From the NCBI GenBank assembly GCA_024403185.1, contig JAKSSG010000009.1, positions 1 through 51,534 of the forward strand: 51,534 bases of DNA, given 5' to 3'. The stretch comes from Clostridia bacterium (GTDB lineage: Bacteria > Bacillota > Clostridia > Peptostreptococcales > Anaerovoracaceae). Positions 1-51,534 of the stretch are shown piece after piece. Below the pieces are notes generated by a model. That model was not told the origin of the DNA, did no database searches, and worked only from the letters and a program-made list of their open reading frames with translations. Both the position numbers and the translations under genes were made by a program. The first letter of the stretch is position 1. The number at the start of each line of letters is the position of its first letter.

Positions 1-81
1 GTTCTTGTGATTACATTTAGCTTTTTTAGTTGTCTACTTTTAATTGACAACTTCAAGCACTCTTGTCAGCTTTTCTTTGTA

Positions 82-2607
82 TTACATTCTGATAAATATG
101 CTCAATATGTTCTTTCCGTCTTCGCGCATGTACTGAACATCGTCAGCCATGTTCCTTACCATGTATATGCCAAGGCCTCCGATTTCTCTTTCCTCAGCCG
201 ACAGGCTTATATCCGGATCATCCCTGTCGAGGGGATTGTATTCTATTCCGTTATCCTTAAACTGAATGTTCAGGACTCCATCCTCCAGATCACATGACAC
301 CTTTGCTATTGTTGCCTTGCTGTAGTTAACGACATTTGAATAAATCTCATCAACTATTATCCCGATCTTGGAAGCAATTTTTATCGGAACCTCAAGTTCC
401 TCTATTCTTCTTTCAAAGTAACCTTCCACTTCCGGAACGGTATTTTCTTTTGGAACAACTACAAGCTCCATTGCCTGCTCTTTATCGCTCTTGATTCTTA
501 CGGCAAGCATGGTGATGTCATCAAACTGAGGAGCATTGCCGGCAAAAGAATCAATGCTGCTCTTGATGTACTTGCACATGTAGTCAGGCTGCATGTGATA
601 TGTTTCAGCCAGTTCTTCAAGGAGCCTGTCATCGCCATAGAGCTCATTGTCTGCGTTGGTAGCCTCCGTGACGCCGTCCGTATAGAGGAAGAGGCTATCC
701 CCTTCTTCAAGCTGAAGTTCAAATGATTTGTACTTCATTCCTTCCATTCCGGCGAGGACCAGACCCGGCCTGCTCTTCAGGAATTCCACCCTGCCGTCGT
801 TCCTGATTAACACCGGCGGATTGTGTCCCGCATTGGCATAGGTGATTATATTTGTGGACAGATCTAGTATTCCTACCCAGGCTGTTACGAACATCTCGGC
901 ATCGTTATTGGTGCAGAGTTCCTCGTTTGCCTTTGTAAGAACTGTTGCAACATCCACTCCCGAGTCAACGAGTCCGTTAATGAGAGTCTTCGATCTCATC
1001 ATGAACAGTGCCGCCGGTATTCCCTTGCCCGAAACATCGGCAATGGCCAGCGCACATTTGTCATCGCTTATCCTGTAAAAATCGTAGAAGTCACCACCGA
1101 TTTCCTTGGCAGCAAGCATGTTGGCATAGAGAGCGAATCTGTTGCTTTCAGGGAATTCCCTGTTGAGTGCCGAATACTGAATGTTCTTTGCCAGATCCAG
1201 CTCCCTGGCGATTCGTTCTTTTTCCTTTTCGGTTAACCGTTTCAGCGAAGCCACTGTCTCGTTAATGCCTTCAGAAAGCGAAATGAATTCCCTGCTTCCT
1301 CCAACATCAACTTTTACATCCAGGTCACCCGCAGTAATCTGTGCCAGCTTCTCATTTATTCTGACGACGTTCTTCACGACAACTCTGCGAATCAGTATGA
1401 ATATCTGAATGAACAGGGCCGCCATGATGAGTATGATAACGAAAGCGGTAATCATCTCTGTCGTGTTTTTCTGCAGGTCCGCCTCCGCCTTTGGATAATA
1501 TCCAATGATGTAGTAATCGCCTTCATCCAGAATCATTAAATACATGGGCAGATCCCCGGAATGCCAGTCAAACATTTTAGGGCTTTCACTGGCATTTTCA
1601 AGGATTATTTCCGAGTTCTCATAGCAGTCATGCTGCACCTGTTCCCTGGAATACTCTTCAAGGGTTGCTCCGTATTTTTCTGAAAAATCCCCTGAAAGCA
1701 AGGTCAGTGCAATAACCCGTAAATCCTTGTCGACGACTATCAGTCCACCTGTATCGCCTATGTGTCTGTTCTGAAGTGTTGCTGAGAATACATGTTCAAC
1801 ATCATGTCCCTTGGCCTCTACCCTGTGAATGTCTGATTTGACGTCATTAAGTGTATATGTAATCGTTTTCTGTGCATCCGTACGGGCAATCTGATTCTGC
1901 AGAACCATTACAAAGGCGTTTGTAATCAGGAATGATATCACAACCGTAATGAACAGCCCCACCTCGACCGCCTGGATGACGGATCTCCTGTCAGAAAGCA
2001 GAGTAATCGGTTCTCTGGAAGTTCTGTTGACAATCAGTACCGCCAGTCCAACTGCCAGTGAATTCATGGTGATCATTAGCGGCGCACACCCTGCGACAAT
2101 TACAAATGCCTCTTCATAAGCACTCAGGTGTGTCAGGAAAACCATGAGCATGTGGAACACTTCTACAACCATTGCCAGGGCAAGAGCATAGAACCATGCC
2201 GGCTTCTTGTCGTCCATTATGCGCTTTCTTATGAATGCCGCAAAAAGTCCCGCAACTATGGTCGCTACAGTGCACGCCAATCTGGTGTAGACGCCTACTC
2301 CCCAGTAAACGGCAAACCATCTCTCAATGCCTCCGATAATACCGGCAATTATGCCTGCCGGCGCACCAAAAATAAGGCCCGCACATATTGGAGCCGCATC
2401 TCTTACATTTACCACAGCGCCGCTGTACTCTATTCCGAATTCCGTTCCGCAGACAGCCATTGCACCGAAGATCACTCCAAAGAGAATCTGTTTGGCCATG
2501 TATGGCATGTTCTTTACTGCGGGAACCCTGTTGTCCAGCAGGTAGAGGATTACTGTTGCTGCAACCGTCATGAGTGCAGCACATCCCAGTCTAAGTATTC
2601 CTATCAT
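82..2607 (-). CDS. SpoIIE-type PP2C phosphatase with sensor and RsbW-like kinase domain
   Basis: An 841-residue membrane signalling protein. Residues 1-195 are a multi-helix membrane domain of the LytS 5TM type. A second helix near 215 leads to an extracellular sensor region (about 235-380), another helix near 385-405 and a HAMP linker. The PP2C/SpoIIE phosphatase domain (about 490-700) shows GGDFYDF, DVSGKG, AGHNPP, YTDGVTEA and FDDITM, the metal-binding aspartate motifs of the family. The last 130 residues are an HATPase_c domain of the anti-sigma kinase type (VDEIYSNVVNY N-box, DNG, GGLGIYMV). Such proteins control partner switching on STAS-domain anti-sigma antagonists; having phosphatase and kinase in one chain is the unusual point. 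No STAS or sigma partner is encoded nearby. The start has an AGGAAGAG site directly after the ppdK terminator. The ligand is unknown. Confidence 0.88.
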   Translation of the reverse strand: MIGILRLGCAALMTVAATVILYLLDNRVPAVKNMPYMAKQILFGVIFGAMAVCGTEFGIEYSGAVVNVRDAAPICAGLIFGAPAGIIAGIIGGIERWFAVYWGVGVYTRLACTVATIVAGLFAAFIRKRIMDDKKPAWFYALALAMVVEVFHMLMVFLTHLSAYEEAFVIVAGCAPLMITMNSLAVGLAVLIVNRTSREPITLLSDRRSVIQAVEVGLFITVVISFLITNAFVMVLQNQIARTDAQKTITYTLNDVKSDIHRVEAKGHDVEHVFSATLQNRHIGDTGGLIVVDKDLRVIALTLLSGDFSEKYGATLEEYSREQVQHDCYENSEIILENASESPKMFDWHSGDLPMYLMILDEGDYYIIGYYPKAEADLQKNTTEMITAFVIILIMAALFIQIFILIRRVVVKNVVRINEKLAQITAGDLDVKVDVGGSREFISLSEGINETVASLKRLTEKEKERIARELDLAKNIQYSALNREFPESNRFALYANMLAAKEIGGDFYDFYRISDDKCALAIADVSGKGIPAALFMMRSKTLINGLVDSGVDVATVLTKANEELCTNNDAEMFVTAWVGILDLSTNIITYANAGHNPPVLIRNDGRVEFLKSRPGLVLAGMEGMKYKSFELQLEEGDSLFLYTDGVTEATNADNELYGDDRLLEELAETYHMQPDYMCKYIKSSIDSFAGNAPQFDDITMLAVRIKSDKEQAMELVVVPKENTVPEVEGYFERRIEELEVPIKIASKIGIIVDEIYSNVVNYSKATIAKVSCDLEDGVLNIQFKDNGIEYNPLDRDDPDISLSAEEREIGGLGIYMVRNMADDVQYMREDGKNILSIFIRM

Positions 2608-2618
2608 AATCTCTTCCT

Positions 2619-2652
2619 AAAAAGGTAGCACAGGGGACTCCCCCGTGCCACC
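2619..2652 (-). terminator. Rho-independent terminator after ppdK
   Basis: On the minus strand a GC-rich hairpin (GGTGGCACGGGG paired with CCCCTGTGCTACC) is followed by TTTTT. The T-run ends where the AGGAAGAG ribosome binding site of the SpoIIE-type gene begins, so the terminator sits about 12 bases before the next start codon. Confidence 0.85.
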
Positions 2653-2664
2653 TATACAGTTTAA

Positions 2665-5286
2665 TTATTTATTTCTGATAGCTGCCTGAGCTGCTGCCAG
2701 TCTTGCAATCGGTACTCTGAATGGTGAGCATGATACGTACTGGAGTCCTGTGCGGTGACAGAAGTCGATTGACTTAGGATCTCCGCCGTGCTCTCCGCAG
2801 ATTCCCAGGTGGATGTTAGGTCTTGTCTTCTTACCAAGTTCAACTGCCATCTGCACCAGTTTGCCAATGCCTGTCTGGTCAAGTGACTGGAACGGATCAT
2901 CTTCGAAGATTCCCTTTTCCTTGTATTCCTTGATGATGTTGCCTGTGTCATCTCTTGAGAATCCGAATCCCATCTGAGTCAGGTCGTTAGTTCCGAATGA
3001 GAAGAATTCTGCTTCTTCTGCAATCTCATCGGCTGTTAGAGCTGCTCTAGGAATTTCGATCATTGTACCAACCAGATAAGGGAAGCTTACTCCTTCTCTT
3101 TCGAATACTCTGTCGATTGTAGCTACAACTGTCTTCTTGACATCAGCCAGTTCCTTTCTGCTTCCAACCAGTGGAATCATGATTTCAGGAATGATGTCAT
3201 ATCCCTTTTCTTTTCTTACTTCCATTGCTGCCATGATGATTGCTTCAGCCTGCATCTCAGCAATTTCAGGGAATGTTACTGCAAGTCTGCAGCCACGGTG
3301 TCCCAGCATAGGGTTGAATTCGTGGAGTTCTTCAGCCTTCTTTGCCAGCTTTTCATAAGGCTTGCCGATCTGGTCTGCCAGTTCGTGCAGTTCTTCATCT
3401 GTATGTGGAATGAACTCATGGAGAGGAGGATCCAGCAGTCTGATCGTTACCGGTCTTTCTTCCATTGCTTCATAGATGCCCTTGAAGTCGCCCTTCTGGT
3501 AAGGGAGGAGGAAGCTCAGTGCTTCTCTTCTCTCTTCTTCGGTGTCGGACATGATCATTCTTCTTATTGCAGGAATTCTTTCCTCTTCGAAGAACATGTG
3601 CTCTGTTCTGCAGAGGCCGATGCCCTGTGCTCCGAAGTCAACTGCCTGCTTGGCGTCTCTAGGATTATCCGCATTTGTTCTAACCTTCAGTGTTCTGATT
3701 TCATCAGCCCAGCTCATGATTGTTCCGAAGTCGCCTGAAAGTTCAGGAGGTACAGTCTTTACTTCGCCCTTGATAACGTCGCCGGCTGAACCATCCAGTG
3801 AAATGTAGTCGCCTTCAACGAATGTATTGTCGCCGATGATGAGCTTCTTGGCAGCTTCATCAACCTTGATTTCAGAACATCCTGATACGCAGCACTTACC
3901 CATTCCTCTTGCTACTACTGCAGCGTGGGAAGTCATGCCGCCTCTTGCCGTAAGGATACCTTCTGCGGCAACCATTCCGGCCAGGTCTTCAGGTGATGTT
4001 TCCAGTCTTACGAGGATTGCCTTTGCACCGTTTGCAACTGCAGCAGCTGCATCTTCTGCGTTGAAGTAAATCTGTCCGCATGCAGCACCAGGTGATGCAG
4101 GAAGTCCCTTTGTCATCTTTTCTGCAGCCTTCAGTTCATCTGCATCAAACATAGGGTGCAGCAACTGGTCTATCTGTGCAGGTTCTATTCTCATGATAGC
4201 TTCTTCCTTACTGATAAGGCCTTCCTCTACCATGTCTACTGCGATTTTTACTGCAGCAGGAGCTGTTCTCTTGCCGTTTCTTGTCTGAAGCATGAACAGC
4301 TTGCCTCTTTCAACTGTGAATTCCATGTCCTGCATGTCTCTGTAATGTTTTTCGAGCAGGTCTGCAATTCTTGTAAATTCAGCATATACTTCAGGGAATG
4401 CCTCTGCCATTTCAGCAATCGGCTGCGGTGTTCTGATTCCGGCTACAACGTCTTCGCCCTGTGCGTTAACAAGGAATTCACCGAACATCTTGTTTTCACC
4501 AGTTGCGGCGTTTCTTGTGAATGCTACACCTGTTCCGGATGTGTCACCCATGTTGCCGAATACCATTGACTGAACGTTTACTGCAGTACCGATGCTGTCA
4601 GGAATCTCGTTGAGCTGTCTGTACAGGATTGCTCTCTCAGTATTCCATGATCTGAATACAGCCTTGATCGCTTCCATGAGCTGTTCCTTAGGGTCCTGCG
4701 GGAAGTCATTTCCGATTTCCTTCCTGTACAGTTCCTTGTAACCTGCGATTACTTCCTTCAGATCATCAACATCGAGCTCTGTATCGTACTGAACGCCCTT
4801 CTTAGCTTTCTGTCCGTCAAATATTTCATCGTATTTTGATTTGCTGATGCCCATTACTACATCGCCGAACATCTGCATGAATCTTCTGTATGAGTCATAA
4901 GCAAATCTAGGATTTTCTGTCAGTGCAGCCAGACCTTCAACTGATTCATCATTGAGTCCCAGGTTCAGAATTGTGTCCATCATGCCAGGCATTGAAATCT
5001 TGGCACCTGAACGTACTGATACCAGAAGCGGATTGGCGTGGTCGCCGAACTTCTTGCCTGATACGTTTTCCAGGTCAGCCAGCTTGACATAGATATCATC
5101 TACGATATCCTGTCCGATAGTCTGTCCCTCTTCATAGTATCTCGTGCAAGCTTCAGTAGTTACTGTAAAACCGAAAGGTACCGGCAGTCCGATCTTCGTC
5201 ATTTCTGCAAGGTTGGCACCCTTTCCGCCCAGAAGGTCTCTCATGTCCTTCGATCCCTCATTGAAGGAATAAACAAACTTTCCCAT
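2665..5286 (-). CDS. ppdK: pyruvate, phosphate dikinase
   Basis: The 873-residue cytoplasmic enzyme interconverts pyruvate, ATP and Pi with phosphoenolpyruvate, AMP and PPi. The length is normal for the family. The N-terminal ATP-grasp domain begins with LLGGKGANLAEM. The swivelling domain carries the phosphohistidine in GGMTSHAAVVARG (near residue 455), and the C-terminal PEP/pyruvate TIM barrel ends with the GICGEHGGDP segment and the catalytic cysteine of QYVSCSPFRVP. An AGGAGG site precedes the ATG. It lies 20 bases after glyQS and ends at a strong terminator. Together with pyc elsewhere in the window it suggests PPi-linked flux around the PEP/pyruvate node, as in many fermentative Clostridia. 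Confidence 0.97.
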   Translation of the reverse strand: MGKFVYSFNEGSKDMRDLLGGKGANLAEMTKIGLPVPFGFTVTTEACTRYYEEGQTIGQDIVDDIYVKLADLENVSGKKFGDHANPLLVSVRSGAKISMPGMMDTILNLGLNDESVEGLAALTENPRFAYDSYRRFMQMFGDVVMGISKSKYDEIFDGQKAKKGVQYDTELDVDDLKEVIAGYKELYRKEIGNDFPQDPKEQLMEAIKAVFRSWNTERAILYRQLNEIPDSIGTAVNVQSMVFGNMGDTSGTGVAFTRNAATGENKMFGEFLVNAQGEDVVAGIRTPQPIAEMAEAFPEVYAEFTRIADLLEKHYRDMQDMEFTVERGKLFMLQTRNGKRTAPAAVKIAVDMVEEGLISKEEAIMRIEPAQIDQLLHPMFDADELKAAEKMTKGLPASPGAACGQIYFNAEDAAAAVANGAKAILVRLETSPEDLAGMVAAEGILTARGGMTSHAAVVARGMGKCCVSGCSEIKVDEAAKKLIIGDNTFVEGDYISLDGSAGDVIKGEVKTVPPELSGDFGTIMSWADEIRTLKVRTNADNPRDAKQAVDFGAQGIGLCRTEHMFFEEERIPAIRRMIMSDTEEERREALSFLLPYQKGDFKGIYEAMEERPVTIRLLDPPLHEFIPHTDEELHELADQIGKPYEKLAKKAEELHEFNPMLGHRGCRLAVTFPEIAEMQAEAIIMAAMEVRKEKGYDIIPEIMIPLVGSRKELADVKKTVVATIDRVFEREGVSFPYLVGTMIEIPRAALTADEIAEEAEFFSFGTNDLTQMGFGFSRDDTGNIIKEYKEKGIFEDDPFQSLDQTGIGKLVQMAVELGKKTRPNIHLGICGEHGGDPKSIDFCHRTGLQYVSCSPFRVPIARLAAAQAAIRNK

Positions 5287-5306
5287 TTTCTTCTTATCCT
5301 CCTTAC

Positions 5307-6710
5307 TTAGAATTCAAGTCTTTCCTCGATATAAGCTTTAACTTCTGAAATCGGCAGTCTTACCTGATCCATGGTGTCACGGTCTCTGATGGTAACGCAC
5401 CCGTCTTCTGCCGTATCAAAGTCAACGCAGATGCTGAACGGCGTTCCGATTTCATCTTCACGTCTGTATCTCTTGCCGATTGATCCTGCCGAATCATAGT
5501 CAACACTGAAATGCTTTGAAAGCTCATCGTATATCGGCTCAGCCACATCTGCCAGCGTCTTGGACAAAGGCAGCACAGCGGCTTTGAAAGGAGCCAGTGC
5601 AGGATGGAGTCTCAGAACCTTTCTGATGTCCTCCTTGCCTTTATCGTCAGTAAGCACTTCCTCGTCATAGGCGTCAACCAGGAATGCCAGGAGCATTCTC
5701 TCAACACCTACTGAAGGTTCTATGCAGTACGGAACAAATTTCTCATTTGTTTCAGGATCGAGATAACTCATGTCCTGTCCCGAATGATTCTGATGCGCCA
5801 TCAGGTCGAAGTCCGTTCTTGAGGCAACGCCCCACAGTTCTCCCCATCCGAAGGGGAAGAGGAATTCTATGTCTGTAGTTGCATTGCTGTAGTGGGACAG
5901 TTCTTCAGGATCATGGTCTCTGAGTTTCAGGTGTTCTTCCTTAAGTCCCAGTGACTTGAGGAATTCAGCGCAGTAGTTCTTCCAGTAATCAAACCATTCG
6001 AGCTCAGTTCCCGGCTTGCAGAAGAATTCCAGTTCCATCTGTTCAAACTCTCTGGTTCTGAAGATGAAGTTGCCCGGCGTGATTTCGTTTCTGAATGATT
6101 TGCCGACCTGGGCGATTCCGAAAGGAATCTTCTTTCTTGCAGCTCTCTGTACACTCTTGAAGTTTACAAAGATGCCCTGTGCCGTTTCCGGTCTGAGATA
6201 GATTTCTGCCTTTGAATCTTCAGTTACGCCCTGGAATGTCTTGAACATCAGATTGAACTGTCTGATTCCCGTGAAATCCTTCTTGCCGCATTCAGGACAG
6301 GCTATGCCCTTCTCTGCGATGTATTCTTCCAGCTTTTCGTTTGACCAGCCGTCAACCTGAACACCCTCGATACCGTTTTCCTTCATGTATCCTTCGATAA
6401 GGTGGTCAGCTCTGAATCTTGCCTTGCATGCCTTGCAGTCGATGAGCGGGTCTGCAAATCCGCCAACATGTCCCGATGCAACCCATGTTTCCGGGTTCAT
6501 GAGTATTGCTGCGTCCAGTCCCACATTGTACTTTGATTCCTGTACAAACTTTCTGCGCCATGCGTCCTTGATATTGTTCTTAAGCTCTACGCCAAGAGGG
6601 CCGTAATCCCATGTGTTGGCCAGGCCGCCGTAAATTTCACTGCCGGGAAAAATGAATCCCCTGTTCTTGGCCAGAGCCGTTATCTGTTCCATTGTTACTT
6701 CTGTTGTCAT
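5307..6710 (-). CDS. glyQS: glycyl-tRNA synthetase, alpha2 type
   Basis: The 467-residue class II aminoacyl-tRNA synthetase charges tRNA-Gly. It is the single-chain homodimeric form, not the GlyQ/GlyS heterotetramer. Motif 2 is visible as [20 protein letters not shown], motif 3 as [14 protein letters not shown], and a C-terminal anticodon-binding domain covers the last 100 residues. A cysteine-rich insertion (CKACKARF ... CPECGKKDF, about 90-145) is typical of this type. The start codon overlaps the stop of the upstream DUF4342 gene as TAATG, indicating translational coupling. No T-box is seen upstream; expression appears tied to the housekeeping operon. Confidence 0.97.
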
Positions 6711-7360
6711 TATTCGTCCTTGTCCAGTTCTTCCTTGATTTCAGCTTCGAGATCCTTAGCTGCTTCTTCTACTTCTTCAATAACTTCTTTAACGTCTACG
6801 TCAAATTCTGAAACCTTGCCCTTCAGGTCTTCAGCTGCTTCCTTTGCCTTGCCGGCCAGGTCGCTGTCCTTTGCCTTCTCATAATATTCTCCGGCTTTGC
6901 CCTTCAGGTCTTCGAACTTGTCGCTTCCGAATTCAGCTGCCTGTGAAACCTTGTCGGTTACAGCATCGCTTACATCGATGATCGTTCCGTCGGTCTTTAC
7001 AACTTCGATTACGCACTTGAATCCGAATGCTGCAACGATTGCCACTACTGATGCCAGAGGTGCGATGCAGATTCCAACGATGCCTGCATTTACAGGAACG
7101 TTCAGTACTGTGTCGCCGTCCTTCTTAACCTGGATTCTTGCAACGTTGCCCTTCTTTACCAGATTCTTAAGTGATGTGAAGAGAGCTTCTCCCTTTTCAC
7201 CGAATCCTCTTCCCTGTACACCTGTGTTAACTGTCTCTTCGATAGCGATGATTGCATCCACTACGCTTCCGTCAGCGTCTTCCAGAGCCTTCTTGGCTTC
7301 TGCATAAGTAACGCCTGTTCTGTCTTTGACCAGTTCAATCTTTTCCAGTGTAATTTCCAT
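6710..7360 (-). CDS. DUF4342 protein with UBA-like N-terminus and charged tail
   Basis: A 216-residue protein of unknown function. Residues 1-45 match the UBA/TS-N-like module found at the start of DUF4342 proteins ([20 protein letters not shown]). Residues 60-125 form the DUF4342 core with one or two hydrophobic segments ([20 protein letters not shown]). The C-terminal 85 residues are a repetitive Lys/Glu/Ala/Asp-rich helical tail resembling CsbD- or LEA-like sequences. It has a good GGGAGGA ribosome binding site, and its stop overlaps the glyQS start. The UBA-like module resembles the N-terminus of EF-Ts, so contact with translation factors is conceivable but is inference only. Confidence 0.8.
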
Positions 7361-7379
7361 TTTTCTTCCTCCCTTTTCT

Positions 7380-8111
7380 CTAAAAAACCATACTCTCGCT
7401 CTTTATATTCGAGGCATCCAGATGGTATGCTGCGTACTCTCTTACTATATGCTGCATTAGCCTTCCTGTTTCCTCGTTAAGTGCAATGTTTTCAAGCCTC
7501 CTAAGCGGATTAGAAACAAAGTATCTGAATGCATCAATTATATCAAAATTGACGGGGTAAATCAATGCTTCATCTCCCGCACAATCCTCGCAGATTATGC
7601 CTCCGTCGGTTACGCTAAACAGCGGTTTTTCAACGGCTTTTCCGCACTTCGCACACCTGTCCAGCACGGGTGCAACGCCCAGATAGCCGAACAGCTTCAC
7701 CTGATAGGCGAGCACCAGTGTTCCGAAGCCCTTTTCCCTTTTCTCCAGAACATCGAAGAATTCCACCAGCATGTTGAACACCGCCGGCATTGGCACATTT
7801 TCCTCAAGGACCTTTCCCGTGAATTCAAGCACATAGGATCCGTTGAAATATTTGTCCGTGTCATAGGCTATTCCGAAGAAGCTCCTGATGACCTCCGCCG
7901 AATCGATATTGTAGCTGTTTCTCCCCTCATGAAGAACGTATTTCCCGAAGGTGAAATGCTGCAAAGCCAGGGCGCTCTTTGTCTTGCCCCTTTCTCCGAT
8001 GCTGGTACCTGCGCTGATCTTGCCGTAATCCTTTGTAAACAGAAGTATCATCCGCCTGTTATATGAAGTTTTTGTTTCTCTGAGGACGATGCCTTCCGTA
8101 TCTCTTTTCAT
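7380..8111 (-). CDS. recO: DNA repair protein RecO
   Basis: The 243-residue RecO protein anneals SSB-coated DNA and, with RecR, loads RecA in RecF-pathway recombination repair. The N-terminal OB-fold is recognisable from TEGIVLRETKTSYNRRMILLF. The four-cysteine zinc site is present as CAKCG and, about 22 residues later, CEDC (about residues 150-180). The length is normal. It follows era by 16 bases, the usual Bacillota order, and its ribosome binding site (GGGAAAG) is weak, consistent with dependence on upstream translation. Confidence 0.95.
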   Translation of the reverse strand: MKRDTEGIVLRETKTSYNRRMILLFTKDYGKISAGTSIGERGKTKSALALQHFTFGKYVLHEGRNSYNIDSAEVIRSFFGIAYDTDKYFNGSYVLEFTGKVLEENVPMPAVFNMLVEFFDVLEKREKGFGTLVLAYQVKLFGYLGVAPVLDRCAKCGKAVEKPLFSVTDGGIICEDCAGDEALIYPVNFDIIDAFRYFVSNPLRRLENIALNEETGRLMQHIVREYAAYHLDASNIKSESMVF

Positions 8112-8127
8112 TCTTTCCCAGCTGCCC

Positions 8128-9030
8128 CTATTCTCTGTAGCCGAAATTGGTCAGGGCTATGTCACTGTCACGCCAGTTCTCCTTGACCTTTACCCATGTT
8201 TCCAGGAACACCTTTGTTCCCAGAAGGGCTTCTATTTCCTCACGGGCGCTCTTGCCTATTCCCTTCAGTTTCCTGCCGCCCTTTCCGATTATCATTCCCT
8301 TGTGGGACTTGCGCTCGCAGTATATCACCGCGCTGATTCTCGTGAGATTTTCCTCTTCCTCGTACCGCTCAATCTCCACGGCTACACCGTGAGGCACTTC
8401 ATCCTGCAAAAACAGGAGTATCTTTTCTCTGATGATTTCGCTGACAATGAATCTTGCCGGATTCTCGGTTACGATGTCGTCAGGGAAATACATTGGGCCT
8501 TCCTCCATGAAGCCTGCCGCAGCGCGGATTACATCATCAACGTGAAGTCCGTCAATTGCCGAAGTTCCCAGTATTTCATCAAACATTTCCAGCTCTTCGT
8601 ACTCGTGATATATCTGAGCGAATTCGTCAGGTCCCATTCTGTCTATCTTGTTGATCACGAGAATCTTCGGGGTTTCAATTTCCTTCAGCATGTCCACGAT
8701 GAACCTGTCTCCCGGTCCCTTGCTGAGCGCGTCGTCAACTATGAAGATGATTGCGTCCACTTCTCCGAAGGTTCCTATGGCCGCCTCAGTCATGTACTCG
8801 CCCAGCTTGTTTCTTGGCTTGTGAATCCCCGGCGTATCGATGAAGACCATCTGAATGTCTTCATCATCTGGCCCGTCGGCATAGTGGGTGTATATGCCGC
8901 GGATTGCATTTCTGGTAGTCTGCGGCTTTTCTGTAGTTATTGCTATTTTCTCTCCGAGGATGGCATTGAGAAGTGTGGATTTTCCAACATTAGGCCTTCC
9001 TACGATTCCAACAAATCCCGATTTCATCAT
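8128..9030 (-). CDS. era: GTPase Era
   Basis: The 300-residue GTPase binds 16S rRNA and assists 30S maturation. G1 is GRPNVGKS near residue 11, followed by DTPGIH (G3), NKID (G4) and the KH domain with IIGKGGRKLKGIG at about 225-240. The ATG overlaps the stop of ybeY (ATGA) behind GAGGAG; two consecutive ATG codons make the start ambiguous by one residue. The usual dgkA and cdd genes between ybeY and era in many Bacillota are absent here. Confidence 0.97.
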   Translation of the reverse strand: MMKSGFVGIVGRPNVGKSTLLNAILGEKIAITTEKPQTTRNAIRGIYTHYADGPDDEDIQMVFIDTPGIHKPRNKLGEYMTEAAIGTFGEVDAIIFIVDDALSKGPGDRFIVDMLKEIETPKILVINKIDRMGPDEFAQIYHEYEELEMFDEILGTSAIDGLHVDDVIRAAAGFMEEGPMYFPDDIVTENPARFIVSEIIREKILLFLQDEVPHGVAVEIERYEEEENLTRISAVIYCERKSHKGMIIGKGGRKLKGIGKSAREEIEALLGTKVFLETWVKVKENWRDSDIALTNFGYRE

Positions 9031-9485
9031 TTCTCCTCTCTGGCAAGATCAAGTTCTGCCATTACTTCCTCTTCCCTGGCTCTCATTTCCTTCTTGTCTT
9101 CTTCCGTCATGTGGTCATATCCAAGAAGATGAAGCACGCTGTGTGTGAACAGATAAGCGGTTTCCCTTTCCTCCGAGTGACCGAATTCCTCTGCCTGCTG
9201 ACGTATCTTGTCCATGCAGATTACCACGTCTCCCAGGGGAATCTCTCCCATGTCCTGCTTTTGCATTGCCTCAAGTTCCTCAAGGTCGTCAAACATGGGG
9301 AATGAGAGAACGTCCGTCGGGCTGTCCACTCCCCTGTACTCCCTGTTCAGCTCATGAATCTCTTCGAGAGAAACAAAAGAAAGGCTTATCTCCACATCCA
9401 TACCGGTGCATGCGGAAGCTGCCTTTCTCAGGGTATCCATTAGTTCTTCGCTGATTCTTGTTTCGTCGTTTACTATGATGTTCAT
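9027..9485 (-). CDS. ybeY: endoribonuclease YbeY
   Basis: A 152-residue zinc endoribonuclease of rRNA maturation and ribosome quality control. The metal site is complete as HSVLHLLGYDH (HxxxHxxxxxH), and DVLSFPM is also characteristic. I chose the ATG at 9485 (MNIIVND) because AGGAG lies just upstream and the family starts there; the frame remains open 17 codons further up without a good site. The stop overlaps the era start by four bases. Confidence 0.95.
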   Translation of the reverse strand: MNIIVNDETRISEELMDTLRKAASACTGMDVEISLSFVSLEEIHELNREYRGVDSPTDVLSFPMFDDLEELEAMQKQDMGEIPLGDVVICMDKIRQQAEEFGHSEERETAYLFTHSVLHLLGYDHMTEEDKKEMRAREEEVMAELDLAREEK

Positions 9486-9525
9486 TTTTTCTCCTGTCCG
9501 CTCAGACGGTGGTTTCCGTCTGCGG

Positions 9526-10533
9526 CTAATCCTCATCCTTCGGCGGATGAGCTCTGTAATACTGGTCGTATGCGCTGATAACCTTCTTTACCAGCTGATG
9601 TCTTACTACGTCAACGTCCTTCAGGTAGCAGAATCCTATTTCCTCTACCTTGTCAAGGACCTTTGATGCCTCTATGAGTCCTGATTTCTTGCCCCTCGGC
9701 AGGTCTATCTGGGTTACGTCTCCCGTAACCACGACCTTGGAGCCGAATCCCATTCTCGTCAGGAACATCTTCATCTGTTCCGGAGTGGTATTCTGGGCCT
9801 CATCCAGGATTATGAAGGAATTGTCCAGGGTTCTTCCTCTCATGTATGCCAGAGGAACAACTTCAATGACCTCCTTTTCCTTCAGCCTGAGTGCGTTCTC
9901 TCTGCCGAGCACATCGTAAAGCGCATCGTACAGAGGTCTCAGGTACGGGTCAACCTTTTCCTGAAGGTCGCCCGGCAGGAAGCCCAGCCTCTCACCGGCT
10001 TCCACGGCAGGTCTGGCCAGAATTATCTTCTGGACATCCTTGTTCTTAAGGGCATTTACCGCCATGGCAACGGCAATGTAGGTCTTGCCCGTTCCTGCGG
10101 GACCTATTCCGAAGACTATGTCTCTTCGCTTGATTGTCTCAACGTAGCCCTTCTGCCCTATGGTCTTGGGTCTTAAAGGCTTGCCCTCATGGGTGAAGCA
10201 GATTATGTCCTTGCTGAGTCCGCCTCCGGCTGTCTCGTCGTTGTATGACCTTCCCTGGTTTTTTAAATCAGTAATGTATCCTACTTTCTGTTCGTCCAAC
10301 TTTTCTCCTTTTCTCATGGCCTGAATCATCTCGATGAGCAGAGCTTCGGCCTCATTGGCTCTTGGCCCCTTGAGTATGAGCTGGTCTCCCCTCTGAATGA
10401 TATCCACGCCAAGCTTCTTCTCGATATTCTTAAGATTCTGATCGAGAATCCCGAAAAGCTCCTGCCTGTCTATGTTGTCGTCAATGGTCATGCTGACCAT
10501 TCTGTCCATGCATGTATCAGTGTTTCTGTTCAT
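9526..10533 (-). CDS. PhoH family ATPase
   Basis: A 335-residue PhoH-like P-loop ATPase (the YbeZ type that pairs with YbeY). Walker A is GPAGTGKTYIA near residue 150 and Walker B is FIILDEAQN near 245; TGDVTQIDLP follows. The N-terminal 120 residues contain a KH-like region. It stands immediately before ybeY, as in most Bacteria, supporting a shared role in RNA metabolism. The chosen ATG has no Shine-Dalgarno; a -10 hexamer ends seven bases before it, so the mRNA is predicted to be leaderless. A downstream ATG about 8 codons in is an alternative start. Confidence 0.93.
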   Translation of the reverse strand: MNRNTDTCMDRMVSMTIDDNIDRQELFGILDQNLKNIEKKLGVDIIQRGDQLILKGPRANEAEALLIEMIQAMRKGEKLDEQKVGYITDLKNQGRSYNDETAGGGLSKDIICFTHEGKPLRPKTIGQKGYVETIKRRDIVFGIGPAGTGKTYIAVAMAVNALKNKDVQKIILARPAVEAGERLGFLPGDLQEKVDPYLRPLYDALYDVLGRENALRLKEKEVIEVVPLAYMRGRTLDNSFIILDEAQNTTPEQMKMFLTRMGFGSKVVVTGDVTQIDLPRGKKSGLIEASKVLDKVEEIGFCYLKDVDVVRHQLVKKVISAYDQYYRAHPPKDED

Positions 10534-10539
10534 GTATTT

Positions 10540-10568
10540 ATTATATTTTTTCTCAGCTGTTTTTTCAA
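10540..10568 (-). promoter_or_regulatory. sigma-A-like promoter of phoH, predicted leaderless
   Basis: On the minus strand TTGAAA (10563-10568), a 17-base spacer and TATAAT (10540-10545) are followed by six bases and the phoH ATG. Transcription should begin at or next to the A of the start codon. Confidence 0.6.
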
Positions 10569-12130
10569 TAATTAAGTCCTGTTCTTATTACCGTTTCCGC
10601 GGCCCTGATTCCGTCAACTGCTGCGCTCATTATGCCGCCTGCATATCCCGGGCCCTCGCCTGCCGGAATTATTCCCTTTATTGCGGCGCCGCCGATAGCC
10701 GCCTCCATGTTCTCGTCGCGCAGAACTCTTACAGGCGAAGAGCTTCTCGTTTCAACAGCCGTCATCAGCGCTTCATCGCTGTCAAAGCCCTTCAGCTTTC
10801 TTCCCAGATGAGGCATGGCCTCCATTATTGCTTCTGATGCAAAAGCAGGAATGCTTTTTCTCACGCAGTTTTCATTGGAGCTTCTGAATTCTCCGTAGTT
10901 CGTTTTCGCCATACCCGCTTCTGTCCTGTTCTGCCAGGCAAGCTGTTCGTATTTCTTCTGGAACTCAACTCCGGCAAGAGGATTATCTGCTCCGAAAGCC
11001 GCATAATCTGATGTTCTCACATCGACGAGAAGTGCCGAATTGGCATTCTCACCGTCTCGTGCCGAATTGCTCATTCCGTTGGTTACAGATGTTCCGGCTT
11101 CCGTAGATGCGTTTACCACTGTGCCGCCCGGGCACATGCAAAAAGTATAGACTCCGCGGCCTGCAATGCTGTCAGAACAGTCCTCACCGCATCTGTAACT
11201 GAGCTTGTAATCCGCAGGTCCCAGTATTTCCGCCAGTTTCCCGTCTCCGTACTGAACCCTGTTTATCATTTCCTGAGGGTGCTCAATGCGGACACCGATG
11301 GAGAACGGCTTCTGCTTCATGTCGAAGCCCCTGTCATGAAGCATTCTGAAGGTATCCCTGGCACTGTGTCCGATTGCCAGAATCAGATAGTCTGTTTCTA
11401 TTCTATCTCCGTTTGAAAGCCTTACCGCCCTGATTCGCCCTTCGCTGAACTCAATGTCATCCAGCCTGCATCCGAACCTGACTTCACCGCCGAGTTCCTC
11501 TATTTTCATGCGCAGGTTCTTAACCACCTGTCGCAGCCTGTCCGTTCCGATGTGCGGCTTGTGCCTGTAAAGTATTTCCTCGGGTGCGCCGGCTCTGACA
11601 AACTCCTCAAGCACCTTCCTGATGCGTACATCCTTTATTCCCGTGGTCAGTTTGCCGTCGGAAAAAGTGCCTGCACCGCCCTCGCCGAACTGTACATTCG
11701 ATTCGGGATCCGGTGCCAGATCACATGCTCCTGCCTTTGCATCCCGCCAGAAGCTTTCCACGTCGGCAACACGCTGGTCAACAGGCTTTCCTCTTTCCAG
11801 CACAACAGGTCTGAGTCCCGCCTCAGCCAGAACCAGTGCCGCAAAAATACCACAAGGACCAAACCCCGCTATTACGGGCCTTGGTCCTTCTGTTTCAGTG
11901 CTATCGCAAACCGGGGCACGGAGTTTCTCTTCCTGTCCCGTCTCTATGGTGTAAACCAGTTTGACATTGGGCTTTTTTCTGGCGTCAACAGACTCACGGA
12001 TAATGGTAAAATCTCCATTTATGCCTGTCTTTCGCCTGAGTTCCGCCATGATTTTTTCCTTTGAAATGCCGCCGCCTTCAGCTGCAACCTTCCACGGATC
12101 TATTTTTATCTCACTGATTCTTTTGCTCAT
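10565..12130 (-). CDS. FAD-dependent dehydrogenase, COG2509-like
   Basis: A 521-residue flavoprotein. The dinucleotide fold begins near residue 85 with VIAGFGPCGIFAALVLAEAG, followed by ERG; a second flavin segment appears as YLILAIGHSARDTF. The C-terminus contains GEGPGYAGGIMSAAVDG, the conserved end of this uncharacterised family. The N-terminal 75 residues (WKVAAEGGGISKEKI onward) are the typical extra domain preceding the FAD fold. The substrate is unknown. The ATG overlaps the stop of the upstream FAD protein (ATGA). Confidence 0.85.
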   Translation of the reverse strand: MSKRISEIKIDPWKVAAEGGGISKEKIMAELRRKTGINGDFTIIRESVDARKKPNVKLVYTIETGQEEKLRAPVCDSTETEGPRPVIAGFGPCGIFAALVLAEAGLRPVVLERGKPVDQRVADVESFWRDAKAGACDLAPDPESNVQFGEGGAGTFSDGKLTTGIKDVRIRKVLEEFVRAGAPEEILYRHKPHIGTDRLRQVVKNLRMKIEELGGEVRFGCRLDDIEFSEGRIRAVRLSNGDRIETDYLILAIGHSARDTFRMLHDRGFDMKQKPFSIGVRIEHPQEMINRVQYGDGKLAEILGPADYKLSYRCGEDCSDSIAGRGVYTFCMCPGGTVVNASTEAGTSVTNGMSNSARDGENANSALLVDVRTSDYAAFGADNPLAGVEFQKKYEQLAWQNRTEAGMAKTNYGEFRSSNENCVRKSIPAFASEAIMEAMPHLGRKLKGFDSDEALMTAVETRSSSPVRVLRDENMEAAIGGAAIKGIIPAGEGPGYAGGIMSAAVDGIRAAETVIRTGLNY

Positions 12131-13248
12131 TCACTCTCCATCTCGGCATTTATTGCCTTTGCGGCTTTAATGCCTGTCTCCCATGCGTTCTGAAGATTGA
12201 AGCCTCCGCACGGTCCCTGAACATTTAATATCTCACCTGCAAAATAGAGGCCTTTGACAATCCTTGATTCCATGGTGTCCATGTTGATTTCCTCGAGGTC
12301 GACACCTCCCGATGTAGCCTGTGCATCCTTCCAGCCCTTGACACCGGTCACCTGAAGGGTCCAGCTCTTAAGCTGCTGCGGCTCAAGTATTTCTGCCAGA
12401 GCTCCCGTCACGATTCCGAAGCTGTGCTCTCTTCCGGCAAGATCTTCTTCGGAATAATCCGGCGCCAGGTCCACTTCAACCCTGTATTTCTTCATTGCAT
12501 CAGCCGGCTTTTCACCCGGGTTAGCCTTAATGTACGGTGTCAGATTAAAGACGCATATTCCGGAAATGCCGTCTTCCGTAAACTGAATTTCGCCTGTTTC
12601 CTCAGCAAGTGCTTCGTCAAGCCTGTGCAAAACCAGCCTTCCTCTGGCACGGATTCCCTTGAGGGCTGCAAAGTCAACTCCGTCAGCCTCGCATTCCAGG
12701 CCGCTCAGCACAGGGAAAACTCTTGTCACCACATGCCCGAGCGTTCTGGCAATAGTGTATCCGTCGCCTGTCGTTCCGAACTGAGGACCCGCCTTGCCTC
12801 CCATGGCGATTATCACTCTGTCTGCAAAGATCATTTCACTGTCGCCTTCGCCGCAGCTGCCCGTAATCATGAATCCGTTAATCTCATCGGGACCGCCCTT
12901 GACTCTGCTGACAACCCTGACGTCAAAGCCGTAGCGGAATGTAACATTCTCACCAATGGCTGACATGAGAATCTCAACCACATCGGCAGCTCTGTTGGAA
13001 TAAGGATAATATCTTCCCTCTTCATCGCAGTGGGTTTCAAGACCCAGGTTTCTGAAGAATTCCAGCACCATTTCATGGTTTTCACATGCAGCATTGGTCA
13101 GGTTGCATCTGCCGCCGCCTGTTGCAAGCACCTTGCGTCCCGCAATGTCGTTCTTTTCCAGAACACACACTCTCGTGTCTTTATGAAAAGAAGCCGCCGC
13201 GGCAAGTCCTGCCGCGCCGCCTCCTATTATGCAAACGTCATATTTCAT
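12127..13248 (-). CDS. NAD(P)/FAD-dependent oxidoreductase, YhiN/HI0933-like
   Basis: A 373-residue flavoprotein of the HI0933 family. The FAD-binding fold is IIGGGAAGLAAAAS at residues 7-20, followed by EKNDIAGRKVLATGGGRCNLTN, the family signature. The C-terminus has GLYFAGEILNVQGPCGGFNLQ, which also marks the family. It is slightly shorter than the usual 400 residues. Reaction and substrate are not known. It is coupled to its neighbours on both sides: the start overlaps the DUF308 stop as TAATG, and the stop overlaps the next flavoprotein as ATGA. Confidence 0.88.
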   Translation of the reverse strand: MKYDVCIIGGGAAGLAAAASFHKDTRVCVLEKNDIAGRKVLATGGGRCNLTNAACENHEMVLEFFRNLGLETHCDEEGRYYPYSNRAADVVEILMSAIGENVTFRYGFDVRVVSRVKGGPDEINGFMITGSCGEGDSEMIFADRVIIAMGGKAGPQFGTTGDGYTIARTLGHVVTRVFPVLSGLECEADGVDFAALKGIRARGRLVLHRLDEALAEETGEIQFTEDGISGICVFNLTPYIKANPGEKPADAMKKYRVEVDLAPDYSEEDLAGREHSFGIVTGALAEILEPQQLKSWTLQVTGVKGWKDAQATSGGVDLEEINMDTMESRIVKGLYFAGEILNVQGPCGGFNLQNAWETGIKAAKAINAEMESE

Positions 13249-14057
13249 TACTGTTCTGCCTCTTCGGCTTTTGCCTTTTCTTCTCCCTCGGCTTTCGCCT
13301 TGCTCTCTGCTTCGGCCAGCATGCGGTCTACCGCCGCCTGAGCCTCTTCACGGCTCAGACCGATGTTTTCTGTTGCAAAGGCCTGCACCAGTTCGCGGTT
13401 TTCGGCTTCTCTCTTCTGCATTTCGAGTCGCTTCTGAACCTCTTCTTCGGTCTCGTGGATTTCATCAACAATCCTGATGGCCTTTCTCGGCTCTTTCTCA
13501 AGTGGCTTCAGTTCTTTTCTCTTGTGCGGCATGTTGATGCCCAGTTCGATTGAATTAACACCCTGAATGAGCATGAACAGTCCCAGGAGAAGCACTACTG
13601 AAACGAATGACATCAGCGGATTGATGAAGCCAAACAGGCCGAATACTATAGTTACTATACCTGTTATCATGGCAGCCTTGAAGTTGCCCGGCTTGCTCTT
13701 TCTGTTGATTCTGGAAGCGGCCTCCACTCTCAGAAGTCCCGATACCAGTACCCACATGCCGAATATCATCGGAATGGCACTGTCGACCGTGAGCTGATTG
13801 CCGAGAATAAGAATTCCCAGCAGAAGGGTCAGTAACGCATCGATGAGAATCCATCCGTTATTATCGCTTCTGTTTTCGTACTGGCTTCTCAGGAAGGCTC
13901 TTCCTGCCAGATATGCCAGCAGATGGATAATTCCGCAGATTACCATTACTGTTCCAACAACAAAGGCCATTGTCAAGAAGGTCTGTCCCGGATTGATGAA
14001 ACAGAAAGCCCCTGTTGCTATCATTAAAATACCGCTGCCTATAGTTAGTCCTCTCAT
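13248..14057 (-). CDS. DUF308/HdeD-family membrane protein with charged tail
   Basis: A 269-residue protein with about six predicted membrane helices in residues 1-170, in the repeated pattern of HdeD/DUF308 proteins (GSGILMIATGAFCFINPGQ and later GIVTIVFGLFGFINPL). The last 90 residues are a hydrophilic, Glu/Ala/Lys-rich cytoplasmic tail likely to form a coiled coil. The function is unknown; Escherichia coli HdeD is linked to acid resistance, but that cannot be transferred. GGGAG precedes the ATG. It is second in the operon starting at 14243. Confidence 0.82.
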   Translation of the reverse strand: MRGLTIGSGILMIATGAFCFINPGQTFLTMAFVVGTVMVICGIIHLLAYLAGRAFLRSQYENRSDNNGWILIDALLTLLLGILILGNQLTVDSAIPMIFGMWVLVSGLLRVEAASRINRKSKPGNFKAAMITGIVTIVFGLFGFINPLMSFVSVVLLLGLFMLIQGVNSIELGINMPHKRKELKPLEKEPRKAIRIVDEIHETEEEVQKRLEMQKREAENRELVQAFATENIGLSREEAQAAVDRMLAEAESKAKAEGEEKAKAEEAEQ

Positions 14058-14084
14058 ATATAAGTAACTCCCGTTTGATTATTT

Positions 14085-14243
14085 TTACCAGATATCATCA
14101 AATTCTTCAGACTGATATCCGTGCTTGATTCTTCTCTTCGGCCTTTTCGGTTCCGAATCGTCCTTTGTCAGCTCTGCTATTACAAGAATTGCTCCCAGTA
14201 TCAGAGCTATTTTCCTGAGTGCGCTGTCAATTTTTCTAATCAT
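14085..14243 (-). CDS. small single-span membrane protein, unknown
   Basis: A 52-residue protein with one hydrophobic helix (IALILGAILVIAEL, residues 11-24) and a basic then acidic tail (KRPKRRIKHG ... EEFDDIW). I placed the start at MIRKID because an AAAGGGG site lies just upstream; the frame extends further only through a TTG. It is the first gene of a long operon and is preceded by an extended -10 promoter. I do not recognise a family. Confidence 0.65.
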   Translation of the reverse strand: MIRKIDSALRKIALILGAILVIAELTKDDSEPKRPKRRIKHGYQSEEFDDIW

Positions 14244-14288
14244 GTTTCCCCTTTCGTCTTTTCGGGTTTCCACTAAAAACACTTCGCC

Positions 14289-14297
14289 ATTATACCA
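14289..14297 (-). promoter_or_regulatory. extended -10 promoter of the DUF308-FAD oxidoreductase operon
   Basis: Minus-strand TGGTATAAT lies about 45 bases before the ATG at 14243, leaving a leader of about 40 bases that contains the ribosome binding site. No good -35 is visible, as expected for an extended -10. Confidence 0.6.
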
Positions 14298-14304
14298 CAA
14301 AAAA

Positions 14305-15279
14305 TCAGTCGATTACACCCTTACCTAAAACTTCTGCAAGGTCGTACATGTCTTTTCTGAACTCACCCTTCATGTCAATGGCTTCCTCCAGATCCATGGC
14401 AACGATTTCCCCGCAGAGAATTCCCACAGCCTTGCTCGGCGAATCGTTGTAAAGAAGTTCGACTGCCTTTGCAGCTGTCAGTGATGCCAGGAGTCTGTCC
14501 TGGTTTGTAGGGCTTCCGCCTCTCTGAATATAACCCGGCACTACGCTTCTGGTCTCACGACCGGTCATTTCCTCCAGAGTTGTCTGCAGTTCCTCAAGGC
14601 TGAAATCAGCACCTTCCGCCATGACAATCAGGCTGTGCACCTTTCCCGATGCCTGCCCCTGAAGCACTTTGCGGCAGACTTCATTTATGTCGGTTTTAAC
14701 TTCCGGAACCAGAATCACATCCGCGCCGCCGGCAAGACCTGCAAACAGAGCCAGATCTCCGCACCTTCTTCCCATGACTTCTATTATTGTAGTCCTCTCA
14801 TGTGAAGATGATGTGTCCCTTATGTTTGAAATCAGGCTCAGTACAGTATTTACCGCCGTATCAAATCCGATTGTGTAATCCGTGTAGGCCAGATCATTGT
14901 CAATTGTGCCCGGCACCCCTATTACGGTAATGCCCTTTCTGGCCAGTTCTCTTCCTCCTCTATAGGAGCCGTCTCCGCCGATTACAATCAGGCCCTCAAT
15001 TCCAAATGTCTTCAGAATATCCGCACCGTGCTGTACCCATTCGTCCTCCATGAATCTGCTGCTCCTGGCCGTTCTGAGAATGGTGCCTCCGCGCTGCAGA
15101 ATATCTCCTACGGAATGCCATTCCATCTTTGCTATTTCTCCGTCAAGAAGCCCCTCGTATCCTCTCTGGATTCCGTAGACCTCCATTCCTCTGTCTATTC
15201 CGCATCTGACTGCAGCCCGTACTGCAGCATTCATTCCCGGCGCGTCTCCGCCGCTTGTCAGTATGGCAATTCTCTTCAT
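14305..15279 (-). CDS. pfkA: 6-phosphofructokinase, ATP type
   Basis: A 324-residue glycolytic kinase that phosphorylates fructose 6-phosphate. Visible motifs are LTSGGDAPGMNAAVRA at the N-terminus, GGDGSYRG (ATP/Mg binding) and PGTIDNDLAYTDYTIGFDTA (active-site aspartate), then MGRRCGDLA. The residue after GGDG is Ser, the usual signature of ATP-dependent enzymes. I set the start at MKRIAIL (15279), which overlaps the dnaE stop (ATGA) with GGGGAAGGA upstream; the longer frame to 15348 lies inside dnaE. dnaE-pfkA is a common Bacillota pair. Confidence 0.96.
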   Translation of the reverse strand: MKRIAILTSGGDAPGMNAAVRAAVRCGIDRGMEVYGIQRGYEGLLDGEIAKMEWHSVGDILQRGGTILRTARSSRFMEDEWVQHGADILKTFGIEGLIVIGGDGSYRGGRELARKGITVIGVPGTIDNDLAYTDYTIGFDTAVNTVLSLISNIRDTSSSHERTTIIEVMGRRCGDLALFAGLAGGADVILVPEVKTDINEVCRKVLQGQASGKVHSLIVMAEGADFSLEELQTTLEEMTGRETRSVVPGYIQRGGSPTNQDRLLASLTAAKAVELLYNDSPSKAVGILCGEIVAMDLEEAIDMKGEFRKDMYDLAEVLGKGVID

Positions 15280-18200
15280 TTCTTGTAATTTCCTTCCCCT
15301 ACTATGGCCTCTATTTCTTCTGCAAAAGCAGCATCGGGCTCTACCCAAAGCTCCTCACCGGTCCTGCGTGAGCCGCCCTGAGGATAGTAGATTATGGCCT
15401 GATATCCACCCGGATGATTTCTCATTACCGCGCTAATCTTTTCCAGAACAGCATTGTTCTGTTCCTCTATGTTATGCTTTCCGTCACCTTCAGGAAGTCT
15501 GATTTTGACAATGCCTTCAGGCTGCCTTTGCATCTTCTTCTCTTCCTGCGGTGCTGTCCTGATGTCTCTGATGTCCATAACCTTGTCAGCCAGAAGCTTC
15601 GGCATTTCGCCCTCCTTGAAATTGATGGTTCCGCTTACGGCTATGATGCTGTCTTCCTCTATCAGGCTGGCACAGCGCTCGTAAACATTAGGGAACACTA
15701 CAATTTCAACGGCGCCGAACATGTCTTCCATGTTGACAAATGACATCATCTTGCCATTCTTTGTAATCAGATTCTTTTTGGATGTTATGATACCTGCCAT
15801 TGCCGCCTTCATGCCATCCCTGATGTTTCCGGTGTATCCTTCTTCCTCGGCAGCCAGAACCTCGGCAAGATCCCTGCTGGTTACGGTAACGTTCTTCGCA
15901 ATCACTTCCGAATAATCATCCAGAGGATGCGCGGTCAGATAAACTCCCAGCATTTCCTTTTCCTGTGACATGAGAACCTCGCTTGAGAAATTCTTTATGT
16001 CGGGCAGAGCCTTTGCGGAGCTTTCTTCAAGCTCTTCAGCATTTGTCTGGAAGAGTGAAATCTGTCCTTCTATGTTGCGTTTAGCCGTTGACTGTGCCGA
16101 ATCGATGAGGGATTCAAATATTCCCATGTGTGCTGCCCTGTTGGTGTTGAGACAGTCCATGGCACCTGATCTGATAAGGCTTTCAACGGCCTTCTTGTTA
16201 ACCTTGTGAATGTCAAGATTCTCTATGAATCTGAATATGTCGGTCGGTCTTCCCTTCTCGTTTCGCGCCTTTATTATCGCATCTATCGGACCGTCTCCCA
16301 GGTTCTTGATTCCCAGGAGTCCGAATCTGATTTTGCCGTGCTTTCTTTCAGTGTCGTCTTCATCGTATACGACCGTGAACTTCTTTCCGCTCTCGTTAAT
16401 GTCAGGAGGCAGCACCTCTATTCCCATGTCCTTGCAGTTTCTGATGTACATCGACATGGACTTGGTGTCGCCCATTACTGATGTCATGAGTGCCGCCATG
16501 AATTCCACCGGGTAGTGAGCCTTCAGATAGCCCGTCTCGTAGGCGAGCACAGCATATGCGGCCGCATGGGATTTATTGAAGGCATATTCGGCGAAGCTGA
16601 TCATCTGGTTGAATATTTCCTCTGCAGCTTCTTTTGAAACGCCGTTTCTGACGCAGCCCGGAATTTCCACCGTGCCGTCTTCGGCGATTTTGCCGTTGAT
16701 GAAGTATTCCTTCTCCTCCAGCATTACGTCCATCTTCTTCTTGGACATGGCTCTTCTTACCAGGTCGGAACGGCCGTATGAATATCCTCCCAGGTCACGC
16801 ACGATCTGCATTACCTGCTCCTGGTATACCATGCATCCGTAGGTTACATCCAGAATAGGTTTAAGCGAGTCGTCAACGTATCTGACATGGGACGGATTCT
16901 TCTTGTTGTCTATGTATGTCGGAATGGAATCCATCGGACCCGGTCTGTAGAGAGCGATTCCCGCAACGATATCCTCGAAACAGTCCGGCTTGAGATTCTT
17001 CATGAATGATGTCATTCCGCCGCTTTCAAGCTGGAATATTCCCTGGGTGTTGCCCTTTGAAATCGTGGTGTAAACCGCCGGGTCGTCGTAGTCCATCTTC
17101 GAGAAGTCAAGCTTCACACCGTGGTTTTCTTCGATCATTTCCAGAGCATCACGTATTATGGTCAGGTTCCTCAGACCCAGGAAGTCCATCTTCAGAAGAC
17201 CCAGTTCCTCGATTGTTGTCATGTTGAACTGGGTTGCAAGGCCCTTGTCTGCCATGTAGAGCGGAACGTATTCGTCAAGCGGCAGCTTGGAAATAACCAC
17301 TCCCGCAGCATGGGTGGATGCGTGTCTCGGCATTCCCTCAATCGCTCTGGCGGTGTCAATTACCTTTCGCGTACTCTCATCGGAATCGTACATATTCTTA
17401 AGGTCCGGGCTGATTTCCAGGGCCTTATCGATTGTCATTTTAAGTGCGAACGGTATTGCCTTTGCAATTGCATCGGTATCCTGATAGCTTACGTTAAGCA
17501 CGCGGCCTACATCGCGGACTGCCGCCTTGGCCTTGAGAGTACCGAAGGTAATTATCTGCGATACATTGTCAGCACCGTACTTCCTGGTAACGTAATCGAT
17601 TACCTCGCCGCGTCTTTCATAGCAGAAGTCGATGTCGATATCAGGCATGCTGACTCTCTCAGGGTTAAGGAAACGTTCAAAAATCAGTCCGTATTTAATC
17701 GGATCAATGTCCGTGATTCTAAGCGTATAAGCTACAATCGAGCCTGCAGCGGAGCCTCTGCCAGGTCCCACCATGATGTTCTGGCTCTTGGCATAGTTTA
17801 TGAAATCCCACACGATGAGGAAGTACTCCACATAGCCCATGTTCTCAATCGTGGAAAGCTCATAATCAAGTCTCTCCTGAAGTTTTGCAAAAGCAGCCTC
17901 ATCCACCTGGGAATATCTTTCTTCCAGCCCTGTCTGACACAGCTTTCGCAGATACTCTCTGTTGGTCATTCCATCCGGTGCGTGGAATTCCGGCAGGTGA
18001 AGCTCGCCGAAAGTGAAGGTCACGTCGCACTGCTCGGCAATTTTTGCCGTATTGTCAACGGCTTCAGGTGTATTTGAAAAGATCTTGCGCATTTCATCTT
18101 CTGACTTGAGATAGAACTGGTCATTTGCAAAGCGCATTCTGTTCTCTTCATCTATGGTTGTGGCTGTCTGAATGCACATGAGCACATCCTGCGCCTCGGC

Positions 18201-18839
18201 ATCCTCCTGTCTTACGTAGTGTACGTCATTTGTTGCAACAAAAGGCAGACCTGTTTCCTCATGAAGCTTCTTCATGTCAGGCAGTATTCTCGCCTCTTCT
18301 TCAAGACCCTGATCCTGAAGCTCCAGATAGTAGTTTCCCTCGCCGAATATTTCGGACATTTCCAGGGCTTCCTTCTTCGCTCCCTCGTAGTCACCGTTCA
18401 GCAGACGTCTCTGCACATCTCCGGCCAGACATGCGGACAGTGCTATGATTCCATCCGAATGCTCTCTGAGGACTTCCTTGTCGATTCTCGGTTTGTAGTA
18501 GAATCCGTTGCGGTATCCTTCTGAAACGATTTTCATCAGGTTTTTGTAACCGTCATTGTTCTTTGCAAGCAGAACCAGATGCCCCATGTATTTGTCCTTG
18601 TCGGCATCCTTGTCGAATCTGGTCCTCGGTGCAGTGTATACCTCGCATCCGATAATCGGCTTAATGCCCTGTCTGTTGCACTCACGATAAAAATCGATAA
18701 CGCCAAACATGACCCCGTGGTCAGTGATTGCCAGGGAGTCCATTCCGAGTTCTTTGGCGCGTGCAACTATGTCCTTTATTCGTGCCGCACCGTCCAGAAG
18801 GCTGTATTCAGTATGTACGTGTAAATGTGTAAATGCCAT
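15276..18839 (-). CDS. dnaE: DNA polymerase III subunit alpha
   Basis: A 1187-residue replicative polymerase of the DnaE type. The N-terminal PHP domain keeps its metal-binding histidines (HLHVHTEYSLLDGA, ITDHGVMFG). The polymerase core shows GPGRGSAAGS and the PDIDIDFCYERR aspartates. Helix-hairpin-helix segments and an OB-fold follow (about 980-1060). The start is MAFTHLHVH at 18839; a GTG 11 codons upstream is also in frame but has no ribosome binding site. The ATG itself has no Shine-Dalgarno, and TGGTATAAT ends seven bases before it, so a leaderless mRNA is predicted. The length matches Bacillota DnaE proteins. Confidence 0.97.
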   Translation of the reverse strand: MAFTHLHVHTEYSLLDGAARIKDIVARAKELGMDSLAITDHGVMFGVIDFYRECNRQGIKPIIGCEVYTAPRTRFDKDADKDKYMGHLVLLAKNNDGYKNLMKIVSEGYRNGFYYKPRIDKEVLREHSDGIIALSACLAGDVQRRLLNGDYEGAKKEALEMSEIFGEGNYYLELQDQGLEEEARILPDMKKLHEETGLPFVATNDVHYVRQEDAEAQDVLMCIQTATTIDEENRMRFANDQFYLKSEDEMRKIFSNTPEAVDNTAKIAEQCDVTFTFGELHLPEFHAPDGMTNREYLRKLCQTGLEERYSQVDEAAFAKLQERLDYELSTIENMGYVEYFLIVWDFINYAKSQNIMVGPGRGSAAGSIVAYTLRITDIDPIKYGLIFERFLNPERVSMPDIDIDFCYERRGEVIDYVTRKYGADNVSQIITFGTLKAKAAVRDVGRVLNVSYQDTDAIAKAIPFALKMTIDKALEISPDLKNMYDSDESTRKVIDTARAIEGMPRHASTHAAGVVISKLPLDEYVPLYMADKGLATQFNMTTIEELGLLKMDFLGLRNLTIIRDALEMIEENHGVKLDFSKMDYDDPAVYTTISKGNTQGIFQLESGGMTSFMKNLKPDCFEDIVAGIALYRPGPMDSIPTYIDNKKNPSHVRYVDDSLKPILDVTYGCMVYQEQVMQIVRDLGGYSYGRSDLVRRAMSKKKMDVMLEEKEYFINGKIAEDGTVEIPGCVRNGVSKEAAEEIFNQMISFAEYAFNKSHAAAYAVLAYETGYLKAHYPVEFMAALMTSVMGDTKSMSMYIRNCKDMGIEVLPPDINESGKKFTVVYDEDDTERKHGKIRFGLLGIKNLGDGPIDAIIKARNEKGRPTDIFRFIENLDIHKVNKKAVESLIRSGAMDCLNTNRAAHMGIFESLIDSAQSTAKRNIEGQISLFQTNAEELEESSAKALPDIKNFSSEVLMSQEKEMLGVYLTAHPLDDYSEVIAKNVTVTSRDLAEVLAAEEEGYTGNIRDGMKAAMAGIITSKKNLITKNGKMMSFVNMEDMFGAVEIVVFPNVYERCASLIEEDSIIAVSGTINFKEGEMPKLLADKVMDIRDIRTAPQEEKKMQRQPEGIVKIRLPEGDGKHNIEEQNNAVLEKISAVMRNHPGGYQAIIYYPQGGSRRTGEELWVEPDAAFAEEIEAIVGEGNYKK

Positions 18840-18845
18840 ACAGAA

Positions 18846-18854
18846 ATTATACCA
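18846..18854 (-). promoter_or_regulatory. extended -10 promoter of dnaE-pfkA
   Basis: Minus-strand TGGTATAAT followed by six bases (TTCTGT) and the dnaE ATG. The expected transcription start coincides with the A of the start codon. Confidence 0.6.
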
Positions 18855-18895
18855 TATTTTGAAGAATTCCACTTTAATTTTCGGGCAAAATTTAC

Positions 18896-18901
18896 TATAC
18901 T
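18896..18901 (+). promoter_or_regulatory. -10 element of the L,D-transpeptidase gene
   Basis: TATACT lies seven bases before the ATG at 18909; TTTAAT at 18873-18878 could be a weak -35 with a 17-base spacer. No ribosome binding site fits between, so a leaderless transcript is likely. It faces away from the dnaE promoter. Confidence 0.5.
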
Positions 18902-18908
18902 ATTGTGT

Positions 18909-20318
18909 ATGAGAAAAGCACTGATCATTATCGCTGTCGTCCTGGCAATTCTGCTTGCGGCGGCAGGCGTTGCAACAATTGCATACACACATTCCGACGA
19001 GTATACGAGCGATTCCCTGCCCGATGGAATAAGCATTAACGGGGTAAACTGCTCAGGCATGGATTACGATGAGGCTGCAAAGGCCCTTACGGATGAATGG
19101 AACGGCAAGCACCTTCAGGTTGTGGGCAAGCTTGGCGAAACCCTTGAGGACTTTACCGATTTCGGATGCAAATACGATCTGAATGACCAGCTGTCCACCG
19201 TCAAGAAGGACCACCTCATTCCTGCCGCATTAAATCACTATTTCCACATACCTTTTGACGCGGCGATTGCCATGAAGGTAAAGAGCTGCAGTGCAGACTT
19301 CAAGGTTGCCGTCAAGAATTCCGATTTTCTCAATCGCGAAGGCGTAACCGAAACGAAGGACGCCTATGTTGACCTGAGTCAGCCGGACTTCCCTATCGTT
19401 CCCGAGGTTTACGGAACAAAGGCAGATCCGGATGCTTTCATGGATGATGTTCTGCAGGCCATTGCAACAGGTCAGTTCAGATTTGAATACGATGAAAACG
19501 CATACCTGGCAACACCAAAGGTGAAGCAGGATGATCCCGAACTGATCAGCTACCAGAAATTCTGCAGCAAATATCTCGGCCAGAGGATAACCTACGAACT
19601 GGGCGATGAAACATTTACCCTGACCGCTGAAAAACTTAACGGACTCATGAAGGACGACCTTTCAGGTCAGGCCGATGAGGACGCTGTAAAAGCATTCGTA
19701 GACACGCTCAAGAAAAAGTACGACATAGAAGGCGGAGAAGTAAAGTTCCACTCTCTTACCGGCAAAACCTTCAAGGTGAGCCGCGGAGATCTGGTCTGGA
19801 TCATTGACCCGGATGGCGAAGCTGCTCAGCTGACCGCCGACATTAATTCACACAGGGATGTAAGCCGCAAGCCTGTATACCTGAGAGAAGGCGCCGGCGA
19901 GTATTCGAAGGAGCTGAACATCGGCAACACATATGTGGATGTGGATCTCAGCAGACAGCACGTAAACTACTTCAAAAACGGAACACAGAAGTTCGAATGC
20001 GACTGCGTTTCCGGCTGCATTGCCGCAGGACACGGCACCCCTACAGGAGTATACCAGGTAGGCAACAAGCTCAGAAACATTACCCTCAAGGGCGGTGGCA
20101 AAAAGGGAAGCAAAACCTACTATGAAAGCTTCGTAAGCTACTGGATGTCATTCATCGGCAGCTCAATCGGTCTTCACGACGCTTCATGGAGATCAACCTT
20201 CGGCGGAGACATCTACAAGTATTCCGGCAGCCATGGATGTGTAAACCTGCCTCCTAAGAAGGCCGGCGAGCTCTATCCTATTCTCGAAATCGGCGACCCG
20301 GTAATCGTGCACTATTGA
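18909..20318 (+). CDS. L,D-transpeptidase (YkuD) with peptidoglycan-binding domain
   Basis: A 469-residue, membrane-anchored cell wall enzyme. Residues 2-24 are a signal anchor (ALIIIAVVLAILLAAAGVA). Residues 40-330 contain the PG_binding_4-type regions seen in Gram-positive L,D-transpeptidases (INGVNCSGMDYDEAAKAL near 45). The C-terminal YkuD catalytic domain (about 345-469) holds the active-site motif SGSHGCVNLPP with the nucleophile Cys near 444. It forms 3-3 crosslinks in peptidoglycan outside the membrane. I chose MRKALIII as start; the frame is open 28 codons upstream but that part overlaps the promoter. It is monocistronic and ends at a clear terminator. Confidence 0.93.
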   Translation: MRKALIIIAVVLAILLAAAGVATIAYTHSDEYTSDSLPDGISINGVNCSGMDYDEAAKALTDEWNGKHLQVVGKLGETLEDFTDFGCKYDLNDQLSTVKKDHLIPAALNHYFHIPFDAAIAMKVKSCSADFKVAVKNSDFLNREGVTETKDAYVDLSQPDFPIVPEVYGTKADPDAFMDDVLQAIATGQFRFEYDENAYLATPKVKQDDPELISYQKFCSKYLGQRITYELGDETFTLTAEKLNGLMKDDLSGQADEDAVKAFVDTLKKKYDIEGGEVKFHSLTGKTFKVSRGDLVWIIDPDGEAAQLTADINSHRDVSRKPVYLREGAGEYSKELNIGNTYVDVDLSRQHVNYFKNGTQKFECDCVSGCIAAGHGTPTGVYQVGNKLRNITLKGGGKKGSKTYYESFVSYWMSFIGSSIGLHDASWRSTFGGDIYKYSGSHGCVNLPPKKAGELYPILEIGDPVIVHY

Positions 20319-20364
20319 TTGCATTTTCCGGCACCTGCGTTCCCATGCCACTCCACATAATAAT

Positions 20365-20393
20365 AAAAAAGGTGGCCTAAGCCACCTTTTTCT
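20365..20393. terminator. bidirectional terminator
   Basis: AAAAAGGTGGC, a four-base loop and GCCACCTTTTT form a hairpin with A-tract and T-tract, serving the L,D-transpeptidase gene on the plus strand and the pyc operon on the minus strand. Confidence 0.9.
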
Positions 20394-20635
20394 TATTTCC
20401 TTTTCTTTTTCTTCGCATTCCTCTGTGCCATTTCAGCTTCCCATTCTCTCTCCTCACGCTTCTTCTTGCCAAGGCTTCTGAATACGTTCCAGACTATGTA
20501 GAGAATCGCGGCCGCTATGCAGATTATGATGGTCATTTTGCCGTCTTCCATGACTCCCATGAACTTGCCCACAAGGACAACTCCGAGCATGAATACCCAG
20601 AAATATATTATCTTTCCTATTACTCTGCTATCCAT
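20393..20635 (-). CDS. small membrane protein, unknown
   Basis: An 80-residue protein with two hydrophobic helices (IIYFWVFMLGVVLVGKF, residues 8-25, and MTIIICIAAAILYIVWNVF, 34-52) and a strongly basic tail rich in Lys, Arg and Glu ending in KKKKRK. An AGGAGGGA site precedes the ATG. It follows pyc by 12 bases and ends in the shared terminator. No family recognised; a link with pyruvate carboxylase is positional only. Confidence 0.7.
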   Translation of the reverse strand: MDSRVIGKIIYFWVFMLGVVLVGKFMGVMEDGKMTIIICIAAAILYIVWNVFRSLGKKKREEREWEAEMAQRNAKKKKRK

Positions 20636-20647
20636 CTATCTTCCCTC

Positions 20648-23600
20648 CTATTTGAGTTTGGCAATCAGTTCACCCGCCTTAACCTGCTGGCCTTCTGATA
20701 TGAGTATTTTTTCAACGGTACCGCTTGATGCAGCCAGAATGTTTGTTTCCATCTTCATGGCCTCGATTATCGCAACAGGTTCCTTTGCCTTGACCTTGTC
20801 GCCTTCCTTCACGAGAACCTTGAGAATTGTGCCCGGTATGTTTGCTCCAATCTCCTTAGGATTGTCAGGGTCTGCCATTATGGTCTGTGAAACGGCGCCG
20901 GACAGTGTTGCATTCTGGTCCTTGATTCTTACTGCACTTCTGTTGCCGTTAACCTCGAAGATTACATCTCTGTATCCCTCTTCATCTGTTTCACGGGCAT
21001 TTGCCAGTCTGATTACAAGTTCACGACCTTCACGAACCTTTACCTCGCAGGTCTCGCCTTCAGACAGTCCGTGGAAGAAGATGTCCGAACCCATGTATCT
21101 GAACTTGCCCTTCTTCTTCTGAGCTGTGAGGAAGTCCTCATATACTTTCGGATAAAGCGCATACGAAAGTGCCTCCTGCTCAGTTCCCTCAAGACCGAAG
21201 TTCTCTCTGAGACCGTTCTTGATCCATTCGAAGTCTTCATCCGGCAGCAGTTCGCCAGGTCTGCAGGTTATAGGCTTCTTGCCGTGGAGAACCAGCTTCT
21301 GAAGCTTTTCAGGGAATCCGCCTACAGGCTGTCCCATCATGCCTTCAAAGAATGATACTATTGAGTCAGGGAAGTCCATGTTTGCGGCCTTCTCGTAAAT
21401 GTTGTCAGGTGTCAGATCATTCTGAACCATGAATATTGCCATGTCACCGACAGCCTTTGATGAAGGTGTTACCTTAACGATGTCGCCAAGCATCTGGTTA
21501 ACTGTCTTGTACATTTCCTTTACGTCCTTGAACTTGTGTCCCAGTCCGAATGATTCAACCTGGGATTTAAGGTTGGAATACTGTCCTCCCGGCATCTCAT
21601 ACTTGTATATTTCTGCCGAACCTGTCAGCATGTCTGATTCAAACTGCTTGTAAACAGGTCTTACAGCAGCCCAGTAATCGGATATTTCCTGTATGCCGTC
21701 AACACCTATTCCCGTATCTCTCTGTGCTCCTTCCAGAGCAGCTACTATCGAGTTGAGCGCAGGCTGGCTTGTCAGGCCCGATACGCTGTTGAATGCGGCA
21801 TCGACAATGTCGCAGCCGGCGTTGGCAGCCATCATGAGAGTTGCAACACCGTTTCCTGATGTATCGTGAGTGTGCAGGTGGATTGGTATTCCGATTTCCT
21901 GCTTGAGTGCCTCAATGAGAACCTTGGCGGCCATTGGCTTGATGAGACCGGACATGTCCTTGATGCCGAGAATGTGGGTACCTCTCTTTTCAAGTTCCTT
22001 AGCCATGTTCACATAGTAGTTCAGGTCGTACTTTGTTCTTGATTTGTCGAGAATGTCGCCGGTGTAGCAGATGCACGCTTCGGCAACCTTGCCCTGGTTG
22101 AGCGTTTCATCCAGCGCAACCTCCATGCCTTCGATCCAGTTCAGTGAGTCGAAGATTCTGAAAACGTCGATTCCTGATTTTGCACTTTCCTTTACGAAGC
22201 GTCTGATTACGTTATCCGGATAGTTTTTGTATCCTACAGCATTCGCTCCTCTGATAAGCATCTGGAACATTATGTTCGGGATTTCTTCTCTCAGGGTTTC
22301 AAGTCTTTCCCAAGGGCTTTCTCCCAGGAATCTGTATGCGGTATCAAATGTAGCTCCGCCCCACATCTCAAGTGAGAACAGGTCTTTGCCGTAGAGCGCA
22401 ACTGCAGGAGCAATCTTTTCCATGTCAACAGTACGTACACGGGTTGCCATGAGCGACTGCTGGGCATCTCTCATGCTTGTGTCCGTAATGAGCAGTTTCT
22501 TCTGCTTGTTTACCCAGTCAACAACGCCTTCAGGTCCCTTGCTGTCAAGAAGCTGCTTGGTGCCCTTGAGCTTGGCGATTTCCGACGGCTTGATCTTAGG
22601 GAATACAGGCTTGTCAAACTGAGGCTTGATTCCCTTGTTGCCGTTAACGTATATGTCACCCAGATAATTGAGAATCTGGAATTCTGATCCTGTCTTAGGC
22701 TTTGATTCAAGAAGTTCCGGATAGTCCTCGATGAATCCCGTATCGCAGGTACCCTCTATGAATTTCTCATGGTTCAGCACGTTCAGCAGGAATGTTCTGT
22801 TGGACTTGACGCCCTGGATCTTCAGTTCCTTGAGAGCACGTCTGGCCTTGCTTGCCGCATCCTCCCATGTTCTTGACCAGGTTGTCACCTTAACCAGCAG
22901 GCTGTCGTAGTAAGGTGAAATCTCGGCGCCTGTCTGTGCATTTCCGGCATCCAGTCTGATTCCGTATCCGCCCGGGCTGATGTATCTTGTGATTATTCCC
23001 GTGTCAGGCGCAAAGTTGTTCAGAGGATCCTCGGTGGTCAGTCTGCACTGAATCGCGTATCCTCTCGGCTTGATTGAACTCTGGCCCTTGATGTTAACTT
23101 CCTTTGAATTCAGCTTGTGTCCTTCGGCAATGAGTATCTGTGACTGAACCAGGTCAATGCCTGTAGTCATTTCAGTAACCGTATGCTCAACCTGAATTCT
23201 AGGATTCATTTCTATGAAATAGTGATTTCCCTCACCGTCAATGAGGAACTCCACTGTGCCTGCACTTCTGTAGTTTACTGCCTTTGCAATCTTGATTGCA
23301 TCCGCGCAAAGGCTGTCTCTGAGCTTCTTGCTTATTGAAAGAGCAGGTGTGAACTCGATAACCTTCTGGTGTCTTCTCTGAATTGAGCAGTCACGCTCTC
23401 CAAGGTGAACAACGTTTCCGAAGTTGTCGCCCAGAACCTGAACCTCAATGTGCTTAGGTCTTTCAATGTATTTCTCAATGAAGATGTCATCGCAGCCGAA
23501 TGCCTTGCCCGCTTCTGATCTGGCGCTCTCAAACTGAGCCTTCATCTCGGACTTTTTCCTGACGATTCTCATTCCTCTTCCGCCACCGCCTGCAGATGCC

Positions 23601-24091
23601 TTGAGCATTACCGGATAACCGCATTCTTCTGCAAAAGCAAGAGCCGTCTTGACATCAGGCACTGTTTCGGCATTTCCCGGAATGGTCGGCACACCGCATT
23701 TCTTGGCTATGATCTTCGACTGAACCTTGTCGCCCAGTGCGTCCATCATGTCCCCTGTCGGTCCGATGAATGTTATTCCGTTTTCTTCGCAGGCTCTTGC
23801 GAATTCACTGTTTTCCGCCAGGAATCCGTAGCCCGGGTGAATCGCATCGATGCCCTTGGCCTTTGCCAGTTCTATGATTTCATCTATTGCAAGATAAGCA
23901 TCAACAGGGGCCTTGCCCTTTCCAATCTGATATGACTGATCAGCCTTGGTTCTGAACAGAGTATTTTTATCTTCTTCAGAGTAAATTGCCACGCTTCTGA
24001 TGCCGAGTTCTTTACACGCTCTGAATATTCTGATTGCGATTTCCCCACGGTTTGCAACCAGTACTCTCTTAAACTGTTTTGCCTTTGCCAT
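20648..24091 (-). CDS. pyc: pyruvate carboxylase
   Basis: A 1147-residue biotin enzyme that carboxylates pyruvate to oxaloacetate. The domains are in normal order: biotin carboxylase ATP-grasp (residues 1-450, with KASAGGGGRGMR), the carboxyltransferase barrel (about 530-830, with ITDTSMRDAQQSLMATR), the PYC linker domain, and the biotinyl carrier domain with the modified lysine in EAMKMETN near the C-terminus. I chose MAKAKQFKRV as start behind AAAGGA; the frame continues seven codons upstream to a TTG. A separate promoter with a short leader precedes it. It supplies oxaloacetate for aspartate and reductive TCA products. Confidence 0.97.
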   Translation of the reverse strand: MAKAKQFKRVLVANRGEIAIRIFRACKELGIRSVAIYSEEDKNTLFRTKADQSYQIGKGKAPVDAYLAIDEIIELAKAKGIDAIHPGYGFLAENSEFARACEENGITFIGPTGDMMDALGDKVQSKIIAKKCGVPTIPGNAETVPDVKTALAFAEECGYPVMLKASAGGGGRGMRIVRKKSEMKAQFESARSEAGKAFGCDDIFIEKYIERPKHIEVQVLGDNFGNVVHLGERDCSIQRRHQKVIEFTPALSISKKLRDSLCADAIKIAKAVNYRSAGTVEFLIDGEGNHYFIEMNPRIQVEHTVTEMTTGIDLVQSQILIAEGHKLNSKEVNIKGQSSIKPRGYAIQCRLTTEDPLNNFAPDTGIITRYISPGGYGIRLDAGNAQTGAEISPYYDSLLVKVTTWSRTWEDAASKARRALKELKIQGVKSNRTFLLNVLNHEKFIEGTCDTGFIEDYPELLESKPKTGSEFQILNYLGDIYVNGNKGIKPQFDKPVFPKIKPSEIAKLKGTKQLLDSKGPEGVVDWVNKQKKLLITDTSMRDAQQSLMATRVRTVDMEKIAPAVALYGKDLFSLEMWGGATFDTAYRFLGESPWERLETLREEIPNIMFQMLIRGANAVGYKNYPDNVIRRFVKESAKSGIDVFRIFDSLNWIEGMEVALDETLNQGKVAEACICYTGDILDKSRTKYDLNYYVNMAKELEKRGTHILGIKDMSGLIKPMAAKVLIEALKQEIGIPIHLHTHDTSGNGVATLMMAANAGCDIVDAAFNSVSGLTSQPALNSIVAALEGAQRDTGIGVDGIQEISDYWAAVRPVYKQFESDMLTGSAEIYKYEMPGGQYSNLKSQVESFGLGHKFKDVKEMYKTVNQMLGDIVKVTPSSKAVGDMAIFMVQNDLTPDNIYEKAANMDFPDSIVSFFEGMMGQPVGGFPEKLQKLVLHGKKPITCRPGELLPDEDFEWIKNGLRENFGLEGTEQEALSYALYPKVYEDFLTAQKKKGKFRYMGSDIFFHGLSEGETCEVKVREGRELVIRLANARETDEEGYRDVIFEVNGNRSAVRIKDQNATLSGAVSQTIMADPDNPKEIGANIPGTILKVLVKEGDKVKAKEPVAIIEAMKMETNILAASSGTVEKILISEGQQVKAGELIAKLK

Positions 24092-24134
24092 CTTCTCAGT
24101 ATCCTTTCTCAAAAAACTTTAAATAGATGTAGTT

Positions 24135-24143
24135 ATTATACCA
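24135..24143 (-). promoter_or_regulatory. extended -10 promoter of pyc
   Basis: Minus-strand TGGTATAAT about 44 bases before the pyc ATG, giving a leader of about 40 bases with an AAAGGA site. Confidence 0.6.
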
Positions 24144-24165
24144 TATTTTATTCAGTTAAACCACT

Positions 24166-24203
24166 AAAAAATGGAACATTTTGCCTTTTCATGTTCCATT
24201 TTT
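24166..24203. terminator. terminator after mscS
   Basis: ATGGAACAT and ATGTTCCAT flank an 11-base loop, with A-tract and T-tract on either side. On the minus strand the hairpin is followed by TTTTTT and ends the typA-mscS operon. Confidence 0.85.
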
Positions 24204-24210
24204 CAGTACC

Positions 24211-25011
24211 TTATTTTTCAATTTTAACATCCATATGCGGATATGGAATCTCTATTCCTTCTCTCTTGAATTCTCTGTTTACTGCTTCATTAAGATAATA
24301 GCGGACATCCCACTGATCGCCTTCCTTACAGTAGGCCAGACATTCCAGAAGCAATCCACTATCCCCATGCTTTTTAACGCCTATCCATGGTTCAGGCTCC
24401 GATAAGAGCAGTGGTCCTTCTTCACATATTCTGCGTATTGTCTCCTTCGCCTTGTTCACATCAGAATCGTAGGCAATACTGAATTCGCAGTCCACTCTTC
24501 TGGTGCTCTGATTTGATTCGTTGTACACGACAGATGTATTGATTATTCCATTAGGAACCGTCACTGTCCTGTAATCGAGAGTTCTCAGTGTAGTCAGAAA
24601 CAGGTCAATATGCTCTACTGTACCTCTGTCTTCGTTAACGCTTATAAGATCGCCCTCACCAAATGGATGAGTGATTATTATCATGAAACCACCTGCAATA
24701 TTGGCAAGAGAATCGCGAAGAGCCAATGCCAGCGCGGCACCGGCAGCACCTAGAACGGCCACAATAGTAGACATTGAAACGCCACAGGCCTCTAGGACAA
24801 TAGCAGCCAGTATAGTCAGGCAGGCTGCCTTTGCTGCATTGACCATGAATTTGACGACTGCATTGTCAACCTTGTCACTCTTCTTAAGGATACGCCTTAA
24901 TACTTTGACAATTATTCCTGTTACTATTAAACCGCCGATGATTTTGCATATAAGATTAATGAAAAACACATATACAGGGCCCAGATTCGCAATCGGTTCA
25001 AATATTCCCAT
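24211..25011 (-). CDS. small-conductance mechanosensitive channel, MscS family
   Basis: A 266-residue membrane protein with two to three N-terminal helices (residues 10-95). The pore helix segment GAAGAALALALRDSLANIAGG is followed by FMIIITHPFGEGDLI and the beta domain, the standard MscS signature. The C-terminal domain contains FSIAYDSDVNKAKE. It releases osmolytes on hypo-osmotic shock. A strong AGGAGGAAAACAA site precedes the ATG, 12 bases after typA. Confidence 0.93.
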   Translation of the reverse strand: MGIFEPIANLGPVYVFFINLICKIIGGLIVTGIIVKVLRRILKKSDKVDNAVVKFMVNAAKAACLTILAAIVLEACGVSMSTIVAVLGAAGAALALALRDSLANIAGGFMIIITHPFGEGDLISVNEDRGTVEHIDLFLTTLRTLDYRTVTVPNGIINTSVVYNESNQSTRRVDCEFSIAYDSDVNKAKETIRRICEEGPLLLSEPEPWIGVKKHGDSGLLLECLAYCKEGDQWDVRYYLNEAVNREFKREGIEIPYPHMDVKIEK

Positions 25012-25023
25012 TTGTTTTCCTCC

Positions 25024-26934
25024 TTATTCGTAACGTTCCTTTCTGGCGTTCCTACGCCTGTCAAGTTCACTCAGTATTTTCTTCCTGAGCCTGATGTCAT
25101 CCGGTACTATTTCAACCAGCTCATCATCATCTATGAATTCAAGCGCTTCCTCAAGGGTGAAAACCCTTGCCGGTGAAAGCTTGATGTTGTCATCGCTTCC
25201 CGCTGCACGCATGTTTGTCTGCTTCTTTTCCTTGCACGGATTTACCACCATGTCATCGCTTCTGGAGTTCATTCCGACAATCATTCCCTCGTAGACCTTA
25301 ACCTGCGGCTCCACAAACATCTGAACTCTCTCCTGAATGTTAAAGATGGCATAAGGAGTGGTGACTCCCTGCTCCTGTGCGATTGCAACGCCGTTGGTCC
25401 TCTGCGGAATTTCTCCCGTGAACTCATCGAATCGGTCAAAACGCCTTACCATGGTTCCCTCTCCATGTGTATCGTTAATGAATTCGCTTCTGTATCCCAG
25501 AAGTCCTCTTGTAGGAACCATGTATTCGAGGCGTGTGTATCCGTTTTCGCTGTGCATCTGCGTCATCATGCCTTTGCGCAAATTGAGCTTGCTTATTACC
25601 GAGCCGCTGTACTGGTCCGGAACTGAGAGAACAACCTCTTCAATCGGTTCCAGAGTATGACCGTTCTCGTTCTTTCTCATGATTACTTCCGGCTTTGAAA
25701 CGGCCAGCTCATAACCCTCGCGGCGCATGTTCTCTATCAGAATCGAAAGATGCAGTTCACCTCTGCCACTCACCTTGAAGCTGTCCGTTGAGTCGGTTTC
25801 CTCGACCCTCAGTCCCACATTTACTTCGAGTTCCTTATTGAGACGTTCACGGATATGGCGTGATGTTACAAACTTGCCCACCTTGCCCGCAAACGGCGAC
25901 TTGTTAACCATGAAATACATGGAAAGTGTCGGTTCCTCAATTGAAATCATAGGCAGCGGATCTGCCTTGCCTTCTTCGCAGATTGTTTCGCCAATGCTTA
26001 TGTCACTGATGCCTGAAACAACAACTATGTCTCCCGCAACGGCTTCTTCAACAGGCATTCTCTTAAGTCCTCTGTAGACAAATATCTGGTTGATTTTGCG
26101 CGATGCTTCTTCTCCGCCTTCCTTGCATACGGTTACCGTGGAAGCCTCTTTGATGCTGCCCTTGGTGATGCGTCCGATTCCCAGCCTTCCGATATAGTCA
26201 TCATATGCCAGTGCGGAAATCTGCAGCTGGAGCGGTTCCTCGGCCTTTTCCTGAGGATACGGGGAGCAGTGCTCGACTATGGTTTCAAAGAGCGGCTTGA
26301 TGTCCAGACCGTTCATTCCCCTTGCTGATTTCTTGAGCTTCATCGGCTTGCCTTCGGCATCCGTATATCCGCCGGCTTCCACCGTCATTCCCTCAACTTC
26401 GGAAGGGTCTCTTACCACGATTCCCTGACGGGCTATTCCGTAGAGAATAGGGAAATCAAGCTGTTCATCATTGGCTTCAAGATCCATGAAAAGCTCGTAT
26501 ACCTCATCGACAACCTCGTCGATTCGGGCGTCCTTCTTGTCAATTTTGTTTATGAGAAGAATCGGATTGATTCCCTGTTCAAGGGACTTCTTGAGAACAA
26601 ATCTCGTCTGCGGCATCGGTCCCTCGCTCGAGTCAACCAGAAGTATTACCGTATCTACCGTTCTCATGATTCGTTCAACTTCAGAGCTGAAATCGGCATG
26701 GCCCGGTGTGTCAACGATGTTTATCTTTGTGTCCCCGTACATTACGGAACAGTTCTTGGAATATATGGTTATTCCGCGTTCTCTTTCAATGTCGTCGCTG
26801 TCCATTACGCAGTCAACCACCTGCTGATTGTCTCTGAAAACGCCGCTCTGGTTCAGGAATGCATCTACAAGTGTTGATTTGCCTGCATCTACGTGTGCTA
26901 TAACTGCTATGTTTATTATTTTCTGTTTTTCCAT
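25024..26934 (-). CDS. typA: ribosome-associated GTPase TypA/BipA
   Basis: A 636-residue translational GTPase involved in 50S assembly and stress adaptation. G1 is AHVDAGKSTL, with DTPGHADF (G3) and NKIDKKDAR (G4), then EF-G-like domains II, III and V. The C-terminal BipA-specific domain contains VVNPCKEKKQTNMRAAGSDD. The ATG at 26934 has GGAG 11 bases upstream; a TTG two codons earlier has better spacing (five bases) and could be the real start. Its promoter lies back to back with that of the methyltransferase gene. Confidence 0.95.
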   Translation of the reverse strand: MEKQKIINIAVIAHVDAGKSTLVDAFLNQSGVFRDNQQVVDCVMDSDDIERERGITIYSKNCSVMYGDTKINIVDTPGHADFSSEVERIMRTVDTVILLVDSSEGPMPQTRFVLKKSLEQGINPILLINKIDKKDARIDEVVDEVYELFMDLEANDEQLDFPILYGIARQGIVVRDPSEVEGMTVEAGGYTDAEGKPMKLKKSARGMNGLDIKPLFETIVEHCSPYPQEKAEEPLQLQISALAYDDYIGRLGIGRITKGSIKEASTVTVCKEGGEEASRKINQIFVYRGLKRMPVEEAVAGDIVVVSGISDISIGETICEEGKADPLPMISIEEPTLSMYFMVNKSPFAGKVGKFVTSRHIRERLNKELEVNVGLRVEETDSTDSFKVSGRGELHLSILIENMRREGYELAVSKPEVIMRKNENGHTLEPIEEVVLSVPDQYSGSVISKLNLRKGMMTQMHSENGYTRLEYMVPTRGLLGYRSEFINDTHGEGTMVRRFDRFDEFTGEIPQRTNGVAIAQEQGVTTPYAIFNIQERVQMFVEPQVKVYEGMIVGMNSRSDDMVVNPCKEKKQTNMRAAGSDDNIKLSPARVFTLEEALEFIDDDELVEIVPDDIRLRKKILSELDRRRNARKERYE

Positions 26935-26992
26935 TATCAATTAGTCTCCATATGTTGTATCGTGGCTGCCCTGTCCCAAATCCTCAAGCTAT

Positions 26993-27001
26993 ATTATAGC
27001 A
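26993..27001 (-). promoter_or_regulatory. extended -10 promoter of typA-mscS
   Basis: Minus-strand TGCTATAAT about 58 bases before the typA start. Only seven bases separate it from the extended -10 of the divergent methyltransferase gene. Confidence 0.6.
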
Positions 27002-27008
27002 CAAAATA

Positions 27009-27017
27009 TGATATAAT
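27009..27017 (+). promoter_or_regulatory. extended -10 promoter of the methyltransferase gene
   Basis: TGATATAAT followed by six bases and the ATG at 27024. No ribosome binding site exists, so a leaderless mRNA is predicted. Confidence 0.6.
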
Positions 27018-27023
27018 ATTGCC

Positions 27024-28163
27024 ATGGAAAAGATAACACAGACATTATGTTCAGCCATGAACGGCGGCACTCTGGTAAAAGCCGTTTTCGCTGACAGAAG
27101 ACGCAAATCAACAGAATACAGAAAAGTCACTTTAAGACCCGTTTCAATCAAAGGCGAGTACATGTATCAGGCTGAATTTCATTTTGACAGGAAAGTGATG
27201 CATCGCAACATTCCATTCTATGAGGGAGTGGACTTTGCCGAGCAGCTGATTGCAGATGAATTCAAGCAGATCAATATCTTAACGGAAAATGAAGACATTC
27301 AGATTCTGGCTGCAAAACCCGATCGCCCGAGAATCACCTCAAAGCCTGCAACGCGGGAAAGCGCAGTCCTCGATCACGACAGACAGAAGCATTACCTGCT
27401 TAAGGACGGCACGCCCTGCGATTTTCTGGTTGAACTGGGTGTAATGACTCCTGACGGCAAGGTCCGAAAGCAGCATCACGGCAAGTTCCGCCAGATTAAC
27501 AGGTTCCTTGAAATTGCGGACAACTGCTTCGACGAGCTTCCTTCAGAAGGAACTCTCAGGATAATAGATTTCGGCTGCGGCAAGAGCTATCTTACCTTTG
27601 CGCTTTATTATTATCTGAAGCTGGTTCGCGGCCGCGACATTGAAATCATTGGCCTGGACCTTAAGGCAGACGTAATAAAGTTCTGCAATGATACAGCCAG
27701 AAAGCTCGGCTACGACAGGCTTAAATTCCTCGTCGGCGACATAGCCGATTATGACAGTGACGGAGCCGACATGGTTGTCACACTTCATGCCTGCGACACT
27801 GCGACTGATTTTGCATTAATCAATGCTGTCCGCTGGGGAAGCCGTGTAATTCTGTCCGTTCCATGCTGCCAGCACGAACTCTTCAGACAGATTCACGAGC
27901 CTGTCAACGATCCAATGCTGAAGCACGGAATCATAAAAGACAAATTTACGGAACTGCTGACGGATGCCCTTCGAGGTCTGAAACTTGAGGCTGCCGGATA
28001 CGATGTGAACATGATTGAATTCACATCACTGGAGCACACCTCGAAGAACATCATGATTAAAGCAATCTACAAGCCTGATGCAAAGGCAAGAAAAAAAGCT
28101 TCAGATGAATATGAAGCTCTTAAGAAATTCTATAACGTTAATCCTGCGATAGATCAGTTATAA
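27024..28163 (+). CDS. class I SAM-dependent methyltransferase, Methyltransf_32-like
   Basis: A 379-residue protein. Residues 1-150 are an N-terminal domain with alternating strands; the methyltransferase fold starts near residue 175 with RIIDFGCGKSYLTFALYYYL (motif I) and IIGLDLKADVIKFC (motif II). VVTLHACDTATDFAL and SVPCCQHELF near 250-285 are typical of the Methyltransf_32 group (RRNAD1/METTL25-like), whose substrates are mostly unknown. The cysteine pair in PCCQH is conserved in that group as I recall it. The gene stands alone and converges on lysO, with which it shares the hexamer TTATAA. RNA as substrate is inference. Confidence 0.83.
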   Translation: MEKITQTLCSAMNGGTLVKAVFADRRRKSTEYRKVTLRPVSIKGEYMYQAEFHFDRKVMHRNIPFYEGVDFAEQLIADEFKQINILTENEDIQILAAKPDRPRITSKPATRESAVLDHDRQKHYLLKDGTPCDFLVELGVMTPDGKVRKQHHGKFRQINRFLEIADNCFDELPSEGTLRIIDFGCGKSYLTFALYYYLKLVRGRDIEIIGLDLKADVIKFCNDTARKLGYDRLKFLVGDIADYDSDGADMVVTLHACDTATDFALINAVRWGSRVILSVPCCQHELFRQIHEPVNDPMLKHGIIKDKFTELLTDALRGLKLEAAGYDVNMIEFTSLEHTSKNIMIKAIYKPDAKARKKASDEYEALKKFYNVNPAIDQL

Positions 28164-29141
28164 GCCCATTACAAGGGGCACGCATGTTGATGTAACGATA
28201 CACATGAGCAGGCCTGTTGCGAATGAATAGATAACCGTATCAGGTCTGCATGAACGTTCAACAATCGGCATGCAGACGTCCATTGCGGCAACTCCAGGGA
28301 CACCTGTGGCTTCCAGGTATCCTATTTTTTTTGCCAGAACAGGAATCAGTATTATTCCCGCAGTTTCTCTAATGACATTGTGCATGAATGAAACCGCACT
28401 GGCTATCATGTACTGCTGCCCTGCCCCTGCTATTACAACAGGTGCATAAGTGTACCACCCGAATCCCAGACTTATTGCCGCTCCTTCTCTGATACTGAAA
28501 CCCATAACCATGCAGCAGGCAGTACCTACAATGAATGTTCCTATTACAGCAGCAAAAGGAAATGCTACCACTCTGAATCCAACCGTCCTGAAATTATCCA
28601 GGATGTTTCCCGATGCTCCGAGATCAAATCCCACAAAGAACAGCAGAATGCAGAGAAGAACCACCAGTCCGGTGCTTGAAGCACTGTCAAATCCCGGCAG
28701 AATTTCCGGGTATTTTTTTGCCATAATAAGGGCTCCGATTACCATTCCTGCGGCAACCACTGCCAGAATGATAATTGTGCTCTTGATGTCCAGAGGGTTC
28801 TCCTCATCTGAAACCTTTGAAGCTGTTTTCCCTGAATCAGCAAGCTTCTTCAGATTGCCGTGTCTGTCCATCCCGAATATTTTTCTCAGTGCAAAAATAG
28901 CCACCATGCTTCCGGCTACGCAGAATAAGGTTACTATAAGAGACATTATGCCAATGCTTCCCAGATTGGAAGTAACCTGCTCATTGATTCCCATTCTAAG
29001 TCCCATTATAAGACAGAGCACATAGATGGTAATCATCATGGCTTTCTGAATCCAGCTCAGGTATATGCCCTTTGCGGCAAGCCTGTTGGCCAGAATATAT
29101 CCGATTATCATAAAGCTCCAGTAGAGCGCAAGAAGTTTCAT
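28158..29141 (-). CDS. lysO: LysO-family lysine exporter
   Basis: A 327-residue membrane protein with about eight to ten helices. An N-terminal pair of helices is followed by a hydrophilic loop (about 90-118) and the LysO core with LGFGWYTYAPVVIAGAG, HNVIRETAGIILIPVLAKK and AAMDVCMPIVERS. These segments match E. coli LysO (YbjE), which exports L-lysine and toxic analogues. The ATG directly follows the ung stop (TAAATG) with GGAG inside ung. Lysine export in this organism is inferred; other cationic amino acids are possible. Confidence 0.88.
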   Translation of the reverse strand: MKLLALYWSFMIIGYILANRLAAKGIYLSWIQKAMMITIYVLCLIMGLRMGINEQVTSNLGSIGIMSLIVTLFCVAGSMVAIFALRKIFGMDRHGNLKKLADSGKTASKVSDEENPLDIKSTIIILAVVAAGMVIGALIMAKKYPEILPGFDSASSTGLVVLLCILLFFVGFDLGASGNILDNFRTVGFRVVAFPFAAVIGTFIVGTACCMVMGFSIREGAAISLGFGWYTYAPVVIAGAGQQYMIASAVSFMHNVIRETAGIILIPVLAKKIGYLEATGVPGVAAMDVCMPIVERSCRPDTVIYSFATGLLMCIVTSTCVPLVMGL

Positions 29142-29813
29142 TTAGTCTCTGATTCTCCAGTCTATAGGTTCGATTCCGTCCGCTTCGAGGAATCTGTTTG
29201 TTTCCGAAAAATATCTGCCTCCCCAGAATCCGTTGTATGCCGACAGCGGGCTTGGGTGGGCACCGGTAATTATGTGATGCTGAGGTGCTGTAATAAAGGC
29301 TGCTTTTGCCTTTGCATTAGCTCCCCAGAGAATGAATACTATGGGTTCTTCTCTCTCGTTGAGAAGTTCAATGACGCGGTCAGTGAATGTCTCCCATCCC
29401 TTGCCCTTGTGTGAGTTTGCCTCGTGGGCACGAACGGTCAGAACGGCATTCAGAAGAAGTACGCCCTCCTTTGCCCAGCTTTCCAGATTTCCGTGAGAAG
29501 GCGGGGTAATTCCCAGGTCCGACTGCAGCTCCTTGAAAATGTTGACGAGGGACGGTGGCTGTTTCACGCCCTTCTGCACAGAAAAACAGAGGCCGTGTGC
29601 CTGCCCCGGTTCGTGATAGGGATCCTGCCCGATTATTACCGCCTTAACCTTGTCGTAAGGTGTTGTCTGAAGAGCATTGAAGATGTGGTACATGTCGGGA
29701 TAAACAGGTCCCTTTTCGTACTCTCCCTTCAGGAATTCCCTGAGTTTAATATAATATTCCTTCTCGAATTCTCCTTCGAGAACCTTGTCCCAGCTGTTTC
29801 CTATTGTGACCAT
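29142..29813 (-). CDS. ung: uracil-DNA glycosylase
   Basis: A 223-residue family 1 glycosylase that removes uracil from DNA. The water-activating motif is [18 protein letters not shown] (catalytic Asp and His), and the DNA-intercalation loop is [13 protein letters not shown] placed the start at [11 protein letters not shown] (29813), the family start; the longer frame would overlap the promoter and the divergent gene. No ribosome binding site is present, and TGCTATACT ends seven bases before the ATG. Confidence 0.97.
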
Positions 29814-29819
29814 GGATAC

Positions 29820-29828
29820 AGTATAGCA
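29820..29828 (-). promoter_or_regulatory. extended -10 promoter of ung-lysO
   Basis: Minus-strand TGCTATACT, six bases, then the ung ATG at 29813: a predicted leaderless start. Confidence 0.6.
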
Positions 29829-29843
29829 TAGATTAATAAAGAC

Positions 29844-29852
29844 TGATATAAT
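29844..29852 (+). promoter_or_regulatory. extended -10 promoter of the GME-fold gene
   Basis: TGATATAAT, six bases, then ATG at 29859. Only 45 bases separate this ATG from the ung ATG, so RNA polymerase cannot occupy both promoters at once. Confidence 0.6.
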
Positions 29853-29858
29853 CAAAAT

Positions 29859-30653
29859 ATGAAACAGGTTTACATTTCGAGACATGCGGGCACAAGCCTT
29901 GTCAGATACCTTGTCGCACAGGGTTATCAGATAAATACAGTAACGGAATACGGAATCGTCAATCAGAATACGAACAATCTGGATGATGTTCTCGACACAT
30001 CAAAGCCGGTTCATGTTGACCCGCGCCTGGCTACACATCCCGACATCTACATGTGTCAGCTGGGTCTTTGGAACGAGGCCGGCATCTTTGTCGGTGACCC
30101 CGAAAAGCTTGGGCCGAAGTATCCGGACGACATCATATACAATGCGGTATGCACCCGCGACTTTGTGTTCCATCTCATAGAAAAGACGGATCGTGAACTC
30201 ATGGATGCAATCATAACCTGGCGCCAGGATCTCGCCTATGAATCGGGCAAGGCTGACAGCGAGGGCCATTTCCATGAAGAGACAAAGGTTATCGGTGTCC
30301 GTCAGGGCTATGCGAGATGCACCTGTCTTCCTGTAAACAATGACTCATTCATTCTTTCGGACAAGGGTATTGCCGGCGCACTGGAGGCTCAGGGCGCGTC
30401 AGTGCTTCTTGTGGAAGAAGGTCACATAAAGCTCCGCGGTTTTGAGCACGGTTTCATCGGCGGCACTGCCGGAAACATCTACATCAACACCGGGGGCATC
30501 ACGGATCAGAAAGCCATCGTTTTCAACGGCGACCTTTCAGTTCATCCGGATTTCAAGAGAATAACCGACTTCATAAAGAGCAGAAACATTCTGCCCGTAT
30601 GGTTTGAGGATTACGCTCTTGAGGATATAGGCAGCATACTTGCAATAGAGTAA
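29859..30653 (+). CDS. DUF6873-like GME-fold protein, function unknown
   Basis: A 264-residue protein that I recognise as one of the Bacillota DUF6873 proteins with a guanidine-modifying-enzyme fold. Candidate conserved segments are [31 protein letters not shown] with two cysteines near 152-154, [16 protein letters not shown] near 200-215, and the C-terminal LEDIGSI. Whether it has hydrolase or amidinotransferase activity is not known. It is followed after 15 bases by a radical SAM gene and probably shares its transcript. The mRNA appears leaderless. Confidence 0.7.
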
Positions 30654-30668
30654 CATCGGTTTTTTATC

Positions 30669-31730
30669 ATGAAAAAGCATGCCATCATACCCGTCTTCAT
30701 TCCCCATCGCGGCTGCCCCAATGACTGCGTTTTCTGCAATCAGAAAGCCATTACGGCACGCCAGCCCGATGTTAAGCCTGAAGACGTGCGCAATTTAATA
30801 GAACAGTATCTGCCTACGCTTGAAGGCCGCGGTCTGGAAACCATAGAAGTCGCCTTCTTCGGAGGAAGTTTTACGGGCATCCCCATTGAAGAGCAGTCCG
30901 CATTTCTTGAAGTGGCTGCGGAATACAAGAAGCGCGGACTCATTGACAAGATACACATGTCCACACGGCCGGACTACATCAGCACCGATATTCTTGACAA
31001 TCTCAAGGTCTTCGGTGCGAACACAATAGAACTCGGAGTTCAGAGCTTCGATCCGGAAGTCCTTGCTGCATCAAACCGCGGACACAGCGTCGAACAGGTC
31101 CATGAAGCCTGCGATCTCATAAAGAAGTACGGCTTCGAACTTGGCATTCAGCTCATGATCGGTCTGCCGGAGGACAGCCTCGAAAAGTGCATTTATTCCG
31201 CTCGCGAAACAGTGAAGATCGGTCCTTCCATCGCCCGTCTGTACCCAACTATAGTTCTGGAGGATACGGTACTCAGTGACATGTACAGAGCGGGAACCTA
31301 TCACGCTCTTTCAACCGATGAGGCCGTTGCGATAACCAAGGAGATGTACAGGATCCTGGCAGGCGCCGGAATAAACATTATCCGTGTCGGGCTCAAATCC
31401 ACTGACCTGATAAGCGGCTCAGGCACAGGCGATGACCACACCGAGGGACACACCTACCACCCTGCTTTCAGGCAGCTTGTGGAAGGAGAAATCGCCCGCG
31501 AGGATCTGGAGGCGCAGCTTGATGAAATGCTGCCTGATGTCTGCGAGGGAGAAACTGCTGCAGGAAGGATAACGTTCTTCTCCAATGGCGTATCCTTCTC
31601 TAACATGGTAGGCAACGCCCGTCGCAACAGGATTTATTTTGAAAAGAAATATCCTCACATTAAGTTCGCATATAAGGTTGATGAAGCTCTTCCTGACATG
31701 GTCTATGAGGCAAGAAAAGAATTATTTTAA
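30669..31730 (+). CDS. Elp3-like radical SAM protein
   Basis: A 353-residue radical SAM enzyme. The iron-sulfur cysteines are in RGCPNDCVFCNQ (Cys 16, 20, 23), and AFFGGSFTGIP and IELGVQSFDPEVL are typical of the Elp3/oxygen-independent coproporphyrinogen oxidase-like group. The GLPEDSLEKCIYSARE segment and a Radical_SAM_C-like C-terminus fit COG1243 proteins that lack the acetyltransferase half of Elp3. A tRNA or cofactor modification role is likely but unproven. The start has only a poor ribosome binding site, suggesting coupling to the preceding gene. Confidence 0.85.
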   Translation: MKKHAIIPVFIPHRGCPNDCVFCNQKAITARQPDVKPEDVRNLIEQYLPTLEGRGLETIEVAFFGGSFTGIPIEEQSAFLEVAAEYKKRGLIDKIHMSTRPDYISTDILDNLKVFGANTIELGVQSFDPEVLAASNRGHSVEQVHEACDLIKKYGFELGIQLMIGLPEDSLEKCIYSARETVKIGPSIARLYPTIVLEDTVLSDMYRAGTYHALSTDEAVAITKEMYRILAGAGINIIRVGLKSTDLISGSGTGDDHTEGHTYHPAFRQLVEGEIAREDLEAQLDEMLPDVCEGETAAGRITFFSNGVSFSNMVGNARRNRIYFEKKYPHIKFAYKVDEALPDMVYEARKELF

Positions 31731-31738
31731 ATTTTATC

Positions 31739-31767
31739 TTGCAAAAGCAATAAAGCACGAGTATAAT
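31739..31767 (+). promoter_or_regulatory. promoter of the T-box operon
   Basis: TTGCAA, a 17-base spacer and TATAAT. Transcription is expected to start near 31774, just before T-box stem I. Confidence 0.75.
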
Positions 31768-31779
31768 ACATCCATAATT

Positions 31780-32055
31780 AAATAACACCTAAAGGCTTTG
31801 ACCGGGAAGAAGTAAGTTCGAAGGAAGCTTTCAGAGAGTTGTCGGCTGGTGTGAGACAACAGCAAGAGCGAACCGAATACATTCCGTGAGCTGCGCACTT
31901 AAAAGGTGCGACGGGTTGTGCCCGTAACAGCACAAGGGTATAAACATTTTTAATGTCGTACTTGTTGAGGCTGACTTTGCGAGAGGTCAGTAAATAGAGG
32001 TGGTACCGCGAAACAATCGCCCTCTATCCGTAATGGATAGAGGGCTTTCTCATTA
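31780..32055 (+). promoter_or_regulatory. T-box riboswitch, tyrosine specifier
   Basis: A complete T-box leader. Stem I shows the K-turn segment GGGAAGAAGTAAG, the apical AGAGAG and GGCTGGTGTGAG bulge motifs, and the specifier loop CGAA-TAC-A-TTCC with codon UAC (31878-31880), aligned as in Bacillus glyQS, where GGC occupies this place. A hairpin CTGAC/GTCAG precedes the T-box sequence GGTGGTACCGCG around 32001-32010. The bulge UGGU predicts pairing with ACCA, i.e. discriminator A73, which tRNA-Tyr has. The competing terminator is GCCCTCTATCC/GGATAGAGGGC with TTTCT after it (32019-32050). Uncharged tRNA-Tyr should allow read-through into the CoA ligase and transporter genes. It occupies nearly the whole 364-base gap before the ligase. 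Confidence 0.95.
32019..32050 (+). terminator. T-box-controlled terminator
   Basis: An 11-bp stem (32019-32029 with 32035-32045), loop GTAAT, then TTTCT. Its 5' arm can instead pair with TAGAGG before the T-box sequence to form the antiterminator. Confidence 0.88.
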
Positions 32056-32094
32056 TAAGACCTCTGACAAGCGACAAAGGCAAAGGAGGACAAA

Positions 32095-33732
32095 ATGCCT
32101 ATTACTGAATTACTTGAAAGAAATGCACGTGAATTCCCATTTGACATCAGCCTGGTTGAAATCAATCCGGAGGCTGAGGCAAACGCACGCAGAACATGGA
32201 AGGAATACGAACTGATCGAATCCAACCCTCACGATGTGGGAAGAAAAGAAATGACCTGGAGCGAATTCGATCAGAAGGCAAACAGATTCGCCAACCTGCT
32301 TCTCACCAGAGGCGTGAAGAAAGGCGACAAGATTGCAATTCTCATGATGAACTGCATCGACTGGCTGCCGGTATATTTCGGAATACTGAAGACCGGCGCC
32401 CTTGCCGTTCCGCTCAACTTCAGATACACGGCAGATGAAATCAAGTACTGCCTGAAGAAGGCCGACTGTTCCGGTCTGGTCTTCGGTTCTGAATTCGTTG
32501 GACGTATGGAGAGCATCTGCGATGCGATTCCTAAGGTTCGCACCCTTCTCTACGTTGGAGAGGACTGCCCTACCTTCGCGGACAGCTACGACCAGTACAT
32601 TGAATACTGCTCGGACAAAAAGCCTGCAATTGAGATAACCGACAATGATGACGGAGCAATCTACTTCTCATCGGGAACTACAGGCTTCCCTAAGGCGATT
32701 CTCCACAAGCACCGTTCACTGTCCCACTCTGCAAAGTGCGAACAGAACCACCACAGACAGACTAAGAACGACGTATTCCTCTGCATCCCTCCTCTCTACC
32801 ATACGGGAGCCAAGATGCACTGGTTCGGCAGTCTCTTTTCGGGAAGCAAGGCTGTCATCCTCAAGGGAACGAAGCCTGAATACATTCTGAAGGCTGCGTC
32901 CGACGAGCGCTGCACCATAGTATGGCTTCTAGTTCCATGGGCACAGGATATTCTGGATGCGATTGAATCCGGTGAGGTGAATCTGAAAGACTACCAGCTT
33001 GATCAGTGGAGACTGATGCACATAGGTGCACAGCCTGTACCGCCAAGCCTCATTAAGAGATGGCACGGTGTATTCCCTCATCACGATTACGATACAAACT
33101 ACGGTCTGTCCGAATCAATCGGACCCGGCTGCGTTCACCTGGGGCTGGAGAACGTACACAAGGTTGGTGCAATCGGCAAGGCCGGCTACGGATGGAAGAC
33201 CAGAATTGTTGATACTGAGAGAAATGACGTTGAACCGGGACAGGTTGGCGAACTGGCAGTATCAGGCCCGGGAGTCATGACCTGCTACTACAATGACCCT
33301 GAAGCTACAGCCGAGGTTCTTGAAGACGGCTGGCTCTTTACAGGCGACATGGCCGAAATGGACGAAGACGGTTTCATCTATCTGGTAGACAGAAAGAAGG
33401 ACGTAATCATCTCAGGCGGCGAAAACATCTACCCTGTTCAGATTGAGGACTTCCTCAGAAAACACGAAGACATTAAGGACGTTGCCGTTATCGGACTTCC
33501 GGATGCACGTCTTGGAGAAATTGCGGCTGCAATCATCGAACTCAAGGAAGGCCGCGATGTATACGAAGAAGCAATCGAGGACTTCTGCATAGATCTGCCT
33601 CGCTACAAGAGACCTAGAAAGATCATATTCGCAGATGTACCTCGTAACCCTACGGGAAAAATAGAAAAGCCACTGCTCCGCAAGCGCTACAACGCAGAAA
33701 ACGTAGTCGCCAAGGAAGTGGAAAAGGAATGA
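32095..33732 (+). CDS. AMP-forming acyl/aryl-CoA ligase
   Basis: A 545-residue member of the ANL superfamily, which activates a carboxylic acid with ATP and transfers it to CoA. The P-loop is FSSGTTGFPK (191-200). TNYGLSES is the A5 motif, DGWLFTGDMAEMDEDGF is A7, and DRKKDVIISGGENIYP is the A8 hinge. The adenylation lysine is in NPTGKIEKP near the C-terminus, so the enzyme looks intact. The substrate cannot be read from sequence. Control by a tyrosine T-box and the following transporter suggest an aromatic acid derived from or related to tyrosine (inference). AAGGAGG precedes the ATG. Confidence 0.9.
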   Translation: MPITELLERNAREFPFDISLVEINPEAEANARRTWKEYELIESNPHDVGRKEMTWSEFDQKANRFANLLLTRGVKKGDKIAILMMNCIDWLPVYFGILKTGALAVPLNFRYTADEIKYCLKKADCSGLVFGSEFVGRMESICDAIPKVRTLLYVGEDCPTFADSYDQYIEYCSDKKPAIEITDNDDGAIYFSSGTTGFPKAILHKHRSLSHSAKCEQNHHRQTKNDVFLCIPPLYHTGAKMHWFGSLFSGSKAVILKGTKPEYILKAASDERCTIVWLLVPWAQDILDAIESGEVNLKDYQLDQWRLMHIGAQPVPPSLIKRWHGVFPHHDYDTNYGLSESIGPGCVHLGLENVHKVGAIGKAGYGWKTRIVDTERNDVEPGQVGELAVSGPGVMTCYYNDPEATAEVLEDGWLFTGDMAEMDEDGFIYLVDRKKDVIISGGENIYPVQIEDFLRKHEDIKDVAVIGLPDARLGEIAAAIIELKEGRDVYEEAIEDFCIDLPRYKRPRKIIFADVPRNPTGKIEKPLLRKRYNAENVVAKEVEKE

Positions 33733-33774
33733 GTCGTTGTTTCCGTTTCTGACTGACTCATTATGGTGAATAAA

Positions 33775-34974
33775 ATGAATAAGAACAATAACATACGTTG
33801 GTTGTTTCTTGCCTTTGGATCACTGACCCTGCTGCTGGGCGGTCTGATTTACTCCTGGTCCATTCTCAAGTCACCGCTGGCAGGCGAGTTCGGATGGAAC
33901 CCGACCCAGCTGGCACTTAACTTCACAATAACAATATGCTGCTTCGGAATCGGAGGACTCATCTCCGGGTTCCTGGCGAAAAAGCTGTCGCCGAGAGTAA
34001 GACTCATCGGCAGTGCAGTTCTGGTATTTATCGGTTTTTTCCTTTCATCAAAGGTTGGTGCCGACAGCCTGGGCATGCTCTACGTTTCGTACGGCGTGCT
34101 TGGCGGCATAGGCATAGGTGTTCTCTACAACACTACAATTGCAACCATTGGCGAATGGTTTCCTGACAAGAAGGGTCTGGCATCAGGCATCATGCTCATG
34201 TGCTTCGGATTTTCAACTCTGATTTTCGGCAGCCTGGCCGGAAGCCTTATTGCCAATCCGGGTTTCGGATGGAGAAAGACCTACCTCCTCATGGGTGCAG
34301 TCATGGCCGCAGTAGTATTTGTCTTCGGACTGATTGTACGTCGCCCTGCTACACCTGTTAACGCAGCCGCCAAACCGGTAGCTGCATCGAGCACACGCGA
34401 TTTCACAGCTGCGGAAATGCTCAAGACGGGCACCTTCTGGAAGCTGTTCATCGCGCTTACCCTGCTTGCCTCAATCGGAAATGTATGCCTGAGCTTCGCC
34501 AAGGACTTTGCAATGTTCACGGGCTCAGCTGAAACAACAGCCATTACCATCGTTGGAATCATGTCAGTGTGCAACGGACTCGGCAGACTCTTCGCAGGTG
34601 CAATTTACGACAACCTGTCCCTCAGGAAAACTCAGCTTGTAATTACAGTAATAATGCTCCTGGCGCCTGTTGTAGGCATTCTGGCAATTGCAACGGGCGG
34701 CAAAATCGCTGGAATTCTGGCACTGCTGGTATGCGGCTTCAGCTACGGCCTCTGCCCTACCACATCGGCGGTATACCCGAAGCTCTTCTTCGGTGAAAAG
34801 AATTACGCGCTGAACTTCAGCATCACAAACCTGACGCTGATTCCTACCTCATTCGTCGCAACTCTTGCAGGAGCCATACTTACATCAACAGGATCATACA
34901 TGCCGGTCTTCGGCCTGCTCCTTGCATTCGGAATCATCGGCAGCATCTCGCTGCTGCTGATAAAGAAAGATTAA
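33775..34974 (+). CDS. MFS transporter, OFA (oxalate/formate antiporter) family
   Basis: A 399-residue permease with 12 predicted helices. The OFA pattern is clear: LGGIGIGVLYNTTIATIGEWFPDKKG, with GLASG and the GFG segment following, then a central hydrophilic loop near 205-220. OFA members exchange monocarboxylates or dicarboxylates. I start at MNKNNN because GGTGA precedes it; an in-frame ATG at 33763 is the alternative. It lies 42 bases after the CoA ligase with no terminator between, so both are under the T-box. It probably imports the ligase substrate or exports an end product. Confidence 0.9.
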   Translation: MNKNNNIRWLFLAFGSLTLLLGGLIYSWSILKSPLAGEFGWNPTQLALNFTITICCFGIGGLISGFLAKKLSPRVRLIGSAVLVFIGFFLSSKVGADSLGMLYVSYGVLGGIGIGVLYNTTIATIGEWFPDKKGLASGIMLMCFGFSTLIFGSLAGSLIANPGFGWRKTYLLMGAVMAAVVFVFGLIVRRPATPVNAAAKPVAASSTRDFTAAEMLKTGTFWKLFIALTLLASIGNVCLSFAKDFAMFTGSAETTAITIVGIMSVCNGLGRLFAGAIYDNLSLRKTQLVITVIMLLAPVVGILAIATGGKIAGILALLVCGFSYGLCPTTSAVYPKLFFGEKNYALNFSITNLTLIPTSFVATLAGAILTSTGSYMPVFGLLLAFGIIGSISLLLIKKD

Positions 34975-35030
34975 ACCGCGAGGGAAGACAGTCACGCAGG
35001 TTTCTGTCCGTTGATAAAGCGATTATTAAA

Positions 35031-35081
35031 AAACCTCCCGGAGAGGAAGACACCGTAGTGACTGTCTGATCCGGGAGGTTT
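35031..35081. terminator. bidirectional terminator between the MFS gene and pta
   Basis: Twelve-base arms AAACCTCCCGGA (35031-35042) and TCCGGGAGGTTT (35070-35081). On the minus strand the hairpin is followed by a TTTTTT run and ends pta; on the plus strand the T-tract is weaker. The loop is unusually long (27 bases) and contains one arm of a second inverted repeat. Confidence 0.85.
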
Positions 35082-35101
35082 AATTATTCTTTTGAATAAG
35101 C

Positions 35102-36079
35102 TTATGCGAGTGCTGCTGTGATGATAGCCATTGTGTAAACTTCTTCAGCGTTGCAGCCTCTTGACAGGTCATTGATTGGAGCATTCAGACCCTGGAGTAC
35201 AGGACCGTATGCATCAAATCCGCCCAGTCTCTGAGCGATCTTGTAGCCGATGTTTCCTGCATTGATGTCAGGGAAGATGAATACGTTAGCCTGACCTGCA
35301 ACCTTGCTGTCCTTGCACTTTGTCTTTGCAACTACAGGTGATACTGAAGCGTCAAACTGCAGTTCGCCGTCGATGTCAAGGTCTGGAGCTGCTTCCTGAG
35401 CCAGCTTTGTAGCTTCAACCATCTTGTCAACATCTTCACCTGCGCCTGAGCCCTTTGTTGAGTATGAGAGCATTGCAACCTTAGGGTCAACGCCGAAAAT
35501 CTTGGCAGTTCTTGCTGATTCAACAGCACACTCTGCGATTTCTTCCACGCTTGGCTTGATGTTGATTGCGCAGTCGCCCATTCCCAGGATTTCAGGATCT
35601 GAGCCGTCTTCGTGTTCTCTTACCATGATGAAGACTGATGATACGCTCTTGTTACCAGGCTTTGTCTTGATCAGCTGGAGAGCCGGTCTTACTGTATCTG
35701 CTGTTGAGTATGTAGCTCCGCCCAGAAGTGCATCAGCTTCGCCCATCTTAACCAGCATTGTTCCGAAGTAGTTACCCTTTGAAAGAGCTGCTCTGCACTG
35801 TTCCTCGTCCATCTTGCCCTTTCTCAGTTCTACCATTTTATCTACCATTGCATCCATGCCTTCATAAGTCAGTGGATCAAGGATTTCAAGTCCGTCGATG
35901 TCGAATCCGCCATCAGCTGCTGCCTTCTTTACTTCGTCAACGTTTCCTACCAGTACAGGTGTCAGGAATCCGCCCTTCTTAAGTCTGTCTGCAGCTTCCA
36001 GAATTCTTGGATCAGGACCTTCTGTAAATACGATTTTTCTTGGATTTGCTTTCAGAATTTCTACCAGATTTTCAAACAT
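35102..36079 (-). CDS. pta: phosphate acetyltransferase
   Basis: A 325-residue enzyme converting acetyl-CoA and phosphate to acetyl phosphate for ATP formation during fermentation. The short single-domain Pta form is seen in full: FTEGPDPRILEAADRL at the N-terminus, LLGGATYSTADTVRPALQLI in the middle, MLSYSTKGSGAGEDVDKM, and NVFIFPDINAGNIGYKIAQR near the C-terminus. An AAGGA site precedes the ATG. No ackA is adjacent. It has its own promoter and terminator. Confidence 0.96.
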   Translation of the reverse strand: MFENLVEILKANPRKIVFTEGPDPRILEAADRLKKGGFLTPVLVGNVDEVKKAAADGGFDIDGLEILDPLTYEGMDAMVDKMVELRKGKMDEEQCRAALSKGNYFGTMLVKMGEADALLGGATYSTADTVRPALQLIKTKPGNKSVSSVFIMVREHEDGSDPEILGMGDCAINIKPSVEEIAECAVESARTAKIFGVDPKVAMLSYSTKGSGAGEDVDKMVEATKLAQEAAPDLDIDGELQFDASVSPVVAKTKCKDSKVAGQANVFIFPDINAGNIGYKIAQRLGGFDAYGPVLQGLNAPINDLSRGCNAEEVYTMAIITAALA

Positions 36080-36152
36080 TTCTATACGTTCCTTTCTTTT
36101 AATATTAGCGCAAAGGCAGCCGCCCCTACGTTATCTCACAAACAACGCATTT

Positions 36153-36181
36153 ATTATAGCACAAATCACTTTACTTGTGCT
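36153..36181 (-). promoter_or_regulatory. pta promoter with overlapping inverted repeat
   Basis: Minus-strand TGCTATAAT (36153-36161) lies about 75 bases before pta. The inverted repeat AGCACAA (36158-36164) and TTGTGCT (36175-36181), 10 bases apart, covers the spacer and -35 position and is a candidate operator. Confidence 0.5.
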
Positions 36182-36251
36182 CTCCGCTTTTAACCTTTTC
36201 AAGGAGTTTTTCCGGATCCTTCAGATCCTCTTCCGATTCATAAAATACTGC
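36171..36251 (-). pseudogene. short charged reading frame without start codon, possible remnant
   Basis: A 26-codon minus-strand frame with coding-like composition, rich in Glu and Lys (ESEEDLKDPEKLLEKVKSG). It has no ATG, GTG or TTG, but an extended -10 (TGCTATAAT, 36256-36264) lies just upstream at the spacing at which leaderless genes of this window begin. It may be a degraded micro-gene or the end of a lost gene. No family recognised; low confidence. Confidence 0.25.
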
Positions 36252-36255
36252 TCAC

Positions 36256-36264
36256 ATTATAGCA
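36256..36264 (-). promoter_or_regulatory. extended -10 element between the permease gene and pta
   Basis: Minus-strand TGCTATAAT directly after the T-tract of the upstream terminator. It could be a second, distal promoter for pta or drive the short charged frame at 36171-36251. Confidence 0.45.
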
Positions 36265-36295
36265 CAAAAAAAGAGACCTGAATTATCAGGTCTCT
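36264..36295 (-). terminator. terminator after the ArsB/NhaD-type permease gene
   Basis: AGAGACCTGA and TCAGGTCTCT form a 10-bp stem with a four-base loop; on the minus strand TTTTTTT follows. Confidence 0.9.
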
Positions 36296-36312
36296 TAATA
36301 TTATGTCTTGGA

Positions 36313-37593
36313 TTAGCTCCAGTATCCACCAAAGAGCACCAGCAGATAAATAGTAGCCAGTACTGCAGACATAAGCATCATAGGGCCACCAACCTTCAGG
36401 AAGTCGATGAATGTGATAGGATATCCTCTTCTGTTTGCAATACCTGACAGAACAACGTTGGCTGATGCACCAATGAGTGTTCCGTTTCCACCGAAGCATG
36501 CTCCGATCGATACAGCCCACCAGAGCGGCCATACATCCAGACCTGCGTCTGCCATCTGCTGAATAAGCGGAATAAGTGTTGCAACAAACGGAATGTTATC
36601 CAGTACTGCTGAGCAGATTGCTGATACCCACAGCAGAGCAATCATGAGAACAACGTAGTGTGTTCCTGTTGCATCCATCATTGTTACTGCCAGCATGTGG
36701 ATCAGGCCAACCTTTTCCAGACCGCCAACTACGATGAACAGGAATGCGAAGAATACGATTGTAGGCCATTCAACATCGTGAACGGTTTCTTCTACGTCCT
36801 GCTTGCCGATGAGGATCATCAGAGCTGCACATGAAAGTGCGATTACTGATGTCTTCAGTCCAAGCGTATCGTGAAGGATGAATGCCAGTGCAACCAGGCA
36901 GATCATTACGATGCTCTTGATGAAGAGTGCGTGGTCTCTGATTTCCTTCTTCTCATCCATCTGCATTATCAGTTCCATCTTTTCAGGTGTTACTGTCAAA
37001 CCCTTTCTGTACATGAATCTGAATGCGATGATTGTTGCAGCCATTACGATTATAACGATAGGTCCGTCATAGATGCAGAACTGTGCAAATGAAATATCTG
37101 CGGCTGAACCGATCATGATATTTGGAGGGTCGCCGATAAGTGTTGCAGTTCCGCCAACGTTTGATGAGATGATCTGTGTTAACAGATATGGAATCGGATT
37201 GAGTTCCAGTGTCTTGCAGATACTGAAAGTCATAGGTCCTATAAGAAGAACAGTTGTAACGTTGTCCAGGAATGCTGAAAGAACAGCTGTAATAATCATG
37301 AAGTAAACCATGATCTTCCAAGGATCTCCCTTGGCGATTCTGGCAGCCTTAACAGCCAGATATTCGAATATTCCGGAATTCTTTACAACTGCAACGAACA
37401 TCATCATTCCGATGAGTACGCCTATTGTGTTAAAGTCAATAAAGCCCAGGGCCTCTGCCGGTTCGAGTATTCCGATAAGGATGAGCAGTACGGCACCAAT
37501 CAGTGCGCATGCAGCTCTGTGCAGCTTTTCGGATACGATAACAGCAATTACGGCCACAAATATAGCTAAAGCGATAATTTGTGATGCAGTCAT
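36313..37593 (-). CDS. ArsB/NhaD-type SLC13-like permease
   Basis: A 426-residue membrane protein with about 11-12 helices of the ion transporter superfamily. Diagnostic segments are SAFLDNVTTVLLIGPMTFS, SSNVGGTATLIGDPPNIMIG and, in the second half, SAVLDNIPFVATLIPL and GGNGTLIGASANVV, showing the two-fold inverted repeat. The substrate may be sodium/proton, arsenite or an organic anion; the sequence does not decide. No arsenic genes flank it. AGAGGAG precedes the ATG; it is monocistronic with its own terminator. Confidence 0.87.
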   Translation of the reverse strand: MTASQIIALAIFVAVIAVIVSEKLHRAACALIGAVLLILIGILEPAEALGFIDFNTIGVLIGMMMFVAVVKNSGIFEYLAVKAARIAKGDPWKIMVYFMIITAVLSAFLDNVTTVLLIGPMTFSICKTLELNPIPYLLTQIISSNVGGTATLIGDPPNIMIGSAADISFAQFCIYDGPIVIIVMAATIIAFRFMYRKGLTVTPEKMELIMQMDEKKEIRDHALFIKSIVMICLVALAFILHDTLGLKTSVIALSCAALMILIGKQDVEETVHDVEWPTIVFFAFLFIVVGGLEKVGLIHMLAVTMMDATGTHYVVLMIALLWVSAICSAVLDNIPFVATLIPLIQQMADAGLDVWPLWWAVSIGACFGGNGTLIGASANVVLSGIANRRGYPITFIDFLKVGGPMMLMSAVLATIYLLVLFGGYWS

Positions 37594-37634
37594 TTTGTTT
37601 CTCCTCTGCTAAACTAAATAAGAATAATGATGAA

Positions 37635-37660
37635 ATGTGTATTAAGTATACAACACACAT
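37635..37660 (-). promoter_or_regulatory. probable promoter and inverted repeat upstream of the permease
   Basis: TATACT on the minus strand (37645-37650) lies inside an inverted repeat ATGTGT (37635-37640) and ACACAT (37655-37660). No clear -35 was found. The rest of the 156-base gap up to the zntA stop holds no gene I can support. Confidence 0.35.
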
Positions 37661-37749
37661 CGCCAATAAGTATCTCATATTTTGCCCAAACAGTCAACGA
37701 TATGTGCTGTTCTTTTTATGTTTTATCACACGTTAAAGCGTTGAAAATA

Positions 37750-39489
37750 CTACTGTTTCAGCAGTCTTAACGAATTGAGGATGCAGAGCATCGCAACCCC
37801 CGTATCCGCAAAAACAGCCAGCCAGATATTCGCAAAACCAAGAAAACCAAGTACCAATATGAGTATCTTAATTGCCAGCGCCAGCACTATGTTCTGCTTG
37901 GCAATGCCACCAGTCCTGCCGGCAATGCGAATCGCCTGCGATATGGCGCTTACATTGGAGTTCATGAACACTATGTCCGCGGACTCAATTGCCGCATCTG
38001 CGCCCGAACCCATTGCTGCGCCAACGTCAGCGCCTGCCAGAACGGGTGCATCGTTTATGCCGTCGCCGACAAACATTATTTCACCATGCTCTTCCCTGAG
38101 CTGCTGCAGTGCCGACAGCTTTTCATCAGGAAGAAGCTCCGACCTTACGTTTTCCGCACTGATTCCTGCTTCTCCTGCTATTTCAACGGCTCTTTCCCGC
38201 CTGTCTCCAGTCAGCATGGCAGCGTCGATTCCCAGGCTTTTAAGCTGAGCAATTCCTGCCTTTGCATCATCCTTCAGTTTATCGGATGACACAGTCTTTT
38301 TCGCAAAGGCAGCCTCGAAGTTTTCTTCTCCGCCATCGACGTCCAGAAGTCCTGCATCCTCGACAATGCCCTTTGTCAGAGTTCCCGTCTTGTCAAGTGC
38401 GACGATCTTTATCTTTCGCAGAGCTTCAAGTGCCTGCCCGCTCTTGACCAGAATACCCGCTTTTGATGCGGCGCCTACTCCCAGGAAGAACGCGAGAGGC
38501 ACGCTGATTACCATTGCGCACGGACAGCTGATTACAAGGAATGTAACGGCCGTCAGGATCCAGTGCTTCCACAGTCCGCCCAGAAGAAGCGGCGGAATGA
38601 TTGCGACGAGCACTGCCAGGCCTACGACTATTGGCGTATATATGCGTGCAAATTTGGTTATGAATTTTTCTATTTCAGGTTTGCCGGCCGCAGCATTTTC
38701 GACGGACTCCAGTATTCTGGATACCATTGATTCCTCAAGAGGTGCCGTAACCTTCAGAGTGAACTGGCCGCGCTGGTTGATGCAGCCTGAAAGAAGCTTC
38801 ATTCCTGCTTTTGCATGTACCGGTGTCGGCTCGCCTGTTACCGGTGAAGTATCTATGATTCCCTCTCCGCATGTTACTTCACCGTCCAGCGGAATTCTCT
38901 CGCCCGGGCTGATCATTATCAGGGTTCCGGTCTTTACCTCTTCAGCCGGAGTCTCGTGTGTGTGGTCTCCGTGGATGACATTTACCGTTTCAGGTCTCAT
39001 GTCAACGGCCTCGGCGATTCTCTCCCTGCTTCTGTCGACTGAAATGTGCTCGAACAGCTCACCGATGTTGAAGAAGAGCATTACTCCTACTGCTTCCAGA
39101 TAGTCCCCTATTCCAAAGGCTGCAAGTGTTGCAACTGCCATGAGAAAGTTTTCGTCGAATACCTCTCCCCGTGCTATGTTTTTTGCCGAGGCAAGCAGCA
39201 CCTCTCTGCCCAGAAGCAGATAGGCTATGATGCATACAGGCAGAACCAGCATATTCGCCGTGCTGTTTGCCACATGCTCCATGATCAGTGCCGCCACAAA
39301 GAGAACTGCCCCTGCAATCAGACAGATGATGTCTGCCCTGCCCACAGCGCCGTGGTGATGTTTATGGTCGTGGTCGTGGTGATGTTCATGGTCGTGGTCG
39401 TGGTGCTCATGACCGTGTTCGCGGCAATGACCGCATCCGCATCCGATATCAGCTCCGAGACTGTGTTCGTGATGATGTTCGTGTTCCAT
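37750..39489 (-). CDS. heavy-metal P1B-type ATPase, nucleotide-binding domain truncated
   Basis: A 579-residue Zn/Cd/Pb exporter of the ZntA/CadA type. The N-terminus replaces the ferredoxin-like HMA domain with a Cys/His region (GCGCGHC, then HEHHDHDHEHHHDHDHKHHH, residues 17-46). Six to eight helices contain the metal motif SCPCAM. SPVTGEP (actuator), DKTGTLTKG (phosphorylation) and VGDGINDAPVLAGAD are intact. However, only about 33 residues lie between DKTGTLTKG and SDKLKDD, where about 100 are normal, so the SxHP motif and the nucleotide-binding glycines are missing. The frame stays open, so this may be a crippled but expressed protein. It is the second gene of an operon with its ArsR-type regulator; GGGGG precedes the ATG. 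Confidence 0.85.
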   Translation of the reverse strand: MEHEHHHEHSLGADIGCGCGHCREHGHEHHDHDHEHHHDHDHKHHHGAVGRADIICLIAGAVLFVAALIMEHVANSTANMLVLPVCIIAYLLLGREVLLASAKNIARGEVFDENFLMAVATLAAFGIGDYLEAVGVMLFFNIGELFEHISVDRSRERIAEAVDMRPETVNVIHGDHTHETPAEEVKTGTLIMISPGERIPLDGEVTCGEGIIDTSPVTGEPTPVHAKAGMKLLSGCINQRGQFTLKVTAPLEESMVSRILESVENAAAGKPEIEKFITKFARIYTPIVVGLAVLVAIIPPLLLGGLWKHWILTAVTFLVISCPCAMVISVPLAFFLGVGAASKAGILVKSGQALEALRKIKIVALDKTGTLTKGIVEDAGLLDVDGGEENFEAAFAKKTVSSDKLKDDAKAGIAQLKSLGIDAAMLTGDRRERAVEIAGEAGISAENVRSELLPDEKLSALQQLREEHGEIMFVGDGINDAPVLAGADVGAAMGSGADAAIESADIVFMNSNVSAISQAIRIAGRTGGIAKQNIVLALAIKILILVLGFLGFANIWLAVFADTGVAMLCILNSLRLLKQ

Positions 39490-39504
39490 ATGTAAGTACC
39501 CCCT

Positions 39505-39861
39505 TTATTCGTTTATGTGCTCAAGTGCAATGTTCAGAATGTCCCTGACATGATCATCGGCAAGTGAGTAGTAGGAATGCTTTCCTTCCTTGCTGAACCT
39601 GACCAGCTTGTTTTCCCTTAGAACCTTGAGCTGGTGGCTTACTGCTGATTTGGTCATGTTCATGAGAACAGCCAGGTCGCACACGCACATCTCGTGGCAG
39701 TTCAGTGCCGCCAGAATATGCAGTCTTGTACTGTCACCAAAGACCTTGTACAAATCGCCGACTCTTGCCAGATCCACATCTGATACAATTTCTTTTTTCA
39801 CATGTTCAAGGCAATCCTCGTGTACCGCACAGCAGTCACACATCATTTCTTTCTTTCCCAT
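39505..39861 (-). CDS. ArsR/SmtB-family metal-sensing repressor
   Basis: A 118-residue winged-helix repressor. The alpha3 motif MCVCDL and the N-terminal CDCC make a CadC-like Cd/Pb/Zn site; the C-terminal DDHVRDILNIALEHINE has the Asp-x-His and His-x-x-Glu ligands of the SmtB/CzrA alpha5 zinc site. The recognition helix is TKSAVSHQLKVL. The start at MGKKEMM has AGGAGGATGCA upstream; the longer frame to 39933 crosses the promoter and operators. It precedes the ATPase gene by 15 bases and is expected to repress its own operon until metal binds. Confidence 0.94.
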   Translation of the reverse strand: MGKKEMMCDCCAVHEDCLEHVKKEIVSDVDLARVGDLYKVFGDSTRLHILAALNCHEMCVCDLAVLMNMTKSAVSHQLKVLRENKLVRFSKEGKHSYYSLADDHVRDILNIALEHINE

Positions 39862-39875
39862 TGCATCCTCCTTGA

Positions 39876-39891
39876 TTGAATGTTCATTCAA
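39876..39891 (-). promoter_or_regulatory. second ArsR operator
   Basis: TTGAAT and ATTCAA arms around four bases, between the transcription start and the ribosome binding site. It resembles the operator in the promoter spacer. Confidence 0.65.
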
Positions 39892-39903
39892 CTGTCTATA
39901 GGC

Positions 39904-39933
39904 ATTATAGTTGAATATATGTTCAACTGTCAA
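39904..39933 (-). promoter_or_regulatory. arsR-zntA promoter with operator filling the spacer
   Basis: TTGACA (39928-39933), 18-base spacer, TATAAT (39904-39909). The spacer is exactly the palindrome with arms GTTGAA and TTCAAC (39910-39927), so a bound repressor would block RNA polymerase. Confidence 0.85.
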
Positions 39934-39982
39934 GCGGATTTCTGTAATTGCGCATTAATGCCCGAATATATCAAAAAAACAA

Positions 39983-40009
39983 AAGATGACAGGTCTTTCC
40001 TGTCATCTT
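39983..40009 (-). terminator. terminator of the murC-dapB operon
   Basis: AAGATGACAGG and CCTGTCATCTT with a five-base loop; on the minus strand TTTTG and TTTTTTTG follow. It ends the operon that begins with murC. Confidence 0.85.
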
Positions 40010-40016
40010 CCAAATC

Positions 40017-40667
40017 CTATTTCCAGCCTTTAAGCTTTTTTTCATTCAGTTTAGGCTTTGCCTTCTTCAGCATTTTGTTTCTTCTGGATTGCGCCACTAT
40101 CTGCTCTTTTTCCTCTTTGATTTTTCTTGCCTCGTTAGCGAACTGGTGGAAGTTCTGCGGTTTGGCATTGACCTTCTGCTGCATCGCCTCATACTCTTCC
40201 CGGTTCATTTTTGTTCTGCCCGGAATATTTATATCAACATCACCGTTATGCTGAATGAGCACTCTGTCATTGGCTGCGGCCGCCCACTCAAATATCTGCG
40301 GAACGTCCTCAGGAAGTACATTGAAACTCTTTTTTGCTCCCTGTGGTTTCTGTACTGCTATTACAACGTCAGGCTTTGCTCTGTCAAAATCCGCAACCAG
40401 ACGGCCAATGTCTTCCCACTTCCAGACTGTGTGCTTCTTTATTCCAAAGACGCTGAATATATCATCAACGCCTTCTCTGTCTATGTCAGTCATAGGTCTG
40501 TAAAATGCCACCAGCAGCAGCAGAATGCCTACGCCGAGATATAACAGACCGTTGGCACCGCCGACCAGTGCTGTTGCACCCTTGTACATGGCCATCAGAC
40601 CAATGGCGCCAATTACAAAGGAAAGTGCTTTACCGTTGTTTTTTACTTTCGCGTGAATTTTCTTCAT
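40017..40667 (-). CDS. two-helix membrane protein with PH-like domain, unknown
   Basis: A 216-residue protein. Two hydrophobic helices (residues 14-33 and 40-56) are followed by a soluble region that may form a PH-like sheet domain (VWKWEDIGRLVADFD ... DVVIAVQKPQG). The C-terminal 60 residues are basic and helical (KIKEEKEQIVAQSRRNKML). It starts four bases after dapB with AAGGA inside dapB, and is last in the operon. No function can be assigned. Confidence 0.65.
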   Translation of the reverse strand: MKKIHAKVKNNGKALSFVIGAIGLMAMYKGATALVGGANGLLYLGVGILLLLVAFYRPMTDIDREGVDDIFSVFGIKKHTVWKWEDIGRLVADFDRAKPDVVIAVQKPQGAKKSFNVLPEDVPQIFEWAAAANDRVLIQHNGDVDINIPGRTKMNREEYEAMQQKVNAKPQNFHQFANEARKIKEEKEQIVAQSRRNKMLKKAKPKLNEKKLKGWK

Positions 40668-40671
40668 TTAT

Positions 40672-41457
40672 CTATCCTTCTATTACATCAAACATTGTGA
40701 ACGTTCCGGTCTTTCCCTCTGCAAGTCTTTCTGCCAGATACAGAATAGCATCACAGGCGCCGATTGCATAGCATCTCCAGTCATAAGCATCATGAGTTAT
40801 CTGGAACATTTCTCCCTGACAGCCGAATACGACGTGATGGCTTGAAGGAGTGTTTCCCGCACGAAGTGAGTGGAACGTGATGTTCTCGTAACCCTTTTCT
40901 TTCATTCCCGAAGCCATTTCCTGAGCCAGTTCAATGGCCGTTCCGCTCGGTGCATCGAGCTTGGTATCCGAATGAGCCTCGATTATTTCCATGCCGGCCT
41001 TGTCTTCAAGCATTGCCGCAGCTTCTCGAAGCAGCTTCTTCATTACGGTTACAACATAGGAAGTGTTCGCCGTCTGCATTAGAGGAATGCTCTCCGCTGC
41101 TTTCGCAAAGGCAGCCAGCTGCTCATCTGAAAATCCCGTTGTTCCGCAAAGCAGTCCCTTGCCGTGTGCAATGCATTTTTCCAGAACATCCATGCTCATC
41201 TCAAGTGATGAATAATCCGCAACCACATCGCAGAGATCAATTAGCGCTGTCCCGTTCACGTCAGCTTCCAGGCTGTCATAAACAGGTGCCCCGATATCGA
41301 ATCCCAGTCCGCAGACCTGTCCTGCATCCTTTCCGATGTAGTCTGCGCCGGGTCTGCCAACGCATCCGACCACTTCAATATTCTCGTTTTTGTAAGCCTC
41401 CTGAACGACGAGGCTGTCCATTGCACCGCGAGGTGCCGTCACAATTAATCTGACCAT
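40672..41457 (-). CDS. dapB: 4-hydroxy-tetrahydrodipicolinate reductase-like protein
   Basis: A 261-residue DapB homologue. Matching features are CGTTGF, the EAHSDTKLDAPSGTA active-site segment, and a C-terminal FGCQGEMFQITHDA. DapB reduces tetrahydrodipicolinate precursor with NAD(P)H in lysine/diaminopimelate synthesis. Two key places deviate: the glycine-rich nucleotide loop (usually GxxGxMG) reads APRGAMDSL, and the second His of the EAHH pair is Ser. Its start overlaps eutH by 13 bases with AGGAG in eutH. No other dap gene is in the window. It may be the true DapB or a paralogue with another imine substrate. Confidence 0.8.
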   Translation of the reverse strand: MVRLIVTAPRGAMDSLVVQEAYKNENIEVVGCVGRPGADYIGKDAGQVCGLGFDIGAPVYDSLEADVNGTALIDLCDVVADYSSLEMSMDVLEKCIAHGKGLLCGTTGFSDEQLAAFAKAAESIPLMQTANTSYVVTVMKKLLREAAAMLEDKAGMEIIEAHSDTKLDAPSGTAIELAQEMASGMKEKGYENITFHSLRAGNTPSSHHVVFGCQGEMFQITHDAYDWRCYAIGACDAILYLAERLAEGKTGTFTMFDVIEG

Positions 41458-42515
41458 TTCATACTCCTGCTCGCCACAAACATGCTCAGCAGCCCGCTGA
41501 CCAGTTTGCAGACTATAAATATAAGTACCACATATCCGCTTGATACGGCGGATACAAACGCCATGGAGCCGCCGATAACGTAGGCTCCGCTTATGCTGAA
41601 AGCGCAGTTGAGAAGTCTGCCCTTTTCATCCATTCTATCAAATAACGGCAGAATTGCCAGTGAAGTTGCACAGTTCATGAGCATGCACACAACTGAAATC
41701 TCGTTTGTCCCGAGCTTTTCCGCAAGCTGCTGAATGTTTCTGCGGAAAAACTTCAGTATCAGTTCCGCCAGAACCAGCGATCCCGCAATTATGACTGCCG
41801 ACTTGAACACGATAAGCAGTGCATTGAGGATTGAATCCATGCCTGCATATCTTACCTGCGGAACGAATATCCCGATTACTGCAAAAGCAAACATGATATT
41901 GGTTGCAATCTGAATAATCTTGCCTATGACCATGAAGCCTTTGATCATTCCCTCCGGAATTTTCCAGAGGCCCAGAGCTATGAGAAGACAGATGATCAGA
42001 ATCGGAACAAACTGCTTCAGGAAAATGATAAAGTTCATCCTGAGCAGCGCCTCCGCCGCAAGCATTCCCAGAGGTATCATGGTTATTCCTATGAGAAATC
42101 CCCTGAGCATGACCTTCTTGTTTTCCCTGCCCACAGCTGCCAGAAATACCGGGAGCTGGAAGCATATTGCCTGTCCCAGAAGGGTTCCCAGAACCACTCC
42201 GTTTATAACCAGAATTTCCGGTCCTGCCGCGACTGCCTTTGCGATATAGTAGCCTCCAAGATCCGGTGCGAGAATTGCTCCCACTATCATGGACGGGTCA
42301 AAGGGCATAACGTCTGACAGGGCAACAAAACCGTCAGCATGTCTTTCTATGAATTCCACTCCGATGGTGCACACGCCGACGATGGGGATTACCATCGTTC
42401 CCATCGTAGCCAGACCCTTGTTAAATGACTGAGACAGTCCCCAGCGAAGTGAAAATGTTTTATCCGCAAAACCGATTATTGCGAAAACAAGCATTATGCC
42501 TGTGAATGCATTCAT
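41445..42515 (-). CDS. eutH: EutH-like ethanolamine permease
   Basis: A 356-residue membrane protein with 10-11 predicted helices. The N-terminal segments FGLGxxF-like (LRWGLSQSFNKGLATMGTM), LAPDLGGYYIAKAV and the C-terminal FSISGAYVIGGSMAFV agree with EutH family proteins, which take up ethanolamine. None of the ethanolamine lyase or microcompartment genes occur here, so the substrate may differ. The ATG overlaps the mfd stop (ATGA), and the end overlaps dapB. Confidence 0.82.
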   Translation of the reverse strand: MNAFTGIMLVFAIIGFADKTFSLRWGLSQSFNKGLATMGTMVIPIVGVCTIGVEFIERHADGFVALSDVMPFDPSMIVGAILAPDLGGYYIAKAVAAGPEILVINGVVLGTLLGQAICFQLPVFLAAVGRENKKVMLRGFLIGITMIPLGMLAAEALLRMNFIIFLKQFVPILIICLLIALGLWKIPEGMIKGFMVIGKIIQIATNIMFAFAVIGIFVPQVRYAGMDSILNALLIVFKSAVIIAGSLVLAELILKFFRRNIQQLAEKLGTNEISVVCMLMNCATSLAILPLFDRMDEKGRLLNCAFSISGAYVIGGSMAFVSAVSSGYVVLIFIVCKLVSGLLSMFVASRSMKWSD

Positions 42516-45500
42516 TTAGCAACCTCGAAAAAATGTTCAAGTTCTTTCAGTATTTTACCGGCGTAACCGGCCGATGCCGGCTTCATAGGTGTGGCTGTTG
42601 TCACAGCTGCAGTCAGTCTGATGAACGGATTTTTACCTCCGTTGAATCTGATCTTTTCGCCGTATTCCTCAACCAGATCCGGGATTGTGTTTTCACCGAA
42701 TCTAACGTCCGGAACAAGCGAGAATTTCAGTCTGTAGCCCTCCTGGGAGATTTCCGTGATTCCCATGCGACCTGCAGCGCTTCTTATTACCGCGACTCTG
42801 ATCAGATTCATGGTTTCCGCCGGCGGTTCTCCGAATCTGTCGATGAATTCATCGGTAAGATCAGATGCGTCCTCAGCGGTTTCCACAAGAGCAACCTTCT
42901 TGTACATCTGAAGTTTGAGAACTTCGTCGTCGATATACCTTGCCGGAATCAGTGCCGGTATTGGCAGATTGATTGCAGTGGCCTCGGACTCTCTCATCTC
43001 GTCCAGAGGAAGAACCTCAATTCCCTCCTGCCTGCGGCTTTCCCTGTATATGGCCTCATCGAGAAGCTTGCAGTAAAGCTCGTAGCCTATTTCCAGCATG
43101 TGGCCCGACTGCTCTCTTCCCAGAAGATTTCCTGCGCCTCTCAGTTCCAGATCGCGCATGGCAATTTTGAAGCCGGAGCCGAACTCCGTGAAGTCACGTA
43201 TCGCCTTCAGCCTCTTCTCAGCTATTTCCGTGAGCACCTTGTCTCTGTGATACATGAGATAGGCATATGCCATCCTTCCTGAGCGGCCAACTCTTCCCCT
43301 GAGCTGGTAAAGCTGTGCAAGTCCGAATTTGTCCGCGTCAAGCACTATCATTGTGTTTACATTCGGAATGTCCATTCCGGATTCAATTATGGTTGTTGAA
43401 ACCAGAACATCGTATTCGCCTGCCGCAAAGGCCATGATTATATCTTCAAGTTCGGATTCCTTCATCTGACCGTGTCCGACTGCAATGCTGGCATCCGGCA
43501 CCAGTCTCTGAATTGTGTCCGCCACTCTGTTTATTGACTTTACTCTGTTGTAGAGAACGTAAACCTGGCCGCCCCTGCCTATTTCCTTTTCGATGACTTC
43601 ACGAATGAGGAATTCATCCTCTTCCATTACATAAGTCTGAACGGGATATCTGTCTTCAGGCGGTTCCTCGATTGTACTCATGTCCTTCATTCCGGAAAGC
43701 GACATGTGAAGAGTCCTCGGAATCGGTGTAGCTGAAAGTGTAAGCACGTCTATGTTTTCGCGAAGCAGCTTCATCTTTTCCTTGTGTCGAACACCGAATC
43801 GCTGTTCCTCGTCAACGACCAGCAGCCCCAGATCTTTGAACTTTACATCCTTTGACAGGAGCCTGTGGGTGCCTATTACCAGGTCAACCTCTCCCTTTGC
43901 TATGTCCTTTACTATTTTATCCTGCTGGGCTGCTGTTCTGAATCTCGACAGCATTTCAACCCGGACAGGGAATTTCTCGAATCGTTCCTTCAGCGTATAG
44001 AAATGCTGATTGGCCAGGAGCGTGGTCGGAACCAGCACGGCTGCCTGCTTGCCCTCTATAACGCACTTGAAAAGAGCTCTCGCCGCAACCTCTGTCTTGC
44101 CGAAACCCACATCTCCGCACAGCAGTCTGTCCATCGGATAAGGTTTCTCCATATCCTCCTTGATTTCGGCTACGCATCTGAGCTGATCATCGGTTTCCGT
44201 ATACGGGAAGCTGTCCTCAAACTCCTTCTGCCAGAGTGTATCTTCTCCAAAAGCAAAACCCGACTTGTTTCGCCTGATATTTGCAACACGCAGAAGCTCG
44301 GCTGCCATGTCCGAAACTGCAGCGACTGCTCTGGCCCTGGTTGTCTTCCACTCATTGCCTGACAGCTTGTTTACTTTAGGTGTGATGCCGTCTCCGCCGA
44401 TGTATTTCTGAAGTGATCCAAGCTGATCAACCGGTATGTAGAGCATGTCCGTTCCGGCATATTTCACCTTGAGAAAATCCTGTTTCATGCCCTGGACAAT
44501 CAGCTGCTCAAGGCCCATGAATCTTCCGATGCCGTGGCTTTCGTGAACAACGTAATCTCCCGCCTCCACATCTGCAAAGCTCTTTATCTGCTTTACATTC
44601 GATCCGCTTTTCGACGCACGTCTGCTCTTTCTTCGTACGGATCTGTTTCCGCCGAAAACATCACCTTCCCAGATGAAGCATTCCTTCCGGTCGGTCAGTT
44701 CCATGCCTGCAGTAATTGTTCCCGGAACCACTTCTATATGTCCTGCCTTTGCTCTGCCCGGAAGAACTCTGTCGTTAAAGTTCTCGTGCTGAACAAATTC
44801 AAGCATGTTCTTTTTTCTTTCTTCGGTACCGCAGACAATCGTAACATCAAAGCCTCTTGCAATGTAGGCCTCCAGGTCGTCCCTGAACTGATCCGTGTGT
44901 CCGGCATAGACCGGTGTCTGTCTGGTATTGACCTGCCTGAGTTCTTTCAGAACCGGCCCTTCCGCACTCTTGAGGCTGCCCTTGATCGTCATGACAAACG
45001 GTGTAAAAATGTAGCCTTCCAGATTTCTTTCCTCAGGAAGTTCATAGAGTCTGAAGAAATCTCTCTCGTCCGGCAGCATTGCGAAATCCTCTTTGATTCC
45101 GTGACCGCTCTCAAGAATATCTTCTATGTCACATGCTCTTTCCTTCGCAAAAGCATCCAGTGTTTCCAGAGTCCTGGCCGGGTCATCCACCATGATAAGC
45201 GGATCGTCCATGTAATCCCACAGATATTCCGTCTCATCATAAAAATATCCCAGGAATTTTTCCATGTACTGGAGGTTTATCATTCCATCGGCATATTCAA
45301 GCAGCTGGTCCCTTCTGTGGGTCAGCGCGTCCTCCAGGTCCGGCGTCTTCTTTATCGCCCTGTTGTATGCGCGTGAAATCCTTCCGGCTGCCTTTGCGAA
45401 TGCCTCCTCATCTCTTACGAGCTGGGTGCACTGATATATGGTTACGCTCTTCAGAGTATCTCTGGAACGCTGGGTTTCTATGTCAAATGTTCTGATTGAA

Positions 45501-46060
45501 TCTATTTCCGTATCAAAGAGTTCTATTCTGTACGGCATCTCGCCTTCAGGCGTGAAAATGTCAATGATGCCGCCTCTCATGCTGAATTCACCACGGGACT
45601 CCAGCATTGCCGTACGTTCGTATCCCATGAGGGCAAGCCTTTCGGCCAGCTGAGCCGGGTCCACATCCTGACCCATGGCAAGTTCAATGACATTCTCTAT
45701 GAAAACCGATTTCGGAGGCAGCTTCCTGATTGCACCGGTAACAGGTGCAATTACAACGCACGGTTCCCCCTTTACCACTGCCTTGAGAACCTTCATTCTC
45801 TCAAGCAGTGCATCGTTGCTCTTGGCTTCATATGCTGCCAGACTTTCGTCCTCCGGAGGCAGCACAAAAAATGAGCTTTCGTTCTCGTCCCCAAAACTCA
45901 TTCGTTCACTAAAAAAAGAAAGGTCTGTCTGAAGCCTTTTTGCCCTGTTTAATGTAGGAACAACAATCAGACACTGACCTTTTTTCTCTTTCAGTATTTC
46001 GGTTATGATTGGTGCAATGCGACTCTCCGAGGCGCCCGCAATGTTAATCATTCCCTTCAT
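42512..46060 (-). CDS. mfd: transcription-repair coupling factor Mfd
   Basis: An 1182-residue DNA translocase that removes stalled RNA polymerase and recruits UvrA. The UvrB-like N-terminal domains are followed by the RNA polymerase interaction domain (DYVVHESHGIGRFMG, near 510) and the SF2 motor with Walker A GDVGFGKTEVA, DEEQRFG and SATPIPRTLHMS, then REQSGHMLEIGYELYC. The start could be the ATG at 46060 or the one at 46051; both overlap the pth end. The size is normal. Confidence 0.97.
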   Translation of the reverse strand: MKGMINIAGASESRIAPIITEILKEKKGQCLIVVPTLNRAKRLQTDLSFFSERMSFGDENESSFFVLPPEDESLAAYEAKSNDALLERMKVLKAVVKGEPCVVIAPVTGAIRKLPPKSVFIENVIELAMGQDVDPAQLAERLALMGYERTAMLESRGEFSMRGGIIDIFTPEGEMPYRIELFDTEIDSIRTFDIETQRSRDTLKSVTIYQCTQLVRDEEAFAKAAGRISRAYNRAIKKTPDLEDALTHRRDQLLEYADGMINLQYMEKFLGYFYDETEYLWDYMDDPLIMVDDPARTLETLDAFAKERACDIEDILESGHGIKEDFAMLPDERDFFRLYELPEERNLEGYIFTPFVMTIKGSLKSAEGPVLKELRQVNTRQTPVYAGHTDQFRDDLEAYIARGFDVTIVCGTEERKKNMLEFVQHENFNDRVLPGRAKAGHIEVVPGTITAGMELTDRKECFIWEGDVFGGNRSVRRKSRRASKSGSNVKQIKSFADVEAGDYVVHESHGIGRFMGLEQLIVQGMKQDFLKVKYAGTDMLYIPVDQLGSLQKYIGGDGITPKVNKLSGNEWKTTRARAVAAVSDMAAELLRVANIRRNKSGFAFGEDTLWQKEFEDSFPYTETDDQLRCVAEIKEDMEKPYPMDRLLCGDVGFGKTEVAARALFKCVIEGKQAAVLVPTTLLANQHFYTLKERFEKFPVRVEMLSRFRTAAQQDKIVKDIAKGEVDLVIGTHRLLSKDVKFKDLGLLVVDEEQRFGVRHKEKMKLLRENIDVLTLSATPIPRTLHMSLSGMKDMSTIEEPPEDRYPVQTYVMEEDEFLIREVIEKEIGRGGQVYVLYNRVKSINRVADTIQRLVPDASIAVGHGQMKESELEDIIMAFAAGEYDVLVSTTIIESGMDIPNVNTMIVLDADKFGLAQLYQLRGRVGRSGRMAYAYLMYHRDKVLTEIAEKRLKAIRDFTEFGSGFKIAMRDLELRGAGNLLGREQSGHMLEIGYELYCKLLDEAIYRESRRQEGIEVLPLDEMRESEATAINLPIPALIPARYIDDEVLKLQMYKKVALVETAEDASDLTDEFIDRFGEPPAETMNLIRVAVIRSAAGRMGITEISQEGYRLKFSLVPDVRFGENTIPDLVEEYGEKIRFNGGKNPFIRLTAAVTTATPMKPASAGYAGKILKELEHFFEVAK

Positions 46061-46637
46061 CTTCCGGATCCTTTTTCTTTCCCGTGTTGAATCTGTTCAT
46101 GGCTATATCCATGCCATCCGTCAGTATGCAGTCAATTGAATCGGCTGCCTTTTTAATTGTTTCGGCCAGAATTTCGGCTTCTTTGCCGCTTACAGGCCCT
46201 GTTACATAGTCCTTCCAGTCATCTCCGCCCGAACTTCCGATACCGATTCGAATGCGCGGAAATCCGTCGTCCTGAAGCTGATAGATTACGGACTTCATTC
46301 CGTTGTGGCTTCCGGAGCTGCCCTTCTTTCTTATGCGAAGGTCTCCCGTGGCCAGATCCAGATCGTCATAGATGACTATCAGATTTTCAATTGGCACATC
46401 ATAGTAGGACATCACTTCTCTAAGGGATTCACCGCTGAGATTCATGTAGGTCTGAGGCTTTACCAGCAGAACCTTCTCTCCGTTGACCATTCCCTCTCCC
46501 GTAAGCGCCTTGTGTCTGATTTTGCTTACTCTGATGCCGTGCTTTGCCGCAAATTCATCCAGAACCAGGAAGCCCATGTTATGACGAGTTTTCTCGTATT
46601 TTTTGCCCGGGTTTCCCAGTCCTGCGATTACATGCAT
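46044..46637 (-). CDS. pth: peptidyl-tRNA hydrolase
   Basis: A 197-residue enzyme that frees tRNA from stalled peptidyl-tRNA. The N-terminal GLGNPGKKYEKTRHNMGF contains the catalytic His, and VYDDLDLATGDLRIRKKG and GSSGSHNGMKS are family blocks. The gene begins three bases after prs and overlaps mfd by 17 bases, the widespread prs-pth-mfd arrangement. Confidence 0.97.
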   Translation of the reverse strand: MHVIAGLGNPGKKYEKTRHNMGFLVLDEFAAKHGIRVSKIRHKALTGEGMVNGEKVLLVKPQTYMNLSGESLREVMSYYDVPIENLIVIYDDLDLATGDLRIRKKGSSGSHNGMKSVIYQLQDDGFPRIRIGIGSSGGDDWKDYVTGPVSGKEAEILAETIKKAADSIDCILTDGMDIAMNRFNTGKKKDPEDEGND

Positions 46638-46640
46638 GTT

Positions 46641-47606
46641 TTAGAATCTGTTCCCTTCAAAAATCTTACTGATTGATTCGTTGCTGTGAATTCTTGAGAG
46701 TGTTTCAGCAAACAGCGGCCCTACTGAAAGAACCTTGATCTTATCGATTTTCTTATCTTCAGGAAGCGGAATAGTGTTGAGGATTACCAGTTCCTCAATT
46801 GCTGAATCCTGAATTCTCTGAATTGCCGGTCCTGAAAGTACCGCGTGGGTTGCACAGGCCTTTACGCTCTTTGCTCCAAGGTCCTTAAGTGCGTTTGCAG
46901 CATTTGTGATTGTGCCGGCTGTATCGATCATGTCATCGAGAAGAATGCAGTTCTTGCCTTCAATGTCACCGATGATGTTCATGATTTCACTTACATTTGG
47001 CTTAGGTCTTCTCTTGTCTACGATTGCAATCGGGCATCCGAGAGGTTCTGCCATGTTTCTTGCTCTTGGAACACTGCCGTGGTCAGGAGAAACGATAACC
47101 AGGTCATCAATGTTCTGTTTTGCATAATATTCTGTAAGAAGAGGCTGTCCGATAAGATGGTCTACCGGAATAGTGAAATATCCCTGAATCTGTGCTGCGT
47201 GCAGATCCATAGTGATGATTCTGTCGGCGCCTGCTGCAACCAGCATGTCAGCAACCAGTTTTGCTGTGATTGGATCGCGTGCCTTTGCTTTTCTGTCCTG
47301 TCTGGCATATCCGTAATACGGAACAACTGCGCAGATTCTGCCTGCTGATGCTCTCTTCATTGCATCGATTGTAATGAGCAGTTCCATCAGGTTGTCATTT
47401 ACAGGGCTGCATGTTGACTGGATTACAAAGCAGTCACAGCCTCTGACAGTCTCGCCCAGGTTTACTGCGGTTTCACCATCGCTGAATTTCTTGCATTCAA
47501 GCTCGCCCAGAGGCTTGCCCATGATTGATGCAATTTCCTCTGCCAGTTCCGGATGTGAGTTGCATGCAAAAAGCTTATAGTTTGCGAATAGACTGTTCTT
47601 CATCAT
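46641..47606 (-). CDS. prs: ribose-phosphate pyrophosphokinase
   Basis: A 321-residue enzyme making PRPP from ribose 5-phosphate and ATP for nucleotide, histidine and tryptophan synthesis. Visible are FVIQSTCSPVNDNLMELL, the YGYARQDRKAKAR ATP loop, the metal-binding DLHAAQIQGYF and the PRPP site LLDDMIDTAGTI. AGGAGGAG precedes two successive ATG codons, so the start is uncertain by one residue. Confidence 0.97.
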   Translation of the reverse strand: MMKNSLFANYKLFACNSHPELAEEIASIMGKPLGELECKKFSDGETAVNLGETVRGCDCFVIQSTCSPVNDNLMELLITIDAMKRASAGRICAVVPYYGYARQDRKAKARDPITAKLVADMLVAAGADRIITMDLHAAQIQGYFTIPVDHLIGQPLLTEYYAKQNIDDLVIVSPDHGSVPRARNMAEPLGCPIAIVDKRRPKPNVSEIMNIIGDIEGKNCILLDDMIDTAGTITNAANALKDLGAKSVKACATHAVLSGPAIQRIQDSAIEELVILNTIPLPEDKKIDKIKVLSVGPLFAETLSRIHSNESISKIFEGNRF

Positions 47607-47623
47607 TTTCTGTTTCTCCTCCT

Positions 47624-49063
47624 CTAGTCTTCGATCTTCTTAAACTCTCTTACTCTGGTTTTTCTTATTGCTTCAATTCTCGATACATCCATGTCGAGAA
47701 TCATTTCACCTACTTTGTATATATCTCCTGCGCCCATGGTCAGAATCAGATCTCCTGCCTTTGCATTATCGTAAACGTAATTTGCCATGGCCAGGAAGTT
47801 CTCAAAATACCCGATTTCCAGCTCGGGATTGTGTTCCTTAATTCTGTCCATCAGGGTTTTGGAACTGATCTTGTAAATGTTCTTTTCACGTGCGGCATAT
47901 ATTTCTGCCAGCATTACCTCGTCCGCCGCATCAAATGCCTCTGCAAATTCATCCAGCAATGCCAGGGTTCTCGTGTATGTATGCGGCTGGAACAGGCACC
48001 ACAGCTTGTTGTGCTTCATGTTCTTCACTGCCGACAGAGTTGCCTTGATTTCTGTAGGATGGTGGGCGTAGTCATCGATTATCTTGACGTTTGTGCTTGT
48101 TCTGCCCAGAATGTCGAATCTTCTGTGTGTTCCGCTGTAGTTTTCCAGGGTTTTCACGATATCATCCACTTCAACGCCTAGAATGTGGCTGCATGCAAAG
48201 GCAGCCAGTGCATTTAGTATGTTATGCTCGCCGGGAACATTCAGGTTTACGGTGCAGAGGTCTCTTCCTTCGTGGTTCACGTCAAATTTCGGCATGCCTT
48301 CAGCATCAAATCTGATATTGCTTGCATAGTAGTCGTTTTCGACTCCGAGACCGAATGTTACAGTGTTCGTAAGCCCCTCAATTACGCTTCTGACGAAAGG
48401 ATTGGCGTCGTATGCGATTACAACTCCATCCTTCGGAACCAGTCTGGCAAACCTTTCGAAGGATCTGGCTATGTGCTCAACGTCCTTGAAATAGTCCAGG
48501 TGGTCCGAATCGATATTGAGTATTATTTCAACGTTCGGGTTGAGTTCAAGGAAACTGTCCCTGTATTCGCATGCTTCGGTTACGAAATAGTCCTTGCCGC
48601 CCACATAGCAGTTTCCGCCTATTTCTTCAAGATTTCCGCCAACCAGGATAGTAGGCTCCTTCCCTGCGTTCTTCAGAATAAGTGAGACCATTGATGTGGT
48701 CGTGGTCTTGCCGTGTGTTCCTGAAATGGCAATGCTTCTTTCGTACTCTCCCATGAGGGCACCCAGTGCCTGTGCTCTGGTTATGGTTGGAATGCCCAGC
48801 TGTCTTGCCTTTACAAGCTCCGGATTGTCGTCGCCCACTGCGACCGTATACACTACAAGATCCACGTCTTCCACATTTTTTGCCCTGTGACCAAGGAAAA
48901 TATGGGCTCCCTGCTCCATGAGGCGTTCCGTAATGTCACTTTCCCTCATATCTGAGCCTGAAACCTCAAAACCCCTGGAAATGAAGATTTCTGCAACAGC
49001 TGAAAGGCCGATGCCGCCTATTCCTATGCAGTGTACTTTTTTATATTCAGACAGATTTATCAC
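47624..49063 (-). CDS. murC: UDP-N-acetylmuramate--L-alanine ligase
   Basis: A 479-residue cytoplasmic ligase that adds L-alanine to UDP-MurNAc. The N-terminal fold shows HCIGIGGIGLSAVAEI; the ATP-binding loop is SGTHGKTTTTSM; HPTEIKATL and the C-terminal domain with LTMGAGDIYKV follow. The start is GTG at 49063 with GGAGG eight bases upstream. It is the first gene of a seven-gene operon, with its own extended -10 promoter. Confidence 0.97.
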   Translation of the reverse strand: MINLSEYKKVHCIGIGGIGLSAVAEIFISRGFEVSGSDMRESDITERLMEQGAHIFLGHRAKNVEDVDLVVYTVAVGDDNPELVKARQLGIPTITRAQALGALMGEYERSIAISGTHGKTTTTSMVSLILKNAGKEPTILVGGNLEEIGGNCYVGGKDYFVTEACEYRDSFLELNPNVEIILNIDSDHLDYFKDVEHIARSFERFARLVPKDGVVIAYDANPFVRSVIEGLTNTVTFGLGVENDYYASNIRFDAEGMPKFDVNHEGRDLCTVNLNVPGEHNILNALAAFACSHILGVEVDDIVKTLENYSGTHRRFDILGRTSTNVKIIDDYAHHPTEIKATLSAVKNMKHNKLWCLFQPHTYTRTLALLDEFAEAFDAADEVMLAEIYAAREKNIYKISSKTLMDRIKEHNPELEIGYFENFLAMANYVYDNAKAGDLILTMGAGDIYKVGEMILDMDVSRIEAIRKTRVREFKKIED

Positions 49064-49092
49064 TTGTCGTCCTCCCTGTTACATACACGGTT

Positions 49093-49101
49093 ATTATAGC
49101 A
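49093..49101 (-). promoter_or_regulatory. extended -10 promoter of the murC operon
   Basis: Minus-strand TGCTATAAT about 30 bases before the GTG of murC, leaving a short leader with GGGAGG. Confidence 0.6.
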
Positions 49102-49167
49102 CAAGATATGGGCCTTTGTGGGCATTCTTGACGGAGTTATTATTTTCAGAATTTTTTGTAATATTAC

Positions 49168-49196
49168 TTGTATTTTTTTACAATTCGTTATATACT
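49168..49196 (+). promoter_or_regulatory. spoVG promoter
   Basis: TTGTAT, a 17-base spacer and TATACT, preceded by an A/T-rich stretch. It looks like a vegetative promoter; I found no good sigma-H match, although spoVG of Bacillus subtilis uses sigma-H. Confidence 0.65.
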
Positions 49197-49235
49197 TAAG
49201 CGTAAATTTTTTTCGGCATGAAAGGCGGTACGCAT

Positions 49236-49547
49236 ATGAACATTACTGACGTACGAATCCGCAAGGTAAACGATGATGGCAAGATGAAAGCTATCGTATC
49301 CATTACCTTCGACGACGAGTTTGTAGTTCATGACATTAAGATTATCGAAGGACAGAATGGACTCTTTATTGCAATGCCTAGCAGGAAAATGGGAGAAGGC
49401 GATTTCAGAGATATCGCTCACCCACTGGTATCTGAAACCAGAAACAAAATCAGAGACGCCATATTTGAAGAATACGATAAGGTTCTGGCACAAAAGGCAA
49501 CCGAGGAGACAGCAGGCGAACCTGAAGGCGAACCTGAAGAAGCATAA
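49236..49547 (+). CDS. spoVG: septation regulator SpoVG
   Basis: A 103-residue nucleic-acid-binding regulator. The conserved start [19 protein letters not shown] and the core [22 protein letters not shown] are unmistakable. The acidic tail EPEGEPEEA is variable in the family. AAAGGCGGT precedes the ATG at 49236; the frame is open six codons upstream. SpoVG is also present in non-sporulating Bacillota, so it does not prove sporulation. The gene stands alone, divergent from murC. Confidence 0.96.
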
Positions 49548-49581
49548 TCGGTATTGCATGAATAAATTCAAAATTGGTAAG

Positions 49582-49607
49582 AAAAAAGGAGCTTTTGCTC
49601 CTTTTTT
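49582..49607 (+). terminator. terminator after spoVG
   Basis: AAAAAAGGAGC, loop TTTT, GCTCCTTTTTT. It can also act on the minus strand for the lipoprotein gene. Confidence 0.9.
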
Positions 49608-49625
49608 GTTGCTTTTTCAGTCAAT

Positions 49626-50033
49626 TCACTGCCGGTTGAAGTAGTTTATCCCGTCCCGCGGGTAAAAATATGTCCTGATGTACCCGTCGGTACTCAAAAC
49701 CACGAATTCATTGGTTTTTTTCACGTAATATACCGTGTCTCCGTCCTCTTTCTCGGTCTTTGTAAGGGCCTCCGGGTTTGATATCACGGCGTTTGCCGCC
49801 TCCAGATACTCTTCCGTCGAGTCAAATCCCATATCAATGCCGTGTTTACGGTAGTGATCCTGCAGGTAATCGTCATATCTGAATGAATATTCCGTCTGAA
49901 CGGTCTGCTGACCGGTATCTGCTGCCGGTTTTTCCTGCTGACCGGTTTTTTTGCCCTGACAGGCTGATATTCCGGCAATGACCAGTGCAAGCAAAACCAG
50001 CAGAGAAACTATTGTTTTTGCATTAATCTTCAT
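49626..50033 (-). CDS. small lipoprotein with toxin-nuclease-like domain
   Basis: A 135-residue predicted lipoprotein. The signal peptide (residues 1-24) ends in the lipobox AGISAC with the lipidated Cys 25; a Gln/Lys/Pro-rich linker follows. The domain at 48-135 has the pattern HYRKHGIDMGFDSTEEYLEA, then a Tyr/Val strand, TNEFVVLSTDGYIRTYF and a final GINYF, which resembles C-terminal BECR-type nuclease domains of polymorphic toxins. No immunity gene is evident. Its ATG overlaps the stop of the membrane protein gene upstream (TAATG), so the two are coupled. The nuclease comparison is from pattern memory and not established. Confidence 0.75.
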   Translation of the reverse strand: MKINAKTIVSLLVLLALVIAGISACQGKKTGQQEKPAADTGQQTVQTEYSFRYDDYLQDHYRKHGIDMGFDSTEEYLEAANAVISNPEALTKTEKEDGDTVYYVKKTNEFVVLSTDGYIRTYFYPRDGINYFNRQ

Positions 50034-51082
50034 TACTCCGCCTCTTCGCTGTATTTCTGTCTGGCCTCGTTAAGGCTCATTTCGTTGGCCCCGCCACTGT
50101 AGTCGGGATCCTCTTTCTGAACTCTGTCATCCTCCCATCCGCAGACAGGACAGATTTCAAATGAATTGCTTTTTGAGAAATAGTGTCTGCCGCATACCGG
50201 GCAGAGAAGATCTTCGTTCATTTTCTTTTCCTTCTTCTTCCTTGATTGCATGATATATACGGGCCCATAGAGAACTATCACCAGTACAATAAGCATGACA
50301 ACGTATCCGTATCTGTAGTCGCCCAGTGCCTCAAATACTCCCAGCGGGCTTCCCTTGCTGATATGTGCCAGATACATGAAGTTTCTTCCGGTGATTACGT
50401 CAAAGGCATAGATTCCACCGGCCATGGCAAAGAGCGCCGCAATGTTTGGCACTATTGTGCCTAATTCCGGGACGATATCTCCTCCAGCCAAGCACATGAC
50501 CACATAGGCAATCAGCAGAATGTGGACCGTAAAGCTGTGAACGCTCATCAGGTTGAATGCCGGCAGAGCTGTCCACGCCGGAAACAGAATGGCCGCAAGG
50601 CATCCCGGCACGCCTACCAGGTATAGGAAATTACCTATCTGTCTGTTCAGCACGCTCCCCTTGTGCGTGAATGGATGGATAATCGCCAGTATTATGCTGA
50701 TGCTGCACAGATGAAATGGAAGGTAGTTCAACAGGGATACATGGTTGGCCGCAACGATGATATATTCTATGATCTTATCAATAAGCATCAGCATTGCCGT
50801 TATCATGCGCATGCCATGTCTGCATAGCTTCTGCCCCGGCTGCCGGCGGTGGCTGTGCCGACCCTCCGGCTGTTCTTTGGACCGTCCCTCCGGCTGTCCA
50901 TCCGGCTGTCCCGCGGTTCTCGGACAGGCCTGACCGCAGCCGCAGTCGCAGCCCCTTCTGTACAGCAGGGCAAGAACCACCGATGTAACGATCATCAGTA
51001 CTATCCAGAAGATGTGTTCCGGTCCGAAAAGGCTAAATCCGTCATATATTGAACTGTCTATCGTCTCAAGTGTGTTGAACAT
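50033..51082 (-). CDS. TIGR02206/YwaF-type membrane protein fused to a CPCC cysteine-rich domain
   Basis: A 349-residue protein. Residues 1-290 hold about seven helices, with FGPEHIFWI at the start and LPFHLCSISIILA and NLMSVHSF further on, the marks of TIGR02206 (YwaF) proteins. A low-complexity Gly/Gln/Pro/Glu loop (about 55-85) interrupts helices 1 and 2. After a basic KKKEKK stretch, residues 295-349 form a rubredoxin-like domain with two CPVCG pairs and GWEDD and NEMSLNEARQ, matching CPCC proteins. The function is unknown. There is no Shine-Dalgarno; TGCTATAAT ends seven bases before the ATG. Confidence 0.82.
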   Translation of the reverse strand: MFNTLETIDSSIYDGFSLFGPEHIFWIVLMIVTSVVLALLYRRGCDCGCGQACPRTAGQPDGQPEGRSKEQPEGRHSHRRQPGQKLCRHGMRMITAMLMLIDKIIEYIIVAANHVSLLNYLPFHLCSISIILAIIHPFTHKGSVLNRQIGNFLYLVGVPGCLAAILFPAWTALPAFNLMSVHSFTVHILLIAYVVMCLAGGDIVPELGTIVPNIAALFAMAGGIYAFDVITGRNFMYLAHISKGSPLGVFEALGDYRYGYVVMLIVLVIVLYGPVYIMQSRKKKEKKMNEDLLCPVCGRHYFSKSNSFEICPVCGWEDDRVQKEDPDYSGGANEMSLNEARQKYSEEAE

Positions 51083-51088
51083 ATATTA

Positions 51089-51097
51089 ATTATAGCA
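51089..51097 (-). promoter_or_regulatory. extended -10 promoter of the TIGR02206-lipoprotein pair
   Basis: Minus-strand TGCTATAAT followed by six bases and ATG at 51082; a leaderless mRNA is predicted. Confidence 0.6.
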
Positions 51098-51202
51098 TGA
51101 AATCAAACTCTGACCCAAAGTTCCGCACATTTAAACCGATGTTAAGCCATTTGCGGGTGCTCCTCTGCGAAAAATCACAGCAATCCCCCTGTTCACGCTA
51201 AC

Positions 51203-51259
51203 ATTTCGCACATGCACCCCCGCAAATGCCCATTCTTTCGTTGCCCTTCTGCGGAACTT
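51203..51259 (+). repeat. 57-bp direct repeat, copy 1
   Basis: Begins ATTTCGCACATG and ends CTGCGGAACTT; 55 of 57 bases equal copy 2, the differences being a CA/AC swap. Confidence 0.9.
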
Positions 51260-51297
51260 CTTTTACTGCAAAGGCAAGAACTGCTGCTTTAATTCAA

Positions 51298-51354
51298 ATT
51301 TCGCACATGACCCCCCGCAAATGCCCATTCTTTCGTTGCCCTTCTGCGGAACTT
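51298..51354 (+). repeat. 57-bp direct repeat, copy 2
   Basis: Second copy, 38 bases after the first. Its end forms the right terminal inverted repeat of the larger element. Confidence 0.9.
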
Positions 51355-51369
51355 TGGGTAGCAAAAGAA

Positions 51370-51393
51370 AAAGACGAGCAAATGCTCGTCTTT
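51370..51393 (-). terminator. terminator of the tRNA cluster
   Basis: AAAGACGAGC and GCTCGTCTTT with loop AAAT; on the minus strand TTTTT follows the stem, downstream of tRNA-Gln. Confidence 0.88.
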
Positions 51394-51399
51394 TCTTAT

Positions 51400-51474
51400 T
51401 GGCTAGGGTAGCAGGATTCGAACCTGCGCATGATGGAATCAGAATCCATTGCCTTACCGCTTGGCGATACCCCA
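51400..51474 (-). tRNA. tRNA-Gln (anticodon CTG)
   Basis: A 75-base cloverleaf read on the minus strand: acceptor TGGGGTA/TACCCTA, D-arm CGCCAAGCGG, anticodon loop TTCTGAT between ATGGA and TCCAT, T-loop GGTTCGAATCC, encoded CCA. The CTG anticodon reads CAG. Confidence 0.95.
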
Positions 51475-51481
51475 CCGATTA

Positions 51482-51534
51482 TGGGGTGGATAGTGGGATT
51501 CGAACCCACGCATAACGGAGCCACAACCCGCTGT
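51482..51534 (-). tRNA. tRNA-His (anticodon GTG), cut by the window edge
   Basis: The 3' part of a tRNA: anticodon loop TTGTGGC, T-arm with GGTTCGAATCC, acceptor TATCCAC, discriminator C and encoded CCA. Discriminator C73 is specific for tRNA-His. The 5' part lies beyond the window. Confidence 0.9.

What the first reader, a model, noticed from the sequence alone, without database searches (positions are those of the whole stretch)
31739..34974. Tyrosine T-box controlling an acyl/aryl-CoA ligase and an OFA-type transporter
The leader is a full T-box. The specifier UAC aligns with the known specifier position of glyQS leaders, and the UGGU bulge independently predicts discriminator A73, as in tRNA-Tyr. 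The genes downstream are not tyrS or aromatic biosynthesis genes but a CoA ligase with all ANL motifs and an organic-anion MFS transporter. The unit would be induced when tRNA-Tyr is uncharged. A possible meaning is use of an exogenous aromatic acid (such as hydroxyphenyl-acetate, -pyruvate or -propionate) as a route to tyrosine or in its fermentation. This may be a little-described aromatic scavenging pathway.
Basis: partly seen in the sequence, partly recalled or inferred. Interest (0 to 1): 0.75.

Follow-up and report, generated by a model that had tools for sequence, protein, structure and literature searches.

The report
Tyrosine-sensing switch on aromatic-acid salvage
A gut bacterium appears to switch on, when it runs short of tyrosine, an enzyme that captures a ready-made aromatic acid (probably hydroxyphenylacetate) to rebuild tyrosine, a little-described shortcut that some close relatives seem to use after losing the normal last step of tyrosine synthesis.

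Summary
Window 31789-32027 is a T-box leader (Rfam, 118.2 bits) with specifier UAC, a UGGU bulge and mutually exclusive antiterminator and terminator, followed by an intact AMP-forming CoA ligase and an MFS transporter. 61 of 148 same-family genomes hold a ligase orthologue, and so do many gut and rumen Clostridia. Most orthologues have no T-box; where one lies directly upstream, the codon is UAC in 30 of 30 distinct genomes. Recurrent neighbours are indolepyruvate:ferredoxin oxidoreductase (IorAB), PaaK and a symporter. 59 of 61 ligase genomes hold IorA, against 53 of 87 others. The five T-boxes found directly before PaaK read UUC. This genome's aro operon lacks tyrA and prephenate dehydratase; congeners G068 and G127 have both. 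Within the genus, T-box and tyrA loss go together, but on few independent events, and not across the family. Best reading: uncharged tRNA-Tyr switches on uptake and activation of an arylacetate, which IorAB carboxylates towards tyrosine. Substrate and direction are inferred. The chemistry is known; its control by codon-matched T-boxes was not found in the papers I could search.

The parts
31739..31767 (+). promoter-like site TTGCAA-17-TATAAT
   Evidence: 10 of 12 consensus letters; chance matches expected in the region
31789..32027 (+). T-box leader (RF00230)
   Evidence: 118.2 bits, gathering 93; recovered again
31878..31880 (+). specifier codon UAC (Tyr)
   Evidence: read; rule checked on ileS and trpB-like T-boxes of the same genome
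32001..32004 (+). T-box bulge UGGU, complementary to tRNA 3' ACCA (discriminator A)
32019..32045 (+). intrinsic terminator hairpin, mutually exclusive with the antiterminator (folded as 31995-32025)
32095..33732 (+). AMP-forming acyl/aryl-CoA ligase (ANL), proposed 4-hydroxyphenylacetate-CoA ligase
33763..34974 (+). MFS transporter, nearest to lactate and oxalate/formate transporters but under their cut-offs; proposed aryl-acid uptake
35031..35081 (.). strong hairpin between the convergent transporter and phosphotransacetylase genes, possible shared terminator
   Evidence: fold of 35005-35100, -35.6 kcal/mol, 0 of 200 shuffles as good

Best explanation
The unit is a tyrosine-responsive aryl-acid salvage operon. 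When tRNA-Tyr is uncharged it pairs with the UAC specifier and the UGGU bulge, the antiterminator forms and the operon is transcribed (shown only as sequence anatomy). The transporter brings in an aryl acid and the ligase makes its CoA thioester at the cost of ATP to AMP (ligase class shown, substrate inferred, most likely 4-hydroxyphenylacetate). One of the two IorAB enzymes encoded elsewhere in this genome carboxylates hydroxyphenylacetyl-CoA with reduced ferredoxin and CO2 to 4-hydroxyphenylpyruvate, which a transaminase turns into tyrosine (inferred; the direction follows from the AMP-forming ligase and the starvation switch). In the window's clade this seems to stand in for the lost prephenate-to-tyrosine step.
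For: T-box with UAC. UAC in 30 of 30 distinct genomes with a T-box directly upstream of the ligase: 6 in the family sample, 16 in the genus including the window, 12 in the named set, of which 3 are the same contigs as genus members. In two more loci, L180 and L177, a UAC T-box heads a symporter-ligase-IorAB run. IorA lies in the fetched neighbourhood of the ligase in 13 of 61 family loci and 23 of 80 named loci, in 19 of these directly downstream on the same strand; L082 is T-box(UAC)-ligase-IorA-IorB-PaaK-ACT. IorA is held by 59 of 61 ligase genomes against 53 of 87 others, p 1.3e-7, not corrected for kinship. Codons of sister units among the T-boxes found: PaaK UUC 5 of 5, symporter UAC 5 of 5, TrpB-like gene followed by IorAB UGG. 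The own aro operon lacks tyrA and PDT, while G068 has aroF-tyrA-aroB-aroA-aroC-pheA. In the genus tyrA is missing in 14 of 16 T-box-bearing and 5 of 23 T-box-free ligase genomes. PMC13285125 (Discussion section read) reports that an AMP-forming ligase beside IOR in Bacteroides is an arylacetate-CoA ligase and suggests a biosynthetic role.
Against: No activity was measured, and the ligase reaches no NCBIfam cut-off. Most orthologues have no T-box: 6 of 61 family loci have one (8 of the 61 could not be judged), 12 of 80 named plus 2 before the symporter, 16 of 40 in the genus. PaaK also sits inside Tyr T-box operons (L082, L172, L200, L180), which blurs a division of labour between the ligases. 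Ligase carriers keep TyrA as often as others (39 of 61 against 53 of 87). Tyr T-box and TyrA coexist in G044, G045, G143, G175 and G181; in the family sample the two traits are unrelated (3 of 6 against 16 of 47 without TyrA, p 0.65). The genus association rests on 2-3 independent switches and cannot reach significance as independent pairs; with genomes at least 90% complete it is 4 of 6 against 3 of 14, p 0.12. This genome is 86.6% complete, and prephenate dehydratase was not searched genome-wide. Its IorAB genes are not beside the ligase and show no T-box. The transporter is adjacent in only four close genomes of the genus and in 1 of 80 named loci.
Confidence: 0.75

Rival explanations
1. 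The ligase acts on a different aromatic acid, such as phenylpropionate, hydroxyphenylpropionate or phenylacetate, or is broad over arylacetates. Tyrosine control then only reflects which amino acid is scarcest.
For: Named carriers include Ruminococcus albus and R. flavefaciens; R. albus is known (recalled) to need phenylpropionate or phenylacetate as growth factors. Aryl kinases and a ligase assayed in PMC13285125 act on several arylacetates (section 2.8 read). PaaK sits in some Tyr T-box operons.
Against: PaaK has its own Phe (UUC) T-boxes in the 5 loci found with a T-box directly before it. The ligase's T-boxes are Tyr in 30 of 30. IorAB beside it needs an arylacetyl-CoA, not an arylpropionyl-CoA (family knowledge).
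Confidence: 0.2
2. The unit serves oxidative (Stickland-type) tyrosine fermentation: tyrosine to hydroxyphenylpyruvate to hydroxyphenylacetyl-CoA to hydroxyphenylacetate, with ATP gain and export by the transporter.
For: The oxidoreductase step is reversible and fermentative aryl gene clusters exist in related Clostridia (PMC13285125, abstract, sections 2.7, 2.8 and Discussion read). A phosphotransacetylase gene lies just downstream on the other strand.
Against: The ligase is AMP-forming, a class that favours thioester synthesis (stated in the Discussion of PMC13285125). A Tyr T-box turns genes on when tyrosine is short, the wrong sign for using tyrosine as fuel. The phosphotransacetylase is a convergent gene above the ordinary Pta cut-off.
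Confidence: 0.05
3. The ligase is a general fatty acyl-CoA ligase that came under a Tyr T-box by chance recombination; the link has no metabolic meaning.
For: The best NCBIfam and PDB relatives are long-chain or FadD-type ligases. Most orthologues lack a T-box.
Against: UAC in 30 of 30; T-box ligases lie in four separate places of the ligase tree; repeated neighbourhood with IorAB, PaaK and the symporter; co-occurrence with IorA.
Confidence: 0.05

Closest known systems
T-box riboswitch, transcription-antitermination class (Rfam RF00230; tyrS-type, Tyr specifier)
   Same: Stem I, specifier UAC, UGGN bulge, antiterminator and terminator all present
   Different: Known Tyr T-boxes control tyrS, tyrosine biosynthesis, NhaC-type transporters and phenylalanine hydroxylase (passages of PMC2494555). 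A term search of that main text finds no CoA ligase, phenylacet- or oxidoreductase.
Aryl-acid route to aromatic amino acids by arylacetate activation and IorAB (methanogens, rumen bacteria, proposed for Bacteroides; partly recalled, partly PMC13285125)
   Same: AMP-forming aryl ligase plus indolepyruvate:ferredoxin oxidoreductase, biosynthetic direction
   Different: Here it is placed under codon-matched T-boxes, with a ligase family distinct from PaaK, in Clostridia some of which lack tyrA
PaaK phenylacetate-CoA ligase (TIGR02155)
   Same: AMP-forming aryl-CoA ligase, in the same operon in some relatives, and under Phe T-boxes in five loci
   Different: The window ligase is a different ANL subfamily with PRK06187-type best hits. 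The relatives' PaaK are themselves under the TIGR02155 cut-off.
HpdDEFG-HpdJ-HpdK tyrosine fermentation trio (PMC13285125)
   Same: Interconverts hydroxyphenylpyruvate and hydroxyphenylacetate via the CoA thioester
   Different: Catabolic, uses phosphotransferase and kinase instead of an AMP-forming ligase; no T-box mentioned in the sections read
Lactate and oxalate/formate MFS transporters (NF049980, TIGR00890)
   Same: Best-scoring MFS models for the second gene
   Different: Under both curated cut-offs; cargo unknown

Membership tests
T-box riboswitch (RF00230) | covariance score above the gathering threshold over the full model | tested here: met
   118.2 against 93 bits, model 1-219
T-box riboswitch (RF00230) | specifier codon that fits the regulated genes | tested here: met
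   UAC, and UAC in 30 of 30 genomes with a T-box directly before the ligase; the fit to tyrosine supply is inferred from IorAB linkage
T-box riboswitch (RF00230) | mutually exclusive antiterminator and terminator | tested here: met
   (prediction only; 15 of 200 shuffles fold as well as the antiterminator)
T-box riboswitch (RF00230) | binding of and response to uncharged tRNA-Tyr | not testable with these tools
   needs an in vitro assay; the own tRNA-Tyr gene was not found with the single anticodon pattern tried
ANL AMP-forming CoA ligase | AMP-binding and AMP-binding_C domains over the gathering score | tested here: met
   PF00501 235.2 bits, PF13193 46.1 bits
ANL AMP-forming CoA ligase | adenylation motifs including the C-terminal catalytic lysine (motif names recalled) | tested here: met
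   SSGTTG 192-197, YGLSE 336-340, GDM 417-419, K522 invariant in 9 of 9 rows
4-hydroxyphenylacetate-CoA ligase (function) | activity on 4-hydroxyphenylacetate | not testable with these tools
   no curated model among the best 25 reached its cut-off
PaaK (TIGR02155) | score over the PaaK model cut-off of 646 bits | tested here: not met
   best of all models is 422 bits, and TIGR02155 is not among the best 25 of 107 listed
Oxalate/formate antiporter family (TIGR00890) | score over the curated cut-off | tested here: not met
   165 against 375 bits
Aryl-acid IorAB route | IorA and IorB in the same genome | tested here: met
   IorA on C11 and C39, both over the 650.9 cut-off; IorB-like ORFs next to each by my reading
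Aryl-acid IorAB route | ligase in one operon with iorAB | tested here: inconclusive
   not in this genome; in L082, and IorA directly downstream on the same strand in 19 of 80 named loci
Tyrosine auxotroph by tyrA loss | no prephenate dehydrogenase | tested here: inconclusive
   no PF02153 match and none in the aro operon, but the genome is 86.6% complete

The most novel reading that the evidence does not exclude
In this genus, de novo tyrosine and phenylalanine synthesis has been replaced in several species by obligatory salvage of arylacetates excreted by amino-acid fermenters, and the replacement was installed by putting the arylacetate ligases and their transporters under T-boxes whose codon names the amino acid to be made (Tyr for the window ligase and the symporter, Phe for PaaK, Trp for IorAB with TrpB). 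The T-box came first, and tyrA, prephenate dehydratase and in places aroA and aroB were lost afterwards, several times.
Probability: 0.42. Interest if true: 0.82.

Novelty: new variant of a known kind. Interest (0 to 1): 0.72.

Why it matters
It gives a gene-level candidate for reductive carboxylation of hydroxyphenylacetate to tyrosine in gut and rumen Clostridia; phenylalanine synthesis from phenylacetate by rumen anaerobes was reported in 1965 (citation seen in PMC7356843). It assigns a testable substrate to an unnamed ligase family through the codon of its riboswitch, predicts which gut bacteria consume hydroxyphenylacetate (the direct precursor of p-cresol, abstract of PMC13285125) instead of making it, and shows a metabolic dependency written in riboswitch codons.

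Tried and rejected
Fermentation reading rejected on the sign of control and the ligase class. 'General fatty acyl ligase' rejected on codon conservation, neighbours and IorA co-occurrence. A recurrent neighbour of about 1,140 aa that I first took for an oxidoreductase is AddB, plain chromosomal context. A strict 'T-box ligase replaces TyrA' rule was tested over the family and failed: 3 of 6 T-box genomes keep TyrA; it holds only as a tendency inside the genus, on few independent events. Own tRNA-Tyr: one anticodon pattern, 18 places, no tRNA-Tyr by ARAGORN; not pursued. The specifier of the T-box before IorA in L128 is uncertain (UGG is my guess, without the usual GAA before it); it is counted nowhere.

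Limits and dropped rows. One search was given 57 of the 61 ligase genomes (G012, G015, G024, G137 left out), used stricter filters and listed only part of its matches, so the T-boxes before PaaK, IorA and the symporter come from crossing that capped list, and are no census. Eight of the 37 T-boxes I could not assign (L128, L136, L137, L142, L147, L158, L159, L163); among the 29 assigned, L130, L131 and L133 do not obviously fit the gene downstream. L135 reads GAAU-UAC-C and L177 CAA-UAC-A instead of the usual GAA-UAC-A. Model R1 was built from 16 of the counted leaders, so it recovers those by construction; L034, with a masked stretch in stem I, was found by pattern only. G159 has a pattern hit at -402 that lies upstream of the codon and no R1 match; I count it as T-box-free. 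In the aro-locus comparison I left out G173 (no T-box, no tyrA at the locus seen); with it the counts are tyrA missing in 11 of 13 T-box and 1 of 11 T-box-free loci, p 0.0006. For G163 and G169 the tyrA counted lies in a second aro cluster. TyrA counts use the Pfam cut-off; weak matches below it in several T-box genomes (such as G150, G153, G154, G166, G178, G182) are counted as absent. G165 and G154 also lack a chorismate synthase match, so absence there may be incompleteness. Upstream DNA was missing, short or the gene cut in L037, L041, L055, L078, L088, L061, L062, L063 (family), in six of 80 named loci, and in G186; G156 has only 262 bases.
Full report
1. What is there. The leader at 31789-32027 matches the Rfam T-box over its full length, 118.2 bits against a gathering score of 93. 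Stem I ends in CCGAA-UAC-AUUCCGUGAG, so the specifier is UAC at 31878-31880. The bulge reads UGGU at 32001-32004. A terminator hairpin at 32019-32045 folds at -21.9 kcal/mol (0 of 200 shuffles as good) and shares its 5' strand with the antiterminator, -7.8 kcal/mol (15 of 200 shuffles as good). A promoter-like site lies at 31739-31767, though such sites are expected by chance in the region. Downstream, 32095-33732 encodes a 545-aa AMP-forming ligase (PF00501, PF13193) and 33763-34974 an MFS transporter 30 bases further on. Neither reaches a curated NCBIfam cut-off among the models listed: the ligase's best is PRK06187 at 422 of 476 bits, the transporter's best are the lactate and oxalate/formate models.

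2. Is UAC read correctly? The T-box model finds three T-boxes in this genome. The other two read AUC before ileS and UGG before a trpB-like gene at the same position. Of 37 T-boxes from relatives printed I could assign 29 and not 8. Among the assigned: ileS AUC, valS GUU or GUC, leuA CUC, a metY-like gene AUG, gatCAB AAC, trpB-like UGG (gene names by my reading of the translations). Three assigned ones (L130, L131, L133) do not obviously fit. The bulge base helps little: four of six Trp-codon T-boxes carry UGGC and two UGGU.

3. The ligase is a conserved family and its T-box, where present directly upstream, is Tyr. 61 of 148 family genomes hold an orthologue at 57-100% identity, with the next hits at 30-36%. 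Direct upstream T-boxes: 6 of 61 family loci (L034 by pattern only), 12 of 80 named loci, 16 of 40 ligase genomes of the genus. After removing repeats (the window counts once; L167, L168 and L169 have the contig lengths and places of G165, G150 and G153) these are 30 distinct genomes, and all 30 read UAC. In L180 and L177 a UAC T-box heads a symporter-ligase-IorAB run. An Rfam check at the gathering score confirmed L082, L172, L182, L200, L230 and L180; L218 and L129, given to the same call, stayed below it. On the ligase tree of 57 family rows the T-box bearers stand in four places and need 4 changes, 3 forced by well supported branches.

4. Neighbours point to reductive carboxylation. In the family sample IorA is in the fetched neighbourhood in 13 of 61 loci, IorB in 11, PaaK in 8, an ACT protein in 7 (clusters, named through their L082 members). 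In the named set IorA is within the held flanks in 23 of 80 (19 directly downstream on the same strand), IorB in 20, the symporter in 19, PaaK in 12, ACT in 12. The symporter is a sodium/solute symporter-like protein; the one scanned is under the NCBIfam cut-offs. L082 shows T-box(UAC)-ligase-iorA-iorB-paaK-ACT in one run. IorA occurs in 59 of 61 ligase genomes and 53 of 87 others (p 1.3e-7, kinship not corrected). This genome has two IorA genes, each with an adjacent IorB-like ORF, one also with a PaaK-like ORF, and a second PaaK beside a symporter and an ACT protein; no T-box was found at these three places.

5. Sister units have matching codons. The T-boxes found directly before PaaK read UUC in 5 of 5 loci (L141, L146, L148, L149, L150), before the symporter UAC in 5 of 5 (L135, L139, L143, L177, L180), and before a TrpB-like gene followed by IorAB UGG (L129). 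So three aryl acids appear to be routed to three amino acids under three codons. These sets come from capped lists and are not a census. The picture is not clean: PaaK also sits inside Tyr T-box operons (L082, L172, L200, L180).

6. The de novo branch is damaged here. The own aro operon on contig C21 runs aroF-aroB-aroA and then one 835-aa ORF that reads as aroC, chorismate mutase, aroE and aroK; no tyrA and no prephenate dehydratase. Congener G068 has aroF-tyrA-aroB-aroA-aroC-pheA-aroEK, and G127 the same set. No PF02153 match exists in the own genome; prephenate dehydratase was not searched genome-wide. In the genus tyrA is missing in 14 of 16 ligase genomes with the T-box and 5 of 23 without (p 7e-5). 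At the aro locus itself tyrA is missing in 11 of 13 with and, including G173 which the script left out, 1 of 11 without (p 0.0006). Against this: only 2-3 independent switches underlie it and independent pairs cannot reach significance; with genomes at least 90% complete it is 4 of 6 against 3 of 14, p 0.12; over the family sample there is no association (p 0.65), and ligase carriers keep TyrA as often as other genomes, 39 of 61 against 53 of 87. G175 and G181 have both T-box and tyrA. That fits an order in which the T-box came first and tyrA went later, but does not show it.

7. Mechanism. Shown by sequence: a Tyr T-box, an AMP-forming ligase, a transporter, IorAB in the genome, a tyrA-less aro operon. 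Inferred: the substrate (4-hydroxyphenylacetate), uptake by the transporter, the carboxylating direction, and final transamination. The direction rests on the AMP-forming class, on the sign of T-box control, and on the comment in PMC13285125 (Discussion section read) that an IOR-linked AMP-forming ligase of Bacteroides is an arylacetate-CoA ligase and may serve biosynthesis. Phenylalanine from phenylacetate in rumen anaerobes is old knowledge (Allison 1965, cited in PMC7356843, passages read); that paper says tyrosine can be produced from phenylalanine and names no hydroxyphenylacetate route in the passages seen.

8. Prior art. Ten searches of the held open-access library were made. T-box with riboswitch and phenylacetate-CoA ligase, and T-box with specifier and indolepyruvate, returned no paper; T-box with acyl-CoA, ligase and tRNA-Tyr (at least four of five terms) returned four papers, none holding tRNA-Tyr, seen as a listing only. 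The in silico T-box survey PMC2494555 (term search over its main text) names Tyr control of tyrS, the tyrosine operon, NhaC-type transporters and phenylalanine hydroxylase, and holds no mention of CoA ligase, phenylacet- or oxidoreductase. TBDB (PMC7778990, term search) and the C. difficile riboswitch review (PMC11477304, passages) show nothing on it in what I saw; TBDB's own data tables were not available, so individual leaders of this kind may be listed there. PMC13290082 was seen as abstract and outline only. Subscription papers and preprints were not searchable.

9. Verdict. It is a new variant of known kinds (T-box control, aryl-acid carboxylation), with a bolder reading, replacement of lost tyrA in this genus, that the data allow but do not prove.

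Noticed in passing
L259 11479-13986 (own genome contig C21): One 835-aa ORF reads as chorismate synthase, chorismate mutase, shikimate dehydrogenase and shikimate kinase fused; congeners G178, G157, G153, G166 and G150 show aroF-aroC-aroE without aroA and aroB at the locus.
   Followed up: partly
L133 (G127 contig C13), T-box at 150342-150574: A T-box that seems to read CUC (Leu) stands before a 1176-aa pyruvate:ferredoxin oxidoreductase-like ORF; a very similar T-box stands before a leuA-like gene about 20 kb away in the same contig (L134).
   Followed up: no
L147, L158, L159 (G013, G125, G062): T-boxes before a long ORF of about 845 aa that starts like a sugar-phosphate isomerase/epimerase; specifier and function unclear.
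   Followed up: no
L152 1-4600 (own genome contig C26): A partial TrpB-like ORF, a symporter, PaaK and an ACT protein in a row, no T-box found; the natural phenylacetate counterpart of the window unit.
   Followed up: partly
PaaK hits: PaaK scores fall mainly into two groups (about 480-610 and 370-400 bits, with a few near 295); where positions can be compared the low group often sits behind IorA, as in own contig C11, and may be the indoleacetate ligase.
   Followed up: no
window 35102-37593: Phosphotransacetylase over the ordinary Pta cut-off and a citrate/anion transporter-like gene, convergent to the ligase unit.
   Followed up: no
L163 (G064 contig C16): T-box before pheS-pheT-like ORFs whose specifier I could not read with the usual GAA rule.
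   Followed up: no
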